Of a stretch of DNA of 64,000 nt, positions 1 through 64,000 are shown in pieces (the first letter of the stretch is position 1; the number at the start of each line of letters is the position of its first letter). Source of the stretch: Nostoc sp. FACHB-152 (GTDB taxonomy: Bacteria; Cyanobacteriota; Cyanobacteriia; Cyanobacteriales; Nostocaceae); assembly GCF_014697475.1 (NCBI RefSeq), contig NZ_JACJRV010000022.1, positions 1-64,000 on the forward strand, in the 5' to 3' direction. Position numbers and translations under genes: made by a program. The notes beneath the pieces were generated by a model that made no database searches, had not been told where the DNA came from, and saw only the letters and a list, made by a program, of their open reading frames with translations.

Positions 1-1504
<1,504 letters not shown>

Positions 1505-1552
1505 GTTGAAAGTTTTCTTTCATCACTGACAACTGACAATCGAATGCTTGAG

Positions 1553-1582
1553 AGGCTCTTGTTTTTACACAAGAGCCTTTTT
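1553..1582 (+). terminator. Intrinsic terminator of psbDC
   Basis: A perfect 10-bp stem (AGGCTCTTGT at 1553-1562 with ACAAGAGCCT at 1569-1578) encloses a 6-nt loop and runs directly into a T-rich tract. It lies 48 nt after the psbC stop codon. Confidence 0.9.
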
Positions 1583-1663
1583 CCCTTAATAGATACTGTG
1601 ACCAAAACAATTGTTAAATAAACAGGGCTTACGCACAAGTAAGAAAATATTGAATGTCCAACC

Positions 1664-1795
1664 ACAGAGGCCACAGAGAAGCTAGTGCGTTAGGGAGACA
1701 GCACCGTGGGCGGGATTCCCCGACTTGAGGCGACTGTCGTCGGCTTTGCCGTCTTGTTCGCGTAGCGTCTCCGATTAGGAGAAACAACTGGCGCG
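1664..1795. repeat. Dispersed palindromic repeat nested in another short repeat
   Basis: The gap between psbC and the next gene (1505-1911) holds the psbDC terminator and this repeat. An outer CACAGAGG-type element is followed abruptly by a GTGCGTT / CGGG..CCCGACTTGA.GC.ACTG unit that recurs near 10625 and 58461. A GTTCGCGTAGCGTCTC segment inside it also recurs near 16570. I see no gene in the gap. Confidence 0.6.
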
Positions 1796-1911
1796 ACACT
1801 GAGGAATGAGAGTTTCAAAGGTTTATTGCGTAAATTCTAAGAAATTATTTTTTGTTAATAGTTTGATAAAAATGTGATGTAAAAACATTCATGAAATAGG
1901 AGTTGAAAAAT

Positions 1912-2097
1912 ATGAGTGAATCTGATTTTATAGAGACTTTGCGCTGGACATCTGAAGCTAAAGCAAAGTTAAAAAATATTCCCTTTTTCGCCCGTACCCA
2001 AGCTAAAGCACGAATTGAGCAACTGGCACGTCAAGCCCAGCAAGATGTAGTGACAGGAGACTTAGTTGAGCAAGCTAGACTTGAGTTTGGACAATAA
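1912..2097 (+). CDS. Small stand-alone PCP_red-domain protein
   Basis: The 61-residue product matches the PCP_red domain, the small C-terminal module of the ChlB subunit of light-independent protochlorophyllide reductase. Visible pattern: W.SEAK.KL.NIPFFAR near the start, then IEQLAR and [13 protein letters not shown] 1912 is preceded by AGGAG (1898-1902) at 9 nt, which is better than the TTG at 1903. Free-standing copies of this domain occur in cyanobacteria; their job is not clearly known, and a role in chlorophyll metabolism or binding is only inference. It is transcribed in the same direction as psbC but lies beyond that gene's terminator, so it probably has its own promoter. Confidence 0.8.
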
Positions 2098-2169
2098 CAT
2101 AATTGTCATAAAAATAGCGATCGCTCATATTGCTAAAAATACAGGTGATCGCGCAATACTTTACAATAT

Positions 2170-3006
2170 TTAATTATTTCCCACATTCATAGCTTCTAAC
2201 ATGGCTTTTTGGCTGACATTTTTGTAAACAGTATCTAAATACTTCATCACCACATCACTGGCAGTTAAAGTTACTACATCTTCGTCTGTTTTTGCTAAAG
2301 GGATTGCTCCTAAGATATCCAATACTGTCTCGCTAACGCTAGATGCAATCACTACTAAAGATGAATCTAAAGGCTCATTGTATTCCCAAAAAGAGCTAAG
2401 ATTTACTGATGATTGTTTGTGAGTAATTGGTTGTTGAACCTCTGATATTGCAGTAGTATTTACTTCAGATTTATTACCCCGGAGCTTGCGTAAATCGCTG
2501 ATAATTTGTTCTTTAGTTCGCCCGCGTAATTGAAATAGCACAAACGGGTCTTCGCTAAATCTGTCGCCTAACTGATAATAAATTGCCCCAACGTGTTTAC
2601 AAGGGTTGGCTTTATCAGGGCAAGAGCATTTACTGTGTACATCACCTAATGTAAATGGAAACAACGAAAGGCCATTAGCAGTAAATACTTCTTCTATATT
2701 TTGAGGCATTTCTCCCGCTAATAATTTGGCTGCGAATAATGCCCTTTTAGACATTGTTTCAATTACATAGCCCCACTCTTCATCACTAAAAGAATCAAGG
2801 GAAAGAGAAACTTTATAAGGTTCAACTTCACTACCTTGTACCTTAGCTAATACTTTCGCGCCTTTAAATTCGATGCTGAGAACGTTACCTTGACGCGCAT
2901 AATTTCTGGCACGTTCTAACCGCTTTTTAAAACGATAAGAATCGAGTAATTCTAGCCATCTTTGTGACCACCATTCACGGCTTGCTTGTAATGTGTAACT
3001 AGTCAT
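2170..3006 (-). CDS. SWIM zinc-finger protein
   Basis: The 278-residue protein carries a SWIM zinc finger, CxC-x6-CxH, at Cys127, Cys129, Cys136 and His138. SWIM fingers bind zinc and usually mediate DNA or protein binding. In bacteria such proteins are often encoded beside SNF2-family helicases, but no helicase is present in this window. The N-terminal Trp-rich stretch (EWWSQRWLELLDSYRF) is typical of the family, and the C-terminal third is Ser/Thr-rich without a recognised domain. Start is ATG at 3006. A small decayed ORF lies just upstream on the same strand. Specific function unknown. Confidence 0.85.
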   Translation of the reverse strand: MTSYTLQASREWWSQRWLELLDSYRFKKRLERARNYARQGNVLSIEFKGAKVLAKVQGSEVEPYKVSLSLDSFSDEEWGYVIETMSKRALFAAKLLAGEMPQNIEEVFTANGLSLFPFTLGDVHSKCSCPDKANPCKHVGAIYYQLGDRFSEDPFVLFQLRGRTKEQIISDLRKLRGNKSEVNTTAISEVQQPITHKQSSVNLSSFWEYNEPLDSSLVVIASSVSETVLDILGAIPLAKTDEDVVTLTASDVVMKYLDTVYKNVSQKAMLEAMNVGNN

Positions 3007-3033
3007 AATAAATTACGAATTACGAATTATGCA

Positions 3034-3225
3034 TTATTCCATCCCTGACTTGCGCTGCAACCGCTCAACCAATCGGCGCGTTCCATCTAAATTTTAATCA
3101 CGCAGGCACTCTCTGATATCTAGGTACGTCTGAGCTAAGGCTAACACCTCGGTGTCGTATCCTTCTTTTTCTAGAACTTGTGCTAGGCCTGATTGAGCGT
3201 TAGCTAAAAGATTTTGCTGTTCCAC
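3034..3225 (-). pseudogene. Small conserved-looking ORF broken by an in-frame stop
   Basis: On the minus strand one frame runs from GTG at 3225 to TAA at 3034-3036, interrupted once by TAA at 3094-3096. The first part reads as a 43-residue helical peptide (VEQQNLLANAQSGLAQVLEK then DTEVLALAQTYLDIRECLRD). After the stop the same frame continues as NLDGTRRLVERLQRKSGME. Both halves have ordinary helical, charged composition, which suggests one small protein of about 63 residues with a nonsense mutation. I do not recognise the family. It lies upstream of the SWIM gene on the same strand. Confidence 0.5.
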
Positions 3226-3282
3226 CTACTAGTTTTAACCCTGACAGTGACAGTCTACTTACATGAGACATCCAAATAAACG

Positions 3283-3307
3283 CAGGAGTCAGAAATTCTG
3301 ACTCCTG
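3283..3307 (-). terminator. Hairpin after the VanY-type gene
   Basis: A perfect 12-bp inverted repeat (CAGGAGTCAGAA / TTCTGACTCCTG) around one central base lies 4 nt beyond the stop of the minus-strand gene at 3312-4124. There is no strong T run, so it may end transcription weakly or protect the mRNA 3' end. Confidence 0.6.
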
Positions 3308-3311
3308 AATT

Positions 3312-4124
3312 TTAAGGTGATGCTTTAGCGGGTTTTAAATTTCTAGCTTTATAGAACATTTCTAAGCTGCTGCGATCGCCGACAAAACGCCAATGCCAAG
3401 GTTCATAACTGACACCTTGCACATTATCTTTCGGAAAAGAGATTTCAAAACTAAAGCGGGCAGCATTTGCTTGTAGCCACCCAAAGGCTTTCGTCTGATC
3501 AAAGTCTGCTTGGAGATTTGTCGCTGGTGCTGATCCATCTCCGACATCCACAGCATAACCTGTGTGATGTTCGCTATGACCAGGAGGCGCACTCAAGGCG
3601 GCTCTTTGGGCTGGAGTTTGATTTCGCTGCGCCCCCACATCAAAAAATAATTGCTCTTGTTCCTTCACAGAACGAAAGCCAGAAATTGGCACGATAATTA
3701 CACCTGCACTCCGCGCTGCTTGGGTCATGGCACGAAACTTTTCAGCCGCAGCTTTTCGCATTCTAATCCGCCCATCCGCAGTAATGGGGGCTAAATCCGA
3801 CTCTGGTGCTTCTGGGTATGCTAAATGTCCCAGCACCACATTATTATCTTGGGGATTTTGGGCATTACCTGTGCTTGGAGTTGCAACGGAATTAGCAGGT
3901 GAAGATTCCGAATTGGTGGCGTTTTTCGGTGTAGTGAGAGAAAACAAAAAACCACTAATGACAGCCAGCAGGATAAATCCTGCTACACCTCCAATTAGCA
4001 TGGTCAGAGGTGTTAAGCGTGTCTTAGATGCGACATCAGGAGTATCGCGTACAGCCACTGGAATATCATCATCAGAATCACCGGACGAATTTGGGGGTTC
4101 TCCAGAAAACCCAGCTTTATTCAA
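3312..4124 (-). CDS. Membrane-anchored VanY-type D-alanyl-D-alanine carboxypeptidase
   Basis: This 270-residue protein belongs to the M15B/VanY peptidase family, which removes the terminal D-Ala from peptidoglycan stem peptides. An acidic N-terminus is followed by one membrane segment (about residues 41-64, LIGGVAGFILLAVISGFLFS), a Ser/Asn/Pro-rich linker, and the peptidase domain from about residue 95. Zinc-site motifs are SEHHTGYAVDVGD and EPWHWRFVG; GFRSVKEQEQLF is also typical. The topology suggests an inner-membrane anchor with a periplasmic catalytic domain. Start is ATG at 4124. No resistance cluster is nearby, so a role in wall maturation is more likely than glycopeptide resistance. 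Confidence 0.88.
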   Translation of the reverse strand: MNKAGFSGEPPNSSGDSDDDIPVAVRDTPDVASKTRLTPLTMLIGGVAGFILLAVISGFLFSLTTPKNATNSESSPANSVATPSTGNAQNPQDNNVVLGHLAYPEAPESDLAPITADGRIRMRKAAAEKFRAMTQAARSAGVIIVPISGFRSVKEQEQLFFDVGAQRNQTPAQRAALSAPPGHSEHHTGYAVDVGDGSAPATNLQADFDQTKAFGWLQANAARFSFEISFPKDNVQGVSYEPWHWRFVGDRSSLEMFYKARNLKPAKASP

Positions 4125-4225
4125 GGGTTAACTCCTGCTTTTGTGCAAAATTCATAACAGATTGTAGACTGGACAGAGATTGACATATTGGGTAACATTT
4201 TACATCTGTATCTCTCAGGGCAATC

Positions 4226-5143
4226 TTGACAAACCTCCTAGAACTATACGTCAAACTTGTGGGTTTAGTCCTATTAGGATTTTTCCTCGGACGGAAACTA
4301 CCTGCCACAGTTCCACCTCGTTTAGGTCAGTTGCTTTTTTGGGTAGGAGTACCTGTAAGTATTGTTGCTTTTTTACGTCAAGCTGATTTATCAGCCCAAA
4401 TTTGGATTGCACCTGCGATCGCTCATATAGCCATTTTATTAGGCGCGTTTTTGGCCTGGTTAGCTATTAAAGGACAAGCATATCTTACCAATACAACCTT
4501 TCAACACCCAACTCAGGGAAGTTTTATTCTATCGGCAATGGTAGGTAATACAGGTTATATTGGCTTTCCTGTCACTTTAGCAATGGTAGGCAAAGATTAT
4601 TTTGCTTGGGCTTTATTCTACGACTTACTAGGGTCACTTTTTGGAGCTTATGGGCTGGGTGTAGCTCTAGCATCTCGTTTTGGAGACGGTGCGACAAACT
4701 CTTGGCAGATAACTAAGGCAATTTTGATTAATCCAGCCTTATGGAGTTTTGGCTTTGGCTTACTGTTTCGTCAAGTTACTCTTCCTAGTACGGTGGAATT
4801 TTATTTAGAAAAATTGGGTTGGGCTACTGTTGCTTTATCTCTTGTATTAATTGGGATGCGGCTTTCCCAGCTAAATTCTTGGCGTAGGCTGCCACAAGCA
4901 GGAGGAAGTTTAGCAATCAAGATGCTATTAGTCCCGTTGGTACTCGGTTACACTCTGCCATTTTTTGGCATCACTGGTTCCGCAGCAAAAGTAGTCGTTT
5001 TACAAATGGCAATGCCACCCGCATTCGCCACAATGGTGCTGGCCGAAACTTTCAATCTTGACCGTGAACTTGCGGTTACTTCCTTAGCACTGGGAGTCAT
5101 ACTCTTATTGCTAACTCTCCCAGTTTGGCTATGGCTGTTCTGA
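4226..5143 (+). CDS. AEC-family transporter (auxin efflux carrier-like)
   Basis: This 305-residue, very hydrophobic protein has about ten predicted helices in two halves and the AEC-family pattern, including SAMVGNTGYIGFPVTLAMVG in the first half and MAMPPAFATMVLAE near the C-terminus. Bacterial members export or exchange organic acids or other small anions; the substrate cannot be read from the sequence. The start used is TTG at 4226 with a weak AGGG upstream. It is divergent from the VanY-type gene (102 nt apart). Inner-membrane location is expected. Confidence 0.85.
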   Translation: MTNLLELYVKLVGLVLLGFFLGRKLPATVPPRLGQLLFWVGVPVSIVAFLRQADLSAQIWIAPAIAHIAILLGAFLAWLAIKGQAYLTNTTFQHPTQGSFILSAMVGNTGYIGFPVTLAMVGKDYFAWALFYDLLGSLFGAYGLGVALASRFGDGATNSWQITKAILINPALWSFGFGLLFRQVTLPSTVEFYLEKLGWATVALSLVLIGMRLSQLNSWRRLPQAGGSLAIKMLLVPLVLGYTLPFFGITGSAAKVVVLQMAMPPAFATMVLAETFNLDRELAVTSLALGVILLLLTLPVWLWLF

Positions 5144-5265
5144 ATTTTAGATTTTAGATTTTGGATTGGTAAATTATTGGTTATAGAGTTTTAATAAACG
5201 CTAACGCTAAGGCCTTTGCGCGAAACAAAAATCATCCAATTAATCAATAACGCCAAATTTGTTTG

Positions 5266-5784
5266 TCAGCATAACTGACTCAACTTTTTTGACAATTCTG
5301 CGGGATTTGTATGTTCGTAATATTCAAAAGGTTGATGAATCCAAGGATTGTCAGGTAAGTAATCAACATAATAATCAGGTTTGATTACAGAACAGGCTTT
5401 ATACCAAACTACGGCACTGCGAATTTCTTCAATAGAATAATCGATATTTTCCTTTAGCCAAGGAATAGTTTTTTGAAGGGTGATACCAGAGTCTACTAAG
5501 TCATCGACTAGCAGGATGCGATCGCCTAAGCTTTCAGTAGTCATGGTTAAATGATGGGAAAATGTTAAATTTCCTCTCTCTTGCTTACCAGGGCCACTGT
5601 AGGATGATGCAGCCAAAATTGCCAGAGGTTTGTCGTAAATCCGAGCGAGAATATCTCCAACGCGCAGTCCTCCCCTGGCTAGACAAACAATTTGGTTGAA
5701 TTCCCAACCAGATTGATAAATTTCCACAGCCAGTTGTTCGATTTTGTAGTGGTACTCTGACCAAGAAACGTAAAGGTCTGGCAT
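5266..5784 (-). CDS. Phosphoribosyltransferase-domain protein
   Basis: The 172-residue protein has the type I phosphoribosyltransferase fold. The PRPP-binding signature is ILLVDDLVDSGITL (about residues 90-103), and CLARGGLRVGDILARI is the upstream substrate-side loop. It resembles xanthine/hypoxanthine-type transferases that make nucleotides from free bases, but the base cannot be assigned from sequence. A C-terminal segment rich in Tyr, Trp and Pro (PDNPWIHQPFEYYE) is typical of this subgroup. It is divergent from the sugar transporter gene with 71 nt between starts, which contains a HIP1 site. Cytosolic. Confidence 0.85.
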   Translation of the reverse strand: MPDLYVSWSEYHYKIEQLAVEIYQSGWEFNQIVCLARGGLRVGDILARIYDKPLAILAASSYSGPGKQERGNLTFSHHLTMTTESLGDRILLVDDLVDSGITLQKTIPWLKENIDYSIEEIRSAVVWYKACSVIKPDYYVDYLPDNPWIHQPFEYYEHTNPAELSKKLSQLC

Positions 5785-5855
5785 AAGATAACTAATTTTG
5801 AGGTAATACTAGAGGCGATCGCAAATTTTTTATTTTAGTACGAGCTAGACATATC

Positions 5856-7307
5856 ATGAACGATTCTGCTGATGATTATGCCCAAAATGCTGCTGTCAGT
5901 CCAAAACTAGATTTTAAAACCAAACTCGCTTATGGTGCAGGTGACTTAGGCCCAGCAATTACTGCTAATATTTCGATATTTTTCCTACTAGTTTTTTTTA
6001 CGAATGTCGCTGGCATTCCAGCAGGTCTAGCGGGTAGCGTCTTGTTAATTGGAAAAATCTGGGATGCTGTCAACGATCCTTTTGTGGGAATGTTGACTGA
6101 TAAAACAAAATCTCGGCGTTGGGGTCGTCGGCTTCCTTGGATGTTATATGGTGCAATTCCTTTTGGCATTTTCTTCTTCTTGCAGTGGATTGTACCGCAA
6201 TTTAGTAGCGATCGCAGTATTAATATTTGGGTTTTGTTCTGGTATTACGTGGTAATTGGCTTAATATCTCAGGTCTTCTATACTGTGGTCAATTTGCCTT
6301 ACACGGCAATGACTCCCGAACTGAGTCAAGATTATGATGAACGTACTAGCCTCAATAGTTTTCGCTTCACTTTTTCTATTGGTGGTAGTATTTTATCGTT
6401 GATTTTAGCGCAAATAGTGTTTTCTCACATTGCCGACCGTCAACAACAATATTTAGTCTTAGCAACTATTTGTACTGTAATTTCGGTAGCTTCTTTATAT
6501 TGGTGCATTTTTGGAGTGCGCGATCGCATCTTAGCTTTTGAAGCTAAACGCATTCAAGTTGAGGAACCAGAAAATATTCCTTTTTTAGAACAATTAAAAA
6601 TCATCTTTACTAATCGCCCTTTTTTATTTGTAATTGGTATATATCTTTGTTCTTGGTTAGCTGTACAAATTACAGCCAGCATCATTCCTTTTTTTGTTGT
6701 TAACTGTATGCGTCTGAAAGAATCCGATGTACCTACAGTTATGATTGCTGTTCAAGGAACTGCCTTAATTATGTTATTTGTCTGGAGCAATTTAAGTAAA
6801 AGACTTGGCAAAAAAATTGTTTACTTTTTAGGGATGAGTTTTTGGATAATTGCTGCTGCTGGATTATTCTTTTTACAGCCTGGGCAATTAGTTTTAATGT
6901 ATGTCATGGCTGTAATGGCAGGTGTTGGAGTATCTACAGCATACCTAGTACCTTGGTCAATGATTCCAGATGTAATTGAATTAGACGAACTCCAAACTGG
7001 ACAACGCCGCGAAGGCATATTTTATGCATTCATGGTACTGTTGCAGAAATTTGGTTTAGCTTTCGGGTTATTTTTAGTAGGAAATGCCTTACAATCTGCT
7101 GGTTTTAAAGAAGCAGTAGCCGGACAAAGTACACTACCTATACAACCAGAATCTGCACTAACAGCTATCCGTATTGCTGTAGGGCCTATACCAACTATTT
7201 GTTTAATTGGTGGTTTAGTTTTGACTTATTTTTACCCTATTACACGGGAAATGCACGCAGAGATATTGCTAAAACTAAGAGAACGTCAGGAGAAAAAAGG
7301 AAGATAA
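5856..7307 (+). CDS. GPH-family (MelB-like) sugar:cation symporter
   Basis: The 483-residue protein has about twelve membrane helices and belongs to the glycoside-pentoside-hexuronide:cation symporter family within the MFS. Diagnostic features are KLAYGAGDLG near the start, the first-half loop DPFVGMLTDKTKSRRWGRRLPW, and the second-half VPWSMIPDVIELDELQTGQRREG. Family members import sugars such as melibiose or glucuronides with Na+ or H+; the substrate here is unknown, and no glycosidase or sugar-kinase gene adjoins it. Start is ATG at 5856. A VapBC-like pair on the opposite strand ends 9 nt beyond it. Confidence 0.88.
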   Translation: MNDSADDYAQNAAVSPKLDFKTKLAYGAGDLGPAITANISIFFLLVFFTNVAGIPAGLAGSVLLIGKIWDAVNDPFVGMLTDKTKSRRWGRRLPWMLYGAIPFGIFFFLQWIVPQFSSDRSINIWVLFWYYVVIGLISQVFYTVVNLPYTAMTPELSQDYDERTSLNSFRFTFSIGGSILSLILAQIVFSHIADRQQQYLVLATICTVISVASLYWCIFGVRDRILAFEAKRIQVEEPENIPFLEQLKIIFTNRPFLFVIGIYLCSWLAVQITASIIPFFVVNCMRLKESDVPTVMIAVQGTALIMLFVWSNLSKRLGKKIVYFLGMSFWIIAAAGLFFLQPGQLVLMYVMAVMAGVGVSTAYLVPWSMIPDVIELDELQTGQRREGIFYAFMVLLQKFGLAFGLFLVGNALQSAGFKEAVAGQSTLPIQPESALTAIRIAVGPIPTICLIGGLVLTYFYPITREMHAEILLKLRERQEKKGR

Positions 7308-7316
7308 AATTCTTCA

Positions 7317-7706
7317 TTAAGGTTGATTAACTTCACAGGTCGTTAGTCCCTTAGTTTTTTTCACAAATTTCTCATCAAAAGTATAAAAAATTGCATAATT
7401 TTGGCTTTGGGCTAGATGAAAAGCATCCGCGAAATCTAAGCCCGATTCATGCCATTGTAATGCTTGAAATACTAGGACAGCATTACTTAAATAAACATTT
7501 GATAATCCAAATAGCTTTCTGAAAGCTGTATATATTTCAACAGATTTAAACTTATACGCAAACCTTAGTACCCACTCGGTTTCTAAAATAACAGTATCTG
7601 GGATAAAAACATTTTTAGTTTGAAAAATTTCTAAACTCTTACGGTACTGTAATTCATCATCTTGCGTTAATAAACGTACAATTATATTAGTATCAATTGC
7701 CCCCAT
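7317..7706 (-). CDS. vapC: PIN-domain ribonuclease toxin (VapC-like)
   Basis: The 129-residue protein is a PIN-domain nuclease. Acidic residues that coordinate metal are visible at Asp5 (AIDTNIIVRLL), the mid-chain Glu (VILETEWVLR), and the C-terminal Asp cluster (DFADAFHLAQ and TFDEKF). VapC toxins cleave RNA, often initiator tRNA or 23S rRNA, until neutralised by their antitoxin. It overlaps the AbrB-type antitoxin gene upstream by 14 nt, indicating translational coupling. Function is by family; the RNA target is unknown. Confidence 0.85.
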   Translation of the reverse strand: MGAIDTNIIVRLLTQDDELQYRKSLEIFQTKNVFIPDTVILETEWVLRFAYKFKSVEIYTAFRKLFGLSNVYLSNAVLVFQALQWHESGLDFADAFHLAQSQNYAIFYTFDEKFVKKTKGLTTCEVNQP

Positions 7707-7956
7707 ACCATGATTCCTCTACGCCTTGACGGATAGCATCATTCATATCTTCTAAAGATTTTGGTAAGCCTTGATATTTTAAGCAGCCTGCAACATCATT
7801 TAATGTGATTTCTGCAAAAGGTTTCTTAGGTTTGAGAAGAATTCCATCACCCATATTAATTGCTATTAGTTCTTGTCCAACTTCCCAGCCTGAAGCTTTG
7901 AGCAATTCTTCGGGAATAATTACTTGTCCTTCACTAGATATTTTTGTTATTTCCAT
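7693..7956 (-). CDS. vapB: AbrB/SpoVT-type antitoxin (VapB-like)
   Basis: The 87-residue protein begins with a swapped-hairpin AbrB DNA-binding domain (about residues 1-45: ITKISSEGQVIIPEELLKAS, then GWEVGQELIAI). The acidic C-terminal tail presumably blocks the partner PIN nuclease. It is the first gene of a two-gene operon and overlaps the toxin gene by 14 nt. Antitoxins of this type usually repress their own promoter together with the toxin; the operator would lie just upstream of 7956. Start ATG at 7956. Confidence 0.85.
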   Translation of the reverse strand: MEITKISSEGQVIIPEELLKASGWEVGQELIAINMGDGILLKPKKPFAEITLNDVAGCLKYQGLPKSLEDMNDAIRQGVEESWYGGN

Positions 7957-8165
7957 ATGTTTCAGAAAATTGATAATAAAAATTTTTACTTATTATGTTG
8001 TCAAAGCTACCATTAACCAGCGTATTCTCATCATAACTCAAGGCACTTAATACCCAATTGTTAAATTGTATTTATCTGTATAAATAATACAGTTTTAACG
8101 AAACAGACTCATTAAATTGGTATAAATATTTTATTAAAAATATTTTTTGGCACTATTTTAACTGA

Positions 8166-8189
8166 CACTATTTTAAATAGTGTGTTTTT
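8166..8189 (+). terminator. AT-rich hairpin followed by T run
   Basis: CACTATT (8166-8172) and AATAGTG (8176-8182) form a 7-bp stem with a 3-nt loop, followed by TGTTTTTA. The same CACTATTTTA sequence occurs once more at 8151-8160. It lies 32 nt before the glutamine amidotransferase start, so it could be a leader structure rather than a terminator. Confidence 0.35.
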
Positions 8190-8221
8190 AATACTATATA
8201 GAAAACTGATTTTTAGTAATT

Positions 8222-8998
8222 ATGTGCCAACTACTAGGAATGAACTGCAATGTTCCCACAGACATTTGCTTTTCTTTTGAAGGTTTTTCTGCGCGTGGAG
8301 GCAAAACGGACGATCATAGCGATGGTTGGGGTATTGCATTCTTTGAAGGGAAAGGATGTCGATTATTTTTAGATGACAAACCTTCGGTGACATCACCAGT
8401 CGCGGATTTAGTACGACGCTACCCTATCCACTCTACCCATGTAATTGCTCATATCCGCAAAGCTACTCAAGGCGAGGTTGCGTTAAGAAATTGTCATCCT
8501 TTCCGAAGGGAACTTTGGGGACAATATTGGGTATTTGCTCACAACGGTAATTTGCCTGATTTTAATCCTCCAAATCAAGGCTTTTATAAACCTGTGGGTG
8601 ATACTGATAGTGAAAAAGCATTTTGTTTGCTACTAGAAACTTTGCGCTCAAACTTTCCTGAAGGTAAACCGCCTCTTGAAAAACTTTATTCTGTATTGTT
8701 GAAAGTAACTGCTGAAATTGCAAAAATTGGGGTTTTTAACTACTTGCTATCAGACGGAGAACACTTTTTTGCCCACTGTTCTACGAAACTTAATTACATT
8801 GTGCGTCAAGCACCTTTTGCTGCGGCACACTTGATAGATCAAGATATGACTGTAGATTTTCGTGAGTTGACATCCCCAAGCGATCGCGTCGCTGTGATCG
8901 CAACTACCCCTCTCACAGATAATGAAGTATGGACACCTATCAAACCAGGGGAATTGCTAGTTTTTCAAGATGGCTTACCCCAGCAATATAACCTTTAG
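8222..8998 (+). CDS. Class II glutamine amidotransferase (YafJ-like)
   Basis: The 258-residue protein has the N-terminal-nucleophile fold of class II glutamine amidotransferases. Cys2 follows the initiator Met (MCQLLGMNCN) and would become the catalytic N-terminal nucleophile after Met removal. Other family motifs are DGWGIAFFEGKG, the Arg-containing AHIRKAT and FAHNGNLPDF, which build the glutamine pocket. It has no synthetase domain, like the stand-alone YafJ family, whose physiological acceptor is unknown. Start ATG 8222. The upstream gap is AT-rich with a hairpin; downstream lies the sulfate transport operon, 456 nt away, and probably unrelated. Confidence 0.88.
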   Translation: MCQLLGMNCNVPTDICFSFEGFSARGGKTDDHSDGWGIAFFEGKGCRLFLDDKPSVTSPVADLVRRYPIHSTHVIAHIRKATQGEVALRNCHPFRRELWGQYWVFAHNGNLPDFNPPNQGFYKPVGDTDSEKAFCLLLETLRSNFPEGKPPLEKLYSVLLKVTAEIAKIGVFNYLLSDGEHFFAHCSTKLNYIVRQAPFAAAHLIDQDMTVDFRELTSPSDRVAVIATTPLTDNEVWTPIKPGELLVFQDGLPQQYNL

Positions 8999-9454
8999 TT
9001 TCTATCTCTACAACGACAGTCGGGTTTAGTGCTAACACTACGCTAAACAATTCTGTCACGTACTTGTTAATCCTTAATTTACCAAAAAGAATTATACTAT
9101 CTGCCAAAATTGCTGATTTTACAGCCAATATCTTTATAGAGTACGAGTATTTGATTTTTGAAAAAAATCAGTACATTGTTACTTGTCTTCTTTTCTATTG
9201 CCTGACTACACAAGTATCTTCACTAATCAAATTGGATTCGTCGATTGATTGTAATGAGAATTTGATACTTCCAAGCCAAAGCATTTTTAATTGGTAACAT
9301 AACTGATAAAATTCTCCATATTCTCTATAGAGGATGTGAAGTTTCTGTTTGGGTTTGCAATTAGACATTTAATTATATGCAATCATCCAGTAACATATAA
9401 CGATATATTGCTACATCCCCATCAATTTACCGTAGTTATTACGGAGGATAAAAA
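8999..9454. other. Intergenic region upstream of sbpA
   Basis: A gene-free AT-rich stretch between the amidotransferase and sbpA. A 77-codon open frame (9064-9297) has no ribosome-binding site and an unconvincing composition, so I do not call it. The last 150 nt should contain the sbpA promoter, but I could not identify a clear regulator site. Confidence 0.5.
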
Positions 9455-10600
9455 ATGAGTGCGTGGCAGCGTCCCTTGAAACAATTACAACTTATGACTC
9501 AGTACAAGCCAAATCGATTCAGATTCAATTCACTCAAAGGTTTTGTATCGCTCACTTTAGTGGGAGCGATTTTGAGTCTGGCACTAGCCGCCTGCTCTGG
9601 TGGAAATACAAACAATACTGCTGGGGGAACGCCATCAGCTAATCCTGTTTCAGCTAACAAACCAAATGTTGAACTCACCTTAGTGTCTTTTGCTGTTACT
9701 AAAGCGGCTCACGAAGCCATCATTCCCAAGTTTGTCGAAAAGTGGAAGCAAGAACATAACCAAACTGTGACCTTTAAACAAAGCTACGGTGGTTCTGGTT
9801 CTCAAACTCGTGCGGTTATTGATGGTTTAGAAGCAGATGTTGTTCACCTAGCTTTAGCCGGAGACACCGAAAAGATTCAGAAAGCTGGACTGATCGAACT
9901 AGGATGGGAAAAAGAAGTTCCTAATAATGGTATCGTTTCTAAATCTGTTGCTGCGATCGTTACTCGTGAAGGTAATCCCAAAAGCATCAAAACTTGGACA
10001 GATTTAGCCAAAGACGGGGTAAAACTCATTACAGCTGATCCGAAAACATCGGGTGTGGCTAAGTGGAACTTCCTCGCGCTGTGGAATTCGGCAATTAAAA
10101 CTGGTGGAGATGACGCTAAAGCGACAGAATTTGTCAGCAAAGTTTATAACAATGTACCGCTTTTGACTAAAGATGCCCGTGAAGCTACAGATGCATTTTT
10201 CAAGCAAGGTCAAGGTGATGCTTTAATCAACTACGAAAACGAAATTGTCTTAGCACAACAAAAAGGCGAAAAAGTAAATTACATTGTTCCTGATGTCAAT
10301 ATTTCTATTGATAACCCCGTTGCTGTCGTAGATAAAAACGTTGATAAGCATGGCACTCGTGAAGTAGCAGAAGCTTTTGTTAAATACCTTTACACACCAG
10401 AAGCACAGCAAGAATTTGCCAAGTTAGGATTTCGACCTGTAGATGAAACTGTTGCCCAAACTAAAGAAGTTAAAGATAAATTCCCCAACGTGAAAACTTT
10501 AGGCACCGTTCAAGATTACGGCGGTTGGAGTGAAATCGATAAAAAATTCTTCGCTGAGGGTGGTATTTTTGACAAGATTCAAGCTCAAAAGAAACGGTAA
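9455..10600 (+). CDS. sbpA: Sulfate-binding lipoprotein of ABC transporter
   Basis: This 381-residue protein is the periplasmic substrate-binding component of the sulfate/thiosulfate ABC importer. The signal peptide ends in a lipobox (LALAAC, lipid-modified Cys47), so it is membrane tethered. The mature part starts after a Gly/Asn/Ser linker with VELTLVSFAVTKAAHEAIIP, and contains the family signature YGGSGSQTRAVIDGLEADVV. ATG 9455 is supported by GGAGG at 9443-9447; the next Met (position 14) would also leave the signal peptide intact. It heads the operon sbpA-cysT-cysW. The ATPase gene cysA is not in the window. Confidence 0.95.
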   Translation: MSAWQRPLKQLQLMTQYKPNRFRFNSLKGFVSLTLVGAILSLALAACSGGNTNNTAGGTPSANPVSANKPNVELTLVSFAVTKAAHEAIIPKFVEKWKQEHNQTVTFKQSYGGSGSQTRAVIDGLEADVVHLALAGDTEKIQKAGLIELGWEKEVPNNGIVSKSVAAIVTREGNPKSIKTWTDLAKDGVKLITADPKTSGVAKWNFLALWNSAIKTGGDDAKATEFVSKVYNNVPLLTKDAREATDAFFKQGQGDALINYENEIVLAQQKGEKVNYIVPDVNISIDNPVAVVDKNVDKHGTREVAEAFVKYLYTPEAQQEFAKLGFRPVDETVAQTKEVKDKFPNVKTLGTVQDYGGWSEIDKKFFAEGGIFDKIQAQKKR

Positions 10601-10624
10601 TTATTAGTCATTTGTCATTGGTGA

Positions 10625-10665
10625 GCCAGTGCGTTGGGCGGGTTTCCCGACTTGAAGCAACTGGC
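10625..10665. repeat. Dispersed palindromic repeat between sbpA and cysT
   Basis: GCCAGT and ACTGGC arms (10625-10630, 10660-10665) flank CGTTGGGCGGGTTTCCCGAC, which forms an inner CGGG..CCCG hairpin. Related copies lie near 1685, 16494 and 58461. It sits inside the sulfate operon, so it is probably transcribed and might attenuate or stabilise the polycistronic mRNA. Confidence 0.7.
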
Positions 10666-10742
10666 GAACCCGAAGGGTCATTTGTCCTTTATCAAGTGAC
10701 TAATGATACGGACGAATAACAAAGAACAAATTCTATTTCCTT

Positions 10743-11618
10743 ATGGCAATATCATCTCCGTCCCAAAAATTTACTTCTGAACAAACTTCCGTTTGGAAAA
10801 AGTTTCTGCATCAGTTAATTAATCTGCCTTGGACGTGGCGTATTACCCTGGCATACCTGACAGTAATGTTATTTATGCCAATAGTTGCTATGTTCCTTAA
10901 AGCTAGTACAGAACCACCTGCTAGATTTTGGGAAATTGCTACTAGTGATGTTGCCTTAGCAACCTATAACGTTACTTTTGTCACATCTATAGCGGCTGCT
11001 TTGCTGAATGGTGTATTTGGTACTTTAATTGCCTGGGTTTTAGTACGTTACGACTTTCCCTTAAAGAAGATAATTGATGCCACAGTAGACTTACCTTTTG
11101 CGCTGCCAACTTCTGTTGCGGGGTTAACTTTGGCAACAGTTTACAGCGATAACGGTTGGATTGGTTCGCTGTTAGCTCCCTTTGGAATTAAGGTATCTTT
11201 CACTCGCTTAGGTGTAGCGGTGGCAATGATATTTATTTCCCTACCTTTTGTGGTGAGGACTGTACAACCTGTACTGCAAGAAATGGAACATGACATTGAA
11301 GAAGCCGCTTGGTGTTTGGGTGCTTCTCAATGGCAAACATTTTGGAAAGTTATTTTACCGCCATTATTTCCGACGATTTTGACTGGTATTGCATTAGGTT
11401 TTTCTCGTGCGGTTGGAGAATATGGCTCGACAGTAATTATTTCTTCTAATACTCCCTACCAAGATTTAATTGCACCCGTGCTGATTTTCCAAAGATTAGA
11501 ACAGTATGACTATTCTGGTGCTACTGTTATCGGCATGGTTCTGCTGACAATTTCTTTGATACTTCTACTGGCGATTAATTTCTTACAAGCGTGGGCAAGA
11601 AGATATGACAGTAAATGA
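10743..11618 (+). CDS. cysT: Sulfate ABC transporter permease CysT
   Basis: The 291-residue inner-membrane permease has six or so helices and the ABC-permease EAA loop ([22 protein letters not shown]), which contacts the ATPase. Family-typical segments are [20 protein letters not shown] and [16 protein letters not shown]. With CysW it forms the transmembrane channel of the sulfate importer. Start ATG 10743. It overlaps cysW by 14 nt, implying translational coupling. Known homologues are induced by sulfur starvation; no regulator site could be assigned here. Confidence 0.95.
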
Positions 11619-12483
11619 GCCAAGATTTCATTCATCATCGGGATCTGATACAGGTGTAAATAAGCCCATACAAAAGAAAAGTTGGGTGCCGACTATTTTA
11701 ATTGGCATCGCAATTTCTTATTTAGCACTAATTCAATACATTCCAGCAATTAACGTTTTTTTCCAAGCTTTTAAAAAGGGAATTGGGCCGTTTTTTGCTA
11801 ACTTAACGCATCCTGCCTTTCTTCACGCAGCTTGGCTAACTTTGATATTGGCGTTGATTGCGGTACCGTTAAATACAGTATTTGGCTTGTGTGCAGCTTG
11901 GGCGATCGCTCGTCATAAATTCCCTGGTCGTGCCATAGTTTTAAGTATTATTGACCTCCCCTTTTCCATCTCCCCTGTAGTTGCAGGATTGATGATTGTA
12001 TTACTGTACGGGAGAAACGGCTGGTTTGGGCCTTTTCTGCAAGCACACGATATTAAAATCATCTTTGCCTTTCCTGGTATGGTATTGGCTACAGCCTTCG
12101 TCAGTATGCCCTTTGTCGCACGGGAAGTAATTCCTGTTTTAGAAGAGTTTGGTAGCGACCAAGAAGAAGCAGCGAAAACTTTAGGTGCAAAAGATTGGCA
12201 AATATTTTGGCGCGTTACTTTACCCAGCATTCGTTGGGGATTACTTTACGGCTTGATTTTGACTAATGCTAGAGCAATGGGTGAATTCGGTGCGGTTTCT
12301 GTAGTTTCTGGCAACATTGCTGATAAAACACAGAGTTTACCTCTATTTGTAGAAGATGCTTACAAACAATATGAAACTGAAGCTGCTTTTTCGGCTGCTG
12401 TATTGTTAGCACTGTTAGCAGTAGTTACCTTAATACTGAAAGAAATTTTAGAGCGCAAAACTCGCATTAAAGATGTTGAATGA
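11605..12483 (+). CDS. cysW: Sulfate ABC transporter permease CysW
   Basis: The 292-residue partner permease of CysT contains the EAA loop ([21 protein letters not shown]) and the CysW signature [17 protein letters not shown]. It starts at ATG 11605 inside the end of cysT. About 150 nt downstream lies a NIL-domain gene on the same strand, separated by a repeat. The ATPase (cysA) must be encoded elsewhere, which is common in cyanobacteria. Confidence 0.95.
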
Positions 12484-12496
12484 AGTCTGAATTATG

Positions 12497-12556
12497 TAGA
12501 CGCGTTCGCCTTTGGCGTTGCCGCAGGCTAGCGGCTTGCCGCAGGCTAGTCTGAAG
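12497..12556. repeat. GC-rich dispersed repeat with two tandem units
   Basis: TTGCCGCAGGCTAG occurs twice in tandem (near 12519 and 12537) behind a GACGCGTTCGCC segment. A related AGACTAGGC..GCCTAGTCT palindrome lies at 14292-14312. It appears to be a short dispersed repeat of the Nostocales genome, sitting between cysW and the NIL-domain gene. Confidence 0.6.
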
Positions 12557-12638
12557 TCTGAAGTAATGAGTGCAAGAGGAGCTAGACTTTTTACTCAGCA
12601 CTTTTATAATTCTCTATTAATCAAAGGCTGATTTTGAT

Positions 12639-12905
12639 ATGACTAGCAAAGATATCTTGAAATCTAAGCGGATACGGTTGAGAATTCCTAAAGACTATCA
12701 TCAAGAACCTGTGATTTCACAGCTAGTTTCAGACTATGGTTTAACTGTGAATATCACTGCGGCAATTCTAGGAGCAAATGCTGTGGGTGATGGTTGGTTT
12801 GACTTGGATTTAAAAGGAACTGATACACAAATTCAAAATGCACTGAATTATCTCCAGCATTTGGAATTAGAAGTTTGGGATGATAATCAAACAGGTAATT
12901 GGTAA
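12639..12905 (+). CDS. NIL-domain protein
   Basis: This 88-residue protein is a NIL domain (ferredoxin-like fold), seen also at the C-terminus of some methionine ABC-transporter ATPases and beside ferredoxins. The pattern is RIRLRIPKDYHQEPVISQLV near the start and WFDLDLKGTDTQIQNALNYL in the second half. In cyanobacteria small NIL proteins are often encoded next to sulfate transporters, as here (155 nt after cysW, same strand). A ligand-sensing or regulatory role in sulfur uptake is inference. Start ATG 12639. Confidence 0.8.
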   Translation: MTSKDILKSKRIRLRIPKDYHQEPVISQLVSDYGLTVNITAAILGANAVGDGWFDLDLKGTDTQIQNALNYLQHLELEVWDDNQTGNW

Positions 12906-12998
12906 ATATACCAGGTGATAGGTGACAGGAAGGTCACAAGATGAAGCCTTAAAATCCTATTTCTCCCTGTATTCTGCGTCTCTGTGGTTTTTTGTATT

Positions 12999-14255
12999 CT
13001 AAATCAAATAACGCTGTGCGGCTTGTGTGATCTTCAACTGCAACAGCGTTTCATCTCCTAATTGCTGCTGAAAATTAGGCTTTATAGGTAATACATTTAA
13101 ACTCCGAATAATTTCTTTTGCCACAGCTTTTGCTAATAACGGTGGTACGGAATTACCTACTTGTCGAAAGCCGTGCCATTTAGTGATATGAAATCTAAAC
13201 CAGTCCGGGTAAGAATGCAGGCGTGCTGCTTCTCTAACAGTGATACAACGTGGTGTATGTGGATGTATTGGTCGCGGAGAGGTAAAAGAACCCTTAGATC
13301 TATCTGTGCCGGCTCTTAAGGTATTGCAGACACCAGCTGGATGCAGTTTATAGAAGCGGCTAATTGGTTCTCTTTCTCCTTGCGGAGTTTCATGAAAACG
13401 TTGAATTGTTGTAAGTGAGTGTTTGGTGCGGAAACTAGAAGAAAGAATCCGGGAATCAAACTGGCGATTGTAGGTGTAATCGTCTACTAAATTTTGAATA
13501 CCACGCAGTGCCAATGCATAATTACTCGGTTTGCCATACTCGGCAAATATCCAATCTTTTTCTAATAACTCTGAATATTGTTCAACTTCTGGGATATCAC
13601 CAATAGCATCCCATACAGTCGGCCCTATTGGTAGATTATTTTGATATATATAATTATTGGGTTTTGCTGCTTGGGTAACTGGTTGGGGATACTTTGGTAA
13701 GCTGACATCTTTCCTAGCACCCAATAAAAATAATCGCTCACGAGATTGCGGTACACCAAAATGAGCTGCGTTAAGAACTTGATAATTTTCTTCTACTTGA
13801 TAACCGTGGGTTTGAAACTCGCTAATTAAACTTTTGAGAATTCGTTTATGTTCGCCAACTGTTATCCCGCGAACATTTTCCATGACAAAATATTTTGGTT
13901 CTAGTTCTAACACCAAACGGTGAAAGTGAAACACTAAAGAGTTTCGCGGGTCATCAAAAACCCGTTTACCCATGAGTGAAAAGCCTTGACAAGGTGAACC
14001 GCAAATAACAGCATCAATTTCGCGATCGCCTATTTCTGAACGCTGGCGAATTTCTTGGCCTGTCGTATCTTCTACACTTTTGCACAATACTGTACAAAAA
14101 GGAAAGTTAAACTCGTGGGTGGCGCAGTGGATGGGGTCGATTTCTACAGATGCTAGGACATCAAAACCAGCTTGTTCAAAGCCGAGGGTCATACCGCCTG
14201 CACCTGCAAATAAATCAACTGCGATTGGTCGTCGTTTTTTCATTTCACGAGCCAT
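12999..14255 (-). CDS. Solitary DNA (cytosine-5) methyltransferase
   Basis: The protein transfers a methyl group from S-adenosylmethionine to cytosine C5 in DNA. Motif I is DLFAGAGGMTLGFEQAGFD, motif IV GSPCQGFS with the catalytic Cys (residue 89 from the chosen start), motif VI VMENVRG, motif VIII QSRERLFLLGAR, and motif X FRQVGNSVPPLLAKAVAKEI. I chose ATG 14255 (MAREMKK); the upstream TTG at 14267 adds four residues. No restriction endonuclease gene adjoins it, so it is an orphan. It resembles, from memory, the conserved cyanobacterial enzyme that methylates CGATCG, the core of HIP1; that specificity is inference. Confidence 0.92.
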   Translation of the reverse strand: MAREMKKRRPIAVDLFAGAGGMTLGFEQAGFDVLASVEIDPIHCATHEFNFPFCTVLCKSVEDTTGQEIRQRSEIGDREIDAVICGSPCQGFSLMGKRVFDDPRNSLVFHFHRLVLELEPKYFVMENVRGITVGEHKRILKSLISEFQTHGYQVEENYQVLNAAHFGVPQSRERLFLLGARKDVSLPKYPQPVTQAAKPNNYIYQNNLPIGPTVWDAIGDIPEVEQYSELLEKDWIFAEYGKPSNYALALRGIQNLVDDYTYNRQFDSRILSSSFRTKHSLTTIQRFHETPQGEREPISRFYKLHPAGVCNTLRAGTDRSKGSFTSPRPIHPHTPRCITVREAARLHSYPDWFRFHITKWHGFRQVGNSVPPLLAKAVAKEIIRSLNVLPIKPNFQQQLGDETLLQLKITQAAQRYLI

Positions 14256-14291
14256 CACCCAAGTCAATAGTCTTTGATTCTTTCAGAATTT

Positions 14292-14312
14292 AGACTAGGC
14301 GCAGCCTAGTCT
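14292..14312. repeat. Palindrome between lpxB and the methyltransferase gene
   Basis: AGACTAGGC and GCCTAGTCT form a 9-bp stem with a GCA loop, 15 nt beyond the lpxB stop. There is no T run, so terminator function is uncertain. It resembles the GCAGGCTAG repeat units near 12530. Confidence 0.5.
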
Positions 14313-14326
14313 ACAGACTTCATAGT

Positions 14327-15490
14327 TTATCTTTTATTTAGCATTTGTAAAATTTCTTGAGCAGCGCGATCGCACACACCAATATCTCCCAAAGATTTTC
14401 GCATTTCGGCATAATCTGTCAAGGTCTGTTGTCTGCGTTCAGGATTCAATAGTAGTGCCATCGCGGCTTGGGTAATATTTTCTGGTGTAGCGTCTTCTTG
14501 CAATAACTCTGGCACAATCTCCTTCATCACCACTAAATTAACGGGTGAAGCAAAGGGGATGGAACCTTTAAGGATTTTGCGCGCAATCCATACTGTAATT
14601 GGATTTAGCCGATAAACTACAACTTGCGGCACATTCAATAAAGCTAGTTCCAAATTAACCGTGCCAGATTTAGTAATGGCAAAATCAGCAGCAGCAAAAA
14701 CTTCCTTTTGCTGACCAGATATAATTGTCGCTTGTAAACCGTAGTTTTGAATTGCTGCTTCAATTGGTTCTCTGAAGCTTTCTAAAGATAAGGGAATCCA
14801 AAAGTGAACTGCTGGTAACTTGGCTTGGATAGTTTGAGCCGCTTGAAAAATTACTGGTAACAAATACTTCAATTCTTGATGACGAGAAGCAGGCAGAAGT
14901 GCGATCGCAATTTGTTCTGGTGCTATTCCTAATTTGGCACGTGCAGCTTGCCGATTAGGCGCATCCTGCATTCTATCAATTAACGGATGTCCCACCCAGC
15001 TAACATTTGCGCCATTCTCCTGATAGTAACGAGCTTCTTCGGGGAATATGGCTAAGAGTTTGTCTGTAAAGCCGACAATCCGAGATGTATTCCGTAAATT
15101 TATTGACCACACCCACTCTTGAGGAGCAATGTAGTATACAACAGGCACATCAGGCAGATTTTTCTGCATATAAGTGCCAATGCCGAGGTTTGGCCCCATG
15201 TAATCAATTAGCAGCACTAAGTCTGGCGGATTTTGTTTGAGGTAGGCGATCGCTTTTCGTTGTACTAATAGAGTTGGCAAGACATAAGGCAGAGATTCTA
15301 AAAGACCCATTGAGCCAATCCCACTGGTATTACCCAAAATTTTTGCCCCTGCTTCTGCCATTCTTTCGCCACCGAGGGCGACAGTTTCTAATTCCCACCC
15401 AGCCGCAGCAGCTTGACGTTGAATCGCCTTTATCAACAACGACCCCTGCAAATCGCCAGACACTTCGCCAGTGCTGATAAATATCCGCAT
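14327..15490 (-). CDS. lpxB: Lipid-A-disaccharide synthase
   Basis: The 387-residue glycosyltransferase (GT19) condenses UDP-2,3-diacylglucosamine with lipid X to give the lipid A disaccharide, at the cytoplasmic face of the inner membrane. Typical LpxB segments are FISTGEVSGDLQG at the N-terminus, LLIDYMGPNLGI, the VYYIAPQEWVW block, and KSGTVNLELALLNVPQVVVY for nucleotide-sugar binding. Start ATG 15490. It is the last gene of the bamA-lpxC-fabZ-lpxA-lpxB cluster, 153 nt after lpxA. Confidence 0.95.
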   Translation of the reverse strand: MRIFISTGEVSGDLQGSLLIKAIQRQAAAAGWELETVALGGERMAEAGAKILGNTSGIGSMGLLESLPYVLPTLLVQRKAIAYLKQNPPDLVLLIDYMGPNLGIGTYMQKNLPDVPVVYYIAPQEWVWSINLRNTSRIVGFTDKLLAIFPEEARYYQENGANVSWVGHPLIDRMQDAPNRQAARAKLGIAPEQIAIALLPASRHQELKYLLPVIFQAAQTIQAKLPAVHFWIPLSLESFREPIEAAIQNYGLQATIISGQQKEVFAAADFAITKSGTVNLELALLNVPQVVVYRLNPITVWIARKILKGSIPFASPVNLVVMKEIVPELLQEDATPENITQAAMALLLNPERRQQTLTDYAEMRKSLGDIGVCDRAAQEILQMLNKR

Positions 15491-15643
15491 TTGATAATTA
15501 AGTAAAAAATTTAGATATGAAAGCTGAGAAATTAGGAGTTATGGCCAATAGCATTCAGATTAAGGCATTTGTAGAGGTGAGTTTCAGGAGAAGTAACATT
15601 TCTCCTCCTGCCTCCTGCCTTCTCCTAATTCCCCGTAACTACC

Positions 15644-16465
15644 TTAAGACTCATCACTCCCGCCAGAAGTTTTACCTTTCCCAGGGATTAAACCGCGTCT
15701 TCCAGGCATTTGAGACAGAAGGATAAAGCGGCGGAGGTGCTGAAGTTGTTCTGTATCCCCTAATTGTTCCAACTGTTCTAATGCTTCTTTGAAAGTCAAG
15801 CTAGAACGATAGAGAATCCGGAAAGCTTTTTTGAGAATTTGCAAATCACTCGCCGCCATGCCAGAGCGTTTCAGTCCTACTAAATTCAGGGTTCTGACGC
15901 GTACAGGATTGCCTTCAACTAGCATATATGGCGGCACATCTCGGTCGATCCGTGACATTCCACCGACCATTGAGTGCCTACCGATATGCACAAATTGATG
16001 CACACCTAAAACCCCGCCCAATCTGGCGCGAGACTCGATATGCACGTGACCGGCTAAAGCCACCGAGTTAGGAATGATTACATGGTCTTCGATTATGCAA
16101 TTATGAGCCACATGGACATAAGCCATCAGCAAGTTGTGATTGCCAATGGTTGTGGCTTCTCCTTCGCCAGTGGCGCGGTTAATGGTGACATACTCTCGAA
16201 TTATATTGTCGTCACCAATTTTTACCCAGGTAGGTTCTCCCACAAATTTGAGATCCTGGGGTTCCATGCCGATAGCTGCACCTGCAAAAATCTGATTTCG
16301 CGCCCCAATTTCACAAGGCCCTTCTAGCACTACATGAGCGCCGATAATTGTTTCAGGGCCGACTTTGACGTGCGCTCCAATCACAGCATAGGCACCGACT
16401 TGCACTGTAGGGTGGAGTTCCGCTTTAGGATGAACTACAGCCGTTGGATGAATAAGAGTCTTCAA
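15644..16465 (-). CDS. lpxA: UDP-N-acetylglucosamine acyltransferase
   Basis: The 273-residue enzyme catalyses the first step of lipid A synthesis, transferring a 3-hydroxyacyl group from ACP to UDP-GlcNAc. The N-terminal two thirds are a left-handed beta helix of hexapeptide repeats (IHPTAVVHPKAELHPTVQVG). The catalytic-His segment is AYVHVAHNCIIEDHVIIPNS, followed by GGVLGVHQFVHIGRHSMVGG, and the helical C-terminus binds acyl-ACP. Start ATG 16465. Substrate acyl-ACP is in the same pool as that used by FabZ, the neighbouring upstream gene. Confidence 0.95.
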   Translation of the reverse strand: MKTLIHPTAVVHPKAELHPTVQVGAYAVIGAHVKVGPETIIGAHVVLEGPCEIGARNQIFAGAAIGMEPQDLKFVGEPTWVKIGDDNIIREYVTINRATGEGEATTIGNHNLLMAYVHVAHNCIIEDHVIIPNSVALAGHVHIESRARLGGVLGVHQFVHIGRHSMVGGMSRIDRDVPPYMLVEGNPVRVRTLNLVGLKRSGMAASDLQILKKAFRILYRSSLTFKEALEQLEQLGDTEQLQHLRRFILLSQMPGRRGLIPGKGKTSGGSDES

Positions 16466-16493
16466 GGGTGAATCTCCAGAACTGTCTTGAAAA

Positions 16494-16620
16494 GCCAGTG
16501 CTTCGAGGCAACTGGCGTTGCTGAGTTGTTAGAACTTCAGTGACCGAAAGTGTGGGGCAAAGCAAGTTGAGTGTGTTCGCGTAGCGTCTCGTCAGAGAGG
16601 GCAGCGAAAATCAAGAAATT
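16494..16620. repeat. Repeat cluster between fabZ and lpxA
   Basis: GCCAGT-GCTTCGAGGCA-ACTGGC (16494-16516) is a shortened version of the palindrome at 10625-10665. About 60 nt further, GTTCGCGTAGCGTCTC followed by GTCAGAGAGGGCAGCG resembles part of the repeat near 1755. The cluster interrupts the otherwise compact fabZ-lpxA spacing. Confidence 0.55.
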
Positions 16621-16714
16621 TTAAAATGCTATTGTGGGTGATTTTTTACCTGCTATCCTTTTTAGGATTGCGTCGAGGTGCATCACGGTTGCACCAAGAC
16701 AACAAAGCAAGTTG

Positions 16715-17224
16715 CTAAACTACTAAAGAAAACATCAATTCGCCTTCAGCAGCTAGCTGCCCGTCAACTTCGGCCTTAGCTTGCATCTTGCCAAACCGAC
16801 GTTGTTTGATACACAACAGTTCCACTGTCATGATCAGCTGATCTCCAGGGACTACTGGACGACGGAAACGAGCTTTATCGATGCCAGCAAATACAAAAAG
16901 TCCACTAGCATCGTATTCTGGCAGTTGTGTTAACACGATACCGCCTACTTGTGCCATTGCTTCAACAATTAGCACGCCTGGCATCAGTGGTCTACCGGGG
17001 AAGTGTCCTTGGAACTGAGGTTCGTTAATAGTAACATTTTTAACGCCTACAGCTAGCTTTCCTGGTACGTAGTCAATAATTTTGTCTACGAGTAAAAATG
17101 GGTAGCGGTGAGGTAACAACTGCTGAATCTCTTCAGAGGTGAAGGTTTTTTTAATTTCTGGTGCAGTTGCAGTAGCTGAGGATGCGATCGCATCGCTACT
17201 ATTTACTTCAGCGAGAATTGTCAT
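16715..17224 (-). CDS. fabZ: 3-hydroxyacyl-ACP dehydratase FabZ
   Basis: The 169-residue enzyme dehydrates 3-hydroxyacyl-ACP in fatty-acid elongation. The hot-dog fold shows [14 protein letters not shown] (catalytic His) at about residues 35-48 and [20 protein letters not shown] (catalytic Glu on the central helix) at about residues 74-93. The first 30 residues are a low-complexity Ser/Ala extension. It lies between lpxC and lpxA, a common arrangement that links membrane phospholipid and lipid A synthesis, which compete for 3-hydroxyacyl-ACP. Start ATG 17224. Confidence 0.95.
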
Positions 17225-17301
17225 TGGCAGTGTGGTTGACTTTGACTGTAGAAATTTAAGTAGGACGGCGTTGAAACCCCTCAGATGTGGTCAATAGGAT
17301 T

Positions 17302-18150
17302 TTACTGTGCAGCTAAAATCCTTTGAGCGAGTTGAATATGTAAATTGTGGCTGGCTTTGTACGCTAAGAAGTGAGCTTGCGGGAAAATTCCCAATAAACT
17401 CAAATCTCCTACTAAGTCCAACATCTTATGACGGACTGGCTCATTTGCAAATCTTAATGGTGGATTTAACCATCCATCAGGGCCGCAAACGAGTGCATTG
17501 TCTAAGCTGCCACCTTTAATTAATCCTGTTTGTTGTAAATATTCTATTTGATGTAATAAACCAAAAGTCCGGGCAGGTGCAATTTCCGCCGCAAAGCTAG
17601 CCGCCGCAGTTTCTACATCAGCAACCAATAACCAGCTATGCCATTGATTACCGATTGCAGGTAAATCAAAATCAATCCCGTAGCTAAAGCGGGTTTCTGG
17701 TGCTGGTAAGGCACATACAAAAGCATCTTCCTGATAAACCCAAATTGGGTCTTTAATCACCAAGTTCACGCTGTTTTCAGGAATTGGTTGTGGTTTTAAA
17801 CCAACTTGAGCAATGCTATCGGCCCAAATTTGTGCTGAACCATCTAAAAGTGGTACTTCTGGGCCATCTATTTCGATACGGGCGTTATTTACACCCATAC
17901 CTGCCAAGCTGGCCAATAAATGCTCAACTGTACGGACAGATATTTCTGCTTTATCTAATTGGGTTGAGAGAACTGTCTGATTGACCGCCGCAATTTGAGC
18001 AGGAATGATTGGCCCATCTGGTAAATCTACCCGCACAAAATAACGTCCACTACCTGCCTGGGCTGGTAATATCCGCACGTTAGTAGTGATACCACTATGC
18101 AGCCCGACTCCGCTTTGGTAGATTTCCCCAGCTATGGTGTGCTGTTGCAT
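17302..18150 (-). CDS. lpxC: UDP-3-O-acyl-N-acetylglucosamine deacetylase
   Basis: LpxC is the zinc deacetylase that commits UDP-acyl-GlcNAc to lipid A synthesis. Motifs are QSGVGLHSG at the N-terminus, [12 protein letters not shown] with a zinc-binding His, [14 protein letters not shown] with the catalytic Glu, and [11 protein letters not shown] with the zinc ligands His and Asp. I chose ATG 18150 (MQQHTIAGE) over the TTG at 18192, because the extra 14 residues do not look conserved. It is 78 nt upstream of fabZ and is followed by lpxA and lpxB on the same strand. Confidence 0.94.
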
Positions 18151-18180
18151 AGGCGAAAATTTAATACACCTTAATAAATA

Positions 18181-18262
18181 GTCAAGGGTCAAGGGTTAAA
18201 GAGTCAAGTGTCAATAGTCAAGGGTCAATACTCAAATCAACTGACTATGGACTATGGACAAT
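18181..18262. repeat. Degenerate heptamer-like repeats (GTCAAGGGTCAA type)
   Basis: The gap between bamA and lpxC is filled with near-repeats of GTCAAGGGTCAA, GTCAAGTGTCAATAGTC and GACTATGGACTATGGAC. They resemble the short tandemly repeated sequences known from heterocystous cyanobacteria. Related tracts occur near 20840, 28370 and 41865. Confidence 0.6.
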
Positions 18263-18277
18263 TGACTATTGACCAAA

Positions 18278-20815
18278 TTAAAATCTTTCGCCAATACCGA
18301 AGTTAATCCGGCTATCACCATCATCGTTGATACCGTAGTCGATGCGAATTGGCCCTAATGGGGATTGCACACGCACACCAAGACCATAACCGTAGCCACT
18401 ACCATTCTTGTTAAGGATTTCAGCCGCTCTGGTACTGCTGCCTAGGTCGCTGCCAACATCAAAAAATAGTGCGCCACTAACAATAGAGAATACAGGGAAG
18501 CGATACTCAACTGATGCTTGTACGTAACTACGTCCACTGGCTAAGGTGCCTTCTTCATAACCACGAACAGAGTTGCTACCACCAAGAGTAAAGGCTTCGT
18601 AGGGTGGCAAGTCACCTACAACAGTCCCGCCTTGGAGGTTAAAAGCTAATGTTTGTGGGCCTTTGGTAAAGTTCGTCAGTTGAACAGGGATGTATTGGCT
18701 ATAGCTACCGCGTAATCTAGTGAGAAAAATGTTACCTTGTCCGATTGGCACTGATTGATCGACACCAAAGCGGAGGAAAGAACCACTTGTAGGCTGTAAA
18801 GCATTATTACGGCGATCGCGCTGGGTTCCTAGTTGCAACAGCAATAAATCATCTTGACCTGTACCTGAGAAGCTTAAGGGAACTAATTCTCCAGGTACGC
18901 CATTTTTGTATACGGTACCAAATTTTCTGAGGTCGCCATCTGCATCGCGGGTGGAAACTCGTTGATATTGCAACCCAGCCGAAGCTGTCCATTCTGCCCT
19001 TTCGTAGGGATTAGCAGATAATGGACGGGTGAATGTCACACCACCGCCTAAACGTAACACACGGGGGCGATCGCCATCGTCTTCGCCAGCTTTAAAAGTT
19101 TCAATATTGTCATCTTGTCCATCAAAAATCAAGGAAATGGAACTGCGGCGGAAAATGTTGGTTGTGTAGGAAGTTCGATAGGGGTCGCCAGCAATCCAGG
19201 GGTCGGTAAAGCGCAAATCAAACAATAATTCCCGTTGTCCTACCTGGAGTTCTGCTCCTAATCTTTGGTTTCTACCGTTGAGGTTTTGCTGTTGGTAACT
19301 GACTGTACCAAATAACCCACTGGCAGAACTAATACCAGCACCAGCTGCGATCGAGCCGCTACTGCGTTCAGCTACGTTCACCACCACATCTACTTTGCTA
19401 GGGTCAGTACCAGGATCAAGGGAGACGTTTACATCTTCAAAAAGTCCTAACCCATATACCCTTTGCAAGTCTCTTTGTACTGTATTACGATTAAAGATTT
19501 GTCCGGGCTTGAGTTGCAATTCCCGCGTAATAATGTAAGGCTGTGTTCGTCCCCGAATTGCTCTACCTTGTTCGTCTGTTTCCTGACCTTCTTTAGTACG
19601 GAATCGGACTCTAATATTTTCAACTACACCTTCTGCTACTTGCAGAGTCACAACTCCGTTTTCAGAAACTTGCGGCGCACCAACTACGTTAGCTAACACA
19701 TAACCTTGGTCTTGATAACGTTTGGTTAAGGTTTTGATGCCTTCCTGTAAGTCACGCAAGTTTAAAATTTTACCATACTGATCCTTAAATACTTCATCGG
19801 CAGTCCCAGCTGGCAGTACAGAAGCTACGTTAGTGCCAGGATTAGCTTGAATTTGTACTTTTGTCAGGACAGGGTTAGGCTGCACAATAAAACTAACTCG
19901 TACACCTAAGGGTGTATCTTCTGGCTGTGCCTGGACGTTGGAGAAGAAACCAGTGCCAAAAATAGAGTTAATATCTTCTTGCAACTGGGTGCGGGTGGTT
20001 GTTCTTCCTGGTTGAGTCCGAATAACTTGGTAAACTTGATTTTCTAATTCTGGAGTTAATTGCCCTGTTTGGGATCTCACCGCTACTTCGGATACTAATA
20101 CTCGTGGTTCTGTGGTTTCAGCTGCGCCATCAGTTTGAGTATTATCTGGAGATGTGGGTAAGGTAGGTTGTACTGTAGGTGGGTTGGCGTTTTCTGGTTG
20201 AGTAGTACCTGGAGTTGCAGGGAACGCTGGCTGTGTTGTAGGCGGGTTGGCATTTTCTGGTTGAGTAGTACCTGGAGTTGCCGGGAACGCTGGCTGTGTT
20301 GTAGGCGGGTTGGCATTTTCTGGTTGAGTAGTACCTGGAGTTGCCGGGAACGCTGGCTGTGTTGTAGGCGGGTTGGCGTTTTCTGTCTCAGGATTGGGAT
20401 TTAAAGATGGGGTTGGTGTTGGTTGCGTATCAGGAACGCTGTTAGGCTGTTGAGTCGCAGGTGGGGTTGTCTCTGTCTCTGGGATTTGAGCCGTTGTGCT
20501 AGTAGTTGGTACGATTACCCCTGTTGTTAGCTGTGCAGCTGAATTCCTTGAAGAAACCCTGCTAATTTGGGGTGCAACTTCTTCAACCACCTTCACCTTT
20601 GTAGCGTTGATTGGAGATGTTTTCTCGCTTGTTAAACTTTGACCTACATCAGTTTCTTGTTGCTGGTTTGTCGCAGTTTTTAAAATTTCAGATGTATGTT
20701 GTAAATCTTCAGTGGTTTGTGCATTGGCACTGATATTCCCACTTAAGGGTGCTGCAATTGTTACAGCTGCTATTAATACAGGAGATAAACGCATTTTATG
20801 TACATTCCTCTTCAC
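18278..20815 (-). CDS. bamA: Omp85/BamA outer-membrane assembly protein
   Basis: This 845-residue Omp85 protein inserts beta-barrel proteins into the outer membrane. It has a signal peptide (about residues 1-32), a long Pro/Thr/Asn-rich periplasmic linker, POTRA domains (about residues 230-480) and a C-terminal 16-strand barrel. The barrel loop 6 motif VRGYEEG is present, and the chain ends in INFGIGERF with the terminal aromatic residue usual for barrel proteins. The linker contains three near-identical 21-residue repeats (20181-20369). Gene order bamA-lpxC-fabZ-lpxA-lpxB places protein and lipid A assembly in one cluster. Start ATG 20815. Confidence 0.94.
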   Translation of the reverse strand: MKRNVHKMRLSPVLIAAVTIAAPLSGNISANAQTTEDLQHTSEILKTATNQQQETDVGQSLTSEKTSPINATKVKVVEEVAPQISRVSSRNSAAQLTTGVIVPTTSTTAQIPETETTPPATQQPNSVPDTQPTPTPSLNPNPETENANPPTTQPAFPATPGTTQPENANPPTTQPAFPATPGTTQPENANPPTTQPAFPATPGTTQPENANPPTVQPTLPTSPDNTQTDGAAETTEPRVLVSEVAVRSQTGQLTPELENQVYQVIRTQPGRTTTRTQLQEDINSIFGTGFFSNVQAQPEDTPLGVRVSFIVQPNPVLTKVQIQANPGTNVASVLPAGTADEVFKDQYGKILNLRDLQEGIKTLTKRYQDQGYVLANVVGAPQVSENGVVTLQVAEGVVENIRVRFRTKEGQETDEQGRAIRGRTQPYIITRELQLKPGQIFNRNTVQRDLQRVYGLGLFEDVNVSLDPGTDPSKVDVVVNVAERSSGSIAAGAGISSASGLFGTVSYQQQNLNGRNQRLGAELQVGQRELLFDLRFTDPWIAGDPYRTSYTTNIFRRSSISLIFDGQDDNIETFKAGEDDGDRPRVLRLGGGVTFTRPLSANPYERAEWTASAGLQYQRVSTRDADGDLRKFGTVYKNGVPGELVPLSFSGTGQDDLLLLQLGTQRDRRNNALQPTSGSFLRFGVDQSVPIGQGNIFLTRLRGSYSQYIPVQLTNFTKGPQTLAFNLQGGTVVGDLPPYEAFTLGGSNSVRGYEEGTLASGRSYVQASVEYRFPVFSIVSGALFFDVGSDLGSSTRAAEILNKNGSGYGYGLGVRVQSPLGPIRIDYGINDDGDSRINFGIGERF
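20181..20385 (-). repeat. 63-bp tandem repeats inside bamA
   Basis: Three copies (20181-20243, 20244-20306, 20307-20369) and a 16-nt fourth fragment are nearly identical, differing at only a few positions. Each encodes a 21-residue unit with the sequence ENANPPTTQPAF followed by PATPGTTQP. The length is a multiple of three, so copy changes keep the reading frame. Confidence 0.95.
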
Positions 20816-20904
20816 TTCCGCACACCATCAAACAATAGTCATTAGCCATTAGTCACTTGTCCTTTGTCAATATAAGCAAAGGACAAATACTAACTCAGGT
20901 TAAA

Positions 20905-21642
20905 TTAATTTTTACTTTCTACTACCTGTAGCACTCTTTGTAAAACCTCCTGGTAAGCATCTTCTACATTGCCTAAGTCTCGGCGGAAGCGGTCTTTATC
21001 CATGACTCGACGGTTAGGGTCGGTTTCTGCTGTGTTCCATAAACGGCAGGTGTCTGGACTAATCTCATCTGCCAAGAGTATCTGCTGTTGTGTATCCAAA
21101 CCAAATTCTAGTTTGAAGTCTACTAGAGTAATGCCACACTCTAGCCAAAAGTTACGCAGAAACTCGTTGATTTGTAATGCTAGATTAGTAATTGTGTCTA
21201 CTTGTTCCGGTGTTGCTAGTTCCATTAACAGTAGGCGATCGCGTGTCAACAGTGGATCTCCTAATTGGTCGTTTTTGTAATAAAACTCAACCAAAGGCTG
21301 TTTCAGCACTGTACCTACAGGTAATCCTGTTTGTTGGCTCAAACTTCCAGCCGCAATATTTCTCACCACTACTTCTAAGGGTAAAATCTTGACTGCTTTC
21401 ACCCGCATTTGATTCGGGGCAGGACTATCAATAAAGTGAGTTTTTATACCTTTGGTTTCTAGTTGTTTAAATAACTGGCTGGAAATACTACAGTTAATTT
21501 TCCCCTTGCCGATGATACTGCCACGCTTCTGGGCGTTAAAAGCAGTAGCATCATCTTTAAAATCAGCTAACAAAACTTCTGGATTGTCAGTTGTATAAAG
21601 TATTTTCGCTTTGCCTTCGTATAACTTGGAATGAACAGACAT
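20905..21642 (-). CDS. purC: SAICAR synthase
   Basis: PurC ligates aspartate to CAIR using ATP in purine synthesis. The start of the fold is LYEGKAKILYTTDNPEVLLADFKDDATAF with the ATP-binding region, and later VVVRNIAAGSLSQQTGLPVG and LLADEISPDTCRLW are diagnostic. I chose ATG 21642 (MSVHSKLYEGKAK) rather than TTG 21666. The gene lies 89 nt upstream of bamA on the same strand, an order I remember from Anabaena PCC 7120. The family length is about 240-250 residues, matching here. Confidence 0.95.
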   Translation of the reverse strand: MSVHSKLYEGKAKILYTTDNPEVLLADFKDDATAFNAQKRGSIIGKGKINCSISSQLFKQLETKGIKTHFIDSPAPNQMRVKAVKILPLEVVVRNIAAGSLSQQTGLPVGTVLKQPLVEFYYKNDQLGDPLLTRDRLLLMELATPEQVDTITNLALQINEFLRNFWLECGITLVDFKLEFGLDTQQQILLADEISPDTCRLWNTAETDPNRRVMDKDRFRRDLGNVEDAYQEVLQRVLQVVESKN

Positions 21643-22487
21643 GGTATGAGGTAAAGATTTCAGCAATGAGCAGCTTGTGTCCTTTCGGGCTTAACCATTT
21701 TATCTTTAGTTAACAAAGATTAGCCAATTACTAAATTCATCATCTCAAAGCACTTTCAGAAATAAGATTTAAGGTGTTTCTATCAGCAAGCAACAAGTCT
21801 ATTCTTATCTCAGGCTTGCTACGTATATATCAGTCCGTGTAGGAGATTCAAACAAATCTATTGCCTATTGCCTATTCCCTATTCCTTATTGCCTGCCCAC
21901 AGAAGCAGCTTGTAACTCCTATAGGATTGCTATATCTCCATAAATTTATTTATTGGTTCTAGAACTTTTTTAATTACTCAGCCGAAAACCTGTGACTTAG
22001 GTGTGTATCACACACTATTCTCATGCGTTGAGAATATCTGTATTTGCTCCTAAATTGTATTGGTACAGCTTTCTGATTGTTAGTTGCCTTTTTTGGGCGT
22101 TGAGATTAAATGCTACAGGCTGAACCCACGCAGATACGTAACTTCTCACATCCACCGAAGGCTAGATGTTGATTGTATGGATATTTAATATGCTTAGTAA
22201 GGGTAGATATTACCTACTGCTTAACAATACTTCTTAATTACAAAACTTCAATTAAAGATATAAAAAGGTATAATTTTAAACACAAGCTTTAGCAATTTTA
22301 GCCTGAGCAAAAATTAATTAGAGATGATGAAAATAAGCAATTAGCACGAGGGTACACTATAAGCTAATTCCAGAACACACCTTATTTAAAAGTAGAAATC
22401 AATCGCTGAGTACCTTTTGTCTTGATATACAGGAAATGTCAATAGCTAATTGCTTCTCTTTAGATATAAAACAGAGGAGTTGAATAA
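21643..22487. other. 845-nt intergenic region upstream of purC
   Basis: No gene is visible. A tract of CTATTGCC / CTATTCC near-repeats lies at about 21860-21895. A hairpin ATTCTCA-TGCGT-TGAGAAT occupies 22017-22035, just after GTGTGTATCACAC. The region should contain the divergent promoters of purC and the small gene at 22488. Its length and hairpins leave room for a small RNA, but I see no recognised RNA family motif. Confidence 0.5.
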
Positions 22488-22763
22488 GTGGAACCAAAAA
22501 TAGTGAACAAAGATGATTTTCTTTACCCTCATGGCCGCTATTATGGTCAGGTTAAGCCTGAGAATTTAGTTTTTAATGCAAATCTCCAAGAATTTGCACA
22601 CAAGGTCAGTTATGTTTGTAGCTTAGAAACAGGTGGAAAATTTGCCCCTGAAGAAGCTTACGAACAAATCAAGGCTTTGTGGAAACAGTTAAAGAGCAGT
22701 AAAAAGCAGTTAAAAATTGGTGAAGATCCTTTTAAAAATCAGGAAGGGGATACTGAGGAATAA
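22488..22763 (+). CDS. Small cyanobacterial conserved protein (DUF7219-like)
   Basis: The 91-residue protein has a conserved N-terminal half (KDDFLYPHGRYYGQVKPENL, then VFNANLQEFAHKVSYVCSLE) and a helical, Lys-rich C-terminus. I recognise it as a small family widespread in cyanobacteria, probably DUF7219, without a known role. The start is GTG at 22488, preceded by AGAGGAG (22471-22477) at a suitable distance. It lies between purC and the adenylate cyclase. No signal peptide, membrane segment or catalytic motif. Confidence 0.75.
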   Translation: MEPKIVNKDDFLYPHGRYYGQVKPENLVFNANLQEFAHKVSYVCSLETGGKFAPEEAYEQIKALWKQLKSSKKQLKIGEDPFKNQEGDTEE

Positions 22764-22915
22764 ATTAATGGCAACAGTGGGAGACATCAAGAGTAAAAAG
22801 TAAATTAAAATTTCAAATAAAATCTAATTTTACTTATTAGCTTGTTTTTTCTAACCCCCTGTTTCTACTATCTTCTGGATTTATAGTTTAATAAACAAAA
22901 GGTTACATTTCTATT

Positions 22916-25513
22916 CTATTTAGCAATGATTGTCCAAACACCATCCCAAGAATCTGGGGGTGGTGTTTTTTGATAATTATGAGCGCGTTCTAGGTGCATC
23001 TCAACAGCTTGGTCTTTGGGACGAATGTATTTGGCAGCAGCGAAGCAGGCGATCGCTTTCTCAAAATTACGCGCTAAATAAGCAACCCTGCCTGTATGGT
23101 AATGAAATAAAAACTCTTGGGTATCAGCATCAACTGGAGTGTCGCGATCGCCGATTAACTCATAGATATTTACCGCCTGATGTTTACCTTTGACGCGGAT
23201 TTTATCTAACTGACGCACCCAAATGCGATTACTGCACAGTTGGTAGGTAAACTCGCTCAAAACAATATCACAACCATATTCTTTAGTGACGGCTTCCAAG
23301 CGCGCACTTAAATTCACCCCATCACCAATTACGGTGTAATCCATACGTTTGTGGGAACCAATATTTCCCGAAACGACTTCCCCAGAACTAATGCCAATAC
23401 CGATCCGAATCTGGGGTTGTTCTTGAATAATTCGCCTTTGGTTAAATTCTTTGAGACGCTGACGCATATCTAACGCTGACTGCACAGCCCGCCAAGCATG
23501 GTTTTCTGTCAGTGGTAGCGGCGCGCCAAACACCGCCATTAAGGCATCGCCAATAAATTTATCTAGAGTACCTTCATAGTTAAAAACTGCCTCCACCATC
23601 GTTTCAAAATACTGATTCAGCAGCGATACTACCTCCGCCGCCCCTAGATTTTCTGTGAGTGTGGTGTAACCGCGAATATCCGAAAATAAGATTGTGACAT
23701 CTTTACGTTCACCCACCATTAAGGCATCGTCTCCCAGCGCCATGACTTGTTCGGCAACGTGGGGAGTTAAGTAACGATACATGGTAGTTTTAAGTCGTTT
23801 TTCCTGGCTGATATCTTCTAAAACAATTAAACCACCTCGAACTCCGCCTTCTGGGTTGGTTAAAGGATTAACTGTGAGATTAATACTGCGTTCTAATTGT
23901 TCTACCTGACTAGCCGGAATTAGCTGCGATTGGGGAGTTAAGGCTAAATTCCAGGGAATAAAAATATCGGGGTTGTGGCGATCGCGCACTGCCAAAATTA
24001 AGTTTGGCATACTACTTGCTGAATCTGGAGAGTCAATGCTAATTCGCCCATCTGAACTCAGCACTTGATGCCGCCCTACCATCAAACTTTGTTCTGGTAC
24101 ATAATGTTTAGCACCAGTTGTCAAACTATCTTCTAAGCGCATTTGTAAATTATCAACCGGCACCACCTCCCAAACAAAGCGGCCGATTAAATTTTGTTCC
24201 CAGAAGAGTTTATTACTTTTGTTGCTAGTTTCCCCTAGCTGACAACCTAATAACTCAAGTGCCGCATCATTAATTGTGACAATGCGCCCAATCATATCTG
24301 TAGAAATTACTGCATCAGAAAGACTTTGCAAAATATCTTTTTGATATTGTTTTTCTAGCAGCACATTTTCAAATAAGCGCGCATTTTCTAAAGCTATGCC
24401 AGCTTGAATATTAAAAGCCCGCATAAACTCCTCATCAGAGGCAGTAAAACTACCTTGTTGCTTATTAATTAACTGTGTGACTCCAATTAATTCATTGGCA
24501 GAATTAAATACAGGCAAACACAAGATATTTCGAGTCAAATATCCAGTTTTTCTATCTGTGTTGGGGTCAAAACGTGGGTCTTTATATGCATCAGGAATAT
24601 TCAGGGCTTCGCCTGTAGAAGCAACATATCCAGCGATACCGCGATTAGCTGGAATCCGAATTTCTAAAAAGTCTGTGGAATCAGATGCAGCTGCTACTTT
24701 TGTCCACAATTCGCCCATTTCTTTCCGTAACAAAAATAGCGTACTACGGTCTGCCTGCATTAAAATTCGGGCTTGTTCCATGACTATCTGCAAAGTTGCC
24801 TCTAAATCTAAACTTTGCCCTAGTGTTTGAGTCGCCCGTAATAAAGCCGTTGCCCCTCGTTGATTGCGGGCTGCGACATAAAAAGATTGACAAGTTTCTA
24901 ATATAATTCCAATAGAAGCAGCAAAGTCTCGAAAACAATGTTCATCTTCATCATTAAAAGGAATATTGCCAGTTTTATTAGCTAACTGCACAACTGCTAC
25001 AGTTTGGTTTTTACTACTCACAACGGGCATACATAAAATGTTATGAATTCGATAGCCCATTTGTTTTTCTAAATCTGGACTAAATAAAGGATGAGTAGCA
25101 GTTTCAGCAATATTTAATGGTTGGCCTGTACTCGCAACATGACCAGGAATGCCAACAGTAATTGGAGTCCGAATTTCTAAAAATTTTTGACTATTATCTT
25201 GGGGAACTTTTGACCACAATTGACCTTTATCATAGTCAACTAAAAAAATAGCTGTATTTTCGGCTTGGAGAATTTGTCCAATTTTAAGTGTGATAGCTTC
25301 TAGAACATTTTCTAACATTGATTCTAGAGCTTCATTATTAATTAACTCAATTGCTCTGAGAAACTGTTGGAATTCCGCAGTGATAAAATCTAGTAAGCAA
25401 ACAAACTCGTTTACTGGCAGGTCTTTAACACGACGTAGCAAGGCGTGGGTGCGATTAACTTGTGTAAGTTCAGTTAATGTAGCCAAGACGCTACCAGGGT
25501 TGGGAAGAGTCAT
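22916..25513 (-). CDS. cyaB1: Class III adenylate cyclase with tandem GAF and PAS domains
   Basis: This 865-residue enzyme makes cAMP from ATP. Domain order is GAF-A (about residues 55-205), GAF-B (about 225-385), PAS (about 390-520), a class III catalytic domain (about 600-785) and a C-terminal TPR-like tail. Metal-binding Asp612 (ILFSDIRGYTTL) and Asp656 (DKFIGDALMAVFG) are present, as is GDGVNLSARLE. The GAF domains show the cyclic-nucleotide-binding pattern, and in Anabaena CyaB1 cAMP activates through the GAF tandem. Identity with CyaB1 rather than CyaB2 rests on its proximity to purC. Start ATG 25513; soluble. Confidence 0.9.
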   Translation of the reverse strand: MTLPNPGSVLATLTELTQVNRTHALLRRVKDLPVNEFVCLLDFITAEFQQFLRAIELINNEALESMLENVLEAITLKIGQILQAENTAIFLVDYDKGQLWSKVPQDNSQKFLEIRTPITVGIPGHVASTGQPLNIAETATHPLFSPDLEKQMGYRIHNILCMPVVSSKNQTVAVVQLANKTGNIPFNDEDEHCFRDFAASIGIILETCQSFYVAARNQRGATALLRATQTLGQSLDLEATLQIVMEQARILMQADRSTLFLLRKEMGELWTKVAAASDSTDFLEIRIPANRGIAGYVASTGEALNIPDAYKDPRFDPNTDRKTGYLTRNILCLPVFNSANELIGVTQLINKQQGSFTASDEEFMRAFNIQAGIALENARLFENVLLEKQYQKDILQSLSDAVISTDMIGRIVTINDAALELLGCQLGETSNKSNKLFWEQNLIGRFVWEVVPVDNLQMRLEDSLTTGAKHYVPEQSLMVGRHQVLSSDGRISIDSPDSASSMPNLILAVRDRHNPDIFIPWNLALTPQSQLIPASQVEQLERSINLTVNPLTNPEGGVRGGLIVLEDISQEKRLKTTMYRYLTPHVAEQVMALGDDALMVGERKDVTILFSDIRGYTTLTENLGAAEVVSLLNQYFETMVEAVFNYEGTLDKFIGDALMAVFGAPLPLTENHAWRAVQSALDMRQRLKEFNQRRIIQEQPQIRIGIGISSGEVVSGNIGSHKRMDYTVIGDGVNLSARLEAVTKEYGCDIVLSEFTYQLCSNRIWVRQLDKIRVKGKHQAVNIYELIGDRDTPVDADTQEFLFHYHTGRVAYLARNFEKAIACFAAAKYIRPKDQAVEMHLERAHNYQKTPPPDSWDGVWTIIAK

Positions 25514-25679
25514 GGGAATTTTAGATTTTAATTTTAGATTTTAAAGAACTTGCACTTAGTAAGTGAAGCCGCAAGTGAATTCGATTCATTGGGGCTTGGT
25601 AAAGGATATGAGTATCTATTATTAATTGCTGTTGACGGAAATTGTGGAGCAAAATTGCCCCACAATTCAAAACTTTAAA

Positions 25680-26816
25680 TTAAACTGCGGCTGTTGGCTG
25701 TTTTGTAAAGACTATTGTTTGATAGTAATCTTGCAACTGACGTGTAGCAGCTGCCCATCCCCATTTTTCTGCTTCCTTGCGGGCGTTTTGTCGGATGGTA
25801 TCTCGTTCTTGGTGATTTTCCAACAGACGAACTGTTGCAGAAATGGCATCTTGAATATCAGCTTTGGGGTCAAAAAGATACCCATTTACACCATCTGTCA
25901 CAATATCAGGAATTCCCCCAGAACGGGCGGCGACTACTGGACAGCCAGCAGCCATTGCTTCTAATAATACTAAGCCTAGTGTTTCTGTTCGGGAAGGAAA
26001 AATAAAAGCATCAGCACTAGCAAAAGCAGAACCTAACTCTCGTCCCATGAGATAGCCGACAAAATTTGTGTTTGTCCCAGCAAAGTGTTTTAAGAGTGCT
26101 TGGCGATGAGGGCCATCTCCGACTAAGGCTAATCGCGCTTGGGGTATTGCTTCTAAAATTGGTTTAATTCGCTCAATTTCTTTTTCGGCAGACAGGCGAC
26201 CAACATACAGTAACAAAGGACTTTCAGGATTGTTTTGTGAAAGACGCGATCGCATCTCTCTACTAGCTAAATCAGGGTGAAATAATTCTGTATCTACACC
26301 CCGTTGCCATAAGTCTACCCTTTCAATGCCATGTGATGATAGTTCCTCCATCATGGCTGTAGAGGTACAAAGATTCAATAATGCTTGATTATGTGCGCCT
26401 TTGAGCAATTCCCACAATAATCCTTCTAACATTCCCAAACCGTAATGCTGGAGATATTGCGGTAAATGGGTATGATAAGAAGCCACTAACGGAATTTTCA
26501 AAACTTTGCTATAAAAAATGCCTGATAATCCTAAAACGGCTGGATTGACAACATGAATCACATCTGGCTGAAATTCTTCTAAGGCATAACCAATTGCTGG
26601 GCGAGGTAGTGCCATTTTCAGTTCTGGATACAGAGGTAAAGGAAAGCCACTAACGCCGTAAACTTTCGCTCCTTTGTGTTCCGTGATGCCACCCTCTGGG
26701 GCGATGACTAAAACTTGATTTCCATTGCGTTGTAGATGGTCAACTGTGTGGCGTAAGCGTGTAACAATACCATCAACTTTCGGCAAAAAGGTTTCGGTGA
26801 ATAGGGCTATTCTCAT
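25680..26816 (-). CDS. sqdX: Sulfoquinovosyltransferase SqdX
   Basis: The 378-residue GT4-family (GT-B fold) enzyme transfers sulfoquinovose from UDP-sulfoquinovose to diacylglycerol, the last step in making the thylakoid sulfolipid SQDG. Motifs are TETFLPKVDGIVTRL at the N-terminus, LYVGRLSAEKEIERI, and the E-x7-E segment FPSRTETLGLVLLEAMAAGC. Start ATG 26816. It lies on the same strand as sqdB, separated by a decayed gene whose last codons overlap this start (ATGA). Membrane-associated. Confidence 0.93.
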   Translation of the reverse strand: MRIALFTETFLPKVDGIVTRLRHTVDHLQRNGNQVLVIAPEGGITEHKGAKVYGVSGFPLPLYPELKMALPRPAIGYALEEFQPDVIHVVNPAVLGLSGIFYSKVLKIPLVASYHTHLPQYLQHYGLGMLEGLLWELLKGAHNQALLNLCTSTAMMEELSSHGIERVDLWQRGVDTELFHPDLASREMRSRLSQNNPESPLLLYVGRLSAEKEIERIKPILEAIPQARLALVGDGPHRQALLKHFAGTNTNFVGYLMGRELGSAFASADAFIFPSRTETLGLVLLEAMAAGCPVVAARSGGIPDIVTDGVNGYLFDPKADIQDAISATVRLLENHQERDTIRQNARKEAEKWGWAAATRQLQDYYQTIVFTKQPTAAV

Positions 26817-27130
26817 AAAAAATCAGTCCAGGCAGATAATCCCAGCTTTTTTTGGATGTCGCTATCAAAAACAGGGTAAACCTTCTCCTGTGGTGTGATC
26901 AATTCTGTGTAGTTACAATTTAAGTTTTGTCTCTGCTGTTTGACAAAATTCGAGATATCTTCAATATGGACAATCCAATCTTTAGCATAAGCAGCTAGCA
27001 CTTAACCGCCTAGTCCTAACTGAATAATTCAGACAATAACTGTCTGGTCGTCATACTGCGCTAGTAGATGACGACCAGCTTGAGGCCAGCGAGTGATTTG
27101 ATGGCTATAAGGTTTTGTCACCAGCCTCAT
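26813..27130 (-). pseudogene. Decayed DUF4291-family gene between sqdB and sqdX
   Basis: From ATG 27130 the frame reads MRLVTKPYSHQITRWPQAGR then HLLAQYDDQTVIV before TGA at 27029-27031. The same frame then gives IIQLGLGG, a TAA at 27002-27004, and VLAAYAKDWIVHIEDIS to a TGA that overlaps the sqdX start. The first piece looks like the N-terminus of DUF4291 proteins and the second like their C-terminus, where IQLGLRGEVLA.YAKDW is usual from memory. About 80 central residues are missing and GAA appears to have become TAA. An intact protein of this family is about 190 residues with no established function. Confidence 0.7.
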
Positions 27131-27141
27131 CCAGTTTTGAC

Positions 27142-28308
<1,167 letters not shown>

Positions 28309-28365
28309 TTACTCGCTGATAGCTAAATCTATCAGGTTTCTGTACCCCCTCAACCATCAAAAGTA

Positions 28366-28405
28366 GTGATTAGTGATTGGTCATTGGTCATTGGTCATTG
28401 GTTAA
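28366..28405. repeat. Tandem heptamers (TTGGTCA type)
   Basis: Four or five consecutive near-perfect heptamers, ATTGGTC-type, precede a GGCAGGAGGCAGGAGGCAG tract in the sqdB upstream region. They match the short tandemly repeated repetitive sequences known from heterocystous cyanobacteria. Confidence 0.8.
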
Positions 28406-28440
28406 AAGGCAGGAGGCAGGAGGCAGAAGGGAAATTTCAT

Positions 28441-28497
28441 ACTACCCTGCGGGAACGCCTGCCGTAGGATGCCCTTAGGGCTGTAAGGCGAACACAC
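28441..28497. repeat. GC-rich dispersed repeat
   Basis: A CTGCGGGAACGCCTGCCGTA / GGCGAACACAC segment with internal GCCTGCCG and GCCCTTAGGGC palindromes, unlike the surrounding AT-rich DNA, abuts the stop codon of the next minus-strand gene. It resembles common Nostoc dispersed repeats. Confidence 0.5.
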
Positions 28498-28498
28498 T

Positions 28499-29005
28499 TT
28501 ATACTTTTATCCGATATTGCTGGGCTATGTAATAAAAGAAGGGGTAATAATCAGAAAACTCTTGGCTTAAGCTCTGTCCTTGCCAGTAATATGTGACTTG
28601 ACCTTGAGTTATAGTCAATTTCATGGAACCGACTTTCTGACCAATGTCTACTAATAAAACTCCAGATACGCCTTGAGTAGTCTGAAAGTTAGTTTCATTT
28701 TTATTTATGGCATCTGGTAGCCGATTACTTGCCCATGCTCTAATTTGCACAGTTTGACTGCGTGGTGAAGCTAAGGCAATGCCGTCGGCATTTTCTGGCG
28801 TTGCTAAAACATTCCAATTGCTGGGATAGGGAAATTCAAAGCCATAACGGGAATTGCTATAAGTTTTCCATTGGGTATCGGAGACGCTGAAAGGCTTGCT
28901 ACATCCCCACAACAGCAGCGATAAAGCGATCGCACCCGCTACACTTTTGTATTTAGTATAAATATTTTGTTTGCTAGTACAAGTTTTCACTGAAATAATC
29001 GACAT
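28499..29005 (-). CDS. Lipoprotein with PsbP/Mog1-like fold
   Basis: The 168-residue protein has a signal peptide ending in a lipobox (LLLWGC, lipidated Cys35), so it should be anchored at the outer face of the inner or thylakoid membrane. The mature domain (WKTYSNSRYGFEFPYPSNW) resembles PsbP-like domains of cyanobacterial lipoproteins. It lacks clear metal-ligand motifs. The PsbP relationship is a pattern impression, so I give no gene symbol. Start ATG 29005, with the start sequence MSIISVKT. Neighbours on both sides are unrelated. Confidence 0.65.
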   Translation of the reverse strand: MSIISVKTCTSKQNIYTKYKSVAGAIALSLLLWGCSKPFSVSDTQWKTYSNSRYGFEFPYPSNWNVLATPENADGIALASPRSQTVQIRAWASNRLPDAINKNETNFQTTQGVSGVLLVDIGQKVGSMKLTITQGQVTYYWQGQSLSQEFSDYYPFFYYIAQQYRIKV

Positions 29006-29272
29006 AATTATCTTGTTTATTTAATTTTACTTACTGACTATAAACATTGAAAATAAATAGATTTAGCGAGATTTTCAAAGCTTGGGCAGCTATTTAACTA
29101 ATATTCAATTTCTAAAAAAATTTGTCTTAAATATAACTTAGCTGCCTTTAAATACACAAACTATATGTAAATAAATGTAACAAAATAGCCGTCAAAACGT
29201 TTTAATGGCTTGACAAGAGACAAAGGAGCCGATAACGTGTTATACATACCCGGGTAAGACCGCAAAAGAATT

Positions 29273-29626
29273 ATGCAAACGCAAACTAAGCAGAAGGTTA
29301 CATTTTATATATCGCCAGAGCTTCACAAAAAGTTGAAGATTCGTTCAGCAATTGATTCTGAGCCAATGTCAGACCTTGCAGAACGCGCCCTATGTTTTTA
29401 CTTAGCAAACTCAGAATTAGTAGAAGAAGTAGAAGCTTCTGCTTATGGGAGAACTCACAGAGTTTATTCCTGTCCCACTTGCGAAAGTCCACTAGTACTG
29501 CGTGATGGGGAATTAGTTGGTTTAGGTAATCAACCAGGATTAATTGGGCAAGAATCTCTTTCAATTGATGAAATGGAAGAAGTAGAAACCCATCCCAAGA
29601 GTGAGGAAGAGCTAGTCCCTTGCTAG
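29273..29626 (+). CDS. Ribbon-helix-helix protein with cysteine motif
   Basis: The 117-residue protein begins with a ribbon-helix-helix-like DNA-binding segment (KVTFYISPELHKKLKIRSAI then SEPMSDLAERALCFYL). After residue 60 it has CPTC, which looks like half of a zinc ribbon, and it ends with Cys. An acidic tail (residues 95-117) follows. It lies 86 nt before the Ycf46-like ATPase on the same strand. I infer a regulator of that neighbouring gene; the target is unknown. Start ATG 29273, without a strong ribosome-binding site. Confidence 0.7.
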   Translation: MQTQTKQKVTFYISPELHKKLKIRSAIDSEPMSDLAERALCFYLANSELVEEVEASAYGRTHRVYSCPTCESPLVLRDGELVGLGNQPGLIGQESLSIDEMEEVETHPKSEEELVPC

Positions 29627-29712
29627 ATAAGAATTATGAATAACTTATTCATAATTCAACTATAGTTACAAGTCTGTTCTTTACTGTATAAGGTCTCAAG
29701 TAGGTCGATTGT

Positions 29713-31227
29713 ATGAAAGAAGAGCTCAGTATCCTAATTCAAGCTCAATACCCTTTAATCTACCTTGTGACCTCCGAGGAAGAGCGGGCAGAGCAATCAA
29801 TTTCCACAATAGCTCAAGGGTTAAAGCCCCTGCGTCGAGTCTACGTATGGACAGTAACTCATGGGATCGTGGAATACGGCCAGCCCCGGAATGTGAGCCA
29901 ACACAACACCGTTTCTCCGGAAGCGGCGATTGACTGGATAATCCGGCAGAGAGAACCAGGTATATTTATTCTTAAAGATTTACATCCATTTATTGATGCG
30001 CCTGCAACAAATAGAGCGTTGCGTGATGCGATCGCTAGTTTTAAAGGGCAGCAAAAAAATATTATTTTAATGTCGCCAATGCATCAAGTCCCCATAGAAT
30101 TGGAGAAGGAAGTAGTTGTTTTAGACTTCCAACTGCCAGATATGGCGGAGTTGAATAAAGTATTAACTTACCATTTAGATAATAATCGTGGCCGACGGTT
30201 AACAACAGAAGCCCGCGAAAAGCTACTCAGAGCCGCTTTAGGATTAACTAAAGATGAAGCTGAGAAAGTATATCGCAAAGCGCAAGTTACTACAGGCCGG
30301 CTGACAGAAGAAGAAGTTGATATAGTTTTATCTGAGAAAAAGCAACTAATTCGGCGTAATGGGATATTAGAATACATCGAAGAAGATGAAACCATTGATG
30401 CAGTAGGTGGCTTAGAAGAATTAAAGAAATGGCTCAAGCAACGCTCTAATGCTTTTACAGAAAGAGCAAGAGAGTATGGTTTGCCCCAACCAAAAGGGAT
30501 GCTAATTTTAGGAGTTCCTGGTTGCGGTAAGTCATTGATAGCCAAAACAACATCCCGGCTTTGGGGTTTACCACTGTTGCGCTTAGATATGGGACGCGTA
30601 TACGACGGCTCAATGGTGGGTAGAAGCGAAGCAAATCTGCGTAACGCCCTCAAAACAGCAGAATCCATCTCTCCAGCGATTCTGTTTATTGACGAGTTAG
30701 ATAAATCCTTTGCTGGTAGTGCTGGGTCTGGTGATTCCGATGGCGGTACATCTAGCAGGATATTTGGGTCTTTCCTCACATGGATGCAAGAGAAAAAATC
30801 TCCAGTGTTTGTCATGGCAACAGCCAACCGAGTCGAACGCTTACCTGGAGAGTTCTTGAGGAAAGGTCGGTTTGATGAAATTTTCTTTGTTGATCTGCCT
30901 ACTCCTGAAGAAAGGAGTGATATTTTCAATATTCACTTAAGCAAACGCCGTCGTGAAGACATCGCTCGCTTTGATTTAGAGCAATTAGCCAAGATGTCTG
31001 ATGGCTTTTCTGGGGCAGAAATTGAACAAGCGATCGTAGCGGCAATGTACGAAGCATTTGCCCAAGACCGCGAGTTCACACAACTAGATATTATTGCTGC
31101 ACTGAAAGCAACCTTGCCACTGTCTCGCACGATGCAAGAACAGGTAACAGCCCTCAGAGACTGGGCTAGACAGCGCGCAAGACCAGCCGCAGCCTCCGTT
31201 GCTGAATATCAGCGAATGGAGTTTTAA
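29713..31227 (+). CDS. ycf46: Ycf46-like AAA ATPase
   Basis: The 504-residue protein is an AAA ATPase of the Ycf46/Slr0374 family. The N-terminal regulatory region (about residues 1-215) starts ELSILIQAQYPLIYLVTSEE. The AAA module has Walker A GVPGCGKSLIAKT, Walker B ILFIDELDKSF, a sensor ATANRVERL and arginine region FLRKGRFDEIFF. Slr0374 in Synechocystis has been linked to inorganic-carbon acclimation; the client is unknown. The next gene, Ycf35, and the preceding RHH protein form a same-strand cluster. Start ATG 29713. Cytosolic. Confidence 0.9.
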   Translation: MKEELSILIQAQYPLIYLVTSEEERAEQSISTIAQGLKPLRRVYVWTVTHGIVEYGQPRNVSQHNTVSPEAAIDWIIRQREPGIFILKDLHPFIDAPATNRALRDAIASFKGQQKNIILMSPMHQVPIELEKEVVVLDFQLPDMAELNKVLTYHLDNNRGRRLTTEAREKLLRAALGLTKDEAEKVYRKAQVTTGRLTEEEVDIVLSEKKQLIRRNGILEYIEEDETIDAVGGLEELKKWLKQRSNAFTERAREYGLPQPKGMLILGVPGCGKSLIAKTTSRLWGLPLLRLDMGRVYDGSMVGRSEANLRNALKTAESISPAILFIDELDKSFAGSAGSGDSDGGTSSRIFGSFLTWMQEKKSPVFVMATANRVERLPGEFLRKGRFDEIFFVDLPTPEERSDIFNIHLSKRRREDIARFDLEQLAKMSDGFSGAEIEQAIVAAMYEAFAQDREFTQLDIIAALKATLPLSRTMQEQVTALRDWARQRARPAAASVAEYQRMEF

Positions 31228-31364
31228 AAGCTTTCCCTGCTAACCCAGGGGAAAGGCTAGCCGCAAAAGCTAGCAGTTAAGAGAAAAAGCCGCCCCTGAT
31301 AAGCGCGGCTCGTCGATGATAAACCGTTGTTCTTTTCTCAATCTTCTCATTGGAGGAAACCCAA

Positions 31365-31715
31365 ATGTCTCACTTTAGCACTCTTCGCACCAAAATCACC
31401 GATGCAGAAATCCTCAAAGCTTCTTTACGCGACTTGGGTATTACCGTAAAGACAGAAGCAGATGTACGCGGTTATAACGGTCAGCGTGTACGTTCCGACA
31501 TCGTTGCAGTTTTGGAAGGCGAATATGATCTCGGCTGGTCTCGCAATAGCGATGGTTCCTTCGACCTCATCGCTGACCTGTGGGGCGTTGCTAAAAAGCA
31601 CAACCAAACCGAGTTGATCAACTCCATCAACCAAAAATATGCAGTTAACAAGACCTTGGCTGAAGTTAAACAGCGCGGTCTGCAAAACGCTAACGTTAAG
31701 TTGGTATTGCAATAG
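31365..31715 (+). CDS. ycf35: Ycf35 (DUF1257) protein
   Basis: The 116-residue protein belongs to the Ycf35/DUF1257 family conserved in cyanobacteria and plastids. The N-terminus MSHFSTLRTKITDAEILKAS is diagnostic, and ADVRGYNGQ lies just after. ATG 31365 is preceded by GGAGG (31352-31356) at 8 nt, so the TTG start at 31350 is rejected. It follows the Ycf46-like ATPase by 137 nt; its function is not established. A strong terminator ends the unit at 31745-31782. Confidence 0.92.
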   Translation: MSHFSTLRTKITDAEILKASLRDLGITVKTEADVRGYNGQRVRSDIVAVLEGEYDLGWSRNSDGSFDLIADLWGVAKKHNQTELINSINQKYAVNKTLAEVKQRGLQNANVKLVLQ

Positions 31716-31744
31716 TAATTTCTCTGCGCGTTCCCAAAGCTGCA

Positions 31745-31782
31745 CGGGTTAACCATGTTATAGCGGTTAGCCCGCTTTTTTT
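31745..31782 (+). terminator. Intrinsic terminator of ycf35
   Basis: CGGGTTAACC (31745-31754) pairs with GGTTAGCCCG (31765-31774) with one mismatch, followed by a run of seven T. It lies 29 nt beyond the ycf35 stop. Confidence 0.85.
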
Positions 31783-31869
31783 CCCTTGTATCGGGGCTGG
31801 GTTTATTTCCAGTCCCGATTTTTTTATGTCTGTTAGGATTTTACGCGAGAAGGATAAGGGTATAAGTAT

Positions 31870-31949
31870 AGTAGGTTGGGTGTAACGAAGTGAAACCCAA
31901 CATCAACATAATTGTTTTGTTGGGTTACGCTACGCTTCACCCAACCTAC
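31870..31949. repeat. Inverted GTAGGTTGGGTG repeat
   Basis: GTAGGTTGGGTG starts the element and CACCCAACCTAC ends it, with AACGAAGTGAAACCCAACA and TGTTGGGTTACGCTACGC forming an inner inverted repeat. It could fold as one long hairpin. Partial copies lie near 32057 and 56524. I see no gene in the gap 31716-32114. Confidence 0.8.
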
Positions 31950-32056
31950 AACCTGCCTCTAACTATAGCGGTTAGCTCGCTTTTTTTGTGTTGGGAAGAG
32001 ATTTTAGTCGTTATTCTTGATCAATCAATCCAATCCAGAAAAAAATGAAACAGATG

Positions 32057-32092
32057 CTTAGTTGGGTTGAAGGTAGTGAAACCCAACCTAAT
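32057..32092. repeat. Partial GTTGGGTT repeat copy
   Basis: A fragment of the element at 31870-31949: GTTGGGTTGAAGGTAGTGAA followed by ACCCAACC, forming a small hairpin. It lies just upstream of the GIY-YIG gene's 3' end. Confidence 0.6.
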
Positions 32093-32114
32093 ATTTGTCT
32101 AAATTTATCAAATC

Positions 32115-32501
32115 CTAGTCTACCGTTAAAAATAATATAAAAGTCTGACCATGTACTGTTGTAAATTTTGATTGATTTGGTATGGGTGTGTTGTTTATAG
32201 GTGGTTTGTAATAATTAATAGCTTGTTTCTCCAACCTCCTGAGAGTCTCTGTTAAGTCTGAAATTGTAGCTAACAAATCTTCTGTTAAAACGCGGTAGCG
32301 TATCATAGCATTTTCAATACCCTCAAACTGCCCTTGTCGATGATGACTTATGTGACGACTTTTTAAATTACGTGAAAGACCAATGTACATAACTGGAGAA
32401 ACACTATTACCTATATAATAAATACCTGGTTTTGTTGGTAATTCTTTACGTTGAAGATATGGGAAAACTGGCATCTCTTTATAATTGAGATTCAATTTCA
32501 T
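32115..32501 (-). CDS. GIY-YIG nuclease-family protein
   Basis: The 128-residue protein has one GIY-YIG domain: GIYYIGNSVSPVMYIGLSRN (about residues 26-45), with the expected Arg a few residues later (KSRHISHH), then the metal-binding Glu presumably in the helix DLTETLRRLE. GIY-YIG nucleases cut DNA with a single metal ion and occur in homing enzymes, repair and restriction. It is short and stand-alone, so it could be a domesticated or mobile nuclease. Start ATG 32501; no adjoining mobile-element features are visible. Confidence 0.82.
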   Translation of the reverse strand: MKLNLNYKEMPVFPYLQRKELPTKPGIYYIGNSVSPVMYIGLSRNLKSRHISHHRQGQFEGIENAMIRYRVLTEDLLATISDLTETLRRLEKQAINYYKPPINNTPIPNQSKFTTVHGQTFILFLTVD

Positions 32502-32764
32502 AATTTTTTATTTATACCTAGCCATACAATTTGAAGACTAAGTTAGTTTGCCCACAATGTATGTTATTAATCACACCTTGAAACTTAATTTTATACCGAA
32601 CTTGGCGCAAATCTAAAACAAACCCAGGTAATCAAGGTTTTGTACTGAGGATATTTTGATGGCTGTGGAGAGGCGCGATCGCACTTTTTCCCTCTCAAAC
32701 TGCTATCCTGGCCACATATAGTAATTACAGTAATTTCAGCCAGCCAACATCTACCTTAAACTTT

Positions 32765-34237
32765 ATGCTTACTCAAGATAAACAACAACGTAATTGGCAA
32801 CCTATTATCAAAGCATTTGAGACTGTGCTTGGTAAAAATGGTGTTGTTCAACGTCGAGAGGAATTAATTACTTATGAGTGCGATGGTTTAACTAGCTATC
32901 GTCAACGTCCGGCTGTGGCGGTGTTACCAAGAACGACAGAACAAGTGGCGGCAGTGGTAAAGATATGTAATCAGTATTCTGTTCCCTTTGTTGCGCGTGG
33001 TTCTGGTACTGGCCTATCTGGTGGTGCTTTACCGTTGGAAAATTCTGTTTTAATTGTTACTTCGTTAATGCGAAAAATACTCAGCGTTGATTTAGAAAAT
33101 CAGCGCATTGTCGTACAACCAGGAGTAATTAATAGCTGGGTAACTCAAGCTGTTAGCGGTGCGGGATTTTACTACGCGCCAGACCCTTCCAGCCAAATTA
33201 TCTGCTCAATTGGGGGCAATGTTGCTGAGAATTCTGGCGGAGTGCATTGCTTAAAATACGGTGTCACAACCAACCATGTTTTAGGATTACAAATAGTCAC
33301 GGCGGAAGGTGAAATTGTCGATTTAGGTGGGCAAATTCCAGAAACGCCTGGTTATGATTTAACAGGTATATTTGTAGGTTCAGAAGGAACCTTAGGAATT
33401 GCCACAGAAATTACTTTACGAATTCTCAAAAGTGCTGAATCAATTTGTGTCCTATTAGCAGACTTTACTAGTATAGAAGCTGCGGGTGCTGCTGTTTCTG
33501 ATATCATCAGCGCGGGGATAATTCCTGGTGGTATGGAAATGATGGATAACGTTAGTATTAATGCTGTAGAAGATGTTGTAGCAACTAATTGTTATCCGCG
33601 CGATGCTACGGCTATTTTGCTTGTAGAAATTGATGGTTTAGAAGTAGAAGTAGAAGTTTTAAAACAACGGATAACCGCAATTTGTAAGCAAGATGGAGCG
33701 CGAAATGTAACGGCTGCTACTGACCCAGAAACTCGCTTAAAATTGTGGAAGGGGCGGAAAGCTGCTTTTGCTGCTGCTGGTCATTTAAGCCCAGATTATT
33801 ATGTCCAAGATGGGGTAATTCCCCGCACTCAATTGCCTTATGTTTTGCAAGAAATTGAGAATTTAAGTGAAAAGTTTGGTTATAAAATTGCTAACGTATT
33901 TCATGCTGGTGATGGTAATCTTCATCCGCTAGTTCTTTATGATAATTCTGTACCAGGGGCTTTAGAAAAAGTCGAAGAATTAGGTGGGGAAATTCTGAAG
34001 TTATGCGTGAAAGTAGGGGGTAGCCTTTCTGGTGAACATGGCATTGGTTCAGATAAAAAATGTTATATGCCAGAGATGTTTAATCCTATTGATTTAGAAA
34101 CTATGCAATGGGTAAGGCAAGTATTTAATCCTAAAGGTTTGGCTAATCCTGATAAAATATTTCCTACACCACGCACTTGCGGCGAGGCTGCAAATGCTAT
34201 GAGTCAAAAGCAGTTTGAAGGTATGGAAAGATATTAA
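32765..34237 (+). CDS. glcD: Glycolate oxidase/dehydrogenase subunit GlcD
   Basis: The 490-residue FAD-linked protein belongs to the GlcD family, which oxidises glycolate to glyoxylate in photorespiration and related D-lactate reactions. FAD-binding PCMH domain: residues about 50-230, with VARGSGTGLSGGALP and PDPSSQIICSIGGNVAENSGG. The C-terminal domain contains HAGDGNLHPLVLYD and GGSLSGEHGIGSDK. Start ATG 32765. GlcE and GlcF partners are not seen nearby. Electron acceptor is probably the quinone pool or another carrier, as in cyanobacterial glycolate dehydrogenases. Confidence 0.92.
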   Translation: MLTQDKQQRNWQPIIKAFETVLGKNGVVQRREELITYECDGLTSYRQRPAVAVLPRTTEQVAAVVKICNQYSVPFVARGSGTGLSGGALPLENSVLIVTSLMRKILSVDLENQRIVVQPGVINSWVTQAVSGAGFYYAPDPSSQIICSIGGNVAENSGGVHCLKYGVTTNHVLGLQIVTAEGEIVDLGGQIPETPGYDLTGIFVGSEGTLGIATEITLRILKSAESICVLLADFTSIEAAGAAVSDIISAGIIPGGMEMMDNVSINAVEDVVATNCYPRDATAILLVEIDGLEVEVEVLKQRITAICKQDGARNVTAATDPETRLKLWKGRKAAFAAAGHLSPDYYVQDGVIPRTQLPYVLQEIENLSEKFGYKIANVFHAGDGNLHPLVLYDNSVPGALEKVEELGGEILKLCVKVGGSLSGEHGIGSDKKCYMPEMFNPIDLETMQWVRQVFNPKGLANPDKIFPTPRTCGEAANAMSQKQFEGMERY

Positions 34238-34478
34238 ACTGCCTCTGCGCTTTTTATTCTCTTTGTGTCCTTTGTGTACTTTGCGGTTTGTTAAAAATTG
34301 GCTTTAACGCAAAGGTACACGGAGGTTAACGCAGAGGTGCGCGGAGATTTTGTAAGAGATTTGGAATGAAATTTATTAATTTGTGAGTTTTGTTATTTGT
34401 TAAAGTCTCTTTCTTCCGGAAAATTATGAAATATTTTGTAATAATAAATGTTCTTCACAAATAGAGTTAAACTCTCTA

Positions 34479-35735
34479 ATGACTCGGTTGGCTAAACGTT
34501 TAATTTTTTCATTCATATCATTAATATTTATACTTTGTTTAACACTAATTTATCTACCTCTATTTTCTGTTTCATCCCAACCAAGCAGTAAACAAATAGT
34601 TACGGAAATTCGAGGCGTTTGGCTAACTAATGTTGCTAGTGGAGTTTTATTTGTTCCTTGGGGAATTGACCGCGCTATTAATCAATTATCGGCGTTGCAC
34701 TTTAATACGATTTATCCTGTGGTTTGGAATCGGGGAAATACTTTTTACAAGAGTGAGGTTGCAAAAAGTATTATAGGTTCTGAAACTGAGCCTGTATTGA
34801 ATTTTATGCACGGTGGACAGGATGTTTTAGATAAGTTAATTAAACTTGCTAAACCGAAAGGCTTAACTGTTATTCCCTGGTTTGAATACGGTTTGATGAC
34901 ACCACCAAATTCAAAGTTGGTCAAGCTTTATCCTGATTGGTTGACTGTTGGGCAACAAGGGGTGGATTCTATTAAAGCAAGCTTGCCGGAAGAGAATAAT
35001 GGTGCAACAAGTAAGCAGGCTTGGCTGAATCCTCTACATCCACAAGTTCAAGAGTTTATTTTAGGGCTAATTCTGGAAGTTGTCAGCCGTTACAATGTCG
35101 ATGGCATCCAGCTTGATGACCATTTCGGAATGCCAGTGCAGTTTGGTTACGATCGCTTTACTGTTCAACTCTATCAGCAAGAACATCAAGGTAAAAGCCC
35201 ACCCAAGAACCCCTATAATTCAGAATGGATGCGTTGGCGTGCTGACAAAATTACGGCTTTTATGGGCAGAATCTATCGCAGCATCAAAGAAATTGACCCT
35301 AATGCTAAATTATCTTTGTCTCCTAACGCCCAAGCTTTTGCTTACAAATACTATCTGCAAGACTGGGATACTTGGGTAAAAAACGGTTGGGTAGATGAGT
35401 TGGTGTTACAGGTATATCGTCATAATAAAAATAGTTTTATGGCAGAACTCGAACAACCAGCAGTGAAATTCGCTCAAAGTAAAATTCCTGTGGTTGTCGG
35501 TATCTCAACGGGAACTTTGCGTACCCCAGTCAGAATCTCTCAAATTAAAGAACAAATTGATATAGTACGCGATCGCTCTTTTGTTGGGATGTCTTTTTTT
35601 TATTGGGAAAGTTTATGGGGTTACATCTCACCAGAAGCACCCCACAAACGCCGCAGGATTTTCAGCGAACTATTTCAGGCTAAAGCTATCAGGCCATTAC
35701 CGGTTGGGGAAGAGGGGGGAAGACTCAGGCTGTAA
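34479..35735 (+). CDS. Secreted GHL10-type glycoside hydrolase family protein
   Basis: The 418-residue protein has an N-terminal hydrophobic segment (about residues 8-31), then the DUF187/GHL10 barrel: EIRGVWLTNVASGVLFV, FNTIYPVVWNRGNTFY, TVIPWFEYGL, and NVDGIQLDDHFGMPVQFGYD with Asp residues in the expected catalytic position. Such proteins are related to TIM-barrel glycosidases and probably act on extracellular polysaccharide or peptidoglycan; the substrate is unknown. A paralogue with WG repeats is at 50149-52041. Start ATG 34479. The signal region could be an uncleaved anchor. Confidence 0.85.
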   Translation: MTRLAKRLIFSFISLIFILCLTLIYLPLFSVSSQPSSKQIVTEIRGVWLTNVASGVLFVPWGIDRAINQLSALHFNTIYPVVWNRGNTFYKSEVAKSIIGSETEPVLNFMHGGQDVLDKLIKLAKPKGLTVIPWFEYGLMTPPNSKLVKLYPDWLTVGQQGVDSIKASLPEENNGATSKQAWLNPLHPQVQEFILGLILEVVSRYNVDGIQLDDHFGMPVQFGYDRFTVQLYQQEHQGKSPPKNPYNSEWMRWRADKITAFMGRIYRSIKEIDPNAKLSLSPNAQAFAYKYYLQDWDTWVKNGWVDELVLQVYRHNKNSFMAELEQPAVKFAQSKIPVVVGISTGTLRTPVRISQIKEQIDIVRDRSFVGMSFFYWESLWGYISPEAPHKRRRIFSELFQAKAIRPLPVGEEGGRLRL

Positions 35736-35897
35736 TTAAGGCTAGGTTTCGGGGTAAAGGTTTTCCTGCCCTTTCCCTTTCACCTTTAACCTTTTCCCTT
35801 TTCTTCTTCCCTTACCCCCCTGTTTCTTTAGCACTATCAACTTTTTTAATTTGTCTATGACTGTATAGTAATCTCTGCCGTGTTTCCAGAGACTTGA

Positions 35898-36473
35898 ATG
35901 TTTTTTACATCTGCCAAAACACAATTGAGTTTTACATTACAGTGGGCTATCGCTACTGTTGGTGGTTTTTTGCTAAGTTTGTGGTGGATTGAAATTGGGG
36001 AAAAGTCAGATGTGGGTATCGCCCAAGCATCTTTTGGCGGTTTAGCGATCGCATTTCCGCAAAGCTTGATTCTCCGCCATAATATCTTATCTGGACGCTG
36101 GGTATTAGCGACGTTATTGGCATGGGCTACTATGACTGCTATTGGTTTGGGTGCTGTCGGTTGGATTGTCCCCACTACTCAAAATATTGCCCTTAGGCTT
36201 CTTTGGGGTACAACATTAGGTACAGTTGGCGGCTTTGCTATTGGAATAGCGCAATGGACAGCCATCCCCAAGTCTGTCGCTTTGTCGTGGCAATGGATTT
36301 TGATCAGTGCGATTAGTTGGGCGATCGCAGTCCCTATTGGTTCCACTATCGGGATAATTTTACTGCGGTTGACACGCTTATTTTTAGGCGAAGTTGCAGG
36401 ATTAGCGATCACGTGGATTTTGGTTGCTATCTTAACTGGAATTAACGCTTATCGATTATTGCAAGATTCTTAA
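35898..36473 (+). CDS. Integral membrane protein of unknown function
   Basis: The 191-residue protein has about five membrane helices (for instance LQWAIATVGGFLLSLWWI, LATLLAWATMTAIGLGAVGW, and AGLAITWILVAILTGI). Gly-rich helices with GFAIGIAQW are a visible trait. I do not recognise the family. Start ATG 35898. It is not tightly linked to either neighbour (162 nt after the glycosidase, 357 nt before the histidine kinase). Function unknown. Confidence 0.75.
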   Translation: MFFTSAKTQLSFTLQWAIATVGGFLLSLWWIEIGEKSDVGIAQASFGGLAIAFPQSLILRHNILSGRWVLATLLAWATMTAIGLGAVGWIVPTTQNIALRLLWGTTLGTVGGFAIGIAQWTAIPKSVALSWQWILISAISWAIAVPIGSTIGIILLRLTRLFLGEVAGLAITWILVAILTGINAYRLLQDS

Positions 36474-36830
36474 TTCTTTAATGATGTTAATTGCTTGATA
36501 AATTAAAAATATATTAAGAAAAATTAAATTTATTGAAGATTGCTTTTGATAATACTTAAGTATATGCAAAAATTTTGAATCATTCTTCATAGAAAATGTT
36601 CAGTAAATTTGCATTCACTTGCAAAATTATTCTCATCTTCGAGGAGCTAATTTGTTGAGTTTGCTGCTATTAAGTTTCCGATATTTCTGATAAGAAATAA
36701 AAGAAGATGCAAATATCAGTCAAGCAAAGATAGACAATGCTTTGCTGTAGGCGCTGACAAGCATTTTCATCAGCAATATCATCAGGGGTCGCGCCTAAAG
36801 GAGTAATTAATAGCAGATAGAGACTCTCCC
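36474..36830. other. 357-nt AT-rich intergenic region
   Basis: No gene is called. On the minus strand a peptide-like stretch (GATPDDIADENACQRLQQ at about 36730-36800) has no start codon and may be a decayed fragment. The region presumably contains the promoter of the histidine kinase gene. Confidence 0.4.
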
Positions 36831-39089
36831 ATGAATATCAATCCGGGTGAATCAACCGTTGAGTTGAAACAACAAGTGCATTCTCAGATTCTGTTTGGCC
36901 CAGAATTAGACAAACACAGTAGTAGTGAACAGTTTCTACTGAGTATATATAACTCTGTGCAGACATCTATATTTATAGTGGATGTTCTGGAAGATGGAGA
37001 TTTTTGCTACGTAGCCCTCAATCCCACCCATGAACGGTGGATAGGGATTAGTTCAGAAAATCTCAGGGGCAAAAAGCCAGAAGACATCCTCTCCCCAGAT
37101 GATGCGGCTAAAGTGCGTCAGCACTATGCTGACTGTGTACGGTTTGGCAAAACTATTTCTTACGAACAATGCTTGCAATTTCAGGGCGTACCGACTTGGT
37201 GGAGTACAACACTGACACCACTGCGGGATGCCAATTCCAGAATTTATCGACTCATTGGTACAAGTAGTAATATCACTCCGGTCAAACAGGTAGCCCAAGC
37301 CAAAGAAATTCAGACAGCACAAGAGCAACTGTTAGAAGCGATCGCTCAATGGATACGCGAATCGTTAGACTTAGATACGCTACTGCATCATCTTGTCAAA
37401 GAAGTGCGACATTGTTTGGGGTGCGATCGCGTTTTGGTTTATCATATTCAACCCGAAGAGAATAGTGCAGTTATTGCCGAATCGACCATAACCGCCGATT
37501 CCTTTTTAGGGCAGAAATTCCCCGATCCTGGCTTAATCGCCAAATATCAAGAACGCAGTGGGCGCGGTTGTATTCAAATTGTTGAAGATATCTATACAGC
37601 TGGGTTACATCCTAGCCAAGTAGATGTTTTTGACTCTTTGCAAGTCCGAGCTAATTTAGTTGTACCGATTTGGTCACAGCAACAACTTTGGGGGCTGATA
37701 ACTGCCCAGCATTGCCATAAACCTCATCAATGGCAAGAGATAGAGATTGACTTACTTAAACAACTAGCCACCCAAATTGGTATTGCAGTCCACCAAGCCG
37801 AACTGCAAGAACAAGTACAGCATCTCAAAGCGCAGCTAGATTTGCAAAAACAGCAGCATCAAACCCAACTCCAGCAAGCGCAAAACTTTCAAGTGCTAGT
37901 ACGACGCATTACCGAACAAATCCGTGACCATCAACCACAAACGCAGGTATTGCAGACAGCCACCCAAGAACTTGTACCGTTACTCCAATTGGAATGTTGT
38001 TACATCGAAATTTATAGTAGTTGTGGTACTCAAGCAACTGTTACCTGCGAATATACAACTACTACATCTCAACACCAAGGGTTAACCAAAAAGGTGGCAG
38101 ACTTGCCAGAGGTTTATCGCTCACTGTTAGCAAAACAATATTGGCAATCTATAGAGATAGTACCTGGATGGCACCCAAAATTACTGGTTATCACCCAGTT
38201 AGCTTGTCCAATATTCGATGACCAAGGCATTTTGGGGAACTTGTGGCTGAGTAGACCCACACAAGAAATGTTTGACGAATTTGAAATTAGTTTAGTGCAG
38301 CAGATAGCTAATGAATGTGCGATCGCAATTCGCCAAGCGCGGCTTTACTCTGCAACTCAAGCACATTTACAACAATTAGAACAACAAGAACGCCTGAAAA
38401 ACGAATTCGTGAGAACCCTTTCCCACGAACTACGCACACCCATAACTAGCATTAGTCTCGCCGCCCAAACCCTCGAAAGCGCGCTTACCCCAGAAGGCAC
38501 TTTAAATATTGAAATTGTCCCCCAACTATTGCAGATTTTGCATAACGAGTGTGGGCGAGAAAGCAAGTTAATTAACGATTTGATGACACTTACATATCTT
38601 GAGGCTGAACCTACCGCGCCCACATTAATTGCCATCGACTTGCAAACATGGCTACCTCCTATCGTCGAATCCTTTCGAGACCTCACCCATTGCCAAAGAC
38701 AAAAATTACACCTAAATATTGATCAGTCACTTCCGCCGCTAGAAACAGACATCACCGATTTAGAACGGATAGTCACTGAAATTTTAACCCATGCTTGCAA
38801 ATATACTCCAGCAGGAGAAATAATTACCGTCACTGCTGACTTAATACAAGATGCAGTGCAACTTAGGATTACTAACTCTGGATTAGAAATTCCGGCTACA
38901 GACCTACCACGAATATTTGAACCATTCTATCGCTTGATGAGAAACGATCCCTGGGCATACAGTGGTACTGGATTAGAAATGGCTTTAGTACAGAAAATGG
39001 TCAAACATTTAGGCGGTTCAATTTATATAGAGAGTGCAAATTGTCAAACCACCTTCATTGTCAAATTTCCCACAGCAACTACTCTGTAA
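36831..39089 (+). CDS. PAS-GAF-GAF hybrid sensor histidine kinase
   Basis: The 752-residue protein has PAS (about residues 36-150), a cyanobacteriochrome-like GAF (about 185-335), a coiled coil (about 335-375), a second GAF-like domain (about 385-510), and a HisKA/HATPase unit with His532 in LSHELRTPITS. In the first GAF the chromophore Cys-His pair of AGLSxCHxxLL is replaced by Ser262-Gln263 (GLHPSQVDV), so covalent bilin binding is unlikely. The ATPase domain has a divergent N box (LTHACKYTPAGEI) and GTGLEMALV in place of GTGLGLALV. No response regulator adjoins. Start ATG 36831. Phosphorylation target unknown. Confidence 0.85.
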   Translation: MNINPGESTVELKQQVHSQILFGPELDKHSSSEQFLLSIYNSVQTSIFIVDVLEDGDFCYVALNPTHERWIGISSENLRGKKPEDILSPDDAAKVRQHYADCVRFGKTISYEQCLQFQGVPTWWSTTLTPLRDANSRIYRLIGTSSNITPVKQVAQAKEIQTAQEQLLEAIAQWIRESLDLDTLLHHLVKEVRHCLGCDRVLVYHIQPEENSAVIAESTITADSFLGQKFPDPGLIAKYQERSGRGCIQIVEDIYTAGLHPSQVDVFDSLQVRANLVVPIWSQQQLWGLITAQHCHKPHQWQEIEIDLLKQLATQIGIAVHQAELQEQVQHLKAQLDLQKQQHQTQLQQAQNFQVLVRRITEQIRDHQPQTQVLQTATQELVPLLQLECCYIEIYSSCGTQATVTCEYTTTTSQHQGLTKKVADLPEVYRSLLAKQYWQSIEIVPGWHPKLLVITQLACPIFDDQGILGNLWLSRPTQEMFDEFEISLVQQIANECAIAIRQARLYSATQAHLQQLEQQERLKNEFVRTLSHELRTPITSISLAAQTLESALTPEGTLNIEIVPQLLQILHNECGRESKLINDLMTLTYLEAEPTAPTLIAIDLQTWLPPIVESFRDLTHCQRQKLHLNIDQSLPPLETDITDLERIVTEILTHACKYTPAGEIITVTADLIQDAVQLRITNSGLEIPATDLPRIFEPFYRLMRNDPWAYSGTGLEMALVQKMVKHLGGSIYIESANCQTTFIVKFPTATTL

Positions 39090-39153
39090 CCCGCTTGCTG
39101 ATTGACTCGAAGTTGGCAAAACTGGCAAAATTTGCTATGCTTATAAGCAGTGT

Positions 39154-39225
39154 GGGTGACTAGCTCAACGGTAGAGCATCGGACTCTTAATCCGCTGGTT
39201 CTGAGTTCGAATCTCAGGTCACCCA
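39154..39225 (+). tRNA. trnK: tRNA-Lys (CTT anticodon)
   Basis: A 72-nt cloverleaf has the acceptor stem GGGTGAC / GTCACCC, D loop AGCTCAACGGTAGAG, anticodon loop CTCTTAA with CTT at 39186-39188, and T arm CTGAG-TTCGAAT-CTCAG. The CCA end is not encoded. It decodes AAG. It lies in the 542-nt gap after the histidine kinase. Confidence 0.93.
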
Positions 39226-39630
39226 CTTGTTTAAGTCTTCCCCTTTTCTCACAGTTTTATTTCACCGCAATCCACTGTATCCTGAAAACTATCAATAATA
39301 GATCCCTAAATTATCTATATTAATACAGCAGATCGCAGCTGAAGTAGTTACAAATTTTCTTCAAAAGGCCATATATCGAGAAGCTTTTAATCCTGCTGTC
39401 AGTTGATAATTTGCTTTTAAAGCATTACTCACACTGTATCAGCTTGTAAACTCTCGGTTTCGAGTGTCAAGTATCCATCGATATTCACTGTTGAGGTCAA
39501 AGAATACGCATCCTGAGGAATGCGATATCTGACGAAAAGCCGCTTTGCGTCTACGCATTCCTAACGAATGTCAAGAAACAGTTCTCTTTCTTAGAAATAG
39601 GTTAGTTTCATTTATGCTTACTGATTGTTT
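39226..39630. other. Intergenic region after tRNA-Lys
   Basis: No gene is visible. A stem with 9-bp arms AGGAATGCG (39516-39524) and CGCATTCCT (39554-39562) brackets a loop with further GCCGCTTTGCG structure, resembling the dispersed palindromes of this genome. It may be a repeat or a terminator of an undetected RNA. Confidence 0.4.
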
Positions 39631-40053
39631 TTAGGAAAGAGAATAGCCTGTGTTTTTTTGGACAAATTGTAAAACTTTGTGATAAGAATCTGGGTGGCTT
39701 GCGGGGTTGATGATAATAGGAAGAGTGCCATCTGGCAACCAAAAAGTTATTCGACCGTTAGATTCGTGACAAAAGGAACTGATACAGTAGAGGTTAACTA
39801 CATATTCATTTTTGTCATCGATAATTTTTACCCAGTGAGCATTTTCTAATTCCACATCAGTGACTTGTGCGACATATTGCAGAACTTTTTGATAGTCGTC
39901 TAGGTTACTTTGAGGGTTAATCACAATCGGAATGGCACTATCAGGCAACCAGAAGGTTACTCTACCGTTTTTTTCGTAGCAAAAAGCATTAACACGGTCA
40001 AAATTAATCACATATTCTTTCCTCTCGTAAAAGATTTTCATCCAGTACGCCAC
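39631..40053 (-). CDS. Small protein built of two tandem copies of one domain
   Basis: The 140-residue protein consists of two homologous halves. Both contain WxKI, EYVxN, FCxExNGRxTFWLPD, then P.VIN / P.IIN and DxYxKVLQ. Repeat one spans about residues 4-68 and repeat two about 73-137. I do not recognise a named family; no signal peptide or membrane segment is present, so it is cytosolic. The conserved Cys, His/Tyr and NGR..FWLPD features suggest a compact beta fold. Start ATG 40053. It sits alone between tRNA-Lys and pyrG. Confidence 0.75.
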   Translation of the reverse strand: MAYWMKIFYERKEYVINFDRVNAFCYEKNGRVTFWLPDSAIPIVINPQSNLDDYQKVLQYVAQVTDVELENAHWVKIIDDKNEYVVNLYCISSFCHESNGRITFWLPDGTLPIIINPASHPDSYHKVLQFVQKNTGYSLS

Positions 40054-40172
40054 AACATCTCCTTAAGTCCAATATTAAAAAATGATGCTCACCCTGTATA
40101 ACGAAATCTGTCAATTCTAAGTGAATGTTGGTGTGCGTGAACTCAAAGTTCAACAATTTGATTTTGAGTTGA

Positions 40173-41810
40173 TTAAAACACTTCTACAGGTGTCTGTAGA
40201 CTAGCATTAGGATGGGTACGAGCGATCGCAGCTTGCATAAATCCCTTAAATAAAGGATGAGGGCGGCTGGGACGCGATTGAAACTCAGGATGGAATTGGC
40301 AAGCTATAAAGAAAGGATGATCTGGTAATTCCACAATTTCTACTAAGCGTCCATCCGGAGAAGTACCACTAATCACATAACCAGATGCTAATAACAACTT
40401 GCGATAGGTATTGTTGAATTCGTATCTATGGCGATGGCGTTCTTCAACAATTTCTGCTTGATATAGCTTCGCAGCCAAAGTATCAGGCAGAATATGACAA
40501 GGATAGACACCCAAGCGCATTGTCCCGCCTAAATCAACTACATCTTGCTGTTCTGGCAAGAGGTTAATAACAGGATTGGTGGTGTAAGGGTCAAATTCAG
40601 CACTGTTAGCATCAGCATAACCACATATATTTCTTGCCCATTCAATGACAGCACATTGCATACCCAGGCACAAACCCAAGAAAGGAATATGGCGATCGCG
40701 GGCATATTTGATAGCAGCAATTTTACCATCTACTCCCCGTGTACCGAAGCCACCAGGCACAACCAAGCCATCAATGCCTTCAAGATAATTTTCGGCAGGT
40801 TCAGTTTCTAAAACTTCTGAGTTTACCCATCGCAAGCGTAAGTCAGAGTTGGTGGCAATTGCTGCATGGCGTAGTGCTTCCACAACCGACAAATATGCAT
40901 CACTTAGCCGCACATATTTACCGACAATGGCAATTTCCATAGTCCGCTTAGGACTGTAAAGCCGTTCCACCATTGTGCGCCACTGAGTTAAATCAGGTTG
41001 GCGTGGTTCCATGTTGAGCAATGCCAGTGCTTGCTCTGCCAATCCTTCCCGTTCTAAAATCAGAGGTACTTCATAGATACTGAGAGCGTCTTGAGAAGTG
41101 ATCACACATTTTTCGGGGACATCACAGAACTCAGACAGTTTTTGCTTTAATCCTGGGGGTATGGGGCGATCGCTCCGACAAACTAAAATATCTGGTTGAA
41201 TACCAATAGATCGCAGTTCCTTTACAGAATGTTGTGTCGGCTTAGTCTTCATTTCACCTGCCGAAGCAATGTAAGGCAACAGCGTAACGTGCATATACAA
41301 AACATTCTGCCGTCCCACTTGCTTACGTAACTGGCGAATTGCTTCCATAAACGGCAGTGATTCAATATCGCCTACCGTGCCACCAATTTCTGTAATTAAA
41401 AATTCGGGATTTGTATCTTTAGCCACCAATAAAATCCGGTTTTTGATTTCGTTGGTGATGTGGGGAATTACCTGTACCGTGCCGCCATTGTACTCACCGC
41501 GCCGTTCTCTGTTAATCACCGCTTGATAAATTGACCCTGTAGTCACACTGTTGAGGCGTGACATCAAAGTATCAGTGAAGCGTTCGTAATGACCCAAGTC
41601 CAAATCTGTCTCAGCCCCATCCTGGGTCACAAAAACTTCCCCATGCTGAAACGGACTCATCGTACCGGGATCGACATTGATATAGGGGTCTAATTTCAAA
41701 ATCGACACCGAATAATCCCGTGACTTGAGTAAACGGCCCAGACTTGCTGCTACAATTCCTTTGCCGATACTGGAAACTACACCTCCAGTGACGAAAATAA
41801 ACTTAGTCAT
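40173..41810 (-). CDS. pyrG: CTP synthase
   Basis: The 545-residue enzyme aminates UTP to CTP using glutamine. The N-terminal synthetase begins [18 protein letters not shown] and contains [21 protein letters not shown]; the C-terminal class I glutaminase has the nucleophile elbow [11 protein letters not shown] and the triad His and Glu in [10 protein letters not shown]. Length and order are normal. Start ATG 41810. It is followed on the plus strand by the amidase gene, 203 nt away across a spacer with GAAGTATGAAGTGTAAAGT tandem repeats. Confidence 0.97.
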
Positions 41811-41861
41811 AGTAATTTTGAATTTCTCTCTTGCGCCTTCTCAAAAAACATCGTCTGAAGT

Positions 41862-41895
41862 ATGAAGTGTAAAGTATGAAGTGTAAAGTATGAAC
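41862..41895. repeat. Tandem AGTATGAAGTGTAA repeat
   Basis: AGTATGAAGTGTAA occurs twice in tandem with a third partial copy in the divergent spacer between pyrG and the amidase gene. Confidence 0.7.
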
Positions 41896-42012
41896 TATTA
41901 GGTATAAATTTCACCCTTTAGTTTTGAAACTTCAGCTTTCAGCTTTTATTCTTCATCTTGATCTTGGTCATTTTGCCACAGTCACTATTGTGAAATCTTC
42001 TGTGTTTTTGTC

Positions 42013-43839
42013 GTGAAAAAAGTTTTAGGATTAGTAGTACTCAGCTTAATTGCCACCTCCTCTGTAGCATTGGCAGATTCATCTCTATTAGTTGTATTTC
42101 CTCAACCAAACTACCAAACCAGTGCGGAAAAAATCTTTTTTATTGGTACAGCACCACCCGATGGAAAGGTTCTGATCAATGGTAAGCTAATTAACCGCAG
42201 CAAGGATGGTCATTTTTCTCCAAGTTTCCCTTTGCAGTTAGGAGAGAATCTTTTTACTGTACGCCACAACAATCAAACCCTTCAAATCAAAGTCACAAGA
42301 CAATCGAGTCAACCTGAGTTACCGCAGGGAGTAGCTTTTGCTAAAGGTTCCCTGACACCAGCAGTGGATGTTGCCAGACTACCAGGGGAACTAATTTGTT
42401 TTAGTGCAGTTGCTCCCCCTAATGCTAGCGTGTCCGTGAACATAGCTAATCAAACTGTTGCCCTTGCACCTCAACCCCAACAAGTACAACTACCAGATAA
42501 TTTGGCAGCCCTCACTGGGCGAAACCAACCCACCGCCCAAGCAGCAGGCAAGTATGCGGGTTGTACAACAGTTAGACAACCTGAACCTACTGTTATGAGC
42601 CTAATTCAGGGTAACAACATCATTTCTGGTGCTGTTGTGGCAGATGCTAATCAAGAGATAGATTTAGGACAACCTCAGTTTAAACTGATTCTGAATGGTA
42701 AGACGATTACTCAACCAGGAACTGGCAAAATTAAAATCCTCTCACCTGCACAGTTACAGGTTGCTGAGGTGACGATAGACGCAGGCGTAGCACGTACTGG
42801 CCCTAGTACGGATTATTCGAGGCTTACCCCCCTGCCTAAAGGAACACAAGCTACAGTCACAGGCAAAGAAGGTGAGTGGTTGCGCTTAGACTATGGTGCA
42901 TGGATTAATAGTAAGGAAACTCGTATCTTACAGGGTGCGGTTCCGCCACGGACAATTATTCGCAGTGTCGGATATCGGAGGCTCCCCGGTACTACAGAGA
43001 TAGTTTTCCCTCTAGAAATTCCTGTACCCGCGAGCGTGCAACAAGGAGATAAAACTTTCACCTTGACACTCTACAACACTACTGCCCAAACAGATATTAT
43101 CCGTTTAGATGATGACCCTTTAATTTCTCGCCTTGATTGGCAGCAAGTGAATCCGGGACAGGTGCAATACACCTTTAACCTGAAAAAAGCTCAACAGTGG
43201 GGATATGAATTGAGATATGAAGGTACAACCCTGGTTTTAGCTTTACGTCATCCGCCGACAATTGAGCATCGGAGACGACAAACTCTATCTGGTATCAAGA
43301 TTGTACTTGATCCAGGACATGGTGGTAAAGAATCTGGCGCATCTGGCCCGACGGGATATCTTGAAAAAGATGTCAATTTGGCGGTATCAAAGCTATTGCG
43401 CGACCATTTGGTGAAGCTTGGGGCAACAGTCGTTATGACAAGAGACGTTGACAAAGATGTGTCTTTACCAGAGCGTCAAGCAATTATCAGTCAAGAAAAA
43501 CCTGCGATCGCACTTTCTATCCATTACAATTCTCTACCCGATAACGGCGATGCGGAAAATACCAAAGGAGTTGGTATGTTTTGGTATCATCCCCAAGCGC
43601 ATAACCTCGCGGTATTCATGCACAACTATTTAGTTAAAAAACTCAATAGACCTTCTTACGGTGTGTTTTGGAATAACCTCGCCTTGACGCGTCCGGCGGC
43701 TGCACCATCAGTATTGATGGAATTGGGTTTTATGAGTAATCCCAATGAATTTGAGTGGGTGACAAATCCGCAAGAACAGGAAAAGTTAGCCAAAGCTTTA
43801 GCAGAAGGAATTGTAGAGTGGTTTGCAAGTGTTAAGTAG
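42013..43839 (+). CDS. Secreted N-acetylmuramoyl-L-alanine amidase (Amidase_3)
   Basis: The 608-residue protein has a signal peptide (about 1-21, ending VALADS), a Pro-rich N-terminal region, an SH3-like segment around residues 255-300 (ARTGPSTDYSRLTPLPKGTQ), a beta-rich segment about 310-410, and a C-terminal Amidase_3 domain. Zinc-site motifs are VLDPGHGGKESGA and IALSIHYNS, and the catalytic Glu is in VLMELGFMSN. It cleaves the amide bond between MurNAc and L-Ala in periplasmic peptidoglycan. Anabaena AmiC amidases make septal nanopores, but this one cannot be assigned to that role. Start GTG 42013. Confidence 0.9.
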   Translation: MKKVLGLVVLSLIATSSVALADSSLLVVFPQPNYQTSAEKIFFIGTAPPDGKVLINGKLINRSKDGHFSPSFPLQLGENLFTVRHNNQTLQIKVTRQSSQPELPQGVAFAKGSLTPAVDVARLPGELICFSAVAPPNASVSVNIANQTVALAPQPQQVQLPDNLAALTGRNQPTAQAAGKYAGCTTVRQPEPTVMSLIQGNNIISGAVVADANQEIDLGQPQFKLILNGKTITQPGTGKIKILSPAQLQVAEVTIDAGVARTGPSTDYSRLTPLPKGTQATVTGKEGEWLRLDYGAWINSKETRILQGAVPPRTIIRSVGYRRLPGTTEIVFPLEIPVPASVQQGDKTFTLTLYNTTAQTDIIRLDDDPLISRLDWQQVNPGQVQYTFNLKKAQQWGYELRYEGTTLVLALRHPPTIEHRRRQTLSGIKIVLDPGHGGKESGASGPTGYLEKDVNLAVSKLLRDHLVKLGATVVMTRDVDKDVSLPERQAIISQEKPAIALSIHYNSLPDNGDAENTKGVGMFWYHPQAHNLAVFMHNYLVKKLNRPSYGVFWNNLALTRPAAAPSVLMELGFMSNPNEFEWVTNPQEQEKLAKALAEGIVEWFASVK

Positions 43840-43981
43840 TTAGACAATAGGCATGAAGGAAGCCAGACAAAAGGTTTGGTTTAAAGTTTAAGCGTAATTT
43901 TTGATATTCAATGAAAGCTGTCACAACGAAATATTAGGTAGTTCGTCTATCTTAGATAAGGGTTATTTGTCACCTTTACAA

Positions 43982-44245
43982 ATGGATAAAATACCGATTC
44001 TATTTCTGTCAGCAGATCCTAGCGATGCTGGTCGTTTGCGTTTAGGGCAAGAGTTACGAGATATACGTGAGAAACTACAACTCTCAAAGCAAAGAGATAT
44101 GTTTCAACTGGACTCTCGTGAGTCTGCACGCCCAGGAGGTATAACTCAAGCAATTCATGACATTAAACCGCAAATTGTTCACTTTTCTGGGCATGGAATG
44201 AGTACAGGAGAACTATGTTTAGAAAATACAATAGGAAAATATTTC
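43982..44245 (+). pseudogene. Truncated CHAT/TIR-type effector N-terminus
   Basis: From ATG 43982 the frame encodes MDKIPILFLSADPSDAGRLR then LGQELRDIREKL and later IVHFSGHGMSTGELCLEN, the N-terminal pattern of CHAT-like (caspase-fold) effector-associated proteins in cyanobacteria. The catalytic His segment (FSGHG) is present, but homology stops at about 44245 and the remaining frame, open to 44404, lies antisense to xisI. The rest of the protein, including the catalytic Cys, is missing, so this is a remnant. Truncation at the xisI end suggests replacement by the xisHI cassette. An upstream start at 43901 is not supported. Confidence 0.7.
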
Positions 44246-44584
44246 TCAAGTTCCAAACTCAGTAAATTGACGTACATAAGGTTCGTGAAACGCCAAAATA
44301 ATATCTTGCTTAGGTACTCCCATTTCTACCAATCGATTGGCAATTCCTTCTTCAGTACCATCATGCTGAATCCAAATTTTCCCATCTTTAATATCAAGAT
44401 GTAAAATACAGCCAAAATCGCGTTTATTTCCCCGCCAGCCGACATAAAGTAATTGATAGTGGTCTTGTTGTTCGTCGAAAATTGTCTGTATTTCATATTC
44501 TTCGGCATTTCGTTGCCTTGCGGCTCGTTTTTGCCGTTCTGAAAGAAGATGTCGAATATATTGCCGATATTGTTCTACAGCCAT
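44246..44584 (-). CDS. xisI: XisI-family protein
   Basis: The 112-residue protein matches XisI (fdxN-element excision controlling factor), typically encoded beside XisH. Features are VEQYRQYIRHLL and HYQLLYVGWRGN, then GCILHLDIKDGKIWIQHDGT, a beta-rich C-terminus. In Anabaena, XisH and XisI are required with the recombinase XisF for heterocyst-specific excision of the fdxN element, but free xisHI pairs occur widely without such an element, and no xisF or recombinase is seen here. It overlaps xisH by 10 nt. Start ATG 44584. Confidence 0.9.
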   Translation of the reverse strand: MAVEQYRQYIRHLLSERQKRAARQRNAEEYEIQTIFDEQQDHYQLLYVGWRGNKRDFGCILHLDIKDGKIWIQHDGTEEGIANRLVEMGVPKQDIILAFHEPYVRQFTEFGT

Positions 44585-44985
44585 TGACGAATCACCTCTT
44601 CTTGTACATCGTAAATCATCAATCGCAATTGATATTTGGCAACTGCTGAGGCAATAAATTTTCGTTGAAAAAAACTTTCATAAATCTGGACGCGCACCGC
44701 TAAATACAGTTGGCGTTCTGGGTCAATTTGATCTAAGGCATCCCGATAGTTTAAAAATTGTCCCAACGCAGTGTGAAATTCTGAAACATTTGATGGACTA
44801 ATAAAACTTTTAATCTCTACTGCAATTTTTTTGCCTTCTCGCTCTGCAGCTAACAGTTGCTCTGCTGCTAAATCAATCTCAAAATCTACATCATCCACAT
44901 TAATTTCATAAGGATCAGCCGTAATCTTCCAGCCTTCTTTTTCTAAAGCGGTTCTGACAATATTATGAAATCTATCCTTTGCCAC
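44575..44985 (-). CDS. xisH: XisH-family protein (nuclease-like fold)
   Basis: The 136-residue protein matches XisH. It has the arrangement Asp..Glu..(I)AVEIKSF (VDFEIDLAAEQLLAAEREG then KKIAVEIKSFIS), which looks like a PD-(D/E)XK-type nuclease core, followed by GQFLNYRDALDQ and RQLYLAVRVQIYESFFQ. It is the first gene of a two-gene unit with xisI, overlapping it by 10 nt. Whether the family is active on DNA is an inference from the motif. Start ATG 44985. Confidence 0.9.
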   Translation of the reverse strand: MAKDRFHNIVRTALEKEGWKITADPYEINVDDVDFEIDLAAEQLLAAEREGKKIAVEIKSFISPSNVSEFHTALGQFLNYRDALDQIDPERQLYLAVRVQIYESFFQRKFIASAVAKYQLRLMIYDVQEEVIRQWL

Positions 44986-45087
44986 AAAAGTTCACTATTT
45001 AAATATTAGGCTGGTAATAGCTAGGATCTACTTCATCAATTATGATGAGTTCATAGGTTCCTAATAGAGAGTATAAGGCTATCACTA

Positions 45088-45867
45088 TCAATCAGAAGTT
45101 TGCTTAGTGGCAGCTTGCTGTACTTGCTCAACCGATAAACTCAAAGCCTCTGCTATCTGTTCTACAGTCAAACCCATCGCTAACAGTCGGGGTACTGTTT
45201 CTAGCAAAGCTTCTTCTTTAATTTCTTGATACACTCTTGTTTGCTTCAATTCACTTAATCCAAACATTGCTGCTATCTCCTGTCGGCTTTTTTGCGGAAA
45301 TTTGTAGAATACTATTGTTTCTATTAATTCTATAATTCTGCCCTGAGTCAATTCATCAGCAAGTTCTTGCCTAGCTTGGTCTATTAACTTTCTTGCTGAT
45401 GCAATTGCAGTTTCTTCTGACTCGACGACTAATTGCACCACACCTACACCTAGTGGAAGGGTTGCATTTTCGCCTAACTCATCTAAATACACACGCTGTA
45501 TTTGCTCGGTTAGCAATAAACCACGATATTGAATTGGTACTTCTGGATCTAAACTTCTTTGAGGATACAATACGACTGCACGCCAATCATTGGGTAAATC
45601 ATATTGTCGAAAATATAAGAAAACCTCGCTAATGAAACGCGAATAAAATCTGGGATCTAATTGAAACTGAACTTCCACAAAGTAAATTAGCTGGCTGTCA
45701 GAATCTACATTCGGTAAAAATACTCCATCAATGCGAAAGGCGGTTTGCTTAATTTCAACTGAAGTAAATTTATAGATGTCACCAGTGACAGCCGACTCAC
45801 CAATTAACTCAAAAAATATGCTGGGGAAGTTCTGAAATAATTGATAAAAAATGGAATCAGTTTTCAT
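45088..45867 (-). CDS. Rpn/DUF2887 family PD-(D/E)XK nuclease-like protein
   Basis: The 259-residue protein belongs to the recombination-promoting nuclease (Rpn)/DUF2887 group common in cyanobacteria. It begins MKTDSIFYQLFQNFPSIFFE and has the nuclease-like core AFRIDGVFLP plus IYFVEVQFQLD (Asp, Glu and Gln where a Lys is often found). The C-terminal 60 residues (residues ~190-255) form a helical region (EALSLSVEQVQQAA). Related E. coli Rpn proteins cut DNA and stimulate RecA-independent recombination. It overlaps the DUF2085 gene by 4 nt (ATGA-type junction), so they may be co-transcribed. Start ATG 45867. Confidence 0.85.
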   Translation of the reverse strand: MKTDSIFYQLFQNFPSIFFELIGESAVTGDIYKFTSVEIKQTAFRIDGVFLPNVDSDSQLIYFVEVQFQLDPRFYSRFISEVFLYFRQYDLPNDWRAVVLYPQRSLDPEVPIQYRGLLLTEQIQRVYLDELGENATLPLGVGVVQLVVESEETAIASARKLIDQARQELADELTQGRIIELIETIVFYKFPQKSRQEIAAMFGLSELKQTRVYQEIKEEALLETVPRLLAMGLTVEQIAEALSLSVEQVQQAATKQTSD

Positions 45868-46385
45868 TGGCTGAAGATTTTGCTGTTTCTCAACCCACTA
45901 TGCAAAATTGGCATTGTAAACAGCCCCCAAGCCAAGCCTGTAATTAACCCAAATGGCGTAACCAGATAATTATTAAAATTCCACAAGCCAAAAATTTGCG
46001 CTGCTAATTCTAACGGATAAGCCATCATCAACACACTGGCTAAAGAAGCACCATTCCAACCATATTGACTTAACCAATAAAAACCTTTACCGCCAGTCAC
46101 AGCATACAGCAGACGAGTAATTAACAACCCTGTGACAGTACCATAACACCGCATACAAACAGCCATGATAAATGGGGGTGCTAAATCTAAGCCCATTTCT
46201 GGTTGCGGACACACATGATTTCCCATGAAATAAATGATGTTCGCAATACCCCCAAGCACCCATACTCCAGACGCAGCAAGAAAAGGAGCGACTGGCGGGC
46301 CAAAAACCATTCCCACCAGCAGAAAATCAGCAATGAAACTGACCCAATTAACTTGCAACTCTCTTGTGAAAGCAACTCTTGCCAT
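45864..46385 (-). CDS. DUF2085 membrane protein
   Basis: The 173-residue protein has about four hydrophobic segments and the DUF2085 signature: NHVCPQPEMG, then VCMRCYGTVTGLL (Cys-x2-Cys). The paired cysteines suggest a metal or redox centre in a membrane protein; family function is not established. The overlap with the Rpn-like gene downstream is 4 nt. Start ATG 46385. A CTTTGTG / TTTGCGG repeat lies just upstream. Inner membrane. Confidence 0.8.
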   Translation of the reverse strand: MARVAFTRELQVNWVSFIADFLLVGMVFGPPVAPFLAASGVWVLGGIANIIYFMGNHVCPQPEMGLDLAPPFIMAVCMRCYGTVTGLLITRLLYAVTGGKGFYWLSQYGWNGASLASVLMMAYPLELAAQIFGLWNFNNYLVTPFGLITGLAWGLFTMPILHSGLRNSKIFSQ

Positions 46386-46426
46386 TTCCTTTCTTTGCGC
46401 CCTTTGTGTTCTTTGCGGTTATTTTC

Positions 46427-48538
46427 TTAACCTACCACCGCACGATAAGGACTTGTCAACTTATCAAGCTGTTGAATCAACAAACTCAGGAACAATCCCA
46501 CATCTGTAACTACACCAACTGATTCAATCGAACCACGATCGCTCAGTTTAGTTACTACAGCTGGATTAATATCCACACAAACCATTTTCACACCAGCCGG
46601 GGTCATATTCCCCACACCAATCGAGTGCAGCATGGATGACAGCATCAAAATCATCTCCGCACCTTCAAGATGTTTGGCGTATTCTTCCTGGGCTTTAATC
46701 AAATCCATTTGGGTATCAGGTAAAGGCCCATCATCCCGAATGGAACCAGCTAAGACAAACGGCACGTTATTACGGACGCATTCATACATCACGCCGCTAT
46801 TAATTGCCCCCGCCTCTACAGCTTTGGCAATGCTGCCATGACGACGGACACTATTAATTACCTTTAGATGATGGCGGTGTCCACCACGCACTGCGACACC
46901 CCGCTTCATGTCCATACCAAGGGATGTACCCATGATATTCTGCTCGATGTCGTGGACTGCGATCGCATTTCCGCCAAGTAAGGCTTGCACATAACCTTCC
47001 CGAATGAGGCGTGAAAGATGTTCGCCGCCACCAGTATGAATGACCACAGGCCCGGCTGTGACAACTACTTTACCGCCAGCATCTCGGATTTTACGTAATT
47101 CCCAAGCAACTTGTTCTACCACTAACTCGACGCGGCGTTCACTAGAAACACCCGCCGACATAAAGCTAAATTCTTGGGCATTGCGTTGTTCCCGCGATTC
47201 GGTTTTGCGGATGGTGCGGATACCTAATACATCCACAATTACTTGTTCGCCAACTTCCAAATCGCGGAGAATTTTACATCTTGCGACTATACCATTAGCA
47301 GTTTGAGTAATGGCGATCGCGCCGTCCATGCGCTGATTTTCTACTTTTATCCACTGCCCATTTATCCGCACTTCCGTAGGATAAATTGTGCTGACGTAGA
47401 AATCATCAGGTGCGACACCCGCCAGAATCACAGGTTCTAGTTTGGCATCCCGTTCATCTTGAGGTAAGTCTACCGCACCCAAATCAATTAACAGAGAGAT
47501 GATTTCTTCCATCACCTCATGGGATGGTGCTGATACCTTTACCTCAGCCGCAGAGGTACTTTGCCGTTGTTCTCCCAAGTTGAAATTCAAGACTTGGAAG
47601 CTTCCGCCTGTATCGACAATCAAATCTAAGGCGCGGTTAATTAAACCAGAGTCCAGCAAATGCCCTTCTAGACGAATAATTCGGCTTTCGACAGAAACAT
47701 TAGCATGAACTTCTTCGCGTACTGGTTCTGTTACCCGCAAGGTGAGGCATTTAGCTGCCCCACCCGCTTTCAGAAATTCGGTTAACTGTGTTTCAATCAC
47801 ATCGAAGCCAACAGCATTCAAACGAGATTTTAAAGCTTCGCTGGCTTTGTTCATGATGACGATGCTGTCTACATTCACCGCATTACAGGCGAAGTTGACT
47901 GCATCGGCTTCTTCTATAGCTATCCGCTTTTCTGCTGCCACTCGCATTTCAATTAAGCGGTTGGAGTAAGAATCAAACGCACCAGGATAGTAAAGTAAAT
48001 AGCCGTTAACTAAAGGACAGAAGCAAGTATCTAAGTGATAAAAACGATCATCAATTAAACGCAGAGATAACACTTCAATATCTAGCCATTTGGCGAGATA
48101 TGGGTGAGAATCTAGCTCTGAACGGAAGCCATATCCTGCCCATAACCAACGCCCTTCTCTATCTAGAAGTGCATCGCCTGCGCCTTCAAAAGGTAAATCT
48201 TTTGGTAGTTCGTATACTGTATAACCATTTTCTTCAAACCATTGCTTGAAGTAGGGTTCTTCTCCCTGACGTTCTTTGTGTAAAAAGCGACTTAAAACTA
48301 CATTTTTGCCTAACACTAAACCCGCGTTGGCAGTAAAAACTAAATCAGGCCAACCTTTCTGCGGTGTTACTAAATTTACAGTTGCGTGTTCTTTGAGAAT
48401 TTGGTATAAACCTTGCCACTGCTCGACTGCGCGATCGCGTGAGGATTTGTGAATATTTCCTTCCATCCAAGGATTAATCACATAGTCCACATCATAGTGG
48501 TCAGGAGGACACATTAAAAAGCGAATCCTGGAACTCAT
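46427..48538 (-). CDS. agrE: Bifunctional arginine dihydrolase / ornithine-to-proline enzyme AgrE
   Basis: The 703-residue protein matches Anabaena AgrE (also called ArgZ-type), which hydrolyses arginine to ornithine, CO2 and ammonia and then converts ornithine to proline. The N-terminal guanidine-modifying domain (about 1-280) has the catalytic Asn71 (FTANAGLVLG) and Cys264 (AAKCLTLRV). The C-terminal part (about 290-700) is the LOR/SDH-like domain with a Rossmann-type GGKVVVTAGPVVIHTGGGEH. It is important for using nitrogen stored in cyanophycin. Length equals the Anabaena protein. Start ATG 48538. Single gene, not in an operon here. Confidence 0.96.
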   Translation of the reverse strand: MSSRIRFLMCPPDHYDVDYVINPWMEGNIHKSSRDRAVEQWQGLYQILKEHATVNLVTPQKGWPDLVFTANAGLVLGKNVVLSRFLHKERQGEEPYFKQWFEENGYTVYELPKDLPFEGAGDALLDREGRWLWAGYGFRSELDSHPYLAKWLDIEVLSLRLIDDRFYHLDTCFCPLVNGYLLYYPGAFDSYSNRLIEMRVAAEKRIAIEEADAVNFACNAVNVDSIVIMNKASEALKSRLNAVGFDVIETQLTEFLKAGGAAKCLTLRVTEPVREEVHANVSVESRIIRLEGHLLDSGLINRALDLIVDTGGSFQVLNFNLGEQRQSTSAAEVKVSAPSHEVMEEIISLLIDLGAVDLPQDERDAKLEPVILAGVAPDDFYVSTIYPTEVRINGQWIKVENQRMDGAIAITQTANGIVARCKILRDLEVGEQVIVDVLGIRTIRKTESREQRNAQEFSFMSAGVSSERRVELVVEQVAWELRKIRDAGGKVVVTAGPVVIHTGGGEHLSRLIREGYVQALLGGNAIAVHDIEQNIMGTSLGMDMKRGVAVRGGHRHHLKVINSVRRHGSIAKAVEAGAINSGVMYECVRNNVPFVLAGSIRDDGPLPDTQMDLIKAQEEYAKHLEGAEMILMLSSMLHSIGVGNMTPAGVKMVCVDINPAVVTKLSDRGSIESVGVVTDVGLFLSLLIQQLDKLTSPYRAVVG

Positions 48539-48722
48539 AAAAATCTTACTACTGTTATAAATGCGACAAGCTTAACCCGGAGAAAATGGTTTATCTGTTA
48601 CTAAACCTCTACCTTTAGGTAGTTGAGAATTCACAAAGGCTTACATTTTATTTTATTACCGGTCAACGTAAAGTTACCGCTTCGTAATTCCGTGTTATTT
48701 TAACGCTATTTGGTTAACTACG

Positions 48723-49160
48723 ATGACAAAACTAACAATTACTATAGATAATCATCCTGATCCCCAAGATATTCGTAGTGTCATCAACCAACTAGTGGAA
48801 TACAACAATAGCCAGACAGAAAAAGACGTATATGATCCCCTGGCTATTTGGGTACGCGATGGTGACAGCACTATTGTTGCGGGTTTAGTTGGTAAAACAC
48901 ACTGGGGATGGTTGTATATTTCGCATCTGTGGGTAGATGAGGCTCTGCGAGGTCAAGGTTATGGCAGAAAATTGATGTTAGACGCAGAGGAAGTGGCGAA
49001 ACAGCGTAATTGTAGTCATGCTTATCTGGATACTTTCAGTTTTCAAGCTTTAGGTTTTTATCAGCGTCTCGGCTACCAAATATTTGGTGTTCTCGAAAAT
49101 TTTCCACCTGGACATCAACGGTATTTTTTACAGAAAAATTTAGTACATAAGAATACATAA
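48723..49160 (+). CDS. GNAT-family N-acetyltransferase
   Basis: The 145-residue protein has a GNAT fold. The acetyl-CoA loop is visible as VDEALRGQGYGRKLMLDAEE (R/Q-x-x-G-x-G/A), followed by AYLDTFSFQALGFYQRLGYQ. The substrate is unknown. Start ATG 48723, 184 nt upstream of which lies the divergent agrE start. Cytosolic; no operon partner. Confidence 0.88.
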   Translation: MTKLTITIDNHPDPQDIRSVINQLVEYNNSQTEKDVYDPLAIWVRDGDSTIVAGLVGKTHWGWLYISHLWVDEALRGQGYGRKLMLDAEEVAKQRNCSHAYLDTFSFQALGFYQRLGYQIFGVLENFPPGHQRYFLQKNLVHKNT

Positions 49161-49356
49161 AAATACTATTAATTTTACAGTAATCACAATTCAAGCACAG
49201 ATGATAGATTTCTCTGTTAATTAAGGATGTCCAACCTCAAAATAGTCAGGCGATCGCTAACATCTGACTCTCACGAGAATATAGTTTTATACTGGACAAT
49301 CCTGAAGAAAGCAGGCTTTAATTGATACGAACAAAATCAGGGTTATTTCTACATCA

Positions 49357-50145
49357 ATGTTTAGCGGTTCCGTTTTTCCCGACATTCAAAACCATTGGGC
49401 AAAAGCGTCAATTCTTGCAGCCACCCAGCGAAATATCTTCAAAGGTTATGCTGACGGTACTTTTCGCCCTGCTGCACCTGTGACTCGTGCTGAATTTGCA
49501 GCGATTATTTCTACAGCTTTACCACGACAGCCATTATCTCTTCCGGCGATTAGCTTTACAGATGTACCTACAAATCACTGGGCTGCAAAAGCGATCGCCC
49601 AAGCCTATCAGTCAAAGTATTTATCTGGCTATCCTAATAATTTATTTAAACCTAATGAAATCATCTCACGTGTGCAAGTTTTGGCGGCTTTAGCCTCTGG
49701 GTTAAATTATGAAGTCACAGTAGACCCGATAAATACTGTAAAGAAGTATTATGATGATTTCGCGCAAATTCCTAGTTATGCAATACGTGCGATCGCAGCC
49801 GCTACAGAAAAACGTATTGTAGTTAACTATCCTGACATCAAACGCTTACAACCCAATCAAAATGCTACTAGAGGCGACATCGCTGCATTGATATGTCGAG
49901 TTCTAGAAATTCCTACCGTACCTCACAATTATATTGCTGGTCTAGAATTATTCGTCATTCCGCCACAATTTGATGCAGCTGATCCTTTTGTCAAAGAATT
50001 GGCACGGGTACAAAAAGATAATCAGTGGGGTTATATCGACAAAACTGGCAAATTTGTCATTCCTCCGCAATTTAATGAAGCTAGTTATTTTGCAGAAGGA
50101 TTAGCTTTAGTCAAAGAAAATACCAATAACTCACAATCAGCCTAA
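49357..50145 (+). CDS. SLH-domain protein with truncated WG-repeat tail
   Basis: The 262-residue protein carries S-layer homology modules (about residues 1-190: DIQNHWAKASILAATQRNIF, DGTFRPAAPVTRAEFAAIIS and NHWAAKAIAQAYQ) and then WG-type repeats (GYIDKTGKFVIPPQFNEASY). The array is cut short by TAA at 50143-50145. It lacks a signal peptide in the reading frame, which is odd for an SLH protein. The next gene starts three nucleotides later in the same frame, so this may be the N-terminus of one ancestral protein. Start ATG 49357. Confidence 0.8.
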   Translation: MFSGSVFPDIQNHWAKASILAATQRNIFKGYADGTFRPAAPVTRAEFAAIISTALPRQPLSLPAISFTDVPTNHWAAKAIAQAYQSKYLSGYPNNLFKPNEIISRVQVLAALASGLNYEVTVDPINTVKKYYDDFAQIPSYAIRAIAAATEKRIVVNYPDIKRLQPNQNATRGDIAALICRVLEIPTVPHNYIAGLELFVIPPQFDAADPFVKELARVQKDNQWGYIDKTGKFVIPPQFNEASYFAEGLALVKENTNNSQSA

Positions 50146-50148
50146 TTC

Positions 50149-52041
50149 ATGGAAATTCGCGGTATTTGGATAACTACAACAGGTAGCCAAGTTTTTGACT
50201 CCAAACAAAATATTGTTAAAGCAATGAACTTGCTTGCTGAAACAGGATTCAACGTAGTATTTCCTGTTGTCTGGAATAACGGTTTAACTACGTATCTCAG
50301 CCGAGTTATGCGAGAAAACTTTGGCACAGAAATAAATCCACGATTTCAAGGTAGAGATCCTTTAGCAGAATTAATTATTGAAGCTAAACGAGTTAATATC
50401 GCTGTTATTCCTTGGTTTGAGTATGGATTTGCTAGTTCTTATAAAAAGAACGGTGGGTCAATCATCGCCAAAAAACCAGAATGGGCAGCCCGTGACTCTG
50501 CTGGTAATTTATTAATTAAAAATGGTTTTGAGTGGTTGAATGCTTTTGATAACGAAGTGCAGAACTTTTTACTAAGTTTATTCCTAGAAGTCGTTAAAAA
50601 TTATGAAGTTGCAGGTATTCAAGGAGATGATCGCTTTCCTGCTTTCCCCAGTGAAGGTGGTTACGATTCAAAAACTGTTGAACGCTATAAACAAGAGTTT
50701 AATCAACTACCTCCAGAAAATGTGAAAGAACCAAAGTGGTTACAGTGGCGGGCTGATATTCTGACAAATTTTCTCACGCGCGTCTACCGTGAAATAATTA
50801 ATGTTAATCCAGATTTAATTATTTCACTTGCTCCGAGTGCTTATCCTTGGAGTCATGAGAACTATCTACAAGATTCTAAAACTTGGGTAGAACAGGGATT
50901 AGTCGATTTAATTCATCCGCAGTTATATTACCGAGAGTTTGAACTTTATAAGAGAGATATAGATAGAGTAGTAGCTAATCAATTTACAAAAGAACAACTG
51001 CCCCAGCTAATACCAGGTGTGCTGTTAAAACAAAATACATATATAATTACTCCACAACATTTAGTCCAGGCATTAAAATATAACCGTTCTGTTGGTATTA
51101 AAGGAGAAGTTTTATTCTTTTATGAAGCTTTAATAGAAGATAATAACGCTTTAGCTAAAGTTCTACAATCAGAGGTTTACTCTCAATCTCCTGGTAATTT
51201 TGATCAGAAAGAAATTAAAAAATTCAGTTTTACTCATCGACGGATAAATAGTAATTTCAAGTACATAAATCCATCACAGGAAACAGTTCTCAAAGCCCAA
51301 TTTGATTGGGTTGAACAATTTTCGGAAGGGATGGCAGCCGTTAAGATGGGATACAAATCCAGTTACATTGATAAAACAGGTAAACTTATCAGCCGCCTGC
51401 GGTTTGATACTGCTGCACCTTTTTCAGAAGGACTAGCCCTAGTAAAAATTAATAATAAATATGGGTATATCGATAAAAATGCCAAACTAGTCATACCCTT
51501 ACAATTTGATGATGCGGTATCTTTTTCATCAGGTATGGCAGCTATAAAAATAGCTAATAAGTGGGGATATATTGAGCAAACAGGCAAAATCATTATTTCT
51601 GCTCAATTTGATGAAGCTAAATCATTATCTGAGGACTTAGCAGCCGTAAAAATAGATAATAAATGGGGATATATTAATCAAACAAGTCAAACTAGAATTG
51701 ACTTTCAATTTGATGAGGCTGGAAGATTTTCTGAAAGTTTAGCAGCAGTTAAAATTTTGAATAAATCAGGTTATATAGATAAATTTGGTAATTTTATAAT
51801 CGAGCCAAAATTTGATGAAGCTGATATTTTTTCTCAAGGGGTAGCTTCTGTCAAAATAGATAATAAATGGGGATATATTAATCAGTTTGGTGAGTTTATT
51901 ATTCAACCAATTTTTGATTTTGCTAAACCATTTTATCAAAGTATGGCATTAGTTAATATAGGTGGAGAATTTAAACGATATGAGGAACAAGGAAAAGCTT
52001 ATTTTACAGGAGGTAAATGGGGATATATCCGTAAACCTTAA
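50149..52041 (+). CDS. GHL10-type glycosidase with C-terminal WG repeats
   Basis: The 630-residue protein has a DUF187/GHL10 barrel (about residues 1-340: RGIWITTTGSQVFDSK, FPVVWNNGLTTYL, VIPWFEYGF, and GIQGDDRFPAFPSEGGYDSK) followed by at least six WG repeats (about 380-630), each near KxxxKWGYI. It resembles the secreted paralogue at 34479-35735, but has no signal peptide of its own and no ribosome-binding site before ATG 50149. It follows the SLH gene in frame, separated only by TAA TTC. Function inferred as polysaccharide or wall-associated hydrolase; the repeats may bind protein or wall. Confidence 0.85.
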   Translation: MEIRGIWITTTGSQVFDSKQNIVKAMNLLAETGFNVVFPVVWNNGLTTYLSRVMRENFGTEINPRFQGRDPLAELIIEAKRVNIAVIPWFEYGFASSYKKNGGSIIAKKPEWAARDSAGNLLIKNGFEWLNAFDNEVQNFLLSLFLEVVKNYEVAGIQGDDRFPAFPSEGGYDSKTVERYKQEFNQLPPENVKEPKWLQWRADILTNFLTRVYREIINVNPDLIISLAPSAYPWSHENYLQDSKTWVEQGLVDLIHPQLYYREFELYKRDIDRVVANQFTKEQLPQLIPGVLLKQNTYIITPQHLVQALKYNRSVGIKGEVLFFYEALIEDNNALAKVLQSEVYSQSPGNFDQKEIKKFSFTHRRINSNFKYINPSQETVLKAQFDWVEQFSEGMAAVKMGYKSSYIDKTGKLISRLRFDTAAPFSEGLALVKINNKYGYIDKNAKLVIPLQFDDAVSFSSGMAAIKIANKWGYIEQTGKIIISAQFDEAKSLSEDLAAVKIDNKWGYINQTSQTRIDFQFDEAGRFSESLAAVKILNKSGYIDKFGNFIIEPKFDEADIFSQGVASVKIDNKWGYINQFGEFIIQPIFDFAKPFYQSMALVNIGGEFKRYEEQGKAYFTGGKWGYIRKP

Positions 52042-52070
52042 AAATTTAAGTCCAGCACTCATAAATGTTT

Positions 52071-52529
52071 CTAAAATATAGAAATATTGGTAGGGAGTGA
52101 AGGCTGAAAACAAGGCGTTTTTATCTGAAAAAATTGCTTAAGAATTCTTTTAAGGGAGTTTTGTTTGACTAGTTTGATAGCACTAGCAACATCAAGCCAT
52201 TCTCTTTGTCTTTGGCCTGCTTCGGGATAATCCTCACTCAGCATTTCTACTAACAATAAATACATATGCACTCGGTAAATTTTGCCGCGTTTGCGATACC
52301 TGTAAGTGCCAACTTTATTCTCATCTACCTGCCCAATTATGCCAGCTTCTTCCCAAGCTTCTTTGGCGGCTGAAGCACGCGGACTCATACCTTTAGAAAT
52401 TCCGCCTTTTGGAATTACCCAGTTGTTGCGATCGCGGGTTGTAATCAACAAGACTTCGATGTTCCCGTTTTGAACTCTATAAGGAATTACCCCCGACTGC
52501 TTGAAAATTTTGCTGACTTTTGGACTCAT
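52071..52529 (-). CDS. Nudix hydrolase
   Basis: The 152-residue protein has a Nudix box (GGISKGMSPRASAAKEAWEE then AG). The canonical first Glu of the box is Met, a known variant in one Nudix subgroup related to diadenosine- or inositol-polyphosphate hydrolases. The substrate cannot be read. Start ATG 52529. It is on the same strand as the TetR-family gene upstream, from which it is separated by 87 nt. Cytosolic. Confidence 0.85.
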   Translation of the reverse strand: MSPKVSKIFKQSGVIPYRVQNGNIEVLLITTRDRNNWVIPKGGISKGMSPRASAAKEAWEEAGIIGQVDENKVGTYRYRKRGKIYRVHMYLLLVEMLSEDYPEAGQRQREWLDVASAIKLVKQNSLKRILKQFFQIKTPCFQPSLPTNISIF

Positions 52530-52616
52530 GAGTTTTTTGGATGAGTGTCATCATGAAACAACGTAAGGTTTCACCTAAATCTGGTTTCTAACCATTTAAT
52601 ATAAAGCAAGTTGCTG

Positions 52617-53834
52617 TCATGCTGGCTTATGATCTAAACGAACAGCCGCCTCTAAAGCAGCTTTTTCTTTGGCGCGGCGGGCATAAGGCTGTAATTGAGT
52701 GCGATCGCAACCTGTCAGAATACTCAAATCTTCCAAGTTCATCCCTCGCATAATCATTTCTACACGCCAAGTTTGTTGGGCTTGGGAAATTTCTGGTATT
52801 TTTCCTTGAGGTGTGAGTAGTCCTTGAGTCCAAAGTTGCCAACGTTGCAGCAATTCAGCTTCAGACATAGAGTTACCTTCAACACCAATAAACATAGCTG
52901 GATGATGATCTTTACGACTTTTTAACCACTTCATTAGAGGATTATTAGTGTAAGCACCATAATGTTTACCTAAAATCCATTGATTTACAGGTACTTGGCG
53001 AGGTAACCCTGGGGTGGTAATTTGGAGAAAGTGTCCTTGGGGATCACATACTTGGTGCAATCGCTGCAAGCCAATTATTTCTGGAACTGATAAGCCAGCA
53101 CCAAATAACAAGTATGCTAAAGCATAATCCTGTATTCCTGACTTTTTGGCATTTTGCAGAATTTCGTGGACTAAAATCGCAGGTAAGTCAACTACTTCAC
53201 TGGCAATTAAGGCTTCTATTGCTGATTGCGGCGCAGAGGACATAGCTCCATGTAAAAACAACTCTACTAAATTCTCTAAAAAATCATTTCGATCTTCCCA
53301 CAGTTCATGAAATTCACTTGTGAATTCAATTACTGCATAACCCAAAATCATGCCATTGAGTAAACTAGCTAATTTTTCTGCCGGAAGATAGGTATTAATG
53401 TCTCCTTGCTGGATGACAGTAGCTAAATATTGAGCTACATAGCGATTGGCTTCTGTTAATCCTCGTCCCAAAGCACGGCGATGTTCCGCCGGAAATTGGT
53501 CTGCTTCACCGACTACAGAGCGCACAAATTCCGGGACTCGTTCTAATGTATGTAAGCTTTCACTTGCATAATCTTTCAGGGCTTGATAGACGTTACCAGG
53601 AGGAGTAGCCCGTTTGACTAGAGATTCTCCCAAATCCTTAAAAGCTGCTGATTCTTCTAATACAGCTAAAAGTAGCCCATGTTTATTACCAAAATGGCGA
53701 AATAGCGTCACTTCATTAACTTCAGCTTTTTCGGCGATTTGACGCGTAGTAGTACTACTGACTCCCTGGGTAGTAAATAAATCTAATGCTGCCTGAATAA
53801 GGCGTTGACGGGCTGAAATAGATTGAGATGCCAT
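52617..53834 (-). CDS. TetR-family transcriptional regulator (long form)
   Basis: The protein starts with a TetR DNA-binding domain: RQRLIQAALDLFTTQGVSST, TRQIAEKAEVNEVTLFRHFG, NKHGLLLAVLEE. It is unusually long (about 405 residues from the chosen start), with extra C-terminal sequence. I chose ATG 53834 because the operator-like palindrome at 53844-53858 would otherwise be coding; TTG at 53870 is the alternative. It is divergent from an acyl desaturase gene, with two matching palindromes between, so it probably represses itself and the desaturase in response to a fatty-acyl ligand, which is inference. Confidence 0.85.
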   Translation of the reverse strand: MASQSISARQRLIQAALDLFTTQGVSSTTTRQIAEKAEVNEVTLFRHFGNKHGLLLAVLEESAAFKDLGESLVKRATPPGNVYQALKDYASESLHTLERVPEFVRSVVGEADQFPAEHRRALGRGLTEANRYVAQYLATVIQQGDINTYLPAEKLASLLNGMILGYAVIEFTSEFHELWEDRNDFLENLVELFLHGAMSSAPQSAIEALIASEVVDLPAILVHEILQNAKKSGIQDYALAYLLFGAGLSVPEIIGLQRLHQVCDPQGHFLQITTPGLPRQVPVNQWILGKHYGAYTNNPLMKWLKSRKDHHPAMFIGVEGNSMSEAELLQRWQLWTQGLLTPQGKIPEISQAQQTWRVEMIMRGMNLEDLSILTGCDRTQLQPYARRAKEKAALEAAVRLDHKPA

Positions 53835-53843
53835 AAGAAAAAT

Positions 53844-53858
53844 GCAAGTGCCACTTGC
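53844..53858. promoter_or_regulatory. Putative TetR operator 1
   Basis: GCAAGTGCCACTTGC is a nearly perfect palindrome, extendable to TGCAAGTG-C-CACTTGCA (53843-53859). It lies 9 nt upstream of the chosen TetR start, where binding would block that gene's expression. Confidence 0.6.
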
Positions 53859-53890
53859 ACAAAATTTCAATAGTTGTTACGATGCCTAAT

Positions 53891-53905
53891 GTAAGTGATA
53901 CTTGC
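53891..53905. promoter_or_regulatory. Putative TetR operator 2
   Basis: GTAAGTGATACTTGC matches operator 1 at 12 of 15 positions and shares the pattern GYAAGTGNYACTTGC. It lies 33 nt from operator 1 and before both possible desaturase starts, positioned to regulate the divergent desaturase. Confidence 0.55.
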
Positions 53906-54008
53906 TTCACTCCACTGTAACGAACTAGTTTACAGAATGGAAAAATTTATTGGGAAAGCTTGCCGAAAATCAAGCAAATCACTTCATGATCCATCAACGG
54001 AATTGTTT

Positions 54009-54863
54009 ATGACTGCAAAGTATCTGGCGGTTGCCCCTGAGACAAGAAATTCACCTCGTATCAGATGGGTGAATGTGGCATTTTTTGCGACTATTCATGC
54101 CTTAGCTTTATTGGCTCCTTGGTTTTTTTCTTGGTCAGCGCTAGGATTGTTGGTGTTTCTCCATTGGCTGTTCGGAAGTATTGGCATCTGCTTAGGATAT
54201 CATCGACTATTAAGCCATCGGAGTTTCCAAGTACCCAAGTGGTTAGAATATGCGATCGCCACTATTGGAGCCTTAGCTATGCAAGGTGGGCCGATTTTTT
54301 GGATTGGTGGACACCGCCAGCATCACGCCCACACAGAAGATATCAACTTAGATCCCTACTCTGCCAAGCGTGGATTTTGGTGGAGTCATATGCTGTGGAT
54401 TCTGTGTCCTCGTCCTGAGTTTTTTGACTATGAAGTTTATAAGAAATATGCGCCTGACCTTGAAAGACAACCTTACTATCGCTGGTTAGATCGCTACTTT
54501 TTATTGTTGCAAATTCCCTTGGGAATCTTGCTATATGCTTTAGGCGGTTGGTCTTTTGTAGTTTATGGGATGTTTGTAAGAGCAGTCTTGTTGTGGCACT
54601 CCACTTGGTTTGTCAATTCTGCATCACACATTTGGGGTTATCGCACCTTTGATGCCAACGATGAAGCGCGTAACTTGTGGTGGGTATCACTTCTAACTCA
54701 TGGCGAAGGCTGGCACAACAATCATCATACCTTTCCCCACGTAGCCAAATCTGGCTTTCAGTGGTGGGAGATTGATATCACTTGGTGGAGTATTAAAGCT
54801 TTAAAAACATTAGGTTTAGCCAAGAAAGTAGTATTACCCCCGCAAGTTGTAGGTCAAAAATGA
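54009..54863 (+). CDS. desC: Acyl desaturase (delta-9 DesC type)
   Basis: This membrane di-iron desaturase introduces a double bond into acyl chains. The three histidine boxes are HRLLSH, HRQHH and HNNHH, and several hydrophobic helices lie between (such as WVNVAFFATIHALALLAPWF). It resembles delta-9 acyl-lipid desaturases (DesC) of Nostoc; the position of the double bond and the glycerol position used (sn-1 or sn-2) are not deducible. I chose ATG 54009; ATG 53938 is the upstream in-frame alternative, giving 24 extra residues. Divergently transcribed from a TetR-family regulator with two putative operators. Confidence 0.88.
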   Translation: MTAKYLAVAPETRNSPRIRWVNVAFFATIHALALLAPWFFSWSALGLLVFLHWLFGSIGICLGYHRLLSHRSFQVPKWLEYAIATIGALAMQGGPIFWIGGHRQHHAHTEDINLDPYSAKRGFWWSHMLWILCPRPEFFDYEVYKKYAPDLERQPYYRWLDRYFLLLQIPLGILLYALGGWSFVVYGMFVRAVLLWHSTWFVNSASHIWGYRTFDANDEARNLWWVSLLTHGEGWHNNHHTFPHVAKSGFQWWEIDITWWSIKALKTLGLAKKVVLPPQVVGQK

Positions 54864-54864
54864 A

Positions 54865-55278
54865 TTAGCTGAGAGTTGCCAAGAAAACCTCTGGCAGCAT
54901 AACGGGGATAGTAGCTAGACGAAAATCCTTAATATTGCGGGTGACAATTGCTTCTATCCCTGCGGCTCTAGCAGATGCATGAGTCACCGCATCCTCAAAA
55001 TCAGTAAATGAACTTGCAAGTGCTTCTCTAATTACCGCATCTGTAACTGCGGCAACCTGAAGTTTAGACATCAAAGTATTTAATGTTTCTCGGCTCTTTT
55101 CACTACCTAAATGTTTTCTTAAAATATAGAACAGATTAGTTATTGTATGTGCTGCTAAGTATCCTTCTACCTTTCCTTGAGCAACCGTATCAATTGCTAA
55201 TGCTGAGGCTGTAAAAAAAGGCTGGCGTTGCAGCAACACATCAAGAACTACATCAGTATCGAAAAGTATCCCTTTCAC
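54865..55278 (-). CDS. PIN-domain protein (toxin-like)
   Basis: The 137-residue PIN-domain protein begins ILFDTDVVLDVLLQRQPF with the first catalytic Asp, and later has DFEDAVTHASARAAG and IVTRNIKDF with the conserved acidic and Thr-Arg residues. It is the second gene of a pair whose first gene (antitoxin-like) overlaps it by 4 nt. Activity would be RNA cleavage; target unknown. Start ATG 55278. Confidence 0.82.
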   Translation of the reverse strand: MKGILFDTDVVLDVLLQRQPFFTASALAIDTVAQGKVEGYLAAHTITNLFYILRKHLGSEKSRETLNTLMSKLQVAAVTDAVIREALASSFTDFEDAVTHASARAAGIEAIVTRNIKDFRLATIPVMLPEVFLATLS

Positions 55279-55529
55279 TGATATTTATCCTCAAGATAAT
55301 CCAAGTATTGCTGCTGTAAAACCTCTGAATCGTCAACATTTTCTTCTAGATTCAAAATTCCTACTAAACTCTGAGTCCAAGAACTAAGTTCAATTGGTTG
55401 CTCTGGATCTGGCAACTGCTCAAAAAAAGTTGCGATCGCTTCTGAAAGGGAGATGTTATGAATTTTTGCCCATTTCTTAGCTTTCTTAACTAGTGCATCG
55501 TCTAAGCGTAAAGTCAGCTTCGTTTGCAT
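55275..55529 (-). CDS. Antitoxin-like RHH protein (DUF6364 type)
   Basis: The 84-residue protein starts with a ribbon-helix-helix-like segment (KLTLRLDDALVKKAKKWAKI then HNISLSEAIATFFEQL) that resembles DUF6364 antitoxins. The acidic tail is typical for toxin inhibition. It overlaps the PIN gene by 4 nt (55275-55278), consistent with translational coupling. Start ATG 55529. Confidence 0.78.
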   Translation of the reverse strand: MQTKLTLRLDDALVKKAKKWAKIHNISLSEAIATFFEQLPDPEQPIELSSWTQSLVGILNLEENVDDSEVLQQQYLDYLEDKYQ

Positions 55530-55578
55530 AATGCCTCTAAGTGACGTATATTTTCAACTTTGATATACGTCATGATAG

Positions 55579-56082
55579 CTAAATCAGTTTAATTCCTTCA
55601 TGATTAAGCAACCAACGCTTGCGTTCTAATCCCCCTGCATAACCTGTAAGTGCAGCTTTCGCACCGATGACTCGATGACAAGGAAGCACAAGTGCGACTG
55701 GATTAAGTGAATTTGCCATGCCGACAGCGCGATAGGCAGTCGGCTTACCAATTCTTGCCGCTAAATCAGCATAAGAAATAGTGCTTCCCCAAGGGATAGT
55801 TCGTAGTGCAAGCCATACTTGCTGCTGAAATGTAGTCCCAGCAGTGCTGATTGGAATGTTGTTTAAACTGGTGCGATCGCCCTCAAAATAAGCTTGAATT
55901 TTACTACTAAAACCCTGCGGATTTTTTACATATTCAAAATCAAAACTGGCATAACGCCTTTGGAGAAGTTTCCCCATCCGTTGCTCGTAATCAGCAAAAT
56001 CCAAAGCACAAAGTTTTTCACCATCCGAGGCAATTAAAATCGTTCCAATTTCTGAATTGATTTTGTCAACTAGTAATTTCAT
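55579..56082 (-). CDS. ogt: O6-alkylguanine-DNA alkyltransferase
   Basis: The 167-residue repair protein transfers alkyl groups from O6-guanine to its own cysteine. The active-site motif is LPCHRVIG with Cys135. The helix-turn-helix region TIPWGSTISYADLAARIG and the Asn hinge region (GMANSLNPV) precede it. It has the Ogt length with a short N-terminal domain. Start ATG 56082. Single gene, not linked to its neighbours. Confidence 0.93.
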   Translation of the reverse strand: MKLLVDKINSEIGTILIASDGEKLCALDFADYEQRMGKLLQRRYASFDFEYVKNPQGFSSKIQAYFEGDRTSLNNIPISTAGTTFQQQVWLALRTIPWGSTISYADLAARIGKPTAYRAVGMANSLNPVALVLPCHRVIGAKAALTGYAGGLERKRWLLNHEGIKLI

Positions 56083-56185
56083 AATTTAATCAAAATTAAA
56101 TTAAAAATTTTAATTATGCCTTTATGTATTTATTAAATCATTATGTTACTTTATTTTTACTCTGGCTTTAACTAACTTATTACAT

Positions 56186-56512
56186 ATGGATGTGATGCAA
56201 GCTAGTGCTTATAAAAAATGTAAAAGTAATGAGATTGGAGATAGCTATGGCATTCGCATTCACCTAAAAGATAGAGACAGATATTTTAATAAAGAATGGA
56301 AGCAAATTGAAGTAGAAATTGATGGGATAACTTATATTTTTCCACTTACAAATGGTTTCTGGAACAAATGCCCAGAGTTTCGAGAGCATACAAACTTACC
56401 AGTGATTCGTAAATGGCTACAGCAATACAAGACATTGCAATGGGAGAAAAATAAACCACCTCAACTAAAGTTAGTTTTTCTTGGTTCTGGGAAATTTCGT
56501 TTACTTCCTTAG
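56186..56512 (+). CDS. Conserved-looking protein of unknown function
   Basis: The 108-residue protein is basic and soluble, with no signal peptide. It reads SYGIRIHLKDRDRYFNKEWK near the start and EIDGITYIFPLTNGFWNKCP in the middle. I do not recognise a family. Start ATG 56186, with a weak ribosome-binding site. Overall composition looks coding, and it does not shadow another gene. Confidence 0.6.
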   Translation: MDVMQASAYKKCKSNEIGDSYGIRIHLKDRDRYFNKEWKQIEVEIDGITYIFPLTNGFWNKCPEFREHTNLPVIRKWLQQYKTLQWEKNKPPQLKLVFLGSGKFRLLP

Positions 56513-56523
56513 CTTATAATGAC

Positions 56524-56562
56524 TGTAGGTTGGGAGTAACGAAGTGAAACCCAACCTTAGAT
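56524..56562. repeat. Partial GTAGGTTGGG repeat
   Basis: TGTAGGTTGGGAGTAACGAAG and GTGAAACCCAACCTTA form an inverted repeat, a diverged copy of the element at 31870-31949. It lies between two convergent genes and could act as a bidirectional terminator. Confidence 0.65.
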
Positions 56563-56579
56563 TTTAGAAAAATTAGTAA

Positions 56580-56789
56580 CTATTCAGCCAAATTTAGCTT
56601 TTGTTTTAAAATGGCTTCAACCTCCGTCTCAGGATTTGCCAAATCTAAAGGATAAGGCTGACGGTTTGCAGGATTACGACGGCTCATTATAACTTCCATC
56701 GCTGCTTGAAAAGCTTCAGGATCATTACGGTGTTCAGAAATATATCGTTTAATCTCAGTATTAGTCATTTGAGATAGATTTGGCATCAT
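56580..56789 (-). CDS. Small protein, DUF6887-like
   Basis: The roughly 70-residue product starts MMPNLSQMTNTEIKRYISEH and contains RNDPEAFQAAMEVIMSRR and PYPLDLANPETEVEAIL. This matches a small cyanobacterial family (DUF6887, from memory) of unknown role, often paired with the gene upstream. Its ATG at 56789 overlaps the upstream stop codon (ATGA), indicating coupling. An ATG one codon later is equally possible; the in-frame start at 56804 lies inside the upstream gene. Confidence 0.7.
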   Translation of the reverse strand: MMPNLSQMTNTEIKRYISEHRNDPEAFQAAMEVIMSRRNPANRQPYPLDLANPETEVEAILKQKLNLAE

Positions 56790-56968
56790 AGAATAAACTC
56801 CCAACTCCCATCTTCATCAATTACAAGTGCAATTTCGTCGCTTACTCCAGCCTGTATATATATAGTTTTAAATCTCTGGTCATAACGAAAAACTTGAATT
56901 GGCTGGTACAAATTGGAAAGCAACTGGCAGAGAAATGCAACAGTTACTAACTGTTGCTGCGTTGGCAA
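56786..56968 (-). CDS. Small protein, DUF6888-like
   Basis: The 60-residue protein (PTQQQLVTVAFLCQLLSNLY followed by QPIQVFRYD and IALVIDEDGSWEFIL) resembles the DUF6888 family that accompanies DUF6887. The start is TTG at 56968, preceded by GGGAG at a suitable 7-nt distance. It forms an overlapping two-gene unit with the next gene; a toxin-antitoxin-like or regulatory role is only a guess from the arrangement. Confidence 0.65.
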   Translation of the reverse strand: MPTQQQLVTVAFLCQLLSNLYQPIQVFRYDQRFKTIYIQAGVSDEIALVIDEDGSWEFIL

Positions 56969-57036
56969 TTTGATACTCCCAGAGATACATCAAGTGTAGC
57001 GTATCAGAAGTTAATGCTTTTATTCATTCAACTTCG

Positions 57037-57834
57037 CTAGTTTCTTAAGTTTGACTCAACCCAACATTGGGCAAAACGTTCACTTGTCCATCCCACCAAA
57101 TCTGATACTTGCCCATCACCAATTTCTACAATTCGCTTGCTACCGTCTCTACATTCTATGACATCTACTGAGAAAAACTTACTTTCAATTCTTCTGGCAC
57201 ATTCTTCAACAATTTCTGGAATTTCTTCATCTGGTGAAGCAGCAAAAGGTTTTCCATATATGACAAAATAACGCCTCTCAGTCTCAGGGATAAAATCTTC
57301 GATTTGTCGTACACAAATACCTCCCTCAATACTGCCTCGAAACTTCTGCATCTCGGTAATCACAGTTCTGATCTCTGAAGGTTTATTAATTATCGAACCA
57401 ACTGAGGTTTTGAGAGATTTAACGTAATCTTTGATAAAAAATCCATTCCAGCCAAGCTTATTTAACTCATTCTCTAAATCATCATTGACAGAATAAAATT
57501 TAGTTTCTGGAGTTAAGTCAACTATTAAAGGATACCAATTCACAATATAATGTGTTGCTAAATACTCAGCCGTAGAATTTAAGACACTTGCACCTGTACT
57601 TTCTACCGCACTAACTAATAACTCATAATCAGACTGCGAAAGCATCCAACCTCGATAAACTACTTTTGAACCTGCTTCGGGAACTGGAATTATCTTTGAT
57701 GAAACAGAACCTAAGGACTCTAAAGAAATCACAGAAGTTGTAAACCCTGCATTTTGCATACAAGCAACTTGCTCCAAATAAGCTGCATCTGCTTTCTTGG
57801 GATTAAAGTAATCACTAGGAAAAAGAAATATCAT
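57037..57834 (-). CDS. ATP-grasp-family protein
   Basis: The 265-residue protein resembles a compact ATP-grasp enzyme: NGFFIKDYVKSLKTSVGSII (Lys residues for ATP binding), RGSIEGGICVRQIEDFIPET, RRYFVIYGKPFAASPDE, and the final FSVDVIECRDGSKRIVEIGD with the acidic metal-binding residues. ATP-grasp enzymes ligate a carboxylate to an amine or similar nucleophile; the substrate is unknown. It lies 5 nt after a Nudix gene on the same strand, so the two are probably co-translated. Start ATG 57834. Confidence 0.8.
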   Translation of the reverse strand: MIFLFPSDYFNPKKADAAYLEQVACMQNAGFTTSVISLESLGSVSSKIIPVPEAGSKVVYRGWMLSQSDYELLVSAVESTGASVLNSTAEYLATHYIVNWYPLIVDLTPETKFYSVNDDLENELNKLGWNGFFIKDYVKSLKTSVGSIINKPSEIRTVITEMQKFRGSIEGGICVRQIEDFIPETERRYFVIYGKPFAASPDEEIPEIVEECARRIESKFFSVDVIECRDGSKRIVEIGDGQVSDLVGWTSERFAQCWVESNLRN

Positions 57835-57839
57835 TTTAT

Positions 57840-58388
57840 TTATTTGATAATTTGTAAACCTAAAAAGAGAGCCGCTATAGTTCCAGAAACTGAAATTTCG
57901 CCTTGAGCAATTTTATCAAACACTAAGTCTACAGGAATTAAAATTACTTCGATTTCTTCTGTTATATCTAAATTCTGTTCGCTAACTTTCACGACATCTT
58001 CGGCTAAAAATAAATGTATGCGATTCGTATCTTTGCTTGGTTTATCATAGAACACTGCAACTTCTCTCACTTGTTTAGCCAGATAACCAGTTTCTTCTTG
58101 CAATTCTCGAATAGCTGCTGTTTTAGCACTTTCTTGTGCGGTGTGAAAATGTCCTGCTGGTAACTCTATAAAAAAATCTCCTACGGCGTGTCTATATTGA
58201 CGGACAAAAATTACTTCTTTATTTTTTGTAATTGGTAAAATAATTGCAATTTCTGGCTTAATACTGACAAAATAATCATCAATTACTTGACCGTTTGGTA
58301 ATTCGATTTTATCTTGCCTTACTTTACACCAGCGATAGTTTAATACCATTTCTGATTGCAATATTTTCCACTTTTTGAGATTGCTCAT
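57840..58388 (-). CDS. ADP-ribose pyrophosphatase-type Nudix hydrolase
   Basis: The 182-residue protein has the Nudix box GHFHTAQESAKTAAIRELQE then ETG (one residue longer at the front than usual) and an upstream motif VRQYRHAVGDFFIELPAG typical of ADP-ribose pyrophosphatases. It probably hydrolyses a nucleoside diphosphate linked to a sugar or other moiety. It is immediately upstream of an ATP-grasp gene (5 nt). Start ATG 58388. The function of the pair is not known. Confidence 0.88.
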   Translation of the reverse strand: MSNLKKWKILQSEMVLNYRWCKVRQDKIELPNGQVIDDYFVSIKPEIAIILPITKNKEVIFVRQYRHAVGDFFIELPAGHFHTAQESAKTAAIRELQEETGYLAKQVREVAVFYDKPSKDTNRIHLFLAEDVVKVSEQNLDITEEIEVILIPVDLVFDKIAQGEISVSGTIAALFLGLQIIK

Positions 58389-58439
58389 ATATGTAATACT
58401 ATTTATAAATAAAACTGCGAGGATGCAGAAGAAATAATG

Positions 58440-58525
58440 AAACTAACCGCAAAGATAAGGTAGCGCGTTGGGCGGGTTCCCCGACTTGAAGCGACTGCCG
58501 TCGCAAAGAACGCAAAGAGAGAAAG
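58440..58525. repeat. Palindromic repeat nested in an ACCGCAAAG-type repeat
   Basis: AACCGCAAAG is interrupted by a copy of the palindromic unit (TAGCGCGTTGGGCGGGTTCC / CCGACTTGAAGCGACTGCCG, about 58461-58500) and resumes as GCAAAGAACGCAAAGAGAG. The nested structure indicates that the inner element inserted into an older repeat. Confidence 0.65.
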
Positions 58526-58656
58526 TTAGGAAGAGTTTGGTGCAGTTTTATAAACAAGGTGTAGGAGTTAAATAATGTAAAAAAGTATAACAGATGCAAG
58601 AATTAGGCTAAAATTTCTTACACTGTTTTTTGCCCTAGCCATGATAGAGCAGACTT

Positions 58657-59709
58657 ATGCAAGTAGACGTAAATCTATTTACTGTCAATAAACGTTTTCC
58701 CTTGACTATTAGTAGGGGTACAACTGCACAAACAACAAATGTATGGGTAAAAATTACTGAAGATGGTATTGAGGGTTGGGGTGAAGCATCGCCTTTTGGT
58801 GTAGGTAATCATGCTCAAAGAACAGAGCAAATTAAAGATGCTGTAGAGCAAGTTATACCATTATTAAAATCATTCCATCCTTTGCAGAGACAACAAGTTG
58901 AGCAGATTTTAATCCAAAAACAAGTGCCTTCGTCGGTGCGGGCGGCTTTGGATATGGCGATGCACGATTGGCTAGGTAAGCGTGTCGGTTTACCAGTGTG
59001 GCAAATTTGGGGATGCGATCGCCATAACATCGTACCAACTTCGGTAACTATCGGCATCAATTCGCCAGAAGGCGCAAGGGCAAGGGCGCGAGACTGGTTA
59101 CAGTTTATGGATGTCCGGCTGTTTAAGGTGAAGTTAGGCAGTCCTGATGGGATTGATGCAGATCGGCAAATGCTACTCGCTGTGCAACAAGAAGCACCGC
59201 AGCTGGAATTTTTTGTAGATGCCAACGGCGGTTGGAGTTTAACCGATGCTATTGAAATGTGCAGTTGGCTGGCTGACATAGGTGTAAAGTATGTAGAACA
59301 GCCTTTGGCACGAGGTCAAGAAGGAGATTTAGTCCAACTGAAACAGAAATCACCTCTGCCGATTTTTGTCGATGAAAGTTGCTTTACCAGCGTTGATATT
59401 CCCCATTTGGCAAACTATGTAGATGGTATTAATATCAAACTGATGAAGTCAGGAGGCTTAACAGAGGCATTGCGGATGGTGCATACAGCGCGTGCTTATG
59501 GGTTACAAGTGATGTTTGGCTGCTATTCTGACAGTTCGTTAGCTAACACAGCAGCAGCACAATTAGCACCACTGGCTGATTACTTAGATTTAGATAGTCA
59601 CTTAAACTTAATTGATGACCCGTTTAAGGGTGCATTAGTGGAAGAGGGAAGAGTTTTACCAAACGATTTACCAGGGTTGGGAGTACAATACAGTGCGTTT
59701 GCCGCTTGA
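58657..59709 (+). CDS. dgcA: Enolase-superfamily epimerase/racemase (DgcA-like)
   Basis: The 350-residue enolase-superfamily enzyme has the KxK catalytic motif (VRLFKVKLG), metal ligands Asp, Glu and Asp (FFVDANGG, VEQPL, VDESCF), and the second catalytic Lys (INIKLMKSGG). Most such stand-alone enzymes are annotated as L-Ala-D/L-Glu epimerase, used in murein peptide recycling. Its 17-nt overlap with a DUF1611 gene, however, resembles the DgcA-DgcN pair of marine bacteria, where DgcA racemises N-acetyl-D-glutamate. Both assignments are possible. Start ATG 58657. The gene symbol is provisional. Confidence 0.75.
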   Translation: MQVDVNLFTVNKRFPLTISRGTTAQTTNVWVKITEDGIEGWGEASPFGVGNHAQRTEQIKDAVEQVIPLLKSFHPLQRQQVEQILIQKQVPSSVRAALDMAMHDWLGKRVGLPVWQIWGCDRHNIVPTSVTIGINSPEGARARARDWLQFMDVRLFKVKLGSPDGIDADRQMLLAVQQEAPQLEFFVDANGGWSLTDAIEMCSWLADIGVKYVEQPLARGQEGDLVQLKQKSPLPIFVDESCFTSVDIPHLANYVDGINIKLMKSGGLTEALRMVHTARAYGLQVMFGCYSDSSLANTAAAQLAPLADYLDLDSHLNLIDDPFKGALVEEGRVLPNDLPGLGVQYSAFAA

Positions 59710-60745
59710 TAAAAAAATAGCTATTCTGCTGCATGATGGAGTAATTGGAACCTACGGAAAAACAGGGTTGTCAATTTTACGCTATAGTAAAGCCCCAATC
59801 GTTGCAGTAATTGATCGAGAAACTGTTGGCAGATCTTTGCCAGGATTAACAGGTATCCAGCGTGATGTGCCGATTGTACAATCGGTAGCAGCAGCGTTAG
59901 AGTACAAACCAGAAGTTTTAGTAATAGGGATTGCTCCTAAGGGTGGTGCTTTACCTGATGATTATTTGTTAGAAATTAAAGATGCGCTACAAGCTGGGAT
60001 GTCTTTAGTTAATGGTTTACATACACCATTAGCTGCGATCGCAGAGTTAAATGCCCTCCTCAAACCAGGACAAGCAATTTGGGATGTCCGCAAAGAACCA
60101 CCAAATATAGAGATAGCTAGCGGTCTGGCGCGGACTCTTCCCTGTCGTCGAGTTTTGACGGTCGGAACAGATATGGCAATTGGCAAAATGTCTACCAGTT
60201 TAGAACTAAACAAGGCGGCAAAATTGCAGGGTTGGAGTTCTAAGTTTATCGCTACAGGTCAAGCTGGTTTGATGTTAGAAGGTGACGGTATAGCCTTAGA
60301 TGCAGTTCGGGTAGATTTTGCTGCTGGTGCTGTCGAACAAATAGTTATGCGTTATGGTCAGGACTATGACATCCTGTTTATTGAAGGACAAGGTTCGCTG
60401 TTACATCCTGGTTCTACCGCAACTTTGCCGTTAATTCGCGGTTCCCAACCTACACAATTAATACTAGTACATCGCGCCGGACAAACTCACAATAAAAATA
60501 ACCCCCATGTCCCGATTCCGCCATTAACTAAAGTCATTCAAATGTATGAATCTGTCGCTAGTGCTGGGGGAGCATTTGGTAAAGTACCTGTAGTTGGTAT
60601 AGCGTTGAACACTGCTCACTTAGATGAGTTTGCAGCCCAAGAAGCGATCGCACATACTACAGCCGAAACAGGTTTACCCACCACTGACGCAGTTAGGTTT
60701 GGCGCAGGTTTGTTATTAGATGCAGTGATGAAGCCTGAAGTTTGA
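59693..60745 (+). CDS. dgcN: DUF1611-family P-loop protein (DgcN-like)
   Basis: The 350-residue protein is a DUF1611 member. The N-terminal Rossmann-like part begins KIAILLHDGVIGTYGKTGLS, and the C-terminal domain has a P-loop (VGTDMAIGKMSTSLEL) and FIEGQGSLLHPG. DgcN of Pseudoalteromonas, from this family, is reported to N-acetylate D-glutamate. The start is GTG 59693, 17 nt inside the preceding gene and preceded by GGGAG, indicating coupling. The role in this cyanobacterium is inferred. No signal peptide. Confidence 0.75.
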   Translation: MRLPLDKKIAILLHDGVIGTYGKTGLSILRYSKAPIVAVIDRETVGRSLPGLTGIQRDVPIVQSVAAALEYKPEVLVIGIAPKGGALPDDYLLEIKDALQAGMSLVNGLHTPLAAIAELNALLKPGQAIWDVRKEPPNIEIASGLARTLPCRRVLTVGTDMAIGKMSTSLELNKAAKLQGWSSKFIATGQAGLMLEGDGIALDAVRVDFAAGAVEQIVMRYGQDYDILFIEGQGSLLHPGSTATLPLIRGSQPTQLILVHRAGQTHNKNNPHVPIPPLTKVIQMYESVASAGGAFGKVPVVGIALNTAHLDEFAAQEAIAHTTAETGLPTTDAVRFGAGLLLDAVMKPEV

Positions 60746-60942
60746 AGTATAAAGTAACTCAAACTGATTTAGGACTGCTATAAACTATGGTGATAGACAC
60801 AACGAGGCTTCTATCCTATCCCATAGCGCAATACGGTTCAGTTAGTAATTTTTTCTTCTCTTCGCGCTCTTTGCGCCCTTTGTGGTTCATTAAAGGAAAT
60901 GACTTTAACAAAGAGTTTTAGTCTTAACTGAACTGTATTGTC

Positions 60943-61269
60943 CTATAGCGATATTACAGTTTCAGTAGATTGGCCAGGCTCGTGACGAGAGCGAAGATGT
61001 AAAGTGATTTCCGTATCGAGTCGCTTAAGGAAAATGAGCAGTTTGCCCTCGCTGAACCGTTGAAATTCTCCTTTCATTAGATGAGATACTTCTGGCTGGG
61101 GAATGCCAAGAAGTTCGCTGATTTCACGCTGTTTCAGGTTGCGTTGTTTCAAAAGGCGCAGTACGTGAATTCCTATCTTGCCCCGTGTAAAAAGTTCATC
61201 CGCATCCTCTAAACCGAGGTCAGCGAATACGTTGCCACTGCTTTCTTCAAAAACTGGTTCCTGTGTCAT
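60943..61269 (-). CDS. higA: HTH (Xre) antitoxin, HigA-like
   Basis: The 108-residue protein carries an Xre-type helix-turn-helix (KQRNLKQREISELLGIPQPE, then VSHLMKGEFQRFS). It is the second gene of a pair, overlapping the toxin-like gene by 4 nt. Such antitoxins bind their toxin and repress the operon. The order toxin-first, antitoxin-second is characteristic of HigBA. Start ATG 61269. Confidence 0.82.
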   Translation of the reverse strand: MTQEPVFEESSGNVFADLGLEDADELFTRGKIGIHVLRLLKQRNLKQREISELLGIPQPEVSHLMKGEFQRFSEGKLLIFLKRLDTEITLHLRSRHEPGQSTETVISL

Positions 61270-61640
61270 TGTTGTTTCTCTCTGGCTACCGCATCCTTAT
61301 AGCGTTGTTTAATTAGATCAACATCAGCCTGTGGAGTTTTAATCCCCTGCTTTGATTTCTTTTGAAAAGCGTGCAGAACATAAATTTTCTCTCCAATCTT
61401 TACCGCATAGACTGCCCTATAAGTATCGGTATCGTAGCGTTTGACAATTTCATACACGCCGCTTCCAACCCCTTTAAAAGACTTGGCATCCATTGGTGTT
61501 TCCCCGGCTTGCACTAATTGCAGCGCATAACCTACTGATGCACGTACCTCTTCAGGAAATGAGCGGATATTCTTGAGAGAGTCTCCCATCCAAACCAGAG
61601 GTCGTAAAGGAATTTCTATAATATCCTCGTCATCGTCCAT
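61266..61640 (-). CDS. higB: RelE-fold toxin, HigB/Gp49-like
   Basis: The 124-residue protein resembles Gp49/HigB mRNA interferases. The core is PLVWMGDSLKNIRSFPEEVR near the start, GVYEIVKRYDTDTYRAVYAV, and KIYVLHAFQKKSKQGIKTP with basic residues at the C-terminus. HigB cleaves mRNA at the ribosome. Start ATG 61640; it overlaps higA by 4 nt. The target specificity is unknown. Confidence 0.85.
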   Translation of the reverse strand: MDDDEDIIEIPLRPLVWMGDSLKNIRSFPEEVRASVGYALQLVQAGETPMDAKSFKGVGSGVYEIVKRYDTDTYRAVYAVKIGEKIYVLHAFQKKSKQGIKTPQADVDLIKQRYKDAVAREKQQ

Positions 61641-62214
61641 TTTATATGAAATTTCCTATAAAACCAGTCAGACAATAGCACGAAATGTCCCTCGCACCAC
61701 TAGAGAGGTAAGTTTTATTTACAGTTGATTTCCGTCTACACCATGTGTAGACGCTACGGCAGAGAAAAATGATATCGGTTTTGATAGCAACAATTGATCA
61801 ACCAGGGGTGTAGAAGCGAGTATAGACTTCTCAGACAAGCCACAACATCAGCGAATCCTATTGGGTGTGGCTCATACCTGTAAGTGGTCATCGCGTTGCA
61901 ATCATAAGCAGGTTTAATCAGCCAACGTAATAATCAGGGTTGTAGCCTTTTGGTTGTCGTGCTGAATGATAAGTCTGATTTAATCGGGTGTCATCGCTGA
62001 CGAGAAAATAGGCTTTTTGGTCGCTTACATTGTGTTTGTGTGGATTTTTGAACTAGACCTTTTGGTGGTGGCTTGGCGGATTGATGGGATGTTTTAGCAG
62101 GAATTAGCGGGGCTTAAACAAAATTAAGCCCAAATAAAGCCTAGCCTGGCTTTATAAGCAGGAAATAGGTCACGGTTAAGGTTTAACCAATCGAAAAATT
62201 TCATACTTCAGACT
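61641..62214. other. 574-nt intergenic region with tandem hairpins
   Basis: No gene is visible. Two adjacent hairpins occur near the right end: GGGCTTA..TAAGCCC (62110-62131) and TAAAGCC..GGCTTTA (62135-62154). They lie 60 to 105 nt downstream of the perR-like gene's stop and might terminate its transcript. The rest of the region is not repetitive and could hold a small RNA. Confidence 0.45.
62110..62154. terminator. Tandem hairpins downstream of the Fur-family gene
   Basis: Two consecutive 7-bp stems (62110-62116/62125-62131 and 62135-62141/62148-62154) with loops of 8 and 6 nt lie beyond the minus-strand gene that ends at 62215. Neither has a clear T tract on that strand, so this is only a candidate. 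Confidence 0.4.
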
Positions 62215-62646
62215 TCAGGCTTCAGACTTCTCTTGGCAGCGATCGCAAATTCCCTGCACAGTAACTTCATAACGTTCTGCTTTCAGTCCCGACCGCAATT
62301 TGCTTAAGTCAATACACTCAAATGTATCCCAACTAATGTCTTCAATCGCACCACAACAGTTGCAGCGAAAATGATGATGCGGCCCAACCTTGGCATCGTA
62401 ACGAGAAACGCCTTCGTCTAACAGCACCTCTCGTACCAAGCCAACCTCACGTAATGCTTGCAACGCAGCATAAACGGTAGCCTGGGATGAAGTCGGCACA
62501 TCCTGATTTAAGTTTGTCAAAATTTGATCAACCGTAGGATGGTCTTCTCTTCCTAATAGATTTGCATATACTGCGAAGCGTTGGGGAGTCACTCGCAATC
62601 CTTTGCTCTTGAGTGTTTTGACAATCTCATCAGCTTTGTGCCGCAT
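62215..62646 (-). CDS. perR: Fur-family regulator, PerR-type (FurC)
   Basis: The 143-residue protein belongs to the Fur family. The winged-helix part includes LRVTPQRFAVYANLL and SQATVYAALQALREVGLVRE, the metal region is PHHHFRCNCCGAIEDIS, and a second Cys pair (GICDRCQ) likely binds structural zinc. Anabaena FurC acts as the peroxide-sensing PerR; the His-rich motif and an upstream Per-box-like sequence support this, but FurA or Zur identity is not excluded. Start ATG 62646. It would repress antioxidant genes until oxidised. Confidence 0.82.
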   Translation of the reverse strand: MRHKADEIVKTLKSKGLRVTPQRFAVYANLLGREDHPTVDQILTNLNQDVPTSSQATVYAALQALREVGLVREVLLDEGVSRYDAKVGPHHHFRCNCCGAIEDISWDTFECIDLSKLRSGLKAERYEVTVQGICDRCQEKSEA

Positions 62647-62770
62647 AGCATTTACTTAGCTTAGATTAATAAACTTAGACCATTATTATAACGTTTCTTC
62701 TCTTATAGATTTACTATCCTAAAAATTATCCAAATAAGATAGTATTTATAACTATTTATCAACTCCGAAA

Positions 62771-62785
62771 TTATAATTATTCTGA
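62771..62785. promoter_or_regulatory. Per-box-like sequence
   Basis: TTATAATTATTCTGA matches the classic Per-box consensus TTATAATNATTATAA at all but two positions. It lies 125 nt upstream of the Fur-family gene and 103 nt upstream of the M48 start, so it could serve either. Another half-like ATTATTATAA occurs near 62683. Assignment is by pattern only. Confidence 0.45.
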
Positions 62786-62822
62786 TTTGGCAAAAAAATT
62801 TTTTTGATAAATGAAGGTGGTC

Positions 62823-62855
62823 AGATCTCCGACTTTTTAGATAAGTCGGGGATCT
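62823..62855. repeat. AGATCCCCGACTT-type palindrome
   Basis: AGATCTCCGACTT (62823-62835) and AAGTCGGGGATCT (62843-62855) form a 13-bp stem with one wobble and a 7-nt loop. It is a common type of dispersed palindrome in Nostoc genomes and could terminate or regulate the downstream transcript. Confidence 0.7.
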
Positions 62856-62887
62856 TGTATATCATCAGAATTCAAGGAAGAGACCCT

Positions 62888-64000
62888 ATGCGGATGGGGA
62901 CTGTTACTCATAGCATTAAAACAACACCCCTTTGCATAAATGAACCCAGCATGAAACGAACTAGGAAGTCTCTGCTGTTAGCCTTGAGTTGGATATTGTT
63001 GTCAGTTGGGACATCAATTTTAATTATCCTGACGCAACCGATAGCACCCGCACCAGCACAAGAACCTGCTACGACGACTGTAGAAACAACAGATACACCC
63101 AACACAGAAAAACCAGCAGCCACCGAACCTAAAAAACCAGATGCAGCCGAAGAACCTGCACTTACTCCGGAAGAAATCGCCCGTCAACAAAAATTTATTG
63201 AAGCAGACAAGCTATACCTTGCTGGAAAAATTGCCGATGCGGAAAAATTATATCGTGAAGTAAAAGCACCATTTGCCAAAACAGATACACCAAGCCAAGA
63301 ACGCAAACCGGTGATCCTTGACCCCACGCAACTATCGCCAGGGGGCAAAGTATATTGGCGAGAAGCAGAAGCAGGAATAGCTGCTAAGTTGCAAACCAGA
63401 ACTTTAGTAGCACTTAAACTATTAGTAGAAAACAATCCAGAATTTATTCCTGGCCATATTCGCTATGCCGAAATTCTGAAACAATATAATAGCCCAAAAG
63501 AAGCTTTAGATATTTTAGAACGGGCATCATCACTCTATCCAGACCAACCAGATTTAATTAAAGCCAGAGTCACCGCCCTAGCTAGCGAAAAGAAATGGAT
63601 GGAAGCATCTTTAGCAGCGCGTCAGTTTGCCATGCTTTATCCTAATAATCCGCAAGCTGAAGAGTTTACGCAACTCGCAGAACAAAATCTCAAACGCTAC
63701 AAATCCCACATCCGCGCAGAAATTAGAGGTAACGCCATAGCTAATATCCTCACAGGTGCATTGGGTTACGCCGTTACAGGTAGTTTGTTGGGGCCTTTCT
63801 CTGCCTTGGACTCTACCATCTTGTTGCTACAGGGAGAAGGCTCGGTTGGTGAGTCTGTAGCCAAGCAAGCAAAAAAACAACTACCTTTAGTTAAAGATGA
63901 ACAAGTGCTGGCCTACGTTAACGAAATTGGACAAAAGTTGGTAAAAGTTTCCGGCCGCAACGAATTTAAATACGAATTTTTTGTGCTTTCCGAAGAAGAA
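62888..64000 (+). CDS. M48-family metallopeptidase with TPR-like region (partial)
   Basis: The open frame continues to the window edge. After a hydrophobic signal or anchor segment (about residues 28-55, SLLLALSWILLSVGTSILI) and a Pro/Thr/Glu-rich linker it has a TPR-like helical region (AEILKQYNSPKEALDILERA) and then the start of a peptidase domain (VAKQAKKQLPLVKDEQVLAY followed by VNEIGQKLVKVSG). This is the BepA/M48 periplasmic peptidase organisation; the catalytic HExxH lies beyond the window. ATG 62888 has AGGAAG (62875-62880) at a good distance; ATG 62951 is the alternative and fits a normal signal peptide better. Confidence 0.8.
   Translation, partial: MRMGTVTHSIKTTPLCINEPSMKRTRKSLLLALSWILLSVGTSILIILTQPIAPAPAQEPATTTVETTDTPNTEKPAATEPKKPDAAEEPALTPEEIARQQKFIEADKLYLAGKIADAEKLYREVKAPFAKTDTPSQERKPVILDPTQLSPGGKVYWREAEAGIAAKLQTRTLVALKLLVENNPEFIPGHIRYAEILKQYNSPKEALDILERASSLYPDQPDLIKARVTALASEKKWMEASLAARQFAMLYPNNPQAEEFTQLAEQNLKRYKSHIRAEIRGNAIANILTGALGYAVTGSLLGPFSALDSTILLLQGEGSVGESVAKQAKKQLPLVKDEQVLAYVNEIGQKLVKVSGRNEFKYEFFVLSEEE

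Follow-up and report, generated by a model that had tools for sequence, protein, structure and literature searches.

Among the proteins of the TetR family, FabR is a regulator related to DesT. DesT, FabR and MadR are known as TetR repressors of desaturases, and MadR is released by saturated acyl-CoA of C16-C24, according to the available text of PMC8872791. In the open-access literature that was searched, no description was found of what regulates the second delta-9 desaturase of cyanobacteria. How, then, does a cyanobacterial locus with a TetR-type gene beside such a desaturase compare with these systems? The window considered here is a stretch of 64,000 nucleotides from a contig of Nostoc sp. 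FACHB-152, and the following features are of concern.

52617..53834, minus strand: TetR-family regulator gene, 405 amino acids plus stop (TetR_N match, translation)
53661..53801, minus strand: DNA-binding TetR helix-turn-helix, residues 12-58 (Pfam PF00440)
52620..53204, minus strand: degenerate tyrosine recombinase (XerC/XerD-like) domain, approximately residues 211-405 (PF00589, XerC model, Foldseek, hhalign)
53844..53858, no strand: predicted operator 1, a palindrome conserved with its flanks, about ATGYAAGTRNYACTTGCA
53855..53860, plus strand: predicted -35 of the desaturase promoter, TTGCAC (TTGCA conserved)
53875..53883, plus strand: predicted extended -10, with TG at 53875-53876 and TACGAT at 53878-53883 (TGnTAnnnT conserved)
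53891..53905, no strand: predicted operator 2, lying roughly where transcription is predicted to begin, as judged from its position after the -10
54009..54863, plus strand: acyl desaturase of the DesC type (delta-9), probably DesC2, 284 amino acids plus stop (FA_desaturase, histidine boxes)

A first-pass annotation of the window had described two matching palindromes between divergent genes for a long TetR-type protein and a desaturase with three histidine boxes. Both palindromes are present, GCAAGTGCCACTTGC at 53844-53858 and GTAAGTGATACTTGC at 53891-53905, 47 bp apart from centre to centre, and the flanking genes are as described: the minus-strand TetR-type protein of 405 amino acids has its start codon at 53834, the plus-strand three-histidine-box desaturase begins at 54009-54011, a start codon whose position is also occupied by ATG in 106 of the other 113 distinct regions (see below), and the space from 53835 to 54008 lies between them. 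Two neighbors were noticed by eye: a gene for a PIN-domain-like protein directly 3' of the desaturase on the opposite strand (54865-55278, minus strand), and a plus-strand gene (50149-52041) for a protein of 630 amino acids with a glycosidase-like part followed by several WGYI-type repeats.

The desaturase matches FA_desaturase with an E-value of 5.3e-21 (76 bits, cut-off 29.7), and its histidine boxes, read from the translation, are HRLLSH, HRQHH and HNNHH. DesC-type enzymes are defined by the boxes HR-X3-H, HR-X-HH and HN-X-HH (section 3.2 in the available text of PMC2593844), and the window protein has the domain and all three boxes of a DesC-type delta-9 desaturase. Another delta-9 paralog of the same genome, 51% identical, is located on contig C126 among other desaturases. 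This layout is like the one suggested for Anabaena PCC 7120 by a table in the available text of PMC2593844, which assigns the adjacent numbers all1599, all1598 and all1597 to d9, d12 and d15. By elimination the window gene is probably of the DesC2 type. DesC2 is sn-2 specific, and cyanobacterial DesC enzymes act on lipid-bound chains (both from the available text of PMC4390868). In a sigE mutant, all4991, of which the window desaturase would be the ortholog, is lowered at 8 h past nitrogen deprivation (log2 -1.06, p 0.022; section 3.3 in the available text of PMC4390870), a weak link between sigE and the window gene.

Are the palindromes peculiar to this locus? When both strands of the window are searched for GYAAGTGNYACTTGC with up to two mismatches, 7 matches are found against 1.4 expected, a number reached in none of 100 shuffles, and 4 of the 7 come from the two palindromes. 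The exact GYAAGTGNYACTTGC pattern occurs in the whole 8.6 Mb genome at these two places only. Because none of the fetched loci of the other 11 of the 12 desaturase matches in this genome carries a site within one mismatch, the palindromes look dedicated to this locus. A wider regulon was also considered and, as far as exact matches tell, rejected, the only other exact GYAAGTRNYACTTGC match of the genome (C2:78611) being inside an open reading frame. The genome has a second desaturase copy at C1:4975-5805 (L217), 69% identical to the window desaturase, whose best match to the site within 600 bp has 4 mismatches.

The same annotation had proposed a dedicated circuit of TetR protein and desaturase, which would be contradicted if the palindromes were not conserved in orthologous intergenic regions. 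Acyl-CoA sensing after the manner of DesT and a link with temperature or lipid supply, also suggested there, would be speculative. A scan over contigs gave 150 relatives of the regulator, of which 80, matched from residue 1, were kept, and the desaturase adjoins the regulator in all 80. Among 386 sampled genomes of the phylum, at least 42, the window's own included, have the regulator at E <= 1e-60; this number is a lower bound, at most four candidates having been scored per genome. The loci of all 42 could be used. The window, the 80 relatives and the 41 others make up 122 intergenic regions, 114 of them distinct, with TetR identity down to 40%, and in 121 of 121 related loci the desaturase is divergent from the regulator. 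A pair of sites, defined as two matches to GYAAGYRNYRCTTRC with at most two mismatches per site and 40-100 bp apart, is found in all 114 distinct regions and in none of 2280 mononucleotide shuffles. It is to be noted that GYAAGYRNYRCTTRC was chosen with the sites already known, which makes the shuffle count a check on chance and not an independent test, and that many of the 114 regions come from close relatives and are hence not independent of each other. The two sites together show no mismatch in 106 regions, one in six, two in one, and three in one. The spacing is 47 bp in 74 regions, 46 bp in 24 and 48 bp in 9, that is, 46-48 bp in 107 of 114, and it is 44, 45, 51 (twice), 52, 53 and 85 bp in the remaining ones.

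This conservation extends further. Another 24 genomes, mostly distant and all matching the regulator profile at E <= 1e-30, were inspected; in one the N-terminal part was out of reach and it was set aside, and protein sequences were left aside at two loci whose assumed start was wrong. The pair is found in 21 of the 23 readable genomes, with spacings of 46-83 bp (58-83 bp in four of them) and at most two summed mismatches, a single site is found in another, and the last one, in which the desaturase has the same orientation as the regulator, has no pair within 500 bp. The conservation check thus did not refute the proposal, and conserved gene order, sites and promoter geometry, which were read by comparison of sequences, give strong support to a dedicated circuit. 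Strict helical phasing was rejected as the cause of the spacing: this ranges over 44-53 bp, is once 85 bp, and reaches 83 bp in the distant genomes; 47 bp corresponds to about 4.5 turns; and the distances that are fixed are those of the core promoter.

The sites also follow the regulator gene in its presence and absence. In a sample of 60 relatives the regulator is found in 37 and the desaturase (E <= 1e-110) in 40, all the 37 included. Of the 37 genomes that have the regulator, 33 contain an exact GYAAGTRNYACTTGC in some place and four do not; of the 23 that lack the regulator, 4 contain it. Three genomes possess the desaturase without the regulator, and upstream of their desaturase genes the closest sequences differ from the site at 4, 4 and 5 positions, the stretch covered being 600 bp in two of them and only 107 bp, up to the contig end, in the third. 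Of 29 new loci fetched by GYAAGTRNYACTTGC, five have neither the regulator nor the desaturase, two of them from genomes bearing the regulator elsewhere; these five are read as background. In one relative a second desaturase copy (L214, G399:C526), with a single internal TGA, is accompanied by a site pair of its own at a spacing of 47 bp; the fetched stretch shows no match to the regulator, as would fit a target elsewhere in the genome. The best matches near the extra desaturase copies L215, L216 and L217 have 3, 4 and 4 mismatches.

What is located between and under the two sites? In 110 of the 114 distinct regions an extended -10, TGnTAnnnT, stands between them, and the -35, whose first letters belong to the right half of site 1, precedes it by a spacer of 17 bp in 99 regions and of 18 bp in 11. 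The -35 hexamer starts with TTGCA in 109 of these 110 regions, and site 2 starts 6 or 7 bp past the -10 in 106 of them. Compared with the consensus, the window hexamers agree in 3 of 6 letters at the -35 and in 4 of 6 at the -10, and a generic sigma-70 promoter scan reported nothing in the window, this stretch included. A distant relative without TGnTAnnnT (L172) has site 1 at 85 bp from site 2, and by eye a TTGTCA is found 17 bp before TAAGCT, where site 1 normally stands; such a replacement hexamer is what one would predict if, in the ordinary arrangement, site 1 also serves as the -35. The sites thus likely bracket the desaturase promoter. For the regulator gene, inspection by eye brought out no conserved promoter. 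The idea that one -10 works in both directions, for the two genes alike, was considered and discarded, as the reverse extended -10 is found in only 59 of the 110 regions and, by eye, not in the window. As a separate observation, a TACTGTAAC-like motif (TACT[GT]TA[AG]C) occurs past site 2 in 48 of the 110 regions, and in the window it falls within 53905-53960.

Operator positions over the -35 and the start are typical of repressors. From the same sites the regulator might instead activate the desaturase, and the joint conservation of sites and gene is compatible with this, although it does not give the sign of regulation; since the two sites lie across the -35 and the predicted start, respectively, and since an unsystematic look upstream of the -35 revealed no additional conserved site, activation is quite improbable. 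It might also be supposed that the palindromes are not protein-binding DNA at all, and act as RNA hairpins, an attenuator or a terminator, in the transcripts. A terminator scan indeed flags, on the minus strand, site 1 and the T-rich run that follows it, just ahead of the start codon of the regulator. Arm positions 5 and 9 of this site show 12 departures from T-A, and 2 of these change both sides, to C-G. However, the other 10 of these 12, as well as all 13 changes in site 2, are one-sided, 19 of the 24 arm positions of both sites are 98-100% one letter, which is beyond the need of pairing alone, and a T at position 1 opposite G in 10 of 114 copies of site 1 would make an A-C mismatch in the regulator mRNA. 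Moreover, site 2 is placed close to where the desaturase transcript would begin, and the pattern tracks the regulator gene. Hairpins therefore deserve very little credence. A local repressor acting at the two palindromes is the reading that we prefer and consider quite probable on these comparisons, together with the view, discussed below, that the C-terminal part of this TetR-family protein is an exapted and catalytically dead recombinase domain.

The TetR part of the regulator is clearly recognised at residues 12-58 (TetR_N, E 2.4e-14, 53.3 bits, cut-off 24), and the ligand-binding C-terminal subfamily TetR_C_7 gives a score of 21.3 bits against a cut-off of 22. As in other members of the TetR family, whose genes are often divergent, palindromic sites, at which binding is predicted, adjoin its own gene. 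The unusual length of the protein had led to the suggestion that its C-terminus carries something extra, which was right in form: the C-terminal ~195 residues are a degenerate tyrosine recombinase domain of the XerC/XerD-like kind. In the full regulator, residues 227-335 give weak XerC/XerD matches. When the domain is taken alone, 27 of 28 aligned members match PF00589 at E <= 1; the strongest match reaches 6e-11, and that of the window's own domain, at 0.057, is below the curated cut-off. The XerC model is matched by 27 of 28 at E <= 0.01. Of two phage integrase families, one is matched by 9 and the other by 5 of the 28 members, in neither case by the window's own. The domain profile also matches a XerC-like protein of known structure (4.3e-5). 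An AlphaFold2 model of the isolated domain (pLDDT 82.7, pTM 0.81) has XerA as its best Foldseek match (E 4.7e-7, TM 0.66 by query), and the best 50 of 248 matches at E <= 10 are tyrosine recombinases, 21 of them at E <= 0.001. The model of the full-length regulator is poorer (pLDDT 71, pTM 0.48), and its best matches are again XerA, with TetR proteins from rank 8. Finally, hhalign of the domain against recombinases of the same genome, five of the seven loci being taken in, gave a probability of 94.7% (E 6.3e-8), compared with 0.3% for the TetR part as a control. In three regulators of 449-463 amino acids (L177, L178 and L179), a long variable linker is found between the TetR and the recombinase-like parts.

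Can this domain still recombine DNA at the palindromes? It has the XerA/XerC fold, and a tyrosine is kept at the catalytic position in nearly all members. For the catalytic count, 146 regulator sequences were taken, three shorter than 380 amino acids were left out (two cut by the end of the locus, and L180, described below), and the 143 remaining ones gave 119 distinct domains. Not one of the 119 has the complete set R..HxxR..H/W..Y: the first arginine is kept in 1, the histidine before the second arginine in 0, the second arginine in 7, the H/W residue, whose column is alignment-dependent and off by one residue between two alignments, in 22 (all W), and the tyrosine in 118. The best-preserved domain (L134) has four of the five residues, and a few relatives that are farther away, outside the 119, have another residue even in place of the tyrosine, as read by eye. 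Furthermore, the pair persists in 114 of 114 regions, with no apparent loss by excision. A site-specific recombinase that is still active has next to no probability.

Should the domain, then, be taken as a dispensable relic without function? One regulator, a TetR protein of 236 amino acids (L180, G011), lacks such a domain, and yet the pair of sites, at a spacing of 47 bp, and a divergent desaturase are present at its locus; the domain is therefore not needed to specify the sites. In a tree of the TetR part, with one paralog as outgroup, L180 falls inside the domain-bearing group, which suggests that it lost the domain. The domain is also less constrained than the TetR part, as dN/dS in seven comparisons is 0.09-0.20 for the domain against 0.02-0.05 for the TetR part. 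These values are nevertheless near those of the desaturase (0.07-0.11), so that, judged by substitution rates, the domain is under purifying selection, and this argues against a mere relic. Its wide occurrence points in the same direction: among 388 genomes sampled from the class, 189 have it at E <= 1e-12, a count that genuine recombinases could in principle enter, though the 24 genomes followed up all matched the regulator profile, and its core is recognisable down to about 40% identity. We thus regard a functionless relic as unlikely. As for a strong DNA-binding charge of the domain, which was considered as well, its mean net charge is mildly positive (+2.9 over 120 sequences), compared with -7 to +15 for the C-terminal 190 residues in five of the genome's own recombinases.

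For the preferred reading of a local repressor, we infer binding, repression, autoregulation, a ligand and a role of the C-terminal domain as follows. Dimers of the TetR part would bind the two palindromes, where site 1 covers the predicted -35 of the desaturase and closely precedes the start codon of the regulator itself, and site 2 covers the predicted start site of the desaturase. Binding would shut off the desaturase and, by its position, the regulator itself. Repression and autoregulation are proposed because the sites bracket the likely desaturase promoter at its -35 and predicted start, and autoregulation would depend on site 1, 9 bp from the regulator start codon, as no conserved regulator promoter was seen. 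A ligand, most plausibly a signal derived from fatty acids or lipids, would release the repressor, and the C-terminal domain is supposed to be a module for assembly, DNA contact or sensing rather than an enzyme. Recombinases pair their sites. It might be possible, though this is a speculative extension and rather doubtful, that the dead recombinase domain pairs or bends the two operator-bound dimers, by which the desaturase promoter would be locked in a closed nucleoprotein complex; if true, what was once a site-specific recombinase would, throughout the cyanobacteria, have become a genetic switch that acts on membrane unsaturation.

Many cyanobacteria thus likely have a desaturase and its probable repressor gene under a common control region of two sites. 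This makes a single fixed control region with one candidate regulator, which is testable in laboratory cyanobacteria, and the regulator looks like a case in which an inactivated site-specific recombinase domain was recruited into a one-component transcription factor. A fusion of TetR with an inactivated recombinase was not found reported in the open-access literature that was searched, outside of which most subscription papers fall. TetR repressors of desaturases and an inactivated recombinase used as a targeting protein are known apart from each other; no case of the two united in a one-component regulator came up there, and such a case would be new.

The control of an unsaturation or desaturase gene by a TetR-type protein is seemingly analogous to that by DesT in Pseudomonas aeruginosa and FabR in E. 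coli, from which the window regulator differs by its extra recombinase-derived domain and by a score below the cut-off of the FabR model PRK11202 (26.2 bits against 151). Mycobacterial MadR is likewise a TetR-family repressor of desaturase genes, desA1 and desA2, and an added recombinase-derived domain, which the window regulator has, is not mentioned for it in the available text of PMC8872791. With XerA, XerC and XerD, the C-terminal domain has fold and sequence in common, whereas it has lost the catalytic set and has a TetR part in front. In TnsF of Tn6022, too, an inactivated tyrosine recombinase domain has been exapted and combined with another part, but, as far as the available text of PMC10293859 tells, TnsF is a target selector of a transposon, with zinc fingers and a partial catalytic domain, and not a regulator of transcription.
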